The notes beneath the pieces are model-generated. The model saw only the letters and a list, made by a program, of their open reading frames with translations. It had not been told where the DNA came from and searched no databases. Both the position numbers and the translations under genes were made by a program. From Cliona cf. orientalis (taxonomy: Eukaryota; Porifera; Demospongiae; Clionaida; Clionaidae), in NCBI GenBank assembly GCA_963930775.1, contig OZ005696.1, positions 3,472,001-3,536,000 on the forward strand: 64,000 bases of DNA, written 5' to 3'. Shown piece after piece: positions 1-64,000 of the stretch (positions are counted from its first letter, which is position 1; each line of letters begins with the position of its first letter).

Positions 1-1
1 T

Positions 2-298
2 GGGCTAATACGAGGTGCTACTGTTAGACTTCATTCTGCAGATAAGCGATTTTCTCTGTTGAGACGTCCACTTCAACTCTTGTATCTGTTGGAAGTGCAT
101 CATTGCTGTGATGGAGTGGATGACCAATCATCCGATTCCAGCCGTGGCTCCCAGCCAGCAAGTGAGGCCGACTTGAACAACTCGGCCAATGGTGAGCAGT
201 CGAATAAAACTACTATCCCTGTATCTCGACATCAATCCAGACGTGTTGCCGCAAGTAATGCGAGAGCAATGATAGGAGTTCAAGCTGAAGATTCATAA
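2..298 (+). CDS. BEL/Pao-like retrotransposon polyprotein, C-terminal end (partial)
   Basis: An open frame enters from the left edge and ends in TAA at 296-298. Its start reads GLIRGATVRLHSADKR, followed by LRRPLQLLYLLEV. This fits the small domain that follows the integrase of BEL/Pao-type elements (DUF5641-like: a G-L-I/V-R motif, then R-R-P-x-Q-x-L-Y-x-L-E). The tail is Ser/Asn/Arg-rich and low in complexity, as usual for the end of such polyproteins. About 100 residues are visible; the rest of pol lies outside the window. Family assignment is from motif memory, not from a search. Confidence 0.6.
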   Translation, partial: GLIRGATVRLHSADKRFSLLRRPLQLLYLLEVHHCCDGVDDQSSDSSRGSQPASEADLNNSANGEQSNKTTIPVSRHQSRRVAASNARAMIGVQAEDS

Positions 299-385
299 CA
301 ATTTGGACTTAACTGGTATATTATACTGTTCTTAGTGATAACACTGTAGTGATTTATTATGTACTAGTTAGTTGATTTTACGGTC

Positions 386-400
386 AACGAGGGGGAGGAT
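386..400 (+). other. Putative polypurine tract and 3' LTR start
   Basis: About 90 bases after the polyprotein stop comes the purine run ACGAGGGGGAGGA, followed by TGTTGTGC. This is the expected order polypurine tract then 5'-TG of a 3' LTR. The right end of the LTR cannot be placed because the partner LTR is outside the window. Confidence 0.4.
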
Positions 401-2756
401 GTTGTGCATTGCATTGAGTTATGTATAGCATAGTTGCCTTATATGGAAGTCATGCACGTGATTGTCATGTGATCTCTAAAATTTTTAAATAGTGGTGATG
501 AAAATCATCTGTGCGGGGCGAGCCTTCGCAAAAGTCACAAGACTTCTTTGAAAGCACACAGGCATGCATGCACACATGGGGTTGGTACCCCAATAGATAG
601 GCCTGAGAAGCTACCACTACAGTGAAAGTATCATAGACTGCTAGCATATAGTCCAATAATGTTGATCACCTATACTATATTTAGTAGTCTACATGCCATG
701 ACCATGAGTCCAAGTAGCTGCCTGTAGCCAGGCCCTGAGGGGATAAGCCTCCATGCAGTTATCTTCATGCTCAAGAAATTGGAGTCTATCAGTGATGTTA
801 ATCGTGGACCTGAGCCTTGCCAGTGTGGTACAGCACTCACCTTTCCCAGTTTTATGCCTTGCCTACACTTGAGTTGTCTCTCAGATCAATGGTGCAGTGC
901 AGGCGTATGAGCATGCGCATGACGACCATTACCTTACGCGTTCAAAATTTAACTATCTCCTCACTGAAATGATCACCCCACAAACATACATACATACAAG
1001 TATAATATAATATATATACATATAAAACCACTTCCTGTACCTCGTGTATTTGGGGCTCGCTCAGGCTCGCCCCGAATAAAATGTCTGCTTGCATGTGAGT
1101 GTCAGAGCTCTATCGTTGCTACTCTACTGATAGTCCCTGAGAGTGCGAGTGCACCAAAACTGGAAAAGAAATCATTTTGCACAAAGAATGCTTAGGAAAT
1201 TCTCTTTCATTTAAGCCTCAAAACAAGCGAATCAGTTGAGTACACGCCTTGCAGATTTGTTTTAGCTCTATGGAAAAATGTATGGAAAAACAATAATCGG
1301 TGCGTAAATCGGGCACTCTTCAACCCTTCAACAAAAAACACGTATCGTGGAAGCTATCGATACCTTAATCATGTAAATTGCTATTGCCACCAGCTTGCAC
1401 CATCGAGCTGAAACATTAGGCATCCGGAATTATTACTCTATGCCTTGTCTCTCGTGTTGACATGCACTCATTTCCAGTAGCCTAGACTCTACTGAATCAG
1501 GACAGCGATGAGTCCATCACGCCTTCATTGCAAGGATATAGCTGTCTCTGTTTCTGAACACTCTGAGCAGCACAGCTGTTGAGCTGAGGCTGCGATTGAC
1601 AACAATGAGTGTCTCATTAACAACGAACTCTGTCTTGCTCTTGCCTCCTCTGGAGCCTCAGTTCTCGCTGGTTTATGCTTTGTTCAGCGTTCATAGCCAA
1701 AGACACGAGTGTAAATTTGCAAGTTGCTGAATTAGAACAGCATACATACGGAATCCGGAATGACCGGCATTGGGCAGGGCGTAACTAAGGAAGGACCGAC
1801 GTACCATATATTATACATATATATCTCATTCACGTAGTTCATTCCCGTTTAGGTGGGGCTCGCTCATGCTCGCCCAACTAAGATTATAGTTGTGCGTCCG
1901 TGCGTACGAGTGGGAGGTGACCGGAAGTGATTTGACCAGAGCTAAAACGTTTCATTTCTAGGCATTGCTGGACTTGGGGCGATACAATAGATAGCCCACT
2001 GACACAGCTGGCTATGGCTCCAGCAGCGACTAAAGTGAGCTGCTTCAAATAAATGCCAGACTGAACTGTACCACTTACAATGGCGGTCTGGAGAATGCAA
2101 AGGGGTGACACTCTGGAGTCAATGTTGCCCATAGGTGTTTTCAAGGAGGCAATTCTATTCTAACTAGAGCTCTCTCGAGCACACAACCCTCGGCGCGTTG
2201 CATGGCATTAGCAACATGCTTCAACAGTTGCATGCAGGAAAGGGTCAGGGTAGCTAAAGGGTTGGGGGCAGGGCGAGATAGGGATGAGGCTAATCACGGT
2301 TATACTTGCACAGCTGCAGTGTTATTCAAAGTTCAACAGCTCATAGCAGCAACAACCCTAGACGGTGTTGTATCGAACTCCACACTGTGGTGTCGATGTC
2401 AACTCAACCTCCTTCGATCACTGTAGCCTAAACTCCAATTCTTGGGGACTTAGCTAGTTACATCTTTAATAATAACTTGAAGGACTATGATGCAAAGCCT
2501 TGGCAGAAGACTGAAGTACACTGAGAAATATTGCATGTCACTGAACACTGTAATACCATGCATGCATACAAGTCAGACAGTGAAAGGGTACCACCACAAG
2601 AATACAGGCAGCTAACCCTAATTAGAGTTGAAAAGAAGCCACTGTCATCCCACGATCGTCAAAAGCTCGCCAGGCAGGATTGATGCAACCGCACATGCGC
2701 TGAGGTTTAAAGACGTACATACCATATATAGCGCGCAACCTATTTATACGTTAAGC
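401..2756. other. Non-coding stretch, probable LTR and repeat debris
   Basis: No supported gene. The left part is probably the rest of the retrotransposon LTR. A short segment at about 1018-1078 (GGGGCTCGCTCAGGCTCGCC) recurs at about 5238-5300. A fragment near 2160-2190 resembles the start of the repeat family ending in TACCCC(GC)n described at 11123-11712. Confidence 0.4.
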
Positions 2757-2853
2757 CTAGTCTCGAATCCAGACCCCTCCCTTTCCCGCAGCGCTGGATG
2801 TATTGCATCACCAGCGCTGCGGGAAAGGGAGGGGTCTGGATTCGAGACTACGT
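2757..2853. repeat. Near-perfect hairpin (foldback element)
   Basis: Two arms of about 40 bases are near-perfect reverse complements around a 13-base loop. The left arm starts TAGTCTCGAATCCAGACCCC and the right arm ends GGGGTCTGGATTCGAGACTA. The absence of decay suggests a recent insertion. The outer AGTCTCG resembles the AGCCTCGT ends of other foldbacks in the window. Confidence 0.85.
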
Positions 2854-3266
2854 TAAGCCATGCTCTCGCTAGCTCGGGCCATAACTCGGGCAAAGTCAAG
2901 AAGCTTAGAATTGGCAAAACTGGCGAACAAAGCGTTTTCGGAGAAATCCACACAAATCATGCGTTTGGAACGCCATAAGGAATCTTACAACACCGCAAAT
3001 TGGACTCGCAAACAAGGTATGTAGCAGCTAGCGTGGTAACAGACAGACAGACAGACAGACAAACCAACTACAGTAACCCTCGGGCATGCGCCAAGGGTTA
3101 ATTAAGCATCTTCTCTTGGGAGCCCTTGCGAGCGAAGCTGCAAGACAACTCACGAATTTCTTGAGCTAGCTGATTGACAGAGTCACATGATCAGGCAGGA
3201 TGTGCACATGCGCTAGCTTGCTCATGCACACAAATATGTAAAGATTATCGACATTACATGCACAAT

Positions 3267-3517
3267 AAGGCCATATAAAATAACTTACTTGATTCTCATC
3301 CCCGCCCATCCCAATTTTTACAGGCCGCCTCTATCAATTTTATTGCTATCGCACGTGCACAGTAGCGACCCTTTACCAAATATCTCGAAAATATGCTCCA
3401 GATACTGCTCTTTCTAGTGTCCTGATGAGTAAAAAAATAAAATAAAATGCCTCCTCCCGCCCCTATTATTTGGAAAAAGGTGGATGAGAATCAAGTAAGT
3501 TATTTTATATGGCCTAA
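3267..3517. mobile_element. MITE with ~34-bp terminal inverted repeats
   Basis: The left end AGGCCATATAAAATAACTTA, continuing to CTTGATTCTCATCC, is matched in reverse complement by the right end. The interior is about 180 bases with no coding potential. Confidence 0.8.
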
Positions 3518-3569
3518 TATCAGGCACAGGAGTGAGCAAGCGAAGCGAGCTCACTCCTTGTAATATATA

Positions 3570-3957
3570 AAGTATAAAAAATAATTGAATAAAATTTAAG
3601 GATGAAGTAGGGATGGCAATGCCAAAACGTATACAAACAAGATTTGTAGGGATAAGAGATAATCACAACCACTATACATCCCTACGCTTACTTTTCTCGA
3701 TTATTACAGACCTATTGATGTTGACTTGTTCAAGGCATGCTATCCTTGGAGTGTTCTTGACTTGTATGTGGAAGAAATTCATGTTCTCCCTGTCAGTCAG
3801 TTTTTAATATTTATGATTCCCATGCTACTCAAAAAGCAAGCGTAGGGATGTATAGTGGTTGTGATTATCTCTTATCCCTACAAATCTTGTTTGTATACTT
3901 TTTGGCATTGCCATCCCTACTTCATCCTTAAATTTTATTCAATTATTTTTTATACTT
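3570..3957. mobile_element. Foldback MITE, family F copy 1
   Basis: Terminal inverted repeats of roughly 120 bases start AAGTATAAAAAATAATTGAA and end inward with CATCCCTACGCTT. The right arm is a near-exact reverse complement, with a unique loop of about 140 bases. A second copy with the same arms but a different loop lies at 12302-12692. The short ORF here is only the arm read through. Confidence 0.85.
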
Positions 3958-4009
3958 GTTTCTGCTCTTTTTTTATTGCAAATACAGTAAGTAAAATATA
4001 TATAGAAGA

Positions 4010-4895
4010 TGGGGGGTGAGTTCGCGCGTTCGCAAAATAGTAGCCACGCCCCTCGTTAACTCGCTAAAGCATAGATGCCAAACGGAAGGCTGTTTCAGGC
4101 GGCCAAGTAGCTATGAGACTCTAGTAGCTATCATTTATTTTATCGACTATCTGTCACTGCTGAGCTGGCTGTTATGCCGACTGCTGAGGGCCGTGCCGCT
4201 CCCGTACGTCAGTGAGGCCTCAAGTCTCCATATCCCAGCCTATAGCTAGGTTCGCTCGAGGGTTCACTATATCGCACTCACACTGGCCTAGCTAGCTCGC
4301 GCGGAAGAGCCTGGCGCCTATAGGCTCTAGCTTGGCTAGGCTTGAGGCCTAGAGCGAGCTCTAGCTAGCTACAGTACGCGTACGCTAGCGCTAGCGGCGG
4401 TGGCGCGCGCCGCTGACTACAATCACATGACTTCACCATGGCAACATATTATGAGCATGCGCAAAAATGGCGTATCAGACACACCCTTTTCTAGCGCCGT
4501 ACACACCCACTACGTAACTGTAGAGATAACGCAAAACTAGCGTGTCATGGACCTGCGCGCTACAAAATAGAGTGGATTTATACATAAACTAAGATGAGAG
4601 GTCAAGGCAGTCTTGAGTTAGCCCTGGTAATGAAAAAGAAAGAAAGAAAGAAAGAAAGAAGAAAGAAAGATTGACAAATGGCCTATTTTTTGAACATCTG
4701 GTTCTAGCATATACAATTGTTTTGATGAATGATCTTGGTCTCGTTAGATGCACAATTTGCTGGAGATTCTGATTTTGATACTTAGAAATTTCAAAAAATT
4801 ACCTGTTTTGAGATATTTGGGTATTTGTAATGTATTGTGTATATGGAGTGTCCGGGCCATCCCTACTTATAGAGTCTACCGACTCTATGATACTT
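4010..4895. repeat. Dispersed repeat, family R copy 1
   Basis: A block of about 0.9 kb shares ordered segments with 13330-14105: a start with AGCCACGCC, a middle GCGCGCCGCTGACTAC then CACATGACTTC and CCATGGCAACA, and an identical end CCATCCCTACTTATAGAGTC then TACCGACTCTATGA. No coding frame is shared, so this is a non-autonomous element. A short GAAA microsatellite lies at about 4630-4668. Confidence 0.7.
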
Positions 4896-5097
4896 AGATC
4901 CTACTTGTAACAAATACTATAATCTGATTGGTTAAACTGAAATATCTATCCTTCATAGAAAATCATGTAAGCTCTGTAGAAAATCATGTAAAGCTCTGTA
5001 GAAAATCATATAAATTTTCTTGCCTATGGCTAGGGTTGTTGCTAGGCAGCAGTTTATGTGTCTAGCTTTTTGGCATTGTTGCTAGGATCTAAACATG

Positions 5098-5231
5098 TTA
5101 GACACTGCTTAGTTGGTTTCTATGTGACTTAGAAGACCTCAGGGCTCAGTAGAACCCTCGCTTCGCTCGGAATTCTACACAGAGCCCTTCGGTCTTCTAA
5201 ATCACATAGAAACCTCCTAAACAGTGTCTAA
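5098..5231. repeat. Short foldback
   Basis: GTTAGACACTG and GGTTTCTATGTGACTTAGAA on the left are mirrored by GGTCTTCTAAATCACATAGA and ACAGTGTCTAAC on the right. The centre contains a small hairpin around GAACCCTCGCTTCGCTCGGA. Confidence 0.7.
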
Positions 5232-5454
5232 CTATTATATATAAAACTGCTTCCTGTCTCTCGTATCTTTGGGGCTCGCTCAGTCAGGCTTGCCACGAAT
5301 TAAATACCTATCTTACATCCTGATTTGGTTCCATATTAATAGCACTTCATGAGGATCACATTTTGTTTGCAAATAGCAAATAGCCAAATAGCTAGTATGT
5401 CACGAGTATTTAATACTTAGAACATTTTGACGATTCATTCTCAGCAAATATAAT

Positions 5455-5796
5455 AATGTAGTTGACATGTGCGCATGAGAATAAAGCACATGGCCTGTAT
5501 GCATTATGCATTGAGTGAGCACTGTCAATAGGCATGGCTAGGGTGGCCACTCATAAAATTAAGGCACTATTCAGTAAATTTTGTGACGCTCGTGGATCGT
5601 GTCCCTCAATTTGAAGCATACTGAAGCCAGTTTTTGCCGAATTCAATTAATTCGTTGTGTTTACAAGTTGCATAGATGCCTAGCTACATCTCGAGATAAT
5701 AAATTATGGCATTTTTGTGCTCACGACAACAATAACAATGATGAAGATATGACTGAATCAGATTACTTTATCCCTTGCACATGTATGCGGGGTAAT
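5455..5796. repeat. Decayed family A repeat
   Basis: The end GATTACTTTATCCCTTGCAC then ATGTATGCGGGGTAA, preceded by a CGACAACAATAACAA run, matches the right end of the family A repeats at 11123-11712 and 25786-26187. The left end is lost. Confidence 0.6.
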
Positions 5797-7573
5797 TACT
5801 AACTCAGTAAAGATCATCCATAGTATATACACAGGGCTGGAGGAAGCAATTTCCTTGTGATCAGGCCAAGTTTAGTCAGATAAAGTATTTAGGTCAGAAA
5901 GTGGTGAATTCATTGTCGGAAAGGGGCAGTGGTGTGTGTAAGTACACCAAAACTATAGGGAGGTCTGGAGGTGTGCTCCCCCAGGATAATTTTGTAATTA
6001 ATTATACTCTCAGAGACTGCTTCTGATACCAGTTTTAATAGGGCTTTAAAACTCATCTAAGATTTATAGCTAAGTTTCAACGAAGGCACCTAGAGGGAAG
6101 CATGAAGACCACCCCAAGCACAGTGGCTAGTTAAGCTTAAAAGACCTCAAAAATATCTATCATCGGAATTAGGGGCAAAAGATACCAATACCTTAGTTGA
6201 TTTGGAGGTCTGGACAATCATCTGTTCATGGGCAATTTGACCTTTATATGTAAGGTAGATGTTCCTATTATGAGTCAGCCTGTATTATGGGTCATCAAGA
6301 CTAATTAATTTGCAAGTATCCAACTATTGGACCAGCGTATTGTACCTTATGAGATATTATTATCTGATAAATTGTTTCCATTCTCTAATGAATTTTCATG
6401 TAAGTTTCTGCTTATTTTATATTAAATTTTAGAGAAGGTTTTTCAATCTTCAATGAATCATTTTAACAAAATAATTTCTTTTGGCATATTTAGCCACTCC
6501 TATCTAGTATTCACAACTATGCCTCACTTCTGGATGGCTGCTACATGTAAGTACATCCCATCTGTTAAAGAAGCTTTAACATGGTTGAATTCATGTCACT
6601 GAAAGTAGTGACTCATAATACCAGCAGGCGGTCCATAATACCTCCAGTAATAGTGCTGACAAGATAATTTTTTAAAAATTAAATACTTTAATAGGGGAGA
6701 TCTCATTCGTACCCGATGTAATAGACACATTAGGAAGTCCATAAAAAATTTAAATACAAAAAATAACCTCCCAATTACATACGTGGCATATATCACTTGC
6801 TTAATAATAAGTGACTCATAATAGGGACATTTACCTTACCATACGATCAATACACTTAACGATCAATCTGGTTAACGACCATTACCCAACGAGCAAAGAA
6901 ACAAGTTGCGCCCGACCAGACGGACAAATTCCGGTGGCCTTGCTATAAAAGATGCCACGGTTAAATAGTCTGACATTACCATGACTGAATATCCAATACA
7001 CATTATCGTCATGGCGGCAAACATTCACAGTTCAGATCACCATATTTAAACTTCACCAATATCATGCCATTTTACCAAATTTTAATGCTTGCCAAAACTT
7101 ATCCACTATCATTGTATACATACAATATAGTCTGGCCAGCTAGACACTTTCAAGATTATCAGTTTGAGTGTTGGGACAGTATTCCTGTGCAGCTCGGAAT
7201 CACCCACACACAATTATGTGGCCACTATGCGTGTCATTGAGTGATAGATGGACGTTTGGTAAACAGTACAAGGTCAGGTGCATCACCTGCATGCAGTCTG
7301 CCTGCCATAATAACAATGTACATGTAGCTAAGTAAACTTGTTACTACAGTCATTGAGCTCATTGGTCAGTTCAAATTAATTACAACAGGTCATTAATAAA
7401 ATTTGTTTGACAATAAATCTCAGCATAATGACAAGAAGTGAGCTAGACTACCACTGGTACGCATGTGACCACACAAGCTGCCATAGATTGTATCATAGTA
7501 CACACAGGATTGATAATCATGTAGGCCAGCATACAGGGCTTCCTATTGCAACGTAATTATGCAGTGTTCATCA
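5797..7573. other. No gene recognised
   Basis: AT-rich sequence with scattered short frames. I found no exon with convincing splice sites and protein similarity, and no clear continuation of the death-domain gene that ends or passes at 7574-7627. Confidence 0.4.
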
Positions 7574-10500
7574 TCACTGATAGTATATGTACATGTGTAT
7601 ACATGTATATAATGTATCTTGTGTACCTCTGATATAAGTATTCTCCACCAAGTCAGCCTGTTGGTGAAGATTGAACGGAATACCGCGGAGTGTGTCAGCA
7701 ACCTGGCGCCAAGTGGGGTAGGGATGTTGATGGACGTAGAGGTCTAGGTAGGCCTCTTTTCTTTGGGTGGGGCTCTGGTAGTCCTTCCGTATTCTGTCTC
7801 TCTCAGACTGTGGTAGTTCTAGGTTGCCTCCAAGCCGATCAACCATCAGAGGGTTCAGTGGTACAAATAGTTCCATTAATTTCTCAGTAGTTATAGTGAG
7901 ATCTGAACAAAGACAAAATTAATGTTTGTATATCATTCAACGTGAGCAAAATAATCAGGGCATACCGTAAAGTCTGGTTAATAAGCGCACATGCTTATTA
8001 AGCGCATATTTTTTAATAAGCGCATGCTTCCTTCCTGTTATTAAGTATTGTCTAATAAGCACACACGCCCAATAAAGACGACAGTAGTATTCACCATTCG
8101 ATCAAGAGTGTCCCATGCTCTACATACAGCTAGAACTAATTACCAACCTATTTCAGATAGCCAGCTGCATGAGATTGGCTATATATATATATATATGCTC
8201 AACACTGTGATGTTCCACTGAGACAGGTTCGGACTCTTGACCTTGACTTCGAAGCGAGTCTCGCCAAAGAAGTCGGCGATTTTTCCACGGTTTTCTTCCA
8301 GCGATGGCTTCCGATCATCATGATCGTAACTCCCATGAACTATTACAGAGCTTATTCCAAGAATCGCTGTGTTTTTAACTTGCTAGCTTTGTGATCGAGA
8401 ACTCGAACGTGTTGGCAGTGGGCAGGGCCAAAAATTCACTCTCTATTAAGCGCACATCATCTAATAGGCGCATGTTTGCTTACCACCGAGAGTGATAAGC
8501 GCATGCCTTATTAACCAGACTTTACGGTATACAAATATATTCCACACAACCCACAATAATAATTGAGGAATTCTGGGTTGTTCATCCCTCGCCTCCACTC
8601 TTGTTAAGTACATGTAATTACCTATCCACACACTCACCACTATTACAGTGTAGGTTAGTAACACTCACTTGTACCATGGTTGTAAATTCTGACCAATCAG
8701 ATTTCTCCATATGAGGTTGATAAATCACTTATCAAACCTTGTATTTACATACAAGGTCTGATAACTACCTCAGGGCACACTAATAGGACTGATAACTACC
8801 TCAGGGCACACTAATAGGACTGTACTGCTACTATGCAAATGCGTTATGATAGTACTATGCGTATGTACTATGGTGAGGTTGAAAGTTAATTGCCATAAGT
8901 GGGCGGAGTAATTGGGTGCTGAGTCGGCGAGCTCAGAGGCTAGGAAGGCACATTTTGTGAAGAGTGTAGTACTGCACTGGCCAACAAGAAAGCCATCGCT
9001 GTGAAAGTTCGACGCATCTTAGCCTTCTTGAAGCCTGGCCTGGCCTAGCCTCCTCCCCTCAAAGGGCCTGGGGACGAGGCTAGGCCTGGCCATGAGCTGA
9101 CGGTAGGTGTATTAAATACTAGACGTTTTTCACGGTCATGACGATTCGAAATTTTTTTGCTGTGTTGCTGGGTGCTGACTTTTATAGCCAGCGCTGTCGT
9201 TGCTACCATGAGGATGCGTCGTCAGGGCCACGTAGCCCATGGTACAAGTCCGTTATATACCTCGGTTCGGTCTCCACGCGATTTACACAACCTCGGGCCT
9301 TCGGCCCTCGGTTGTGTAAATAGCGTAGAGACCTGCACCTCGGTATATAACCTATATATACATGTACATGTACATGCAGCAACATGAAGAGTAATGCTCA
9401 CCTCTAGGAGGGAGATATGATCTCACTTCCTCAACTGCAGCCATCTGGTGATGATAGTATAGTGACCGGACAAGATATTCCCATGAAGAATGTGGGTTGC
9501 AGTTGACATACAAGTCAGCACATTCATCCTCCTTCCCAGGCAAGTTCAACTCCTCTATCTCCACCCACACCTGCGCCTTCACTTTTGGCTCCACCTTCTC
9601 CATGACATGACTGACATTGTCCACTGTCAGAGTGGGGTCTGGGGGGAAGAGGGTGGACAATATCACTACTAGACCTCACACTAAACACACAAGCTCATAC
9701 CAGTACGTAGGGTGCATGGTAAACTACTGAGATATTGCTAATTAATGAGCACAGCAGTTATCAGTAGCATCATTATGAACATGTCAGTAGCATACTACCT
9801 ACATATGTATACCGTAGGATGGGTTTTAATTGCGTAGTTTAATAATTGCGTTCTGGTCAAGTCAGGCCAAATTGCGAATCCAATAATTGCGATGGATGAC
9901 CCCGTACCGTACTGTAGTATACGTGCACGTTTATGTTTGCGAATCTATTAATTGCGAAACGTAGAAAAACTCGCAATTCGCAATTAATAGATACTCGCAA
10001 TTAAAACCCAACCTACGGTATGCAAAGTGGCAGTATTTGGTTACCAGTTGGCATGAATGACTTGGAGTCTCTTGCTAAGGCAAATTCCTTTAAATCATAC
10101 AGTTTCACAGTTAGATGTTCCCACTCAGCCTCAGGATGGTAGTTCACATAGTAGTCTGCACACGCATGGTTCTTTTCTGTGTCAGTGAAGTATCTCCTCT
10201 TAATCTCCTCCAGCAGTGGCCTGGGAATATCAAGTCCACGTTCACCCATCACCTTCACCCACTTGTCTCTTGGTATCTTGTTCAGTATTCGAGCGACATT
10301 GGCCACTGTCATAGTGGAGTCTGGGTGGATAGAGTTATGTGCAGCAACACACTCATTAAAATAAACAGTGCTATGGAGGAATTCATACATGTAGGTAGGA
10401 ATTTACAAGTAACTATATGTACTACATGTACATGTAGGTGCACCAGTACTGGATACACACAGTACATGCAACACACGCATAGTCACATACACATTCCTCA

Positions 10501-13500
10501 TGACATACCGTACTTAATCTAATAGAACACATGGAAAAAAAATAATTTTAATTTTGAAAAACACGTTTTTCTGGTAAGCATCATCAAAATTTAATACTCC
10601 ATATACCGTATCCTCCCGAAGATAAGCCCCCTCCCCTCTTTGACCCTCAAGTTCTTGCACAGGTATGTTTGCCTTGATTATAAGCCCCCCTCCCACCAAA
10701 TAGACTGCATGTGTACACGCACGCGCGAGCGTGTACGTATGTACGTAACCCCACCCTTCAATTGACTACGAGTACAAAGAAGAATCTTTTGTATATGGTG
10801 GTGGCTTTTGGAAAAGCCTATTTTGAAGTCATTCTGTTATGATGGCACTTCTAGCTTGGTGAAGACATTTATGAGCTGGTCGAGATGCTTTTGCTTTCCT
10901 TTGAAGACGTACACACACGGAACAACAAGTCCTTTCCCCACCGCCGATCGTCATCTGTTGCCATCTACTTGATAGGTCATCTCGCTGCCACTCTTTTGGA
11001 GAAAAAATAGCAAACTCTGGATATTTCCCCCAGTACGCGACCAACGATGGTGTCGTCCTTCCACACGGTGACTGCAAATGGGGGCCAAGGGGGGCTTATA
11101 TTCGAGGGAAAGTGCATATTCAACTAGAGTTCTATAGAGCACATACCCCGCGCGCACATTGCGCAATCTATAGATCTGCTTTTGTTGCTGCTTGGTTGTA
11201 TCAAGAGCTTATAGACCCCATAAGCCCTTGGTTGTATAAATATAGGGCTCTTGGTGATATCAGCAAAAACACCACTAACTCTCTCTGCACCAGATCTAGA
11301 CTAGGAGATAATGGTATCTTACATTCTGATTCGATGGGGCTTTGCATTCCAGTCTGCGAATAGCTACTAGCATTATTGACGACCTTTACCAGTCCATAAT
11401 ATGCGCATGAGCAGAAAGCACAAGGCCTGCATGCATGCATAATGCATTGAGTGGGCACTGTCGATAGGCGTGGTTACGAAGGCTAACAAAAAGGCACTAT
11501 TTGTGGCGCTCGTGGACCATATCCCTCGATTCGAAACATACTGAAGCCCGTTTTTTTTCCAAATGCGACTGATTCATTGTGCTTACTAGTCGCTCAGGTG
11601 CCTAGATCTCGAGATAAGGCGATTTTTTTGCTAACGACAACAACGACAACAACAACGACAACGACGACACGACCGATTACTTTACCCCTTGCGCATGTGC
11701 GCGGGGTAAAAATAAGCCCCCTCCCCAGTCTAGGTCATGTCTACTGCTGAAAAAGGGGGGGGGGGGGGGGGGGGGGGGGCTTATTTTGGGGAGGATACAA
11801 TATAAATGTTATGAGATTTGTAAAACTTTAATGCTAATACATTGGATCATGTGTTGTATTCGATTAACAGTAACTACGGTATATACTTACATAACAGCCT
11901 GACACCAATAAGCTAAGGTACGTACATAATTTTAATCGTTTCCATCTCCACACCAAGACCCACTCACCTTGGTGTAGTTCAGCATTGGTCTTGATCTTTT
12001 CAGCCACGTTGGTCTCTCCTGCCCAGCGTAATTGATGAATCAGCATCCTCCATGAGGGTTGGTAGCGACCTTTCCCCCGGAGGAATGCTGCCACCACAGC
12101 TTGCAGACGAGCCTCATCAGAGATGTGCTGAACCTCGATGGCAGCTAGCTTCTTTTGACCATCACTATTGAAGTCATACCAGCTCAACAACCACCCGGCC
12201 AGGTCTCTCCAGCTCATCCTCACTGTCTTCACTGCCTCATACACACTATCAATAGTAAGTAGTGGGGCTGGATAGGGTAGACAACATTCATACTAATTTC
12301 TACAAGTATAAAAAATAATTAAATAAATTGAAGGATGAAGTAGGGATGACAGGGTCAAAAAGTACACAAACAAGATTAGGGATAATCATATCCACTTAGT
12401 CTATATATCCCTACGCTTGCTTTTTGAGTAATTAACTAACCAGTCAGTAATGCAACGATTAAAGCTGATTATCCCCCACCCTTATGAGCATAGTGAATAT
12501 CTTCCACATGCATATCATAAATTAAGGATAGCACCAATGGGTCACCATCAACAGGAGCATGATAATTGAGAAAAGCAAGCGTAGGGATGTATAGACTAAG
12601 TGGATATGATTATCCCTAATCTTGTTTGTGTACTTTTTGACCCTGTCATCCCTACTTCATCCTTCAATTTATTTAATTATTTTTTATACTTGTTTTATTC
12701 TTTTTTTATTGCCCTCTGGGCAATTCATGTCTTTCAACACTAGAGCTACCTGGCACGGTTTGCCCGTTCAATGCTGGACTTTATTATCAATGGGTAAAAC
12801 TACGTCTGTGTTTTCATTCGGCACTATCTTGTAGCTTATCTTCTGTAAATGTGTATAACTAGCAGTGTGTTAACCTTCGATTTCAGGGTACAAGACCATT
12901 GGATGATTGAGTGCATGGTAACCAAAAAGTTAGTCTGTACATGTTTAACATGCTGACCAGACACCAGGCTAGCATTGTGCACAATGGACAGTGGACACTT
13001 GTGTCGAAGAAATGTGCACATGCTTGCTATTAAATATAATATTATACAATGATTGTCCTTCACTTGTAGCTATATACAATGATACATATTAAATTTTATA
13101 GATTGAAATTTCATGGAGGTGTCAGTGTAATGGCTTCTACCAAGCACTATGTTGTTTTAGCTATGCTAAAAGCGGCCGGGTCACTGTTGCGGCAGCCAGT
13201 GAGCCTGGGGCATGGGCCTTGTCTCCTGAAACGTTGGCTCAGTGGCCTAGCTCAATATACACCCTGCATAAGCCTGGTACCCCGAATACCATACTCAATA
13301 GCTTCATCCCATGGCATTGCTGTACCAGTGGGAAGATGAGAATGTAGCCACGCCTCTCAACTCGTCAAGATAGCTGGCTCAGTGACAAAATTGAAACTGA
13401 GAAGGCTGTTTTGGGCCACGTAGTGATGCGGAGTACCTTCTGATTAGGAAGCGATGTGGCAGCTACCATTCAGTTGTCGCTGAACGCTCATAGTCTAGTT

Positions 13501-16455
13501 CGGCAATCGATCGAGCGCGCGCTAGCGCTCGCACTTAGCCTAGCTAGCTGGCTACGGAGCTAGCGCCTTGGATCTGGCCTGGACTGGTCGGCCTATAACG
13601 TCGCGCGCGCCGCTGACTACAGTCACATGACTTCGCGGCAATCACCATGGCAACACATTCTGAGCATGCGTATTGTATGACAAAATGGCGAATCAGACAC
13701 ACCCACTCGCAGAATGCGCTGTACACGCCCACGATTAAATCGCTGTCCTGATAACACAAAAACTAGCGTGCCACAGACGTGCGCGCTACAAAATGGAGTG
13801 GATTTATACTCAAGCTAAGGTGAGAGGTCCTAGCAATATCGAGTTAGTCCGAGAAGAGTAGAAGACTAGAAGATTGAGATTTTTGCATTTTTTATGATTT
13901 CTTTACACAGCTGGTTCAGGCATACCCGATTGTTTCCATGGACGGTTTGGGTCTTGATAGATAGATATTTTGATGTAGATTATGAATATGAAAGTTTAAA
14001 ACCTTAGCATTTTATTTGCTCTGAGTTATTTACTTTTTTGTAATGTATTATATATATGGCATATCCGGGCCATCCCTACTTATAGAGTCTACCGACTCTA
14101 TGATAAAGAAGTACAGGTACATGTACATGTACAGTACAGTTGTATATACAGTTAGCTCATCCAAAGCAGGGGCACATCCAGTGGGGGCTCAGGGGACTCA
14201 AGCACCTCCCCACAAAGGGCTGGCGCAACAGCCAATTCAGAGCTGTGTGACAACTATTGTTACTGATATGCAACAACTAGAAGTTGACCAATAATAAACT
14301 TACTAAATGGTATAGTTTCTCGTCACTACAAGGCCTAAAACAGCCCTCTTTGTCATCAAGCTATCTTCAAGAATGCATTAATGAGGGCGTGGTCAACGTT
14401 TTGGGAATGTGGCTAAAGTTTGCGTGATTGGTTTAGCACTCCCTTCTTTAAATCCTGGATACGCCCCTGCACAGGCCCTTTGAGGGGGACGAGGCTAACA
14501 CCCACAATCTCCTCTCTGTGAATTAGGACTCCTACTAACTACATGTACATGTATGCCAGTACAATGTGTATAAATGACATTGTACACGTAGACTGAATTC
14601 CTACTTCACCATGCACGACCATAAGGATGCATTATCAGGGCCTGGTCTAGCGCCAGCCCCTCCTCAGGGGCAGATGGGGGGGGGGCTTCAGCAGCCCCCC
14701 CCCCCCCATTTTATCATATGCCCATACTATGCAAAAGAGTGCTCTAGTAAAAAAGTACTAAATCAGTCCAGAAACTGCTGCCAGAATGCATCAGAAACGC
14801 TCTCAGAGAGTCAAAATTTCTAAAATTATCTGGGGGAGCATGCCCCCAGACCCCCCTAGGTAAGCTGTGGGCATAATAATATGCCCACTGCCTAACTATC
14901 GTCACAGTACACAGTCAGAGGTTTGAGCTACATGTAAACAGTGTAGAGACCAGCACCTTGGTACATGTATATAACCTACAATAATATTATTGGCTCAAAA
15001 TCTCAATGATCTAGGATGGGGTGGGGTTGTTATTATTATTACATATCATGTATCACTCTAACAGAATAAAAATCTAATCCGTCTAGTATACTGTGCTTTG
15101 CATGTCAGTTGTCCAGTGGAAAGGGAAAATGGGCAGCGGCTCTCAAGTGCTTAATTCAGTTATAATACAATGTACAAGTCACAAAGGCTGTCAGTGCATG
15201 AGATAAATGGCTACGTGTACTGAAGTACAGGTGGGGCCGATTAAAGCCATAGCTCTATGATACGGTATTAAAGAGCAGTAGGTGATCACTGGATCACCGA
15301 TGGCTAATTTTATGTTTGTTTGTTTGTTGTATCTATGTAGCCACATCATGGTAGCTACTCTTCAAGTAGCAACAATAGCACTGGTTATAAAAGTCAGGTA
15401 GAGCAGCACCTATGGCAGTAACACAGCAAAATACCAGTACATTATATTTCGGATTGTTATGACTGTGATAACTACTAATATACAGTGTGCCCTGAGGTGA
15501 TTATCAGATCTTCTATATACAGTGTAGTCCACTTAAATTGAATCTCAAAATCCATGAAAAATATTTGAATTAAACGAAAATTTGAATTACAAAGATCCAT
15601 ATAAACCACTGTATTGAGACCCTGCAATGCTTATTAGTGGAGCATTCAGCCATATATGAAGCTTTAGAATTGTTTTGAGAGTGATTTAGGTAATAGACAC
15701 TTATAGTTTCCTATCTCAAGGAGGATTGTAGTGATCTCCATGTGATCTATGTTCTATATTAATTTTATATAAATATATGCACTTTTGTACACTAAAGCTG
15801 GCTGTAATTTTTCTAATTAAGAGAAAAGACCAATTCAAATTTATGTATTAGTTAACTCTATGTAGGGAATCTGAAAGAATTTGAATTAGATGAAAATTCG
15901 TCTTAAGTGGATTTGAATTAAGACTACACTGTAAATGCAAGATTATATCATATATAGATCGATGGTTTGATATGATTTTAATATGAGGCCACTCCAAGTC
16001 AATCATTAGTTTCTGGTCCACACAAGTGCATGCGGGCGGGTGGGTGGTTACTGAGGACTGTGTGACTATGGTTAATTGAACTAAGGCAGGAAGGGGAAGT
16101 ACATGTACTAAACATGGCCAGCAAATCTTTAGTGCACAACAGCCTGTCAGATCATAATTATCATCACACATACATGTAGCTCATGCTATGTACACATGTA
16201 TGAGCTGTTCAAGTACACAAGCAGTTCAATAATGCAGAATGATAAACTGATGTCCCACAGTGTAATTAATAAGTTTAGTGTTGACCATGCATGTGCGCCA
16301 GGCAATGAGCTCGATAGTCTCGTCCCAGACCCCACCCTTAAAAGGAGGAAAGGGTCCGATATACATTGAGCACTTTTTGGGCCCATGGGGCACACAATAT
16401 GCAGCATGTCATGGCTCATCATGATAATGCAGAGGGGTAGGAGCAGGGGGAATCG

Positions 16456-16500
<45 letters not shown>

Positions 16501-17393
16501 ACTTTTCTAGGAGGGGGGGCATAGCCCCTCCACTTTTTGAGCCTGAACTTTCTTATACCAATTAGCTAATTTAGGAATTCATTGTGTATTTTATACCATG
16601 CATTGTTGAAGTAAATTTTCTTACTGCCTGAATGAGCCTAATTATACAGGAATAACTGATTCAAATTTTAGTCCCCAAAGTGCCTCAGAAAGCATCTGGT
16701 AATACCTAAAATCTCAAAATTTTCTGGGGGAGCATGCCCCCAGACCCCCCTAGGAGAGCTGCAACCAGCAGGGGCATTTGCCCCCAACCTAGTCTGTATC
16801 GGTTTGTATGCCCCCCCCCCCCCCCCCCCCCCCCCACTTTTTAATTGCTTCCTACCCCTCTGTAATGCATCAATGATAGCATTGTATCACATGATAATCA
16901 TGTGCAAACCACATGGCATGAATCTGATTGGTGCGGCAGAATTCAGAAGCCACATCGATCAGCAAGCTCCAGAAAGTGCTCAATGTGTGCCAGACCCTTT
17001 CCTCCTCTGGGGACGAGACTGTGAGTTCAAGATTGAGATCTCAAGAGTATTGAAAATAATATCATGCAGGGCGAGTGACCAGAAACAGATTTGGAGCGGC
17101 CTCAGCCTGCCCGACCACGCCCTCTCCCCCTTCCTCTGTTGTCGACCATGTGCTCCTGTATTTACGCCCATACCTTGCATTGGTCCGCCCTGGGCGACCT
17201 GCCATAGAGGAGGCTGATCCTGAACCTTCTTCAGCGCGCCCTGCCGCTCCATTTCGTACAGAGTGGGATTGATCTCCTTACGTGTGTTCATTCCAACAGC
17301 GCGTGCAAGTTCCAGCGTCGTACAAGGTCGTCCCGATCGCTTGATTTCGCCGATCACTAGCGATGGCACTGAATCGTGTTTACGAAAAGACAT
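7574..17393 (-). CDS. Z-alpha domain plus four death-fold domains, putative nucleic-acid-sensing adaptor
   Basis: Exons in transcript order: 17393-17174, 12267-11968, 10320-10045, 9638-9402, 7902-7574. All junctions are phase 1, giving about 453 residues. Exon 1 (residues 1-73) is a Z-alpha winged helix with TRKEINPTLYEMERQGALKK and QPPLWQV. Asn42, Tyr46, Pro61, Pro62 and Trp64 fall where ADAR1 Z-alpha has N173, Y177, P192, P193 and W195; ADAR1 K169 is Arg here. Each later exon starts with a LT(I/V)-like strand and holds a death-fold, best seen in exon 2 (WRDLAGWLL, then PSWRMLIHQLRWAGE) and exon 5 (PTWRQVADTL). Donors of exons 1-4 and all acceptors read well; the donor-like site at 7626 (GTACAC) is weak, so I take exon 5 as terminal with a stop at 7574. 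Start could also be Met at 17420. The role (Z-DNA/Z-RNA sensing coupled to death-domain assembly in the cytosol or nucleus) is inferred. Main risk: the 4.9-kb first intron could instead separate two genes. Confidence 0.75.
7963..8530. mobile_element. MITE with TACCGTAAAGTC ends
   Basis: Left end TACCGTAAAGTCTGGTTAAT then AAGCGCA; right end TGCCTTATTAACCAGACTTT then ACGGTA. Repeated AATAAGCGCA motifs lie inside both arms. It sits in the intron between the third and fourth death-fold exons. TA at both ends is the likely target site. Confidence 0.85.
8759..8820. repeat. Tandem duplication of a 31-bp unit
   Basis: Two identical head-to-tail copies of a unit starting GATAACTACCTCAGGGCACA and ending CTAATAGGACT. 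Confidence 0.8.
9252..9351. repeat. Foldback of ~100 bp
   Basis: GTTATATACCTCGG at the left pairs with TCGGTATATAAC at the right, and TTTACACAACC pairs with GGTTGTGTAAA around a CGGGCCTTCGGCCCT loop. It lies just downstream of the third death-fold exon. Confidence 0.75.
9810..10020. mobile_element. Short MITE with TACCGTAGG ends
   Basis: Left end TACCGTAGGATGGGTTTTAA then TTGCG; right end CGCAATTAAAACCCAACCTA then CGGTA. Total about 210 bases, nearly all arm-like AATTGCGAAT motifs. It fills most of the intron between death-fold exons 2 and 3 and stops 24 bases from a splice donor. Confidence 0.85.
10603..11798. mobile_element. TIR element interrupted by a nested repeat
   Basis: Left end GTATCCTCCCGAAGATAAGC then CCCC and right end GGGGGCTTATTTTGGGGAGG then ATAC are inverted repeats with two or three mismatches. 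An additional copy of the end motif (GGGGGGCTTATATTCGAGGG) lies inside at about 11090-11110. The interior holds a full family A repeat (11123-11712) and a 25-base G run (11755-11779). It lies in the intron between death-fold exons 1 and 2. Confidence 0.75.
11123..11712 (+). mobile_element. Family A repeat, copy 1
   Basis: Starts ACTAGAGTTCTATAGAGCAC then ATACCCCGCGCGC. Ends CGATTACTTTACCCCTTGCG then CATGTGCGCGGGGTAA. Just inside the right end is a variable AACGACAACGAC tract. The two ends share an inverted TACCCCGCGCGC / GCGCGGGGTA core. Other copies lie at 19238, 24849, 25786 and 36249. Confidence 0.8.
12302..12692. mobile_element. Foldback MITE, family F copy 2
   Basis: Same arm architecture as 3570-3957: ACAAGTATAAAAAATAATTA then GATGAAGTAGGGATGACAGG, closing with CCCTACGCTTGCTTTT, and a near-exact reverse-complement right arm. 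It lies 35 bases upstream of the acceptor of the first death-fold exon, inside intron 1 of the Z-alpha gene. Confidence 0.85.
13330..14105. repeat. Dispersed repeat, family R copy 2
   Basis: Shares ordered blocks with 4010-4895, including GCCGCTGACTACAGTCACAT and the end CCATCCCTACTTATAGAGTC then TACCGACTCTATGA. It contains no gene. Confidence 0.7.
14165..14470. mobile_element. TIR element with GCAGGGGC ends
   Basis: Left end GCAGGGGCACATCCAGTGGG is matched by right end TCCTGGATACGCCCCTGC in reverse complement. It is similar in style to the CAGGGGCGGATCCAGG element at 18600-18934. Confidence 0.65.
14640..14870. repeat. Dispersed repeat with GGGGGAGCATGCCCCC core
   Basis: A G-run/C-run pair is followed by CAGAATGCATCAGAAACGCT and CTGGGGGAGCATGCCCCCAG. 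The same arrangement appears at about 16500-16765, 30035-30250 (decayed), and in reverse at about 48340-48545 and 59370-59600. Confidence 0.65.
15518..15933. mobile_element. Tc1/mariner- or pogo-like MITE
   Basis: Left end TACAGTGTAGTCCACTTAAA; right end GGATTTGAATTAAGACTACA then CTGTA. TA at both ends and a CAGTGTAGTC terminus fit TA-target DNA transposons. No transposase remains. Confidence 0.7.
16440..16835. repeat. Dispersed repeat with long C runs
   Basis: A pure C run occupies about 16456-16500 and a second lies near 16810-16835. Between them is another copy of the CTGGGGGAGCATGCCCCCAG core. It lies in intron 1 of the Z-alpha gene. Confidence 0.7.
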
Positions 17394-17679
17394 CGCACGT
17401 CGGTTGGCGAAAATCAGCAAGGTATTGCCGGTAGCTAGCTTTGTGTTGCGATTGACACCAAATAAATACTGAGGGGAAATCCCTAGGGTGACTCGAACTA
17501 TACCAACCCCAAACCCCGCCCCTTCACGTGATCAATTTTAGCCGGTTTGACCAATCAGAAGCGACCTTTGAAATGGGCTGCGGTGATTATAGGTATCCCG
17601 CAGCCCCTATCAAAGAGTCAACGCTATAGCGCTATTGGTCAACAGCCCCAGGGCAATTGCGCAAGTGGATTTAGCGGAA
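17394..17679. promoter_or_regulatory. Candidate divergent promoter
   Basis: This 286-base interval separates the Met codon chosen for the Z-alpha gene (minus strand) from a candidate start codon on the plus strand at 17680. If translation starts at 17420 the interval is slightly shorter. It is richer in CpG than its surroundings (for example TAGCGCTATTGG, GATCGCC nearby). No TATA element is convincing. Promoter status is inferred only from position. Confidence 0.35.
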
Positions 17680-17758
17680 ATGGACGAAAACGGAAACGAA
17701 AACGAAAAAGGAAATGGTCGTCAAGAAGGTTCTAAATGTGGTATAGGTCGACGATCTT
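17680..17758 (+). CDS. Candidate first exon of an unidentified divergent gene
   Basis: ATG at 17680 opens a hydrophilic frame, MDENGNENEKGNGRQEGSKC then GIGRRS, ending at a strong donor CTT|GTAAGT at 17759. I could not find a matching downstream exon, and the Asn/Glu/Lys-rich sequence identifies no family. It could be chance. Confidence 0.25.
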
Positions 17759-18599
17759 GTAAGTCTACTTTATTATGCAAGATAGTGTGGTGCATTCAGA
17801 GACTAGTCACAGGCTCAAGGCAGGCTGCTCATGCTAGCTACATAAATTATATCGTGGGCCAACATATGCTGAAAGTTTGCCTGTCTGGAGTCTGGCAGGA
17901 CCTGTTCTGGTCTTTGCATTTGGTAGCTATCTGACAGTGAATTGATCATATTAATTGATAAGCCATGGGTGGGTAAGTAGGGGATACTTCAAAACCTGGA
18001 CTGTGGACTCATGGACTGGACCGTCGACCGTGGACTGGACTATGGACCGGATGTTTGACGACCGTTACCCATTAATTCTAACTGCAGAGGGTTCTCTAAT
18101 AGCTAATTGAGCCCAGAGGCTCCCGTTCAACTAATCAGTGGTGACTCAGAGTCATAACTCTACCTCTGGGCTATTGGTGAGCACACAGTGATAAGAAACT
18201 TCACTTGAAAAGGCTGCATGCATAACTCTTATCATACATAGCAGGCACCTAGCCGCAGGCTACAAAATGCCAGGCAGTGATAATACTGACTTAATTGGAC
18301 ATGTCACTCAGTGAGAACAGTGGACTCTGACAAGAGTAGCTAAATAACTCAGGAGATTGTCCTGACACGCAATAAATATTATTCTTTCTTTTATATGTGC
18401 ATGGATGGATGTGCAATCATACATACACTATAATTTACAAAACCGCTACAAAATTGCTCTCCCAAAGTGTATTAGTATATTATTCCTGGGATTTGTCAGG
18501 CTAGGCAGTCCTTGGCCCAGTGACTCAACTTCATGATAGTGAAGTTTGTCCTCGTACTGAAAAAGTGACCTATTATTGTGAGTGATCATACATGCCATC

Positions 18600-18934
18600 C
18601 AGGGGCGGATCCAGGACATCAAGTAGGGGGGGTCATAAAGTAAATAATCGCGCGCGAAGCGCGCGCGAAATTTTTGGCCACGCCCACTTTTGTGAAGACC
18701 ACGCCCACATTGTTGCCGCGAACGAGACAAACAGCCCGAGATGTCAATGGAACCCGACTTTTTCATCGTACAAACAGGTTTTTAGCTATATTTTGTGTCA
18801 GATCAAGGTTCATTAGTTGAAGGGAGGGTGATAAAGCTGGCTGCTTAGCCAAGCACAGCAAGCTGGTACAAGATATTCAGGCCTGGAAGGGGGGGTCATC
18901 TGCCCCCCATGACCCCCCCCTGGATCCGCCCCTG
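18600..18934. mobile_element. MITE with CAGGGGCGGATCCAGG ends
   Basis: Left end CAGGGGCGGATCCAGG; right end CCTGGATCCGCCCCTG is its exact reverse complement. Inside the left end is the palindrome CGCGCGCGAAGCGCGCGCGA followed by AATTTTTGGCCACGCCCAC. A second element at 30559-30901 has different ends but the same inner palindrome. Confidence 0.85.
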
Positions 18935-19237
18935 CCATCAGGGCCACTCAAGCTAAGCATGATTTTTGTGGCTGCTCAGTGAAGTGAAGTTCACTGGTCC
19001 ATGAGTGCATGCAGCATGTAGCAGCCTTGGTACAGGCTTGGCATCACGACAATGACACATGCTGTCATGCTTGCAATATCTGCAACAATGGCTCAATATC
19101 TGCTCTAGACTCAACTGTGAGGTACAGTGCCTCCAAGTATACGGATTTGTCAGTATTTTTACTGAATTCTGACCATAAATTCTGATAAAATTTCAAAAAT
19201 ACTGAAAACAGGGAGAATTAAGTACATACATCATAAT

Positions 19238-20032
19238 TACCCCGCGCGCATGCGCAAGGGGTAAAGTAATCGGTTTTGTCTGTCGTCTGTCTGTCGTCTG
19301 TCGTTAGCACAAAAATCGCCAGATCTGGAGATCTAGGCACCTGAGCGACTCGTAAGTACAGCATATTCGTTGATATCGTCGAAAAACTAGCTTCATTATG
19401 CTTCGAATCGTTTGACAAGGTCCATGAACGTCACAAATACTGCATTTTGTTGGCCACGCCTATCAACACCACCCACCATGTGCTTTGTGCTCATGCGCAC
19501 AACCTGGCACAATTTGTAGGTAAAGGTCGTCAACAGCCTGCATGTGGCATACACGAAGTCAAGCTGTCTAGTCTCCATAGGCTCCAACTGTCCCTGATTC
19601 TCCGGGACAGTCCCGGATTTTTAGCAATTGTCCCGCGTCCCGGAATGCTCTTCTATAATTGTATTATTGGTCCCGGAAGAGGTCCAGACACTAGCATAAA
19701 CACTGTAGTAGCAGTGCAACTAATCACTAATTGGTGGTAAAATGAACAAGCTGCTTGTGGTAGTGCCTTACAAACTTAGGTTTTTGCAGTAGCAACAGTA
19801 CAAGAGGTCTACTAGGCTTGCAAATTCATGCTCATTCTGGGTATTGTGCTCATCAAATTCAATCATATTGGGTGTGGTGTGGGTGGAGTTTTAATTAATG
19901 ATAGCCAGATCTAGTGGGTGTGGTCTATGTCCCTGGAGCTGTTCAGGAAAAGTTGGAGCCTATGAGTCTCACCATGGTCTCACATGCACATCGACGCTGC
20001 AGCGCGCGGGGTATGTGCTCTATAGAGCTCTA
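19238..20032 (-). mobile_element. Family A repeat, copy 2 (with extra sequence)
   Basis: Reverse orientation: TACCCCGCGCGCATGCGCAA then GGGGTAAAGTAATCGGTTTT at the left, GCGCGCGGGGTATGTGCTCT then ATAGAGCTCTAG at the right. About 200 bases longer than copy 1. The middle segment, with repeated TCCCGG motifs near 19590-19690, looks like an insertion. Confidence 0.7.
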
Positions 20033-20069
20033 GTTATATGGAGCTCTTTGTAAAATACTGAAAAATGGG

Positions 20070-20421
20070 TTTTCCATTTAATAAGCAAACACCCCCTATT
20101 GAGGAGCAAATTGTGAAATGACCCCTCAGGAACTAGTTAACTTGTTTTGCCCCTCAAGAATAATTAATTTGGACAGTTTAGCCCCCTAGGATCAATTAAA
20201 TTTATCTGAAATACCCTCTGGAAATTAATAAGTGGTAGCTTGACCCCTCCAGAATCTGCTTTTTGGTAGAAAATACCCCACAAGATTAATTAAAATCACC
20301 AAAAGAGGCCCATAAGAACTAATTAAATTGCCAAAAGGACCCTCAAGAAACTCGCAAAAAAAGGCCCCTCAGGATGTAATTATCACTCCTCAATGGGGGG
20401 TGTATGCCTATTAAATAGAAG
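20070..20421. mobile_element. TIR element with internal degenerate ~35-bp repeats
   Basis: Ends TTTTCCATTTAATAAGCAAA then CACCCCCTATTGAGGAG, and CTCCTCAATGGGGGGTGTAT then GCCTATTAAATAGAA, are imperfect inverted repeats. Between them a motif like CCCCTCAAGAATAATTAATT recurs about eight times at roughly 30-40-base spacing. Confidence 0.7.
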
Positions 20422-21194
20422 AGCCCAATACTGAAAATGCATGCAAAATACTGAAAAATTGGAATATTTATACTGAAAGACAGGAGAGCAGCTTGGAGGC
20501 ACTGGAGGTATAGCTACCAGTCACATAACAGGCTGGTAGGTCGTAGATTATACGCACAAACACTTGGAGGCCGTTCTGCCACACCGCCCACACAAGAGCT
20601 CACCTCATTTCCTGTGCCAGGAACACGCCCACATGCTTAATTAGGCCTAATTAGCTTTTTTTTTTAAGTCGTTGCGGTTAATAGTTAAGCAAGAATGCTT
20701 TGATCTTGCTTTGATGTGGGCAATTACCGGCCTTTTCTTCAGGGGCCACTTCCGGTCGCTAATTACACGCGCATAATCATCCCTGGCCGATTCTGGACAC
20801 GCCCACCTTCGACCAAAAGCACTCGTATGGCCTCTTCGGCCACGCCCCTTCACGATTCGCTAATTGAATTAGCCATTCCTGACGCTCACGCCCACGCAAT
20901 TAAATGGTACCGGTTTACCTTAAATTTGATAGTGTAATGGTGCATGTGGTAAAAGGTCGTCAATAGAATGCGTACACATCGATCGATGCTCGCCCCAGAA
21001 ATCATGGAGATACTGAGAGAATCGCCATATATGTCATCGATAGTCCACGATCTCTTCTACGCTAGGTTCGAATTCTGGGTCCGAATACCCTGTCATGCGC
21101 GCTAAACATTAAATTTTTATCATAGGTTTCATCATAATTACCTCATCGCGCGGCCGAATTGTTTTTTTCTAATTGGGACTCGGGATGTAATAAT

Positions 21195-21295
21195 TTGATT
21201 TTCTGTTCGATTTTCAATTTGATTTTCAATATGATCTTCAATTTGATTTTCCATTTGACTTTCTGTTCAATTTTCGCTTTGACTTTCGATTGTTC
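21195..21295. repeat. Low-complexity ~12-bp repeats
   Basis: TTTGATTTTC(A/T)A-like units repeat about seven times. On the minus strand they read as a KIKLKI-rich chance frame. This is 0.5 kb beyond the alternative chitobiase exon in transcript direction. Confidence 0.6.
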
Positions 21296-21841
21296 ACATT
21301 CCATTCTATAACCCAGTCTGGCAGACACAAAATAAGCTCCATACATGTCATGCTACCGATGGTTCCCACGGACTATTGGTACCAGAATAACCTGTCCTCC
21401 GCCTGGACCATCTGTGCCCGTCACAAGCAGTCCATCCCCCCACCCATACACACACACTAACATCTGATAGTGCAGCGGCATCTTTATAATATAATTTATG
21501 CACAATCCTTGCATGCATATGGACATTGATGTTCTCAACATTTAATATAGTGCATGGATAATTATTAATGCAGCACCATCTGTGATAGCTTCATCCCCAG
21601 ACTTTCTGGGGACGAGGTTACATCTGTGCCTGCCACAAGCAGCAAGCAGTCCCCCTGAACATTGAAGTCCACCCCCCCCCCCCAACAATCAGTGCATGGA
21701 TAATAATAATATTATTAATACTGCGATGTGATGTCCCATCCTGGCTTTATAGTGGTTTGATCAACAATCCTCGGCCGAAAAAACATCAGATTCTTATAAA
21801 AGTCAACTGAACTCAAAATAGCAGCTGAGACTGTACGGCTT

Positions 21842-22018
21842 CTAGGGCCATGAGAAGAGGGCCTCAATAGCCAGCCACATGTCCCTCCGTAGGTCATCTG
21901 ATCCCTTATCATCATCATAGTTCAACTGATCAATGTTCCAGAATGCCACACCAAGTACAAACTGGTCCCGGGCAAGCCGGTACTTCTCACTCAGGCTCAC
22001 AGGGTCATCATACCAAAC
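21842..22018 (-). CDS. CTBS: Second terminal exon of the chitobiase gene (alternative last exon or relic)
   Basis: An intact 177-base frame preceded by an AG|G acceptor encodes 58 residues starting VWYDDPVSLSEKYRLARDQ and containing GVAFWNIDQL, ending SWP and TAG at 21844-21842. It is plainly homologous to the last exon of the chitobiase gene at 26278-26469 (VWYDDPLSLQYKYGLARDQ, GVAFWNVDLL), with the same phase 0 start and the same residues of the last GH18 beta strand. No other GH18 exon lies between the two. It has no stop or frameshift despite clear divergence, which favours selection and therefore alternative splicing over a dead copy. Splicing from 26791 to 22018 would give a protein of about 369 residues. 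Confidence 0.75.
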   Translation of the reverse strand, partial: VWYDDPVSLSEKYRLARDQFVLGVAFWNIDQLNYDDDKGSDDLRRDMWLAIEALFSWP

Positions 22019-22593
22019 CTATACAATGAGCAGGGACAAGGATGTCACGATAATATTATATTAACTGTATATAAATACAATACATGGCATTGTATTTCAA
22101 ACCTAAGTACTGATGCACACACACTCTGTCATTACTACAATGTCATGCATTATATACGGTGAGCTATGGTTCTTCCATAAGCATAATAATATTATTATCC
22201 AGCTACTCCAATACTCACTGCTGATGGTATTTCATCTCTTTGGCATAATTATTGTAATTCAGTGCAGGTAACGTAAAAAACTAGAGCTCTATCACTACTG
22301 GATATAGTTTATTGGAAAATTATAATAATAGTGTTGAAAAAGTGTTAACATTGATGACATTGTATCTGAAAATTGTATTAAACACGGATGTTTTCCAACA
22401 TGCTATCCTGGGTTCATGTTGGAAATTTTGGAGAGTATGAGAATCATATAGGAAATAATTGATGTTCGTGTAGGAATATTTTGAGAGTGTGAGAATCGTA
22501 TAGGAAATAATTGATATTAGATTCAGCTACATCTGATTTGTATCAGAAATGTTATCAGTGTTGGAATTCGAAAGAGTGCGTGTTTTACCACGG

Positions 22594-22815
22594 TGTTGGA
22601 AAAGCAACCAAAATTTTTGAGTGTTGGAAAAATATCATTCCGAGTTCATATAGGAATTACCACGATGTTGGAAAAGCAACCAAAATTTTTGAGTGTTGGA
22701 AAAATATTATCATTCCGAGTTCATGTAGGAATTACCACAGTGTTGGAAAAACAACCAAAATTTTTGAGTGTTGGAAAAATATCATTCTGAGTTCATGTAG
22801 GAATTTTCTAGAGTG
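22594..22815. repeat. Minisatellite, ~72-75-bp unit, three copies
   Basis: Units start at 22594, 22666 and 22741 with TGTTGGAAAAGCAACCAAAA and continue TTTTTGAGTGTTGGAAAAAT. Each unit contains two GTGTTGGAAAA submotifs. Decayed flanking copies extend to about 22390 and 22850. The long frame across it follows the repeat and is unlikely to be a gene. Confidence 0.8.
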
Positions 22816-23668
22816 TGAGAATCGTATCTGAAATAGTTATTAAGTGTTGGAAACATTTAAATTCAATAATAATGTGTGAATTGTATTGCAAAATGGACCA
22901 TAGTGTTGAAAAGTAGTGCATGTGCAAGGCATGTGATCCAAGCTGAGTCAGCAATATTCAAAATCTACTGTGTCAAACTCGCCGGCCTCTCTATAAGGAA
23001 GGCCCTGAGCAGTGGAGATCTACACATTGAAAATGAGTACCTGAGGAAAGGAGGATCGGATTCGGGTTTGTCTGCAAGGGAGAGTTCAGGCAGGAGGTAA
23101 GCTACAAATCACGTATGCATGCAGCGGTGCCGGGATGCTTTATAAATACAGAGAAACTCGATGATTCTATTGTTAGATTTACACGGTCATGTTTGTCGTG
23201 AAGGATGTAGCCTCAAGGATAGGTAGCTATAGTCTAGCGAGCTAAACCCTCTCGCTCGCCACACTAAGAAGAGAGCGAGAGTTTAAGCCAAAATATACCC
23301 AAGCACCAACCGAGACTCTAAATACTATTCGTGAAGACGCCTCCATAAGTAGCTATAAGAGAGTTATTGGTGATCACTTTCTTTGTTCGGCTTGGTGGTC
23401 CCAGTAAGAACGTCGATGGCCATAGAGACTGCTGGGCTTTGGATCCTTTTAATACGCATACAGTTCGTGTTAGCTGAACTGCAATTGTCAAAGGTGTTGA
23501 TCATTAATTTTATTAAATATGCTACTGACTCACAGGTGGTACATATTGGACTATTAAAGTTTGTCTCAAAATAGATGTCAGTACACAACCAAGAAGACGG
23601 TGATGGAAGGAGTTTTGTAGAAGCTGGTTTGAGTAAATCCTGACACGTTAAGATCTTGGCTGCAGGAG

Positions 23669-23760
23669 ATGGCGAGCGACGCCGGTCCTTTGAGTTCAGA
23701 AGCAGTCGACCCATCACCAGAGGTGGAGGAATCAACCCTTTCCAACTCCACTAACTTGAA
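23669..23760 (+). CDS. Possible orphan first exon (weak)
   Basis: ATG at 23669 opens MASDAGPLSSEAVDPSPEVE then ESTLSNSTNL, ending at a GTTAGT donor at 23761. Intron-like signals follow (CCACAG|GTCGATCG with GTGAGT at 24313; AATG|GTAAGT at 24443; TTTGCAG at 24517), but no combination gives a continuous frame. Unrecognised; may be non-coding or chance. Confidence 0.2.
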
Positions 23761-24848
23761 GTTAGTTTGTGTATGTGTGCGTGTGTAAATGGACACGTGT
23801 GTATGTGGATGTGAATCATGCCCTTCGGGACAACCCTTGTGCGTGTCTGTACAAGTTTGCATTAATTATGAGTGAGTTTGTGTAGCTAAGTTTGCACATA
23901 TGGGGTAGTACTACAACTAAAATTAATGTTAATTTTAGTAGCGATTCCGGACGCCCGATTTTTCGGCTCGATAACGCAAAGTGGCGGCAATAGAAATTCA
24001 TACGGTTAAGGTGTCAATAGCTTCATCTCGATGAGGCCTATTCAGCACTGGGTGTTTCCTGTTGAAAGAACAAAGCTTGTTCGAGTTACGCACTAAAATA
24101 GATTTTTACATACAAATTTCCATAGAGCTAAAAATCAAAATCGCAAAGCGTGTGGTAAACCGATTAGCTTGATTCGAGGTTCATGCAGAAGAAAGGCCAT
24201 TCACTCAGCTAACTCGTAGTTTGTGTTTCCTGTTCATAGCTAATTCCATTGCCAAGTTATGGCTGTTTTTATTGCCACAGGTCGATCGTCCGGAAACGCT
24301 AATTTTAAGTGGGTGAGTGTACACATGTACTTGCAATTATTGATAGGTATATTTATAAAATTTCTATAGTGACACTGTGCACAAGGGAGTAGTCCTGGGA
24401 TCTACAATATTAATTTTATCAAGTCCCTGATGAAAATTAATGGTAAGTCGTACACTTTTAATATTATATGACATCACTAATAAAAAAGAATAATTATGTA
24501 TTCTAACCAATTTGCAGGTATGTATACAGAGTTATACATGTATATATTGAAGGGAAAGACTGGCCGTGAAGACCAGGAGCCGGAGGGCCAATCCCACCCA
24601 GGTGGATCGCCTCATTTACAACGAATAAGGTTAATAATTAACTTGATCGTGAATTGCTATAATAATATCCATAATATATGACATGTACATGTATATTAAA
24701 TTTTTATCTACCACAATGCTCAATAATTATTCTTTATTTAATCCTTATCACTTCATTCATTATAATATTATTATTCATGATTCTTTTCACTTCATCACTA
24801 TTATAATATGATCTATGTATATCCTTGTGATCATTAATGTTATATTAT

Positions 24849-25472
24849 TACCCCGCGCGCATGCGCGCTAGGGGTAAAGTAATCGGTTTTGTCGTTGTCG
24901 TCGTTGTTGTCGTTGTCGTCGTGAGCACAAAAATCGCCATATTTCGAGATGTAGGCATCTAAGCGACTCGTAAGCACAACGAATCAATCGAATTCGGCGA
25001 AAAAATAGCTTCAGTGTGTTTCAAATCAATGGACACGGTCCACAGGCGTCACAAATCGTGCCTTTTTTGTGGCTAACGTAGCCACGCCTATCGACAGTGC
25101 CTATTCAATGCATAATGCATGCCCATTGTGTTTTCTGCTCATGCGCACAACTAAGTAGCCAAGAATATGACTGGTAAAGATCGTCGAAATTAATAATGCT
25201 CTATAGTCCATATCCGCTGACGGAGCTGAAATCTGCAGGCCCTATGGCTATACTATTACAACAAAATATTGGAAGTATCAGTTCATATCTCCTAGTAGTC
25301 TAGATCTGGTGCAGAGAGAGTGCTTTTTATCACCGAGACCTCTGGTGGCTACATACAATTAAGCAGCACTTCCACTAATTTTCTAAAGTTCACAAACTTA
25401 TAGCCATGCATACAAAAGCAATTCTATAGATTGCACAATGTGCGCGCGGGGTATGTGCTCTACAGAGCTCTA
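24849..25472 (-). mobile_element. Family A repeat, copy 3
   Basis: Left end TACCCCGCGCGCATGCGCGC then TAGGGGTAAAGTAATCGGTT with a TCGTTGTCGTCGTTG tract; right end GCGCGCGGGGTATGTGCTCT then ACAGAGCTCTAG. Complete on both sides. Confidence 0.8.
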
Positions 25473-25785
25473 GTTTTTATTTAGTGATTATCATTCTATT
25501 TCCAATATTATTATAACACGTTTTTAACATATCTAAACCATGATTTCCAATCGAATTACAATAATTATATTTTCCAACAATACCCAAGAATAAATATAAA
25601 ACCAACAGGATAATTTCAATAGTATTATCGTACTTTTCCAGTGGTATCCCAATGGTTTCCCAAGAAAAATGCGCGCATAATTTCGCACACTTCTCCACTA
25701 CAATTCCCACTATTAGAATTACCCCTGATTTGTGGAAAATTCATATACTTTCAAAACACATTTCCTACAGCATTTTCCAGTAGTG

Positions 25786-26187
25786 TATAGAGCACATACC
25801 CCGCGCGCTCTGTAGCCACTGTAGCGTAGTATTGCAACGCTCTGAGCCATAGCTGTTTCATGACTTGACGACCCTTTCCAATACTGAGCTTGAGCATGCG
25901 CAGTCGCATCAGCTTGCTATTATGCTAAAAGAGTGGGAGTGGTCGATAAACCACAGGCATGCTGAACAGAAAATACACGATTTGTAGCACTACTAAGCCT
26001 TTTTGAGCAATTCGAAGCGCGTACAAACCAGTTTTGCACCAATATCTACCGATTGGTTGTGCTTACAGCACGCATAGATGCCTAGAACGCGAGATCTGGC
26101 GATTTTCGTGCCGACAACGACAACGACAACGACGACAACAGACAGACAAACCGATTGCTTTACCCCTTGCGCATGCGCGCGGGGTAA
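25786..26187 (+). mobile_element. Family A repeat, copy 4 (short subfamily)
   Basis: Starts ATAGAGCACATACCCCGCGC then GCTCTGTAGCCACTGTAGCG and ends ACCGATTGCTTTACCCCTTG then CGCATGCGCGCGGGGTAA. Its interior matches 36249-36633 much better than 11123-11712, so these two form a subfamily. Confidence 0.8.
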
Positions 26188-26277
26188 AAATCATAGTACT
26201 ATTGTGTATAATTATTATTATTATTATAATAATATTATTATGCATGTGCACAGGTAAGGTTGCTGGCTACACTATTA

Positions 26278-29200
26278 TTATCGTAGGTCACGACATCCGT
26301 ACATACAAAATGTTTCAACAGCGTCCCACATTAGTTTTCGCATTGCATTGGCACTGGTTGAATTGGTAAAATCCAGTAAATCAACATTCCAGAAAGCCAC
26401 ACCCATAAGATCTTGGTCCCTGGCTAGTCCGTACTTGTACTGGAGGCTGAGGGGATCATCATACCACACCTAAGGCATGCAAATTATTACCATGTCAACC
26501 AGCCATGCACATAAAAGTACGTTGCTTCATCCTATACATGCATTTAGCTATAGTATAATGATTAGCCAAACTGACAGTCGTCTACACTCAATCTGAGTAA
26601 CTGTTCTACTACACATACAAATATGGGTAAGGGGTCGTTAACCATCAGTAAGGCCCCATCTCGTTTCTCCAGACGACCTTTACCTATCAGCGTGTGGTGG
26701 TAGGTAAAGGTCGTCAGAAGACAACTTGACAAGAACCATAATACACATGCACCTGTGTACACTTCTTGTGCTTAGTAACCCAAGACTGACCTGGTAATTC
26801 TTTCCATCCTGGCCCTGATAGTCAAAGTAAGGCGAGAGCTGGAATGAGTCCCATCGAACAACTATGGACTTGTCCTCAATCATGCTCTGTATTTCACTGT
26901 AGGGAATCTGTTTGCCTGCACACAATCAATGTCACAATCACAGAAACGTTCACGTCCATTGGTATACACAGGAATTCAAGCAAAGTAGAAACATCAACAA
27001 TGCTCACATACATGTACACTGTATTCATGCATGTACATTGTACATCACGGATTCTCCACACACTAGCCAAATTAGCCATTTGTTACTGTATCCTTCACTT
27101 TAGCTACTGGTCCTGGATTGAGTAGCCAATCTTTGCCATACTTTCCTATACAACCTGCTTTTAAAGTCACCACTAGTCAGCAATATCTTGGGAAATGGCT
27201 ACATGAATTGGTAAGCTTTGGGAACCCCTGGTACTTGTCATAATATTCTAATAATATTATGCATGTACAGTGGAATCCCTCTATAAGGACACCCTTAGCT
27301 GAAACGAGGACATCTCCTTTAATTAGGACACCATGCATGGTCCTAGCTAGCTACATAAAACAGTATATTGCCCCTGACATGAGGACACCTCCTTTAATCA
27401 AGACACTTTAAACTGTTCCAAGGGTGTCCCGGAATAAAGGAGTTACACTGTACACTGTTCCATATCCACTGTACTATGCATAATGATAATGGATGGCTTA
27501 CACACGGCCTAGCCCCACAGAGAAACACACCTACATGCATGTACATGTGCATGTATGTATTATGAGTACCACGACCATCTAGACAAGGTTAGGTTAGTTC
27601 TCCGCAGTTTGTTTAGCAAGAGTGGTAGTAGTTCAAAGACTAAGACAAACTATTATTAATGCTTGCAAATAAAAAAAATCAGGAAATAAGGTAAATGAAC
27701 CAGTTATGAAACAGTTCCAGTTATGAAACAGTGAGTTATAAACTGACTTTTAGGTGAAACTAGATCTAATTAGCACTTTGTTTCATAACTGGTACATGTT
27801 TCATAACTGGTTCACTTCCCTTACATGTACCGTACCCTCGCGAAAGAGGGCCCATGGGCGGTGCACCTAACATTGGGCCAAGATTGGGGGGTGGGCTGAT
27901 ATTCGAGGTATCAATATCGCATTTATGCGCGAAAGAGCGCCCAGGTAAGTTACTTCATAATTCGAATAGCAGCAGCGGCTACTATTGATTTCAGCCTTAT
28001 TCAAGCACGGTTACCAATCGAGAGCGAGGGCGGCTGGCTATTGGGCCGATACTTCACCGTATGTCGTCGACAGCAGCCGTATTAAATGGGCGTGGTTTCA
28101 ATCGCTAGCTGTGCACGATCATTCATTTCACAGCATAAAGCTATTGCTAGGCTTAGTTTTACGGCTGTTTAGGTTATTTATCGATCTTATTTGAAATTCA
28201 GTCCTTGTAAACCAGCCTTTTGAGCTGCGTTTTCAAGGGCAGATACACATGGGCGCATATTCGAGTAAACATTAGACCTTAGCAGGAAATTGAGCCCAAA
28301 GTGGGGGGTGGGCTGATATTCCGTAGTGGGCCCTCTTTCGCGAGGGTACGGTATATACAGAAGCACCACGCTATCGCACAATATTAGTCAACAATGCACG
28401 TTCAGTACCCCAGTTAGTGATTGGCCTGAAAGGGTATGCCATAAGTGATGTAGTGTCTAATAGCACTTTATGGAGAAAACTGTATTGTAGGGATCAAGCA
28501 ATAGAGAAATTTCAAGTATCACTGCAATATCCTAACCACATTATAATTAATCTATGTACACTACGAGGGCTTCCTAGTGAATTCTCATTATTGTCATCAA
28601 TCTTATGCTCCACTTTTCCCAATACCCTAGTTCTTAGTAAAGGTACATATACATACAGTTGATATTTACAAACTGAAAGTGCTCCATGGTTTACACAACA
28701 GATGCTATCTACAGTGTAAACAATAGCAGTACCATTAGCAATCTTAACGTTACAGGATACAGTGAGCGATTATTGATCTCTACATAAAACTTTGGACACA
28801 AGTAAGTATACTATTTTTGGGACGTTATCACAGAAGAAGCATCCAAACTACTGTACATGTACATCAAAGAATAAATTGATTGGGAAACACTTGCTGTATA
28901 TATAGTTTTCTTGTCAGGTACAATTAACAAAATAATTTATGACATAGATAAACACATACATGTACATGTACACTGTAGTTTTCCGATCTTTTTGAAGACT
29001 ACACATGTATTGCTGTCAGTTGAATTGCCAACCATAATATTATGGAGCAGATTACTGGGTAAAGAGTAGGGGTTGGGCTTTGGATTAGCTAGAACATATA
29101 CATTTAGTATTATTTTTGGGGAAATGTTGTACATGTACTACGTACATGTAACTACGTATCTACATGTAGATCGTGATACATCATTTTTTATGATACTCTA

Positions 29201-32200
29201 ACCAGATATTTACATGTATGTCTGTTTGGAGTATCATGATCTAGAACATATCAGATTCCCAACCGAAAAATCATGCAATCACTGAATAACAAAGATGATA
29301 CATATAATAGAGGCACAGATATGATGGCCAATCATTGTATACATGTAAATGTACTATACTCATTAATCTATACACTCACCTGCTGCATCACTACAGTCGG
29401 CTCCTCTGAACGGCACCTTCTCAATGGAGCAGACATGATCCTCAGAGAGAGAGAGGCAGGGGTAGTTATAGCCATACCAGGGCACCCCCAGAATCAGCTG
29501 GGTGGTATTGAGACCCAACGTCCTGTACTGGAGTATCCCCGTAGCCGTGGTATTGTAGCCAGAGTTGGCACCGGCCACACATGGCCCGTAGATCTGACTC
29601 CGCTCGTCATATGACATGACGACCAAGTAGTCTGTGACCAGTGCCAGCTCAGCGTATTGGTAGCACCGCCCATCGATGCAGTTGGGGCTCCAGGCAACGT
29701 CAAAAGATATCTGGAATTGTGTGTGTGTATGACATTGTGTATGCGTGTGAAATGGAAGGGGGATGGGTAAGGAATGTACACATGTACGACATCAATGTTC
29801 ATAAAGTCTCAAAGAAAGTTGATCTCACAATGTTATGCCAATAAAGTTTATTATGATGATAATTATACCTAACTACAATGCATTCATACATCAAGGCATA
29901 GAGTGGCACCACAACTTAGTGTTTCAAGGCAGCAGACAAGCTGGTACTACATGTACATGGTCCATAATATGACAAGCACACATCCATGTCGAGTAAAAGT
30001 GTCCATCATATACAGCCATGAAATTAGCAGGGTTTTCATTGAGGGGGGGGGGGGGGGGGATGTGGAGGGGCACTTGCCCAAATCAAACTGGTTAAAGATT
30101 ACAATATACATGTAAATAAATAAACACATTACATTTTTAGCAATACAGTATCAAAATTAATAATAGCACATGAGAATGCACCAGAAACAATCTCAAAGCA
30201 TCTAAAAAGCGAATTCTTCTGGAGGAGCATGCTCCTATATAGGCCTCATATACCCCCAGGGGTCCTGTGCTACCACATAATGACTCGTAAGAGCAAAAAA
30301 AAGAGCACACTGTAGGAACAGATTTCCCAGTTTATGTTGAAACAAAGGAATCATTACATGTGGAATCCTCTTCTATGGACAACATAGACACCTTTGAGTA
30401 TGATCACACTATGTATATAATACAAGCATGCATATGCACGTGACAGACACCACATATTATACCACAGCTGTTGTTATGGTTTACATGTACATGTAGTCTA
30501 TGCACTAGCCATAGCATGCGTTTTTCTACATGTACATCCACAGTAATAATTATGCTTTCATAGGCGTAGGAAGATACTGAAGGTTGGAGGGGCTGAATAT
30601 CCAATTGCGCGCGAAGCGCGCGCGAAAATTTTACGGTCATGCCCACTTCATGTTAAACCACGCCCATTTTTGCACGATCGAGGCTGCTATCACGAGTTTC
30701 TCGGTGAAAAAATTAACTGTAAGTCGAGTAGAATAGATTTGGTAGCTATTGAGGCATATTTACTCATAATCAGGCCTGGTAAATGTTTAAAAATCTTTAT
30801 TGTAACAATACTGGGCTGGAGAACAATGGGGGCTCTGCCCCCCTTCCTAAAATATTGGGGGGGCTACAGCCCCCTCAGCCCCCCCGGTTCCTACGCCTAT
30901 GGCTTTCAACATAGACAATGGCACACACTCTCTCTTCCTCTCTCAATCAAACACATGTACATTGTACACATACGCACATGCAAACACAACATACATGTAC
31001 CGTGTTTATGCTAATAGAACGCAAGCTAAAAAATAATTATGATTTTAAATTTCGCGCGATCTTCTGGTAACGGTCGTCACCCGCTCCGTTAAGATACACT
31101 ATGAAAAATCCTAAAATGCGAATTTTCTTGCGCTAATTCGATCATGTGTTTTATTAGCATAAACACGGTACATGTATACATGTCAACACACCTTATAGTT
31201 AGTATTCGCGTCCTTGAATGTCTTGTATGTCTGTGCGACTAGCTGAGTGAGCAGACTGGCCTGGTCAGTTCCATTCTCGACTGGGTCCTCAGTGTCAATG
31301 TTGATTCCATCAGCGAAGGCAGTCTGCACCTTCTTGAGCTGTTCCTGTATCCAGGGGTCCCACTTGGACTTGTCTGACAGATCCTTGACTGGGTAGATAG
31401 CAGACAATACAACACGAACCTGTAGAGCAAAAATGATAATTTCAATTCTGCTATTGGCACTAGACTAATTAATTTTTTATAGCCTCGTCCTAAAACTCAG
31501 TAACTTTATTTCAATGCATGGGTGTCTATGATGCTATAACGTAGATCAGGTCATTCAGATTGCCAATCAATATTCCAGCAATACCAACTGAGGGCTGATT
31601 AAATGCTGATAATGATCGAGGCTAAGTAAGTTGTCCACAAAGTTATGATTGTAAGTATACAGTCAATAATTATGACTGTAGTGTATCCATTCAAGATAAT
31701 ACAATTGAGCATTAAGAGAGCACTCAATCACTCTTTAGTGACTACCCTGATGCATAAAATTAATCAAAACACAGCAAGTTCCACACAACTGTGCAAATTA
31801 GATCATCAAAGCTAGCCTGTATTGCAACACAGATGTTGAGAAACCCTATCAGCAATCCAACCTAATATAGGGTTTCTATTGATTTTTGCAATATCAGCAG
31901 TGCAGGTAGACTAGTGCAACCTTCACAGAATGCAGACACACTTGGACTCTACTGCTACACTTTGACTGGAGTTACCCCGAGAGAGTGGGCGTGGCAAAGG
32001 AGCTCTGGCTTGAGGTCTGTGAACATGGCCAGTGTTGTTAGCCGAGTGTAGTTGTACATCGGCCAGTTGTCCTGATTAGTAGTAATTTCCATGAAGTAAA
32101 CGTGTGTGTGCATATTTATGTGTATGTGTATGTGTATGCATGTGTGCATGTGAGGAGGGGAAGTAAGATAGGCATATATTATCACACTAGTGATGTGCAC

Positions 32201-32373
32201 TCACTAGCTAACTCACTAACCTGATTGACCACAAATGCCAGGACCTCCTTGTATGGTTTGGTGGAGAGGGGTTGGCAGAGGGTGTGGTTCTTGCAGGGAC
32301 ATTCTGCCTGGCCCGCTGAAGGCCTCAGTACACTTGCAGCCACCGCCACAAACACCATCAACAAGCTCACCAT
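26278..32373 (-). CDS. CTBS: Di-N-acetylchitobiase (glycoside hydrolase family 18)
   Basis: Exons in transcript order: 32373-32221, 32071-31976, 31419-31192, 29710-29380, 26915-26791, 26469-26278; 374 residues, close to the human enzyme. Residues 1-23 form a signal peptide, followed by ECPCKNHTLCQPL, typical of the chitobiase N terminus. The GH18 catalytic motif DGINIDTED lies in exon 3 with Glu127 as the proton donor. Further matches are FDVAWSP, VMSYDE, GVPWYGYNYPC, SEDHVC and PFRGADCSDAAG. In the family this lysosomal enzyme trims the reducing-end GlcNAc of the chitobiose core during glycoprotein breakdown. The start Met at 32373 is preferred over 32421 because it begins a clean signal peptide. 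The gene is divergent from the first tetraspanin (245 bases between start codons). A second intact last exon lies at 21842-22018. Confidence 0.92.
27266..27452. mobile_element. Pogo-like MITE
   Basis: Left end TACAGTGGAATCCCTCTATA then AGGACAC; right end GTGTCCCGGAATAAAGGAGT then TACACTGTA. The CAGTGGAA(C/T)CCCTCT type of terminus and TA target site fit pogo/Tigger-like elements. In chitobiase intron 4. Confidence 0.75.
27828..28353. mobile_element. MITE with TACCGTACCCTCGCG ends, copy 1
   Basis: Left end TACCGTACCCTCGCGAAAGA then GGGCCCATGG; right end GGGCCCTCTTTCGCGAGGGT then ACGGTA. A near-identical element is at 39569-40091. It lies in chitobiase intron 4. Confidence 0.9.
30559..30901. 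mobile_element. MITE with CATAGGCGTAGGAAG ends
   Basis: Left end CATAGGCGTAGGAAG; right end GGTTCCTACGCCTATG. It contains GCGCGCGAAGCGCGCGCGAA then AATTTTACGGTCATGCCCAC, the same inner block as the element at 18600-18934. In chitobiase intron 3. Confidence 0.85.
30997..31171. mobile_element. Short MITE with GTACCGTGTTTATGC ends
   Basis: Left end GTACCGTGTTTATGCTAATA; right end TTTTATTAGCATAAACACGG then TAC. It ends about 20 bases from the donor of chitobiase exon 3. Confidence 0.85.
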
Positions 32374-32618
32374 TTTCCCAGAGATGATAATTATTATCAA
32401 TGACGTCAAAGTTCGTGTCATATGACCTCTTACGCATGCGCACTAGTATTATCGGTCGGCGCGCGCCGGCCGCATGCGCTATGCATACAATTGCAATCAT
32501 ACAATAACAATGCATGCGTGAGTGGCTTTCTTTCAAGTAGTAGTACTGTTGCTATAATTCAGTGGATTTCCTTTCATATCGAGCGAAATCTGTAGAGAGA
32601 GATAGAGAGGACGCAAAG
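32374..32618. promoter_or_regulatory. Divergent promoter between chitobiase and tetraspanin 1
   Basis: Only 245 bases separate the two start codons, so both promoters must lie here or overlap the 5' ends. The centre has the CpG-dense palindromic run GGTCGGCGCGCGCCGGCCGC and two TGCGC-rich motifs (GCATGCGCACTAG, GCATGCGCTATGC). No TATA box is evident. Regulatory role inferred from geometry. Confidence 0.6.
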
Positions 32619-33022
32619 ATGGCTTTCAGTTGTATGGAATGTATGAGGCGGTTCAGCCAGATCGTACTCATCATTATCAACATCATCGTAGTGGTGAGTT
32701 CATGAAAGTCAATTGTGAAGCGCTCTGAGCCTCTCGCTCGTGGTGTGTATATTAAACTATTTTACCAGCTTTTATACAAAGGTTGGATTGGCGATAGCTG
32801 CGTAGGTTGTGTTGTATATCAAGGCTGGCTCACTCCCGTACGTTGTTTACCGTACGAGCAAAGCTAGTGCAGGCTCGAGTTGTAAATTGAAACCCAGCTT
32901 TGGAGATTGTGCACAAAATGCCTCCCAATACCTATGCTGTAGTGTTTAATATACAGAGGGATAGATGGAGCAACTACTCGTGCTCTTTGATGCTGTAGAA
33001 TTGAAGGAGTGTTTGCGTGCAT

Positions 33023-33097
<75 letters not shown>

Positions 33098-36000
33098 TTA
33101 GTAATGTTAATCATAATATGCATCATAATCCGTTTGTGTCCTGCTCACATAAAGGCCCAGATGTGGAGTCCCTTTCAGTATGCCAGTTTCTGACGTTTTT
33201 GTTTGACTGGTGTGTAGTAGTTGTAGTCATTCCCCTCCCAGCACAGGTTATTTGTCTCCGGGTGTTACTGTGTGCTATTTTGTCTTGGGCATCCAATTCC
33301 CTGTAATGTCTAAACGACAGTATATCATTGTTGCTACACTATAATTCCCAATTGAGAAATATGTATCACATATCACTTGATACACAAAAACAGGACATGG
33401 TAATCACCCACAGCTGCTGTTCTCTTGTACGCTGTGTACCATTCCACATGCGATTACATCGTGTTCATGTTGTGAATGCATATATCCAGTGTGCATCCTA
33501 GCCTCACCGCTACTGGGGGGAAAGGCTATTATGTGCCCTGTATACTTGTATTATTTAAATCATTCATTGCTGAATGCTTATTGTACTTAATTATACCAAG
33601 GGCTTATAGACTCTGGCCCTTGGTATACATGTACACAATCCTGCATGTCATTACGTCTCATACTCAGTAATATAATAGATATAGACTGCCTATGCTTGTT
33701 TATTACTGCTTACCAGACTACTGCTTTATCTGGCTAATCAATAATGCAAAAGATATAGATTATTATCTACATGTAGGTACCCTGCGCCTTCCCGATGCCT
33801 TATAAGGCCAGACTGTGGTACACGAGTACCTACTTGTGGTTATTCCCATTCAAAAAAAAACTTACCCATGTGCTGCAAAATAAATATTATTATAGTGTTT
33901 CTGTATAGTGCATGCACTGGTGTTTATCCAGTGAATAGAAGATACGCCATAACTTGTACATATACGAAATATCGAGAAAAAAAACAATAATAAAAGGTCA
34001 GTTGACTAGCTCGTTGACATGATGTAGAGCCTTTGTAAATCTCCGAGTGTTAGCAAGAATCTCTTGATGTTACAAGGCACACTCGACATATGAAGTGTTT
34101 TTTATAATCTCAAGCCTCATGTACAGTTTGTAGTATTAATTTGCCTAAGACAGCTTCTGTAATAATTAGCTTACAATTACACAATGTATGTTTTCTGAGA
34201 AGTACCGAAACCCTAGACCCCATGCACACTTGATACACTTGGCCTAATATGGATGCAGGCCGGAGTCAGTGGCGGGTTTAAAGGGGGGCCTGAGGGGGCA
34301 CAGGCCTGCCCTATTATTGTACCTTTGTTGGTCACATGCTAATATTATGTGTTTATTTGCACTTGTGCTAGAATTTCCAACTCAATTCATCATAATTATT
34401 AATTATAGTGATGTACTTCACTCAGGCCTTAGTAGATTAACCTAAAATCGCCACTGGCCGGAGTTCATATTCATTCATTTCTAGCTGTGTTGGTAGTAGC
34501 TAAATAATACTATAGCTAGAGCACCACAGATCCTTTGCATATTCATGTCTGTGTTGTAGCAGCCACACTATAATAGCTGTGCTAGAGCACCACAGATCCT
34601 TCATCTCTGTTTATCAGCATACTCACAATGGTTTTGCTTGCCAATGCACATAATTACTAACTATCCTAGCAGTGTACTGTACGTGCTAGTTTGTTGTGAG
34701 TACATGTACTTACCTTAATGACACACTGACAATAGCCCATCAGATTTCCATTATTGGGAATATTTTAGCTGCTGTGATGGTTGACATGTACTTACGTTAC
34801 ACAAGTGAAGGCTCATTCTCATGAAAATGGTTGGGTTACATATTGATCACTAGAATAGCTGCTACGCTTGACAGCATGGGTTTGGTATAGTCCATCAAGA
34901 TTATTAGTGATATGATGTGCTTTCCATGGCGCCAAGCCAAGTGCCACATGTTGCTAATTAGAAGATCAATTGCATTACTGTTCCTCGTTTGTACTGGCCA
35001 ATAGATGATGTTGTACGCAGTAATCATCTTTATTGTACCCACATTAATCCTGTCATCCATTCAAATGTAATTACACATTGGTAACTGTGCTTTTTTTGAG
35101 GATACCGATGGACATGAAATGTCTTAGTTTTAGACCAGGTTGTTGCTGTGTAATACATGTCCCAGTACACAACTGAGTGAATGTGTGACATCTCAAAATT
35201 GGAACTAAACCTATTCACATGACTGGACCAGTGTATGCACTATCAATAATTGACAAACAACTACATCTCATGTGACCCCTCACCTCACTGGACCGTGGGT
35301 TTTGCACAGCAAAAACAACATGATTGTGGTCCTACACATAATTATTGTACATTATTATGTAGTCATATTATGCCAATGTGATCCATGGTATGGGTTCTGA
35401 AACCATTGAAATTCTAGAAGTGGTACTGTGTGGAGCTATACCCTGTGTCTCATGTGGGTCTGTGGGTATGATGAAGTGGCTAGCTCCATGGAGCCAGCTG
35501 TCCTATGCTTAATTATCACCTGATGTGTTAGATCATGCTGCAGTAGAACTGTGTCTTGGGTCCTTAACCTGTAGTTAATCGAATACAACCAAGGGCTTAT
35601 AGGGTCTATAAGCCCTTGATACAACGTATGATCCAAGAAATTAGCATTTTACGAATTCTCATAACGTGTATATATATGGGGGTTATGGAATAAGATGGCC
35701 TAATGGCCTTTGGCCTTGTGGCTTTATGGCCAAATGGCCTTAAGCTGAGCAAGCAATAATTTGTCCCTGTTTGAGGTACCATGGACTACTCTATAGCCTG
35801 TCCTAAGAATAACTACTCATTACTCTGTCAGTTTGATCTGCAGTGACACTGAAATTTAACATTTGAGTGTTGAACTATCCGATCGGTGAAAGAGATTGTT
35901 TGATCATGCTGGTGCAATTAGATTCTTCCGAAATAAGTAGTCCCCATAACAATGGTATCCTGTCTAGGTACACGACAGTCGAGTCCAACTTAACGTCAGT

Positions 36001-39000
36001 AACACGCTTGTTTTGTTCTGACTCATGCATGTATATACCAATGTATACATGTAGGACAAACCCTGGAGACTAACCCTGCCATACAGACCCTCAAGACTAA
36101 TCTTGCTAACCGAAACCCAGCCCCTGACCCCTCTTGTAAATGACGAGGGACCCATGATGCACAGTTGCCATGGATGGTCCTTAATAGTATGACAGTACTC
36201 AAAGTGACACAAAATTGATAAGATATCACTTACTCATAATAATAATAACTAGAGCACATACCCCGTGCGCTCTGTAGCCACTGTAGCGTAGTACTGCAAC
36301 ACTCTGCGGCATAGCTGTTTTATGACCTGACAACCCTTTCCAACACTGTGCTTGAGCATGCGCAGTCGCATCAGCATGCTAAAGAGTGGGTGTGGTGGAT
36401 AAACCACAGCCATGTGGAACAGAAAATGCACGATTTGTAGCACTAGTAAGCCCTTTTGAGCAATTCGAAGCCCATATAAACCAGTTTTTCACCGATATGT
36501 ACCGATTGGTTGTGCTTACAGTACGCACAGACGCCTAGAACTAGAGATCTGGCGATTTTCGTGCCGACGACGACAACAACAACGACAGACCGACAAACCG
36601 ATTGCTTTACCCCTTGCGCATGCGCGTGGGGTAATTATTGTATGATCTAATCACAGGTGTGTAGTTAAATTAATAAAGTTACACTGTCATGTCGACACAA
36701 ACATGTTACTGATGTTAAGTTGGACTCGACTGTCGTGTACATATATATACTCCCGTTGTTATGGGGAGTACTTAATTATCTCGGAAGAATCCAATTGCAC
36801 CAGCATGATCAAATGAGTGCATGTGTATACCTATTCTTTTCACTGATCTGATAGTTTAACATTCATTCAGTGTCAGATCAAAACTGATACAGAAAGTCAC
36901 AGTCCATGGTACCTCAAACAGGGACAAATTGCTTGCTTAGCTTAAGGCCATTTGGCCATAAAGCCACAAGGCCAAAGGCCATTAGGCCATCTTATAATTT
37001 TCATAACCCTACATATGGAGCGATTGACGACCTTTACCAGAAAATCGCGCGTTTTTCAAAATTGATTTTTCCATACATAGTATTAGATTAAGTACGGTAT
37101 GTCTGTCTATATTATGTTGGCTGGCCCATTGCATATATGGTTCGGCCAACACGTTGAACAATAATAAAATATTGTGCATAACACATATTTTTGTGGCCAG
37201 AGTTGCTAGCTCATCCTTGGCCCCTTTCCAACTCCTTTCAAGACATAGTATGTGCATCATCCTGCAAGCATTAAAATACCTTATCTTTGATTGAGTCAGG
37301 GGGCATTCCTTCTCCCTCAAAAAGATCTTTAAGATCCATTGCCACCATCGATAAAGAAGCCTTGCAGTTGTGATTACCAGTTTTTATAGTATTATGTACA
37401 TATTAATCGTTGTACATGTACATGTATATACATTCATAATAATTATTATAATCTGTACTGTACTACACCACACACATCTGCAGTTGCTGGGACTGGCTAC
37501 AATGTCCATTGGAATATGGGCTAAGGTAAGTAATCACACGTTCATAAGAATAATTGTGCAATATTATTATACCTGTAGCTATGTGCCCATAAGTAATAAT
37601 TATTATCCCGCATGCATGCGCACAAGGGATAAGTTCGTTATCACCATTGTCAAATGTCAATTATCCTAAACTTGCTCACATATAAGTATGATTCCATCTC
37701 TCTCTCTGTCTCTCTATCTCACTCATTCATAGGTTAATGATAAGACGTATTTTGAGATCGCCCAAAACCAGAGCATTGCTCAGTTGTCCATCCTGCTCAT
37801 CATTGTTGGTATCTTCATCATGATAGTGGGAGCTGTTGGGGCAGTTGGAGCCATTTTTGGCAATACCATCTTTGGAAGGATCACCCTCGGACTGGTGAGT
37901 AGTGTTGATCCCTGGGTGGAAAGGACGCGAGCACTAGCAAATATCCCGCCAAAAGTGCAGTTATCTTATCACTCATGAATTACTGTGCAATGCCATGTGG
38001 TAACGCTCTAGACCATTCAATTCCAGTTTGATCGAAAAAATAAAATTTATGGAGTCGCTTCAACTGTGCACACATTAGAATCTTCAGCTCCTATGTAGGC
38101 TGCAATATCCTGGATCAAGATCTGCAATAAACTTAGTGAACCGTTGAAACACCATTGTTGTTTTTCTCACACTCGATCACACTTGTTATTGCGTTTGAGT
38201 GGTAACTGCATACAACCGCAAAATACTGCACCACGATCATGAGTCTGCGCGGTCCATTTAACCCAGGTTGCTATACTTGTATTGTGCACCATTGTATGGA
38301 TTATTATTATTCTGATCCTCTCTCTATTTCCTCCTTCTCTCTCTTCCTCTCTCTCTCCCTCTCTTTCCCTCCCTCTCTCCTTCTCTCTCCCTCTCTCTCC
38401 CTCTCTTTCCCTCTCTCTCTCCCTCTCTCCCTCTCTCTGTCTCTCCCACCCCTCTTTCTCATACCCTCTTTTCTATCCCTTCCATCTGATAGTACTCTGT
38501 TGTTCTTGCACTGTTGGTTATCTGTGAGATTGCTGCTGGAATTGCTGCAGCTATCAAGAGAAATGAGGTAAGTGGCCACAGCACTACCCCCCTCCTACTT
38601 TCTGGATATGCATTTGAATAACGTTTTCTGAATCATAACAAAATATTATAGTTGGAGAGTACATTCCGCGCTGGTACTAAAGAGACGTTTATTAATACAA
38701 CTATGGGTGAAGGTGTATGGAGTGATTATGAAAAACAGGTGAATTATTGATCTCCTTTATTATACTAGCACCTGTTGTTATCATTGTGTTGTGATTATAT
38801 TATTATTTTAATTAGCTTCGCTGCTGTGGACCAGAGTCATGGATGGACTATAGAACGCTGCTTGGTAGAACTGAAATCCCAGCATCCTGCTGCAATCCAG
38901 CTGACCCGGTCCGGTATAAGAACTGTACAACGGACAAAACAGTGAGGGATGATCCCTCTGAGCAAGAGGCTAGCGAGTTATTCTTTCAAACTGTAAGTCG

Positions 39001-40598
39001 GAACACTCAGTTGATTTGATTATATGCCATGCATGTACGTTCATTAGAGTGACAATTATATTTTGTGTTTTGAAGCACATACTCCTACATGTAGTTTAGC
39101 TATCACAATTTTAATTTCTAATAATATTGTGCTTATTGGAGAAATTCCTTCTTTACCATGCAGGGCTGTGCTGATGTGGTGATTGATGCTGTTAAACACA
39201 ACCTAGGAGCCATAGCTGGAGGAGCAATCGTTCTCGGACTATTCCAAGTTAGTATTACTGTATACCGTGGTAAGCGTCCATGGGTGCTGTACCATATGTG
39301 ATTTTCATTGCTACCTGGGTGCTTACCTGGTTTTAGTGCTGGGTGCATGCTTCGCGTGTGCCAAACTGTATGCAAAATTAATTAATAACTGAGTCAAGGT
39401 ACAGTTGCGATCCCGATAACAACTCGATCTTGATCACCGCTAGCTAGCATGTTTTATGCAAAAGCCAGTTGTTCTTTCGTTAAGAATAGAGGCTATATAC
39501 TCATAGTAAATGTATGACTAGCTGTCGATGATGAATTGAATAAGGTCAATTCACAATCAAGCTACCTTGCCGTACCCTCACGAAAGAGGGCCCATGGGCG
39601 GTGCACCGTACATTGGGCCAAGATTGGGGGGTGGGCCGATATTCGAGGTATCATTATCGTGTTTATACGCGAAAGAGCGCCCAGATAAGTTACGTTAGCT
39701 TCATAATTTGAATAGTATCAGTGGCTACTATTGATTTCAGCCTTATTCAAGCACGGTTACCAATCCAGAGCAAGGGTGGCCGCGATACTTCACCGTGTGT
39801 CGTTGAGTGCAGCCGTGTTAATTGGGCCAGTGACTATGATCGCTAGCTGTGTATGATTGTTTATTTGTGCTGAAACGTAGCAGAAAGCTAGTTTTACGGC
39901 TGTTTAGCACGTTACTTATCGATCTTATTCAAAGTTCAGTCATCACAAACCAATCATTTGAGCTGCATTTTCAAGGGCAGCTACACATGGGTGCATATTC
40001 GAGTAAACACTAGACCTTAGCAGGAAATTGAGCCCAAAGTGGGGGGTGGGCCGACATTCCGTAGTGGTCCCTCTTTCACGAGGGTACGGTACATGTCAAG
40101 TATACTATTCAGTGGAGTATATCCATCAATGCAAATGCTCTTTGGCATGCAATTTTTGCTTGGGCACTTGGAAGTAAGGATTAGCCTGGGCGCTTACCCG
40201 GGAGTAGGTGCTCTCCATTCATGTAGCCCTGAATGCTTACCTGAGACACTATGGTAATATCAAATAGTGTGCAGCTTATAGTGTGCTCCCCGTACAGAAC
40301 TAAGTCAAATGCAGCAAATTTATTATTATTGTCCCATGTTGGCACCTGTGACAACATTTGATTGCCGGTGTAGCAGCCAAAGTTTTTGCAGGCAAATTAC
40401 CAGTCAGAGGGGTATGATAACCAAAAGGGCCATGGGCCAACACAATAACATGCAAGACCTTATGCAATCGACAGTGTGTCTCATTCATATCTTATTGTTT
40501 CATAATAATTCTCTTTCCCCCTACAGATTGCTGGTGTCGTGATGGCCTGCTTTGTTGCCATCTATAAGCGTGATGATAACAAGTATGAAGTAGTTTAG
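32619..40598 (+). CDS. Tetraspanin 1 of a four-gene array (CD63-like)
   Basis: Exons: 32619-32693, 37484-37525, 37733-37894, 38493-38567, 38652-38738, 38816-38992, 39164-39247, 40527-40598; all junctions phase 0; 257 residues. Four membrane helices lie at about 13-37, 58-83, 91-113 and 217-246. The large loop has CCG (C150, C151), SCC (C172, C173), C184 and GC (C208), the six-cysteine pattern of CD63. NTT and NCT are possible glycan sites. N-terminal Cys residues (MAFSCMECMRRFSQ) are likely palmitoylation sites. The tail ends KYEVV, a YxxV endosomal sorting signal like the GYEVM of CD63. Tetraspanins organise membrane microdomains. Intron 1 is 4.8 kb and holds nested transposons; intron 7 holds a TACCGTA-type MITE. 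Confidence 0.93.
33025..33093. repeat. (GT)n microsatellite
   Basis: About 34 GT units in intron 1 of tetraspanin 1. Confidence 0.95.
34267..34457. mobile_element. Short TIR element with CAGTGGCG ends
   Basis: Left end CAGTGGCGGGTTTAAAGG; right end CCTAAAATCGCCACTG. No coding content. In intron 1 of tetraspanin 1. Confidence 0.65.
35680..37010. mobile_element. Foldback transposon with ~340-bp inverted arms, carrying a nested repeat
   Basis: Left arm starts GGGTTATGGAATAAGATGGC then CTAATGGCCTTTGGCC; right arm ends GGCCATTAGGCCATCTTATA then ATTTTCATAACCC. Pairing continues inward for about 340 bases (for example GGTACCATGGACTA with CAGTCCATGGTACC, and GACAGTCGAGTCCAACTTAA with TTAAGTTGGACTCGACTGTC). 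The core contains the family A repeat 36249-36633. In intron 1 of tetraspanin 1. Confidence 0.85.
36249..36633 (+). mobile_element. Family A repeat, copy 5 (short subfamily), nested
   Basis: Starts TAGAGCACATACCCCGTGCG then CTCTGTAGCCACTGTAGCG and ends GATTGCTTTACCCCTTGCGC then ATGCGCGTGGGGTAA. Closest to 25786-26187. It interrupts the loop of the foldback transposon. Confidence 0.8.
38320..38460 (+). repeat. CT-rich microsatellite before tetraspanin 1 exon 4
   Basis: Imperfect CTCTCTCC repeats on the coding strand, ending about 35 bases before the 3' splice site at 38492. Likely acts as, or extends, the polypyrimidine tract. Confidence 0.85.
39569..40091. mobile_element. MITE with CCGTACCCTC(A/G)CG ends, copy 2
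   Basis: Left end GCCGTACCCTCACGAAAGAG then GGCCCATGGGCGG; right end GTCCCTCTTTCACGAGGGTA then CGGTA. It is colinear with 27828-28353 along its length. In intron 7 of tetraspanin 1. Confidence 0.9.
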
Positions 40599-41017
40599 CA
40601 TCGAAATATCATCACATGGACACTGCTCATGACTCTTTGTGCAACACAAAATTAATCATACCCTACCACTTAATGTTGTTGGATTATTAGGCAGATGTTT
40701 AATTTTATTGTCTGAATATTATTATTACGGGTGTCATGTTAATAATATTATTATACTGGCTGGTATACAGCGTTTACAACAACTTTGTGTTCGTTTGTGC
40801 TGCATTTCCCTTGCCAATTTCTGCACGACATTATTGTCTGGTCTCGTGCAAGTATTATGGCCGGGGGGGGGGGGGGGGGCTAAAAAAACTGCGCATGCGC
40901 GATGATTGCATTGCTTGTGAAATTGACGACCTATACACTTGTTGACTACTCAATCAGAGAAGCGCAGTTGAACTTGAACTTGGAAGGTTAATCATTCAGT
41001 GTGCGGACAAAAGCGAC

Positions 41018-44005
41018 ATGGAGTTTAGTTTCATGAACTGCATGAGGCGATTCAGCCAGTTGGTGCTGATTGCCGTCAATATCTTCGTTACCGTGAGTTT
41101 AATATTCACTATAATCTTGACCACAATACCACTGAATGCCATGTATATAATATAATAATATACAAGCAAGGGCTTTTAATATAATATAGACTCCAAGTAT
41201 GATTGCTTGTGGTGGCTCTATCGATTATTGCTATCCCTGTAGCTATCACTATCAGTGATCTTTAAGGTGATGATTAATAATATTATTTGATCAGGAACAC
41301 GTACGTAGAACTGTCATTCTATGTACAACTGTAGGACAGTGCAAGAAATAAGCGTGATTGACATACATCGTCTCCATGTGATAAGATTACTTTCAATAAC
41401 TGTCACTGTTTATTTTTACTCTTTAATACTGTGACATTGTATACTTTCAGCTTTTAGGATTGGCAACAATGGCTATCGGAGTTTGGGCCAAGGTTAGAAA
41501 TCAATAATATTGAATGGACTATAATAATAATATGCTCATACTTTCTGTAATCGGTAGTAGCTATGTTTAAAGAGAAAATTCATTCAAGCTACGACTGCTG
41601 CACATCATCATTCATAACCTACTTAATTAGCTTTGCCTCCAGGCTCCCTGGCTGGTAGTCCATTATCATAATTATTATGCATATCAAGAGCGCCTGGGAA
41701 ATGTGGATGGGGGCTATAATATATTATATATAGTTTTACTGTGTGAGCAGCACATGGGCAGCTGCAACAAGTACGTTGTATACGTACATACATGACATTG
41801 TGTAGTGCATAATTAATGTACTTGACATGTGTGCCATGTATGCGACCGGTAGCTAGCCTCTCAAATACACCAGACTGAGTGCACTTGTGGTCGTAGTGAT
41901 GGAAGCACCTGCTTGTATTACTCACATGCAAGAGGATATTGTATCAGTTCAGGTGCTTCCGATTATCATGCATGCTATACAATTAGTTTTTGAGAAACAT
42001 CTACTTGAGGTGGTGCATAATAGGCCATGGCATTGCTCTAGCTGAAGCTGCATGAACATGTGCATATATATACAATAATAATAATACATTATGGCCATAA
42101 TGCCTGAGGATGATCAGGGAACCAGATTCAAGGTGCTATGTAGAGGGACACTACTTCCAACAGCACATATAACACCATAGCATACACACATTCTGGCAGG
42201 TCAACAACAACACATACTTGGCAATTACCAACAACCCAGCAAATGTATCTGGGATCAGTACTTTACTCATCATCATTGGTCTCTTCGTTATGATCGTGGG
42301 CGGAATTGGAACTGCAGGAGCCATCTTTGCTAACCATATCTTCGGGAGAATCACTCTTATCGTGGTAAGTAAGCTATAAGGGACAGACAACTAGTGGAAT
42401 AATAAATCCTGCATGATATTAAAGCACCAGAACGACCACTGTGAACTGAAAATGTTCCCACAGTACAGTGAGAGACAAACCATAGATGGATCATGATCAT
42501 GATGGAGGGCTATAGTTATTATAGGTGCAATCATACAGTCCTCGGCTTATTGCTATAATATGCATTATTCTGCTGCAGGATCTTCCTCTTCTAGACTCTC
42601 TGAGCCTATAATATTATAGCTATAGCTCTTTTCAATACTATTCAATATTGTATCATGCACCCCAAGTTCACTCTCCCAGCTTTCAATTCGTGATTGACAG
42701 TAAAAGTAGTACACATCCTTGAACTCTGCACTGAATCTCATGCAAAGCCTTATTCTAGAAATCCCCCCTCCTCCCCTCACCCTTCTCTCCCTCTCTCTCT
42801 CCCTCTCTCTCTCCCCCTCTCTCTCTCACTCTCTCTCTCTCTCTCCGTCTCTCTCTCACTCTCTCTGTCTCTCACTCTAGTACTCAGTCATCCTTGCACT
42901 ACTGATTCTTTGTGAGATCATTGGTGGATTTGCTGCCGCAGTCAAAAGCAATAAAGTAAGTGGGAAATCATAGAAAAAATTTGATCATGTCAACAGCGAC
43001 ATCATATACATTTTCTTCACTGTAGCTGGAAGGTCTATTTCGTGAAGGAGCCAATGAAACCTTTCATCGATTGAATGGCACAGGTGACTGGGAAAAATAT
43101 GAGGAGGATGTAAGTTAAATAGATAGTAGCTATAGCGCTAAGTGGCGATAGCCTCTTTTCGATCCACAATATTATAATCGTTAAGCTTAAGTAGTGTAGA
43201 TAATAATTATCATTGATCATTATTTTTGCAAAACTTCTACTGAAAACCATATGGATATTATGGTAATCGTGAGAAATGGGTGGATTACTGTGACTATATA
43301 AACACTCAATTATGTCAAACAAATCTTCAATCAAATTGATAATACAATTGAATAATACGATACTGTTATGACGTTGTGTTATTGCTAAACCTATCCGCAT
43401 GTAGCTTCACTGCTGTGGAGTGAATTCATGGAATGACTACCGTACTTCCTTCAAGCCTCCCAGAGCCGTTCCTGTGTCATGCTGCCTCCCTGACACTATT
43501 GCAAAAAACCTGTGTACTGATGACCCAAGAAACGACCCTGCACAATATTCTACTCTCTTTTATTCCTCTGTAAGTTCCATTATCATTGAATTTTAGTCTA
43601 TATCCATGTAGCCGACTACAGTGATACTAACACTATTATGACTAAGATACTCGGCTTAGATGCCATACTGTAGCTTACTTAATAATAATAGCTATGATAC
43701 TACAGGATTCAAACCGTGCACTAGATATACTATTGTATTATAATAATGATTTCATGCAAGCAATTCCTCATTAATTTTGCAGGGCTGTGCAGATGTGGTG
43801 ATCAACGGAGTGAAGCACAGCCTTGCAGCCATTGGTGGAGGTGCTGTTGTACTGGGACTCTTCCAGGTGAGCCAACAAGTGCATATGCCAACCTAGTAAT
43901 GAATATCTGTTTCTAATGCTGTTCTTGCAGATTACTGGAATTGTGATGGCATGTTTTGTTGCTGTCACCAAGCATCGACAGCAAGGCATTTATACACAAG
44001 TCTAG
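41018..44005 (+). CDS. Tetraspanin 2 of the array (CD63-like)
   Basis: Exons: 41018-41092, 41451-41492, 42200-42364, 42881-42955, 43026-43109, 43405-43569, 43783-43866, 43931-44005; 254 residues; every junction phase 0, matching tetraspanin 1 exon by exon. It starts MEFSFMNCMRRFSQ. The large loop has LHCCGVNSWNDY, VPVSCC, one further Cys and GCADVV, the same six-cysteine layout. NET and NGT are glycan candidates. The tail GIYTQV keeps a YxxV pattern although its sequence differs from the YEVV of the other three. Start codon lies 420 bases after the previous stop. An ATTAAA near 44070 may serve polyadenylation. Confidence 0.93.
42780..42880 (+). repeat. CT-rich microsatellite ending at tetraspanin 2 exon 4
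   Basis: CTCTCTCC/CTCTCACT repeats run directly into the TAG acceptor at 42878-42880, at the same intron position as in tetraspanins 1 and 3. Confidence 0.9.
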
Positions 44006-44318
44006 TGCAACAATTAGCTATACTGCTATCGTGTGATCAATCATTAACAGTCAGAGAAGAAGACATTTACATTAAATATTACATTAATTTTTTGCATTCG
44101 ATTAGCGAGAAAAGGCCATAATGAACGTATAGTGGATGACAGCGCATGCGTGTGGTAAGGATCGTCACCAAGCAGCCCAATAGGTAATCCTATAAAAGGT
44201 CAGATCCGCCCACTTTGTAAGTACCCGTATACAACGCTATTCTATAGCTATACTAGTACTGTAGTACTATAGTACGAGCTATCTACTAACCAGGTGGTCG
44301 GAATAACCAGCAGAAAGC

Positions 44319-47367
<3,049 letters not shown>

Positions 47368-48169
47368 CCACAATTTGCACTGAACCACTTTAAATTAATA
47401 GCTGATAACTTTTGTGTGCGCATGTGTGTTTTGTTACCAGAGTTAATTTACTATTGCTCATTATTATTATTTTATTGCCAGCTCGTTTCAAATTTATTCT
47501 ATCTGTATACTTGAAATTAGAAACAGTTACTGTTATAATAAATAATTATAGGATTTCATTATTGGTTGGTCTGGATCAGCAGTGACAGTGTGGCCTCTGA
47601 GTTATCTCACACCTAGTGATAGCACATCCATCACAGTTGGTCCTATGCTGTACCTAGGAGTACTGCAGCTGGATAGTCAACAGTGTTCACATAATTATAC
47701 ACATAATAATATTATGCATTTCTGTAATAGTGTAGTGTCATAGTTTGCATAATATTATGTGCTTATGTTAGCCTCGTACCCAGGCTCTCGCATGCTCAAT
47801 CCAGCTACTACCAACTGACCACCAATCTGAATCTAGTCGTGGATTAACCCTTTAGTTGGCCTGCTTGGTGGCTAACTAGCCACTATCTTTAGAGGTGCAG
47901 ATAAGCTATTATTATAATAATAATTATTATCACCAGTTTCTCATAATAGATGCCACACCATTGCGTGGGTGGGCTGCGCTGATTCATTGTGTGGTCATGT
48001 GATCGGTTAATTCTAGGCGCTAGGCGCTAGGCATGCATGTGCGCTATAATACAGGCACAGTTCTACCTGCATAAAAGGCGTGGAATAAATCGCAGGCAGC
48101 AGTTTTCAAGGTTGGATCTTAGATCGTCATAATAATTTTTCGTGAAGAAACAGCAAGCAAGAGTACACT

Positions 48170-52401
<4,232 letters not shown>

Positions 52402-52679
52402 CTGTGACTGCTTATAGCTATGAAATTGTTCGGTTTTATCAGTGTGTGTGTGTTCATAAGATTAATATTATTATTATTACTGTTAGCCGACTTCCACCCA
52501 CATCAACAATGTTATATCGTGTGCTTGTTCATTCATGTTGATACAGACATTGCACAATGTAATGTTGCCATCTTTAAATTGCGCATGCGCACTATACATA
52601 CAACTGCAACGTCATCATGGTGGGCAGTTTTTGGAATACATTGCGGTTCATCAACCTTTGCAGCTAGCCCGAGTCGAGA

Positions 52680-54578
52680 ATGAAGTCGCCACTGTTCTTA
52701 CTGTTGTTAGCAGTATGGCTGGTCTCATTGCCATCATGCCACTCCCGGGACTTCACCTTCACGGTGGTGGTGGCGGCGGGAAGAGCAGACTGCTTCTATG
52801 ATTACATCCACAAAGGAGCCTTCCTCGAGATAGAATACCAGGTCTGCTTCAAAGTAGCTATAGGTGGGACTGCGGAAACTAGTGCAGTGGAAAACCTGTA
52901 TAATTTGGTGATATGACGTAGTACAGTATGTATTACCGTATCCGATCTAATTAACGTGCCTCTCTAATAGATGCACCACTTTGGCCTGAAGTGTAAGTTT
53001 CATGCTCTCCTAGATTTAAATGCGCCCACCCACGTGTCCCTATACTTCTGTGTACAAATTTTGTGCACCACCTGGTCGTGAAGGATAATTTTCACGCTCT
53101 AATGACGTGCCACCCAGCACTCATTATGGCGAATTAATTAGATTGGATACGTAAATATCATCAGGGGTAGGCTAGTTTTGATCTCTATGTATGTGTGCAA
53201 GCAAATTATAGGGATTACTCCCACAGGCACTGCACTGTGTCCAAAGCTACAACCGCAGTCAAGATTTTTGACTGTCCAAAAAATTAATGGCCTTGACCAC
53301 TTGACCACGGCAAATTTTTGCCCTTGACCCGTTGACTATCAACTAACTGCGCATGCACAAAATCTCGGCCACACCTCTTGGCCGCCTGGCTATGCTGGAG
53401 ATAGGACCCAGAACACTGCTTAACCATTTGACCGATCCCCAAGAAGTGCCTTGACCATTTGACTGCATCTCAACTGCAGTAACAGCTCTGGACACAGCTC
53501 CTATGGGAGTGACCCCTCTTTGGCAAGGGTGTCCCCGATCAGATTGCGATCCCCATCGTGGGTGCCAGTGCAGTGCACATAATATTTGACCCATTGCATG
53601 TGATGTCACAGGGTCCATGCTACCATTTCTAGTATTCTTCACTTGGTACATGTACATGTACATGTATATTGATAGTGTACCAGTGACGTAGTATTGTGCA
53701 CGTACAGGTGATTGAAGGCGGTGATTTGGACATCAATTTCGTGGTGTCTGATCCGGACAGGGTTGCCATGGTGATGGAGCCCCGGAGCATGGACGGTCTG
53801 CATGGACTGGACGTCAAGAAGACGGGAGAATACGAGATCTGCCTCGACAACACATTCAGCAGCTTCACAGGTAAATTATGTGTACTGTAAGCTGCATGTA
53901 GTGTTGTCCCTAATCACTTCTTAAATTTAAGAGCTTTCAGTGAGCAATTCCATCTTGGGAGAACACCGAGTAGGGTGAGTGTGTGTGAGCTCTATGGTTG
54001 ATGCGCTACTATATAGGAGGAAATATCAGAACCACACAATCATTATCTCCCCCCCCCCCCCCCCAAGACTACATGTGCACTGTCATAATAATTATTTGTG
54101 ATATTGAGCTAACTTGTGTTGATATAATATATGTGTATACAGTGTGGCTTCTCTTCCCGAGTTCCTGCCAGGATTCACACCACTTGCAAAAATAAGTCTG
54201 CACATGTATCACTGTCCCTAAATACTCTATACATGTTTGCTTCCATCTCCATGTTCTAGTGTCTAACTGTCACTGCTTATATTGATCAAAATGCTTAATG
54301 CTACTAGTTGCATGTAGACAGTTTTGAAAAAACAATATTTTTTTTGCCAGTTAACATGCTGTCTCCAGATGGTAGACCTACCTGCTGCTGTTCAATACAT
54401 GAATGTTTGGTGATTGTTTGCAATCATGTACATCATAGATTTGCTTGCAGAGGGATTTCCCCCCTTGAAGTAGATTTTTCCCCTCTCTAGAGTTTCTGAA
54501 GTATACATAATAGAGGATAATACTAGAAACATACATGTATCCTATTCCTCCTTATAGTCCCTGCACGTCTTGCTTGCC

Positions 54579-54609
<31 letters not shown>

Positions 54610-57169
54610 TGTATGGGTGTGGGTAGGTAGGAGGTTGTTAAAATTAATGTGAGCCTCCTACAGTAGGATGGGGTGAACAGGCTGGCATCTTGAGCATTTT
54701 AGTGAGCACGCTCGACTCATGAACTTTGTGTAGCCTCAGTGTGTCACTAATATTATTAAGCAAACTGGGAGGAGCCTGAGGACAAGCCTGGTACATGTAT
54801 ACATATGCTTTTATCATTTTTATCTTGTGTATACAAGTATGTTTGATGTTACAATCATGGGATAATGTGGCTAATAATATGCATGAGTATGAGCAATCTG
54901 CATGAATAAAACAAAGATTCTTTGTGGATAACTTGACTGTTCGGTAAAACTTGCCGACGTTTTGACTAGATGCTCTAGTCATCCTCAGGGCAAAAGTGAA
55001 GCACGACTCTAGGCACCTCTGTGTTTCCCCAACGTACATGTACACCTACCACACTGGCAGGGGGGGGATCTGGTAGACCACACAAAGAATACATGGATGC
55101 ATGCAACAAGGGAGACAATTGGAAGTCTGCCATAGCCGAACATCAGTGGGACCAGCAACACCAAGTGGATTGGGACGCAACCAGAGTGCTGGATAGGGCC
55201 ACCAGAATGCGCAGCTAAAGGTAAAGGAAGCCTTGCACATCGAGAGGACCCCGGCAAACAACAGGCTCAATCGAAATGGGGGCTACGAGCTACAAGGCTG
55301 TTGGATCGCGACGATGAAGAAACTAGGGGGCGGGGGCAACCGCGCTAGCGCTAGTCGCACTGGCGCTTTACCCTCTGCACCAAGCCGGATGGGCGCACAA
55401 GCGCAGTAGCCACACCTATAAGAGCACCAGCTTTTCACACCTCACTTCACTTTTGCCCTGAAGATGACTAGAGTATCTAGTCGAAATGTCGGAAAATTTA
55501 CCGAACAGCTAAGTTGTCTGCAAAGAATCTTCGTTTTATTCAATATGCATGAGTTATTCACGATAATTAGCTCACATACTCAGAGAAAATCTATCTCCCT
55601 ACATGTAGCTGTATGTCAACCATTAGTACAGTGCGCATGCAGCAGCACAAACTTTGAACCTATTACCACACCCCTCGATGCAGGTCAAAAGCAGCTGCTC
55701 GAACTCACCGCTGCAATGGCGACGTTCTCACTCTACTTGAACGTTGAATCTACCACCAGACTATGGCAAAGAACAGACCTCGTCTCTTGCTAGCGCTTCA
55801 CTCTAGGTTCAGTGGCCTGCTGGGCAGGCCTCTCAAAATGCGCGGCACTTTGCACTGTTCATTCAATAATGCATCTCTATGACCACCCTTGTTTATGCAC
55901 ACGGCACTGCAATTCTGACCAATCGTAGGCCTTCTGAACTTGTAGCAGAGCGCATCTTTTATGCTAGGACACAGACTATACATGTGTATATGAAAAATGA
56001 TCGTCTGAAAATCGTTAGTAACTGGTACATGTAAGTGTGCTTGAGCTAATGTGTTATAGTGATGCGGCCATTAGTATCCAGTGTAGTGTACTGCAACACT
56101 TCATATGAATTCGTGGGAAAAATGGAAAGCATAATTATGTATTAAATGTAGACCATACATGTACACATATATGTAACACTGTGTAGCCAGACGCATAGCA
56201 TAAATTTAATTACTGTAAGTCAAGCTTAAGGCTGATGAAATCCCTTCGTGGATAGACTCACGATAGAAAGAGATTTGTAACCACACTTCTTATATTGAGA
56301 ACCCTACGCTCACTCACACACACACATGCATGCATACACTGGATGCTGACAGAGAAGCTGATATTCTTTGATGTGATCATTGAGGATGATGATGGAGAGA
56401 CAGAGCCACCAGAGGAGGTCGTACCATACCAGCTCTCCAAGGAAGCAGTGGTGCTCGACATGAAGGTCCAGGATATAAGGGTAATGCTTGGAAAAAAAAT
56501 TAGGTAGTTGCCCGCTCATTCTTTCCACTCACTCCTCTTGTGTGTATGCATACATGTAGCCTCGTCCCCAGGTGCCCCGATCTTTTCACCTGCACGCAAG
56601 AAAAGAGGGGGAGCCTGATAAAACTTATCATGTGCGTGATGTCAGGTGTAACCGACTACCATCATGGGCGCATGCGCGTCCCGGGCTGTATCTATAGCAC
56701 GCACTGCGGAAGATGCTCAGCGGTATATAGAACCAAGTATCCAAGTAACACTTTCCCACGAGGTAAGTTGTAAGCATACAGTTTACAGCCCGGAACGCGC
56801 ATGCACCCATATATGGAAGTTGGTTCCACCTGACATTACGCACGTGATAAGTTTTATCAGGCTCCCCCTCTTTTTTCGCGTGCAGTTGAAAAGATCTGAG
56901 CGCCTGGGGACGAGGCTAGCATACATGTACACTTGCACATGTATGCATGGACACACATGCACGTTTTGTGATCGAGTTAGAGACTTATTTCGGGAGGAAA
57001 GGTTCAAGAACCGAGAAAGGGTATAGATAGAGAGGAGAGAACGGAGGAAGAGAGAGATCTAGAAATAAAGAAAGATCTAGAGGAGAGAGATTAATTTCAG
57101 TTTTTCTCCCTCGCACACCCACATACACAGTACACACACATACATGTATATGATTGTACAGTGGCCTTA

Positions 57170-57219
<50 letters not shown>

Positions 57220-57448
57220 GCAGTCAAAGCTAGACAACATTGGCAAGAACCTGACCAAGGTCATCACCACTCAGAACTACTTCCAGGCTCGTGAGTCTCG
57301 TCACAGACACACCCAGGACAGCAACCACAACCGTGTCATGTGGTGGTCCCTGCTGGAGTGCTCAGTCATCATCACTGTCGGGGTCATCCAGGTCGTCCTC
57401 ATACGAAATCTCTTCAGGACAACTAGAAAGGACAATATCAGGACCTAA
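52680..57448 (+). CDS. p24 family cargo receptor (TMED1/TMED5-like)
   Basis: Exons: 52680-52841, 53708-53870, 56353-56480, 57224-57448; 225 residues, the family norm. Residues 1-22 are a signal peptide. The GOLD domain follows, with AGRADCFYDY and EYEICLDNTFSSF; Cys38 and Cys99 are the conserved disulfide pair. EKLIFFDVII leads into an acidic stretch and a coiled-coil region, then a helix at about 191-211 and the cytosolic tail RNLFRTTRKDNIRT. The LF plus basic tail resembles TMED1/5 (p24 gamma). Such proteins cycle between ER and Golgi and help load cargo into COPII and COPI vesicles. The start lies 278 bases after the tetraspanin 4 stop. Intron 1 holds a MITE; intron 2 a Penelope-like remnant. 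Confidence 0.93.
52934..53153. mobile_element. MITE with TACCGTATCCGATC ends
   Basis: Left end TACCGTATCCGATCTAATTA then ACGTGCC; right end GAATTAATTAGATTGGATAC then GTA. Interior has repeated ACGTGCC/GCGCCC-like motifs. In TMED intron 1. Confidence 0.8.
54870..55575. mobile_element. Penelope-like element remnant with GIY-YIG fragments
   Basis: Inverted flanks of about 130 bases (GCATGAATAAAACAAAGATT at the left, GAATCTTCGTTTTATTCAAT at the right) enclose two pieces of a GIY-YIG nuclease-type sequence. The plus strand (55090-55330) reads KSAIAEHQWDQQHQVDWDAT and, after a frame break, KVKEALHIERTP and YELQGCWIATMKK. The minus strand near 55010-55060 reads VYQIP, a stop, then YVGETQRCLE, the start of the same domain. 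Both flanks carry a hairpin CTGARGATGACTAGAG, YATCTAGTC, RAAAYGTCGG. Not functional. In TMED intron 2. Confidence 0.65.
56557..56919. mobile_element. Foldback with TAGCCTCGTCCCCAGG ends
   Basis: Left end TAGCCTCGTCCCCAGGTGCC; right end GCGCCTGGGGACGAGGCTA. Arms of about 150 bases pair through GGGGGAGCCTGATAAAACTT and AAGTTTTATCAGGCTCCCCC and through CGCATGCGCGTCCCGGGCTG and CAGCCCGGAACGCGCATGC. It sits 76 bases after TMED exon 3. Confidence 0.85.
57174..57216 (+). repeat. (CT)n before TMED exon 4
   Basis: About 21 CT units followed by CATTGCAG at the exon 4 acceptor. Confidence 0.9.
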
Positions 57449-57807
57449 GGCTAGCCACTGTTGCGTTATTATAGGATGGAATTAATTTTTGCTATGAAAT
57501 TTTAATAATCACAGAATTGCATTGAAATAATTATATTCAGGAATGGACTTGCAGTGCTCTGTTTGCACAGCCAGGCACTGTGTGCCAGGCCACTCGTGTA
57601 CATGTATGTACCTTGTAACGTGCGTACAACCTTGTACCATAACCATATAGCCCTCCCACATTAATTTTATACAAGAGGCTGGAGAGTGATATTGCCTGTA
57701 CATTATAATATAGCATATTTACTAAGAATCCTGATGCTCACTATAATACATGTACAATGACTCTTGCCAATGGTGGCCACAATTAATTTGAACCATGTAC
57801 AAAAATA
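57449..57807. other. Convergent 3' intergenic spacer
   Basis: Only 359 bases separate the stop codons of TMED (plus) and the death-domain gene (minus). AT-rich, with several AATAAT-like but no canonical AATAAA sites. Both 3' UTRs must lie here and may overlap. Confidence 0.6.
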
Positions 57808-60800
57808 CTAGTGCCTATTATACATGTAGAGTAGAGCATTTCTTATGTCCTGGGCTAGTTCTACTTTCTCACATTCTTCCAGTACTCGGATCAATGTTCT
57901 CCAAGTTACTGGTCTTTCTCCACTGCCATCAAGCCACTTTTTCAAAATATCAACACTAGTATCAACAACCATGTGCAAGTTGTCCTTGAAGATGATTCCC
58001 ACTTTATTCCCGTTTGAATCTTGCAATAATACACCTCCAATTTTCTTATATGAATTTGCAATTTCTTCTGCAACATCAAAATTTAATGATTTCTTATCAC
58101 CATCACTTGATTTGGGTAGTTCAAGGTGGCGCAGTTTCACCATGTCTGGCCTTTTACTGAATACACTATCTGTCAAGTCTAAATCCCCCTCCTTATTAAC
58201 ATCCACTGTGAAATGAAGAATAATTTTTGTAATACAGTGTATAGTGTCCCAGGCAAGTGCCCACGCACCATACAAAAAAATGTATTTCATGCGGTGAATG
58301 TAGCCAGTGTACTAGCTGTACATGTAGCTGCTTCTATACATTGTGTGTATCCTGGGTAAGCACCCATGCGAACCAAAATCGTAAATAATATTATGTGCAA
58401 GCACCCATGGGCCTGGGACACTACGGTAAGTTTCCTTCTCAACCTATAATATGTACCTGTTGGCTCAGTAGTGGAAGGGGTAGGAAGTTGCATCCATAAG
58501 CCAGCAACAACTATGATTAACATCACCACAAAGACTTGCCACCCTATAGACCAACAATAATATAAAGTCAATAATACTAGCTGGTTTGCCAATGAATTAA
58601 AACTGGAAATAATGTATAGCCAAATGTTTCGAGTTTAGAGATTTTGTGGGTCAGGCTACAACTCAAAATTACGTCATGTAATTGGACCCAGTGGCCTCAT
58701 ACAATTATCGTATGTTGCATTATTTTTGATTTGATGATCTTTACCTATCCTATCCTAAGTTCAAGCATGCACAGTCAAACTTATGCTTAGTGGGTGTGGC
58801 TGATAAATGAGCACGGTACTTGCAGCTGTACCAACTAAAGTTCTCTAGAACACACACCCTGCATGTACTGCATCCTGTGTCTAGCTATCCGTGCACACAT
58901 GCACGTGTCTGTTGATGACCTTTACCTACATGTACATTATTATAGGTTGTGATATAGTACGGATGTCCATACTACATGTATATTATCTCTATGGTTGTGT
59001 ATAGGGGTAGGCTATAATGCTATTCTCAAATGCTCAAAAATAATGCTCAAGAAATGCACCTATAATTAATTTCCAATACATTGCCCATTATGCTCAAGTT
59101 GAACTGACTATAATGCCAATATGAGACATGAGGAGATTTGGTTACACTATCGTCGAATGTAGCAATTTCAGTTTTATATGTGCTCGGATTCGAAAGTGAG
59201 TACAATGCTGTACCAGCTGATTGATCAATTCTTTACGCCCATAATATGTACATGTAGTCCAGGCATTGTAACAAAGGTCGAGTAACAGCTACATGTACTT
59301 ACTTGCAATCGTGTGCCCTAAATTCTCAAAATTATGCCAGTTGATCAAGGGTGGAGAACAGGTAGCAAAAGTTGGGGGGGGGGGGGGGGGGGGGCTCAAA
59401 CCCTTGACTGTGTACTTTGACAATAGGGGGGTCTGGGGGCGAAAATTTTGGAAATTTCGACTCTGAGAGTGTTTCTGATGCATTCTGGCAGCAGTTTTTG
59501 GACTGATTTAGTAGCTATTTTTACTAGAGCACTCTTTTGCAAACACCCGGAACTACATGTATGTTGCTGCAATTTTATAGTATGGGCATGTGATATAATT
59601 TTGAGCATAATAGGTATGTGTAAGCATTTGAGAATTATGCTAGCATTATGGGCATCAATAGGGGCGGAGAATGGGGGGGGGGGCTTCAGCCCCCTACTTT
59701 GGAAACAAGGGGGACTGAGGGCCCTCCCCCCCCCCCCCCCCCCATAATTTACCTACCCCTAGTTGTGCACATGAGCAGAAAGCACATTGGGTAGAGTCAA
59801 TAGGCATAGCCAATAAAAATGCAGTGTTAGCAATGCTTGTGGGCCTTGCCAAAGCAAAGGATTTGAAGCACAGTTTCTGGACGGATTTCCTATACTTACA
59901 AGTTGTTCAGATGCCTAGATCTCGAAATCTGACAGTGATAACGGACGGCAACAAAACCGATTGCTTTACCCCTACATGTAGCTTGCTGCACATGCATGCA
60001 CTTGTGGGGAACATGTAAATGCACTAGGAAGAGGACAAGTACTGTAGTTATTTTCAGCCACTTACAAATCTACCACTCTACATACAGACGGAGATGCGGG
60101 GAAATCCATATTATCTCCAAAAATTTTCGAGGTGGAGTTTTGTGGATCAGAGCACATGGCCACAAAACTAAATTTCAAATTCATAGCAGGTGCAAAAAAG
60201 TCGACATGAATATTCAGTTTTGAGAAGAATTTGGCAAAACCACAAAATATTTATCCTTCATATTACTGTAGAAACTGGTTGTTAAGCACATGCGCTTATA
60301 ATACGCGGCAGCAAGAAAAATAATATGCGCTTAACAAAAAGTATGCGCTTAACAGGAAGCATGCGCTTAATTAAAAGTGCTACATGTAAAACACGGTAGG
60401 TGGGGCATGCATAAAGAACGTGTTGAGGGTAGAAAGGCCTACAACAGTGGCCAAGAAGCAACCAGAGAGCGTAATTCTCGACGTTTTCTTCTCCAGCCTA
60501 CTTCTAGCCTTCTTTCTGGGCTCATGTAACCGATCGCTCGTCGTTCAGCTGGCTTACTGGGCATATGCGCCTAACAAAGAGCAGTAAAGCTCGCACAAAA
60601 ATATGCGCTTAATAAAAAGTATGCGCTTAACAGCGAGCAGCAGTTTCTACGGTATTTTAGGGTTAGCCTCATCCCCAGTCTCCCCAATCTTCTTCAACAC
60701 ACGCGAGAGAAAAGATCGGGGAGACTGGGGATGAGGCTAACCTAGCCTGGGAACGAGGCTAACTACATGTATACAGTACTTTGGATCAAATAACCACTAG

Positions 60801-61506
60801 CAACCTCAAACGGTTCAGTGCAAAAGATGTACTTACCACACCACTTAGAAGGAGGCTGAGGCGTAACTGGTGACATCTTGCCATCATCACTGACCACCTT
60901 AGGTCCACTTGTACCACTCGAGATCCTCTGGGTCAAGGTACTGCCTGAAGGGTCAATGCTTTCAGCCAAGTTTCTATGACCAATAAGTCTGAGTGCATTG
61001 GCAATTATTTGCCATGATCTCCTTTCAGTGGGCCAATTTCTCCACCAGTAATTGAGTACTTCTGTCATCCTTCGATCAACCCTCGGAAAATCTTGTTCAA
61101 TTTTGTCTAGTTCATGTGGAGGTACTTTCAACTGGAGTCCCAGTTGATACCAGGCTGTGACTGGTTTTAGCGCGTTGGTGAGGTTCAACAAGGTAAGTTC
61201 TGCAACACAACAGTAATAAGTGCAGGTATTATTGGTGATGGAGCACAAACTAAATAGCTTGCAGGAACTTTCTCACTTCTTACGTAACCGCATGAGTCTG
61301 AAGCTAGTGCATGTGACACTGCATTATGACCAGCTAGGTCTGCAGCAAGCATAGTGATACTTAATTATATTATGGTGAACAGACTTAGTGATCAAGGCCA
61401 AGCTATAGGTACCCATTGCATGTGAGACTTTGCTGTACTAGGCTTGCTTCTGGCCGAAATAACTAAATAGTAACATACCCACTGTGCTGGCATCAACCAT
61501 GACCAT
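57808..61506 (-). CDS. Death domain - hydrophobic segment - death domain protein
   Basis: Exons in transcript order: 61506-61479, 61199-60837, 58543-58457, 58205-57808; all junctions phase 1; 291 residues. It starts MVMVDASTV. Exon 2 (residues 10-130) is a death domain (AWYQLGLQLKVPPHELDKIE, then RSWQIIANALRLIGHRNLAE) followed by a Ser/Thr/Pro linker. Exon 3 (131-159) encodes WQVFVVMLIIVVAGLWM, a probable membrane helix, then LPTPSTTEPT. Exon 4 ends with a second death domain (AEEIANSYKKIGGVLLQDSN, then DILKKWLDGSGERPVTWRTL) and a short tail to TAG at 57808. Death domains usually build homotypic signalling complexes in the cytosol. A single span would put the two domains on opposite sides of a membrane, which is odd; skipping the 87-base exon would keep frame and give a soluble protein. 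Exon 1 is short and is the least certain part. Confidence 0.78.
58839..60250. other. Repeat-rich intron of the death-domain gene
   Basis: Contains a fragment resembling the family A start (58839-58870), a reverse GGGGGAGCATGCCCCC-type repeat with G and C runs (59370-59740), and a decayed family A piece (about 59762-59995) ending ACCGATTGCTTTACCCC. No coding exon seen. Confidence 0.55.
60264..60654. mobile_element. MITE with TACTGTAGAAACTGG ends
   Basis: Left end TACTGTAGAAACTGGTTGTT then AAGCACATGCGCTT; right end GCGCTTAACAGCGAGCAGCA then GTTTCTACGGTA. Inner ATGCGCTTAA motifs recall the AATAAGCGCA motifs of 7963-8530, suggesting related families. Confidence 0.8.
60663..60763. repeat. Foldback with TTAGCCTCATCCCCAG ends
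   Basis: GTTAGCCTCATCCCCAGTCT then CCCC pairs with GGGGAGACTGGGGATGAGGC then TAAC, followed by a further CCTGGGAACGAGGCTAAC end. Same terminal family as 56557-56919 and 63206-63518. It lies 73 bases from the donor of death-domain exon 2. Confidence 0.8.
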
Positions 61507-61644
61507 CCCCAACGCCCAGGACCAGTGGTGTCTGCTAGTCTAGTCTATATCCATTCTCCATCTAAAAACACTAGTGTCTTGGGTAGGCACCCATAAACTT
61601 AAACCTAATAATAACTCACTATTTCGGCAGTGTGTCAGAGTATT

Positions 61645-61959
61645 TTATTTAATACCTAGTCTCGCTAGCCACACCAAGAGAAAGAGGGTCTGATGAACAT
61701 GCGTATAGCTAATTTTCTGTCGGAATGCAATAATTACAAAAAATATCACGCACGCCACCAGTAAAGTGTTGCCAAGCAGTAAATTCAAATCCCGAATCTG
61801 ATTGGATGCGACCAAATCCTGTCGCCAGAACAATTCGTTGTATGCACTAGGGTCCGCAATAAGAAATATGATGTTGGCAAATTCGGCTAATCTCCAAGCC
61901 GCTGACAGCCCTCGATGGACTAATCTCATACGTGATGCAAAATCCGTGGCCACGCCCAC
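61645..61959 (-). CDS. Possible small membrane protein or upstream exon
   Basis: ATG at 61959 opens a 104-residue frame with an amphipathic N-terminal half and a hydrophobic stretch NTLLVACVIFFVIIAF. The last ~20 residues run into TAGTCTCG-type repeat sequence, so the true C terminus may be elsewhere. It lies upstream of the death-domain gene on the same strand, but I see no good donor joining them. Unrecognised. Confidence 0.3.
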   Translation of the reverse strand: MGVATDFASRMRLVHRGLSAAWRLAEFANIIFLIADPSAYNELFWRQDLVASNQIRDLNLLLGNTLLVACVIFFVIIAFRQKISYTHVHQTLFLLVWLARLGIK

Positions 61960-62534
61960 CGTAATGTAGAAACGCGTAATTAATTGAATCGCTAATTTTT
62001 CCGTTTTTCGCGAAAATATGGTCCAGTGCGCTATGTTACAGTATGGACTGCTTTCAGGGTTTTCATGACGCTGATTCGCGTGATGCTAGCCTCAGAAAGT
62101 GGAAAACTCTACTTTTTATGAGTTATCTATCAGGAACTGAAGGCTGAAGAGTCAGATTCTTAGCAGCTCCTAGCACCTTCATACAAAAGAAATGGGTTTG
62201 TAGCAATTATAGAGATGAGAAATGGATAAGCAAGGGTAAAGACCTCAATAAAATTATCACCACGTAAATCAGTGCCCCAGAAAACCTTAGATTGAGTAGT
62301 TAAAACAGCCATCATCATGCTCTTGACCATATTTTCTTCAAAAATACGAAATATGTTGAAATTTTAAACAATGATTTTCTCTTTAATGAGGGGCATGGTC
62401 ACCAGTTTTGATATTGATTTACAATCAGTCCATCAAGCCCTAATATCGGCCAGGATACCAGAGGAATTCGTGCTCATCCACAATTTGAATTGCAGACCCT
62501 ATATGCACGATCACCAGACCCCTCTTTCTCTCGA

Positions 62535-62537
<3 letters not shown>

Positions 62538-62576
<39 letters not shown>
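62538..62576. repeat. Poly-G run of ~39
   Basis: Uninterrupted G run with no obvious flanking element ends. Part of a window-wide excess of long G/C homopolymers. Confidence 0.95.
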
Positions 62577-62577
<1 letters not shown>

Positions 62578-62903
62578 GGCATGTGAGACACAAAAAAAGT
62601 GGTCAGAATAAGCATTGTTTCCTATTAAACTGTTGGTGGTAGGTGCAAATCAATGCTTGAAACTATCGATAGACACAAATTTAATCTGCCACTATTAAAT
62701 CTTATCCCTGCCAATACTATCCCATGTTTAATAAACTTAATTAAACACAAAATTTGTTTTGAGATCTACCTGGCATCATAGATATTAGAGCGACCTATGC
62801 TGGCATCTTTCGACTTGAGCACTAGTTGTCTGCACCTCCGGATCCAGAAGTAATCTCGCCCTCTAGCAACGAATTCGGAGGGAAGTCCCCCCCCCCCCCG
62901 ATC

Positions 62904-63140
62904 ATGAGACGACATTTCCGCAATACTATACTATACCCTACCCAGCCCCTCCTACTGAGTGCCCTCCCACATCGATTTATCCATGCCATCGGATATGACC
63001 ACGCCCACATGGCGGAAGTGTACAGTGCATTCACATTATTTTGTCCTGGTGTGGAAGTCATGGCTAAACCGGGGGATTGGCACACCAAACCACTGCCAGA
63101 TGAACATGTTGTCATCGAATATGGACGACAATTTTCAAAA
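62904..63140 (+). CDS. Probable first coding exon of an unidentified gene (partial)
   Basis: ATG at 62904 opens a 79-codon frame ending at a good donor TCAAAA|GTAAGA in phase 0. The protein starts MRRHFRNTILYPTQPLLLSA and contains HAIGYDHAHMAEVYSAFTLF and DEHVVIEYGRQFSK. It is balanced in composition and lacks repeats, so it looks coding. I do not recognise the family; the basic, hydrophobic N terminus could be a mitochondrial presequence, but this is a guess. A C run just upstream lies in the same open frame but before the ATG. No second exon is identified before the window ends. Confidence 0.5.
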
Positions 63141-63205
63141 GTAAGATTCTTGGCTGCAAGTGAAATAATTATAATTTTACGCAACTAAAACTATATAGCT
63201 ATACT

Positions 63206-63518
63206 TAGCCTCGTACCCAGGCCCGGTAGGAGGAGAAAAGAGGGCCTGGTACCTATTGCACGCGCATGCGCCAACTACCCCAAGAAAACCTGGGGTGCCG
63301 CGAACTACTGTACGCTTTTTCGCCCTCCTCCAGCGGCCTAGGGTACGAGGCTACACCAATATGACATCGCTTCGTACCCTAGGCGCGAGAGGAGAGCGAA
63401 AAAGCGTACAGTCGTTCGCGGCACCCCAGGTTTTCTTGGGGTAGTTGGCGCATGCGCGTGCAATAGGTACCTGGCCCTTTCTCCTCCCCCTCGATCAAAG
63501 GGCCTGGGTACGAGGCTA
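63206..63518. mobile_element. Foldback with TAGCCTCGTACCCAGG ends
   Basis: Left end TAGCCTCGTACCCAGGCCCG; right end GGGCCTGGGTACGAGGCTA. Arms of about 140 bases pair almost perfectly (GGTACCTATTGCACGCGCAT with ATGCGCGTGCAATAGGTACC; AAGAAAACCTGGGGTGCCGC with GCGGCACCCCAGGTTTTCTT). Each arm also contains an internal CCTAGGGTACGAGG end motif, so it looks like a head-to-head dimer of one end. Confidence 0.9.
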
Positions 63519-64000
63519 AGCTATACTAGTCCAGTCTGGGATACAGTGTAGTTACCAACATGTACCAAGCCCCTTCACTGTTTCAGTGGTGTACAGGTAC
63601 AGAATCATGTGTGCTATAATTTATACCAGGTAATGATTAAAGGGGGTATCTAGTACACCTAACTTCAGTAAACGTTGGGTGAGACCAAATATGCATAGCA
63701 ACTGGTTTATGTTCCAGCGGAAGAACCTGCCGCAAATACATGAAGTTGTACTGGTAGTTGATCTACCCACACTACATGTATTCCTTTCAAAGTCCTTGAA
63801 TATACATGTATCATGGACTTGGGTACGCAAACAACATAATTTAGTTTTAAATGTTAGTACTGCCTGAGTATATAGGTGATAATGCAAAAATGAAGACAGA
63901 ATAGGGCTGGGTACGTGGGTATGCAAACCTGCGATTCATACACTCCTTAACGAGATATATAAACAATCATTCCTTAAGTCATATACAATGTCATGTATAC
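63519..64000. other. No feature recognised
   Basis: Short overlapping frames on both strands, none with credible splice context or family motifs. Confidence 0.4.

Follow-up and report, generated by a model that had tools for sequence, protein, structure and literature searches.

A candidate young chimeric gene joining an ADAR1-like Z-alpha exon to death-fold and Roc-COR exons in the sponge Cliona cf. orientalis

Does a Z-alpha exon that lies upstream of four death-fold exons in a sponge genome belong to the same gene, and where did it come from? The question arises in a window of 64,000 nucleotides of Cliona cf. orientalis (contig OZ005696.1, positions 3,472,001 to 3,536,000), the whole stretch of DNA analysed here, for which a preliminary description had proposed a Z-nucleic-acid sensor wired to death domains. 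In the relevant passages of the literature, a 2023 review names only ADAR1, ZBP1 and PKZ as the cases known in eukaryotes (PMC10523160), and later surveys add further candidates (PMC11298590, PMC11293857). Within a non-exhaustive literature search, with supplementary files outside it, no published report of a protein combining Z-alpha with a death domain or with Roc-COR was found.

Exon 1 (17174..17393, minus strand) comprises 73 codons and one base and encodes a Z-alpha domain. The Pfam profile PF02295 matches it with an E-value of 2.8e-12 and 46.9 bits, over a curated cut-off of 21. Its AlphaFold2 model (mean pLDDT 85.3) places three helices before two strands, and the model together with its PDB matches indicates a winged-helix fold. 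Z-alpha or Z-beta chains, from ZBP1, PKZ or ADAR1, occupy the first 18 places of the match list; three matches only have an E-value of 0.001 or below, and unrelated winged helices come further down the list. Entries 2acj, 3irq, 1qbj, 3f21 and 2gxb are among the matches. At further human ADAR1 positions, K170 is kept as K39, and K169, R174 and T191 correspond to R38, P43 and Q60. Residues N173, Y177, P192, P193 and W195 (human ADAR1 numbering), whose Z-contact roles are given in the pertinent part of a published account (PMC11298590), are all present in exon 1 as N42, Y46, P61, P62 and W64. The preliminary description had named exon 1 a Z-alpha domain and proposed a profile search and a structure prediction as checks; both, along with the contact residues, support it.

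Alignment identifies exon 1 as a partial duplicate, of recent origin, of the exon that opens an ADAR1-like gene elsewhere in this genome. The duplicated segment (17110..17455, minus strand) matches the 5' end of this parent gene (C8:881589-881942) in blastn with 95% DNA identity over 346 bp, including 10 mismatches and one 8-base gap, and spans the 5' UTR, the start codon, the sequence coding for Z-alpha and a further 65 bp beginning at the proposed end of the exon. In exon 1, 72 of the 73 residues are identical to the parent protein. The two loci are ~2.6 Mb apart on one chromosome, and these were the only near-identical copies of the exon found, so that a larger exon family was discarded. 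In the parent, one ORF contains two domains that Pfam recognises as Z-alpha and a third region of weak similarity (E 0.7); a deaminase domain lies downstream on the same strand (C8:878316-879335), and a putative dsRBD was noticed as a reading frame of that appearance. These exons probably form one gene. The ADAR1-like gene of the sponge A. queenslandica has, in the part of its description that lists domains, three Z-binding domains, one dsRBD and one deaminase (PMC4323055). The parent, a gene of this kind, is the direct source of exon 1; the candidate chimeric gene differs in lacking a nearby deaminase: near the window no adenosine deaminase domain was found, the 11 genome matches being the parent and other loci.

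The four following exons are all on the minus strand: exon 2 with death domain 1 (11968..12267), exon 3 with death-fold domain 2 (10045..10320), exon 4 with death-fold domain 3 (9402..9638) and exon 5 with death domain 4 (7627..7902). Each length is a multiple of three. The positions and the phase 1 first assigned to them were borne out, with GT/AG borders and a phase common to the relatives. At the exon 2 acceptor, a 22-bp stretch is identical to two of four C5 copies. The exon 5 donor (AGAG/GTACAC) has the same position in the 8 relatives for which this exon is listed, with gtatgc in one; unspliced, the exon 5 frame would stop at 7574.

That all four are death-fold exons holds in a graded way. 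The search with the Death profile (PF00531), which the preliminary description had suggested, gave no match for window exons 2, 3 and 4, and only exon 5 of the window copies reached it, weakly (E 0.0016-0.0022; 0.0022 being below the curated cut-off). Judged mostly on relatives' copies, exons 2 and 5 appear to belong to the Death family, since at E up to 0.05 the model recognises exon 2 in 8 of 10 copies, with a best E-value of 2.4e-7 but without the window's own, and exon 5 in 7 of 9. At the same threshold no copy of exon 3 (0 of 11) or exon 4 (0 of 11) matched, and these are therefore named death-fold rather than Death family. For exon 3, profile homology and predicted structure both argue for a death fold: hhalign relates it to exon 5 (96%, E 3.6e-9) and to exon 4 (99%, E 7e-18), and the AF2 model is a six-helix bundle (pLDDT 88.5) whose best PDB matches are the Fas/FADD and DR3 death domains (Foldseek TM 0.74, probability 1.00, with an E-value of only 0.055 and no PDB match at 0.001 or below). 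Exon 4 would be death-fold only through its homology to exon 3; in a codon alignment it carries an in-frame deletion of ~10 codons relative to the relatives.

Some ROCO proteins, which are Roc-COR GTPases, carry death domains. This genome holds 63 strong copies of a ROCO-like family that combines death domains with Roc-COR; exons 2 to 5 represent one of them, and together with a Roc-COR exon they match this one expanded family. The Roc-COR exon lies outside the window, ~15 kb downstream on the same strand, which rules out an orphan death cassette; 7574, where the gene had initially been closed, is not necessarily the end of its coding sequence. The Roc-COR exon is open over 716 aa with a phase-1 acceptor and 83% identity, the locus' own exon having been read over part of 300 bp and the remainder being known from the 83% match. 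In a relative, this exon gives matches to COR-A (E 3e-7) and to Roc (E 6.6e-4) that fall short of the curated cut-offs. Roc-COR follows exon 2 at a distance of 19.6 kb here, whereas none of the 57 further loci that have the two exceeds 10 kb. These locus counts took 61 of 64 Roc-COR matches (the last three, with 57% identity, were left out), 63 of 82 exon 2 matches (those with E under 1e-20) and every one of the 35 first-exon matches; since the nearest exon was taken per locus, a neighbour's exon may be counted in tandem clusters. The C-terminal Death exon seen in relatives had no detectable counterpart around this locus.

In contrast to the ten relatives that could be read, all of which start with a tiny native first exon (such as MAEQAV..KPSGREG) without recognised domain, the window copy has no detectable one. 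A profile of this exon recovers each held-out relative with E-values of 9e-14 to 1e-39; over the whole window, the best match to the nine-sequence profile has an E-value of 0.081 and does not lie over the exon. When two promoter queries were run by BLAST against the whole genome, the native exon turned up at only 31 of 63 loci. Absence by BLAST alone is therefore common, and the argument for loss rests on the more sensitive profile. The native first exon of the death/Roc-COR gene thus seems to be gone, and its place is taken by the Z-alpha exon with a 5' UTR and a phase-1 donor.

Exon 1 would be spliced to exon 2 at a 17174/12267 junction, across an intron of 4.9 kb, and both strand and phase fit such a join. 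The proposed donor (AAG/GTATGG) is the best of the 22 GT sites listed. With a score of 4.3 it falls below all 49 family donors (4.9-13.2), from which the scoring matrix was built and which include the window's own exon 2 to 5 donors. In the parent, the same donor-like bases lie within the open frame, so the site would be a cryptic one. Unspliced, the frame of exon 1 stops at 16980.

We consider it reasonably probable that these parts form a young chimeric gene, with Z-alpha, four death domains and Roc-COR, that arose by capture of an ADAR1 first exon. A segment of a few hundred bases, with the 5' UTR, the start codon and the first Z-alpha, would have been copied to a site ~2.6 Mb away on its chromosome, in the 5' part of a death-domain/Roc-COR gene without detectable native first exon, where donor-like sequence from inside the ADAR1 open frame would now be spliced in phase 1 to exon 2. 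The predicted protein would have ~1,100 residues. Its Z-alpha domain would bind Z-RNA or Z-DNA of viral, retroelement or stress-derived origin, and the molecules gathered on this ligand would bring their death domains together and attract death-fold adaptors, the Roc-COR GTPase acting as a switch or dimeriser. Expression, ligand binding and signalling of the chimera are predicted from sequence. The sensor proposed at the outset is still the best single explanation, with the splice join as its conditional part, and gains support from the fact that this copy seems to have lost the native first exon typical of the family. Counting against it are the low-scoring cryptic donor, the 4.9-kb intron, the long distance to Roc-COR, the missing C-terminal Death exon, the shortened exon 4 and a level of constraint on exons 2 to 5 that does not exceed the family's.

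A possible but rather unlikely alternative sees two unjoined neighbours: a truncated ADAR1 fragment, silent or encoding a short Z-alpha-only protein up to the stop at 16980, and a ROCO/death gene with a lost 5' end or an unrecognised first exon. The copy is indeed partial, the 8-bp gap at 17143/17144 puts it out of the ADAR1 frame shortly after the donor, the donor itself is weak and derives from open frame of the parent, and the introns are partly repeat-derived. Two other mini first exons of 21 and 8 codons, with better-scoring donors (5.3 and 7.2), are conceivable in intron 1, but such exons occur at chance rate (18 equally long stretches have 4.4 on average) and leave the odds among the readings unchanged. 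Decay would be expected of a gene that has no start, but exons 2 to 5 and Roc-COR are open, with 0 stops in 359 codons of exons 2 to 5 and conserved splice sites. The probability that exons 2 to 5 stayed open by chance since the copy arrived is ~0.08-0.23 from stops alone, and 0.005-0.04 with frameshifts at an assumed 8% of substitutions. The fit of strand and phase also speaks for a join, as do the mostly silent substitutions of exon 1. Relative to the parent, its coding region has 4 synonymous and 1 nonsynonymous differences, and the UTR has five. Nonsynonymous change (1/164 sites) is lower than synonymous and UTR change (9/117; Fisher P 0.002) in a test that pools both branches; with only the parent constrained, P is 0.04-0.12, according to the counting of unchanged bases past the donor.

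For exons 2 to 5, pairwise dN/dS is 0.50-0.98 among eight relatives and 0.61-0.85 with the window copy (two of eleven cassettes, without exon 5 sequence, were left out). Private changes amount to 7 synonymous and 14 nonsynonymous in the window copy, versus 30.5 and 42.5 summed over the other eight. Branch-specific selection was rejected, the constraint being no greater than in this fast-evolving family; as the whole family evolves fast, dN/dS does not separate functional from relaxed copies.

It is improbable that the capture merely supplied a promoter, the ADAR1-derived 5' end driving the ROCO gene and Z-alpha being incidental, non-binding or confined to a minor isoform. The copy does extend to the 5' UTR, and there is a kappaB-like site upstream, though the 12 such matches in the window, versus 7.0 expected and reached by 13 of 100 shuffles, are not clearly above chance; against this stand the five retained contact residues, the well-predicted fold and the low nonsynonymous change. 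An assembly artefact that misplaced an ADAR1 piece beside an unrelated locus is highly improbable even with a single assembly, given the 10 substitutions and the 8-bp gap that separate the copy from its parent over 346 bp, and the other sequence that borders it.

The candidate chimeric gene, known at the sequence level from one genome assembly, would resemble ZBP1 in uniting Z-alpha with death-triggering parts. ZBP1 signals through RHIMs to RIPK3 and RIPK1, as the corresponding part of one report states (PMC11535224), whereas here one Z-alpha, recently copied from an ADAR1-like gene of the same genome, would accompany death domains and Roc-COR. The fish kinase PKZ likewise joins Z-alpha to an immune effector, a kinase in place of death domains. 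We see about an even chance that an early-branching animal independently and recently built a ZBP1-like death sensor by placing an ADAR1-like first exon onto a death-domain/Roc-COR receptor lacking its own; the outcome may be a novel sensor of viruses or stress. Of the two origins considered in the preliminary description, more than once or very early, the former would stand and the latter not: since exon 1 was recently copied from an ADAR1-like gene of the same genome, the link between Z-alpha and death domains would be young and lineage-specific.

If the join is real, the coupling of Z-nucleic acids to death signalling would have evolved independently of vertebrate ZBP1, as a recent parallel and not an ancient link, with death domains and a GTPase replacing RHIMs. 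The sensor would have been donated by ADAR1, the enzyme that averts ZBP1-driven disease in mammals, according to the relevant part of one study (PMC9329096). It would offer a nucleic-acid sensor soon after its birth, with a traceable parent, and an exon capture caught with parent, recipient family and product all still recognisable; invertebrate Z-ligands and death adaptors would become directly testable.

Around the exons, a stretch with repeat-derived parts (12294..14105, no strand assigned) starts ~26 bp upstream of exon 2. By self-blastn, 12294-12712 and 13600-14105 are also present at 3561-3979 and 4400-4892, and the part between is unmatched. A GC-rich patch at ~13.6 kb was rejected as a separate promoter of the death exons; with its second copy at 4.4-4.9 kb, it is probably a repeat. 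Upstream of the duplicated segment lies a dispersed repeat of ~95 bp (17498..17592, minus strand) with at least 39 further matches in the genome.

The Z-alpha domain that the preliminary description read in exon 1 (17393-17174, minus strand) was confirmed by profile match and predicted fold. This exon starts with an ATG, encodes 73 residues and would end at the donor AAG|GTATGG. The Z-alpha profile matches it with an E value of 2.8e-12, and phmmer retrieved 23 distinct PDB sequences at E up to 1, with ADAR1, ZBP1, PKZ and viral Z-alpha chains as relatives (best E 2.7e-10) and, in last place, a coat protein at E 0.95 that is surely a chance match. The structure predicted from four sequences (mean pLDDT 85.3) has Z-alpha or Z-beta chains of ZBP1, PKZ and ADAR1 as its first 18 PDB structure matches.

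The genome also holds the probable source of this exon. A search with exon 1 gave five matches, namely itself, one near-identical copy (99%) and three weaker ones, the four non-self matches clustering in one neighbourhood of the same contig (C8:880759-882342). The near-identical copy opens a 425-aa reading frame with a second Z-alpha domain (Pfam) and a third stretch that resembles one only weakly (E 0.7); farther downstream, the same strand encodes an adenosine deaminase domain (C8:878316-879335, E 2.6e-102). From its domains, this parent locus reads as an ADAR1-like gene. PMC4323055 reports three Z-binding domains in the ADAR1 of Amphimedon queenslandica, compared with two and a weak third here. 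The segment common to the exon 1 region and the parent spans 346 bp at 95% identity, with one 8-bp gap and 10 mismatches, five of them in the 5' UTR (62 bp) and five in the coding part (219 bp). Past that, from the proposed end of exon 1 onward, no mismatch occurs in 65 bp, and in the parent the open frame runs on through the bases after the donor position. Further upstream, window and parent are still similar by eye, with gaps. A dispersed repeat of ~95 bp (17498-17592; 39 other matches among those listed, 91-97% identity) adjoins the duplicated segment and is possibly linked to how exon 1 moved.

Other observations concern the surroundings of the two copies. A palindromic kappaB-like GGGATTTCCC lies at 17474-17483, ~80 bp before the ATG of the Z-alpha exon, and the parent carries GGGATTTTCCCC at the corresponding position; across the window, kappaB-like motifs do not clearly exceed the number expected by chance. 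Head-to-head with the parent lies a 399-aa reading frame (genomic stretch L002:1873-3072, plus strand; C8 about 882.05-883.25 kb). It carries a Z-alpha domain at its N terminus (E 5.4e-7) and weakly resembles a helix-turn-helix at its C terminus (E 0.0056); one promoter may serve both frames, whose ATGs are separated by ~170 bp. Genome-wide, 11 ADAR-type deaminase matches mark several loci, on contigs C8, C13, C10 (three loci), C15 and C3, the C13 locus having in-frame stops.

Exons 2 to 5 (12267-11968, 10320-10045, 9638-9402 and 7902-7627, minus strand) follow in phase 1 as first described, the phase that exon 1 would also have at its proposed donor, and their splice sites are common to the other copies of the family. 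Their reading as four death-fold modules is right, because the Death profile on family copies, profile comparison and the exon 3 model together bear it out. The Death profile itself matches, within the window, exon 5 weakly and none of exons 2, 3 and 4; among copies (E up to 0.05) it matches 8 of 10 for exon 2, the window copy not being one of the eight, 7 of 9 for exon 5, and 0 of 11 for each of exons 3 and 4. Profile comparison links exons 3 and 4 to exon 5 and gives no link between exons 2 and 5 (probability 3%); in tblastn, exon 2 copies match the family's Death exon at the C terminus with E values as low as 1.6e-7. Exon 3 is predicted to form a six-helix bundle (pLDDT 88.5), with Fas/FADD and DR3 death domains as best PDB matches (TM 0.74, best E 0.055). 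Exon 4, which is without some ten codons present in relatives, has the weakest support of the four.

These exons belong to a family of death-domain/Roc-COR genes. With 61 of the 64 Roc-COR matches counted, 58 of the 63 exon 2 loci tabulated (E below 1e-20), the window's included, are followed on the same strand, no more than 25 kb away, by a Roc-COR-like exon. That of the window's gene (C8:3462286-3464361) is 83% identical and open over 716 aa, with a conserved phase-1 acceptor at its start within the 300 bp read there. In one relative, this exon gives E 3e-7 with COR-A and E 6.6e-4 with Roc, neither reaching its curated cut-off, and the C-terminal exon matches Death (E 1.1e-6); near the window's gene, a family-type C-terminal Death exon was not found at E up to 1e-8. 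The intron between exon 5 and the Roc-COR exon is long partly because a Pao/BEL-like retroelement lies within it (stretch L062:1216-6818, plus strand), oriented opposite to the gene, with frames matching DUF1759, Peptidase_A17 and, below its cut-off, an integrase zinc finger. The family is expanded, with 82 matches in the exon 2 search and at least 64 for Roc-COR, both counts being minima, chiefly on contigs C8, C5, C11, C1 and C9; on C5, several genes stand in tandem at ~7 kb spacing. At least 150 Death matches exceed the cut-off genome-wide (150 scored of 1292 first-look candidates). Two further death-fold reading frames occur on the minus strand of the window, at 60766-61272 (Death E 3.1e-6) and 57811-58311 (Death only E 0.038, in a shorter reading).

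Relatives with readable upstream DNA carry a tiny phase-1 first exon 0.2 to 2.2 kb upstream of exon 2, for example ATGGCGGAGCAGGCAGTTTTC...GAGG|GTAAGT. A nucleotide profile recovers it in 10 of 10 relatives, each held out (E 9e-14 to 1e-39), although tandem copies among them are not independent. In the whole 64-kb window, the best hit of a nine-sequence profile (E 0.081) does not cover the exon. With two promoter queries, BLAST found it at 31 of the 63 loci, a lower bound only, since two profile-positive loci were missed. Repeat-derived DNA in the window starts ~26 bp upstream of exon 2.

On this evidence we lean towards a chimera in which the Z-alpha exon stands in for the native first exon and would be spliced to exon 2. 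Exon 1 lies on the same strand in a fitting phase, its 5' UTR and start codon were copied along with it, its proposed donor is the best of 22 GT sites listed in its own region, its changes are mostly silent (four synonymous, one nonsynonymous), and the frames downstream are open. Against this, the donor is cryptic, scoring below all 49 family donors, and two other mini first exons in the intron have higher-scoring donors, the frequency of such exons being at chance level. If constraint acting on the parent is taken into account, the selection test becomes no more than suggestive (P 0.04-0.12). Silent and UTR sites, 9 of 117 of which differ, give an estimated divergence of ~4% per lineage since the copy. 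At that rate, the probability that exons 2 to 5 remained stop-free by chance is about 0.14; that of their escaping stops and frameshifts alike is about 0.014, with indels assumed to make up 8% of substitutions.

In such a chimera, Z-alpha would tether the protein to Z-RNA or Z-DNA, clustering would gather the four death domains and nucleate a death-fold assembly, and Roc-COR may gate or dimerise; we infer each functional step from how such domain families are known to act. The joining of Z-alpha to an effector is of an already known kind (ADAR1, ZBP1, PKZ), whereas the proposed gene would combine it with death domains and Roc-COR, for which no report was found in the literature searched. The preliminary description took the architecture to imply that the link arose more than once or very early. 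Because the exon 1 copy is recent (95% identity), the comparison argues for independent invention and against an ancient origin.

Elsewhere in the window, two fragments score below curated cut-offs, one glycosyl hydrolase family 18-like (29366-29791, minus strand, E 4.1e-6) and one tetraspanin-like (50964-51359, plus strand, E 1.8e-4).
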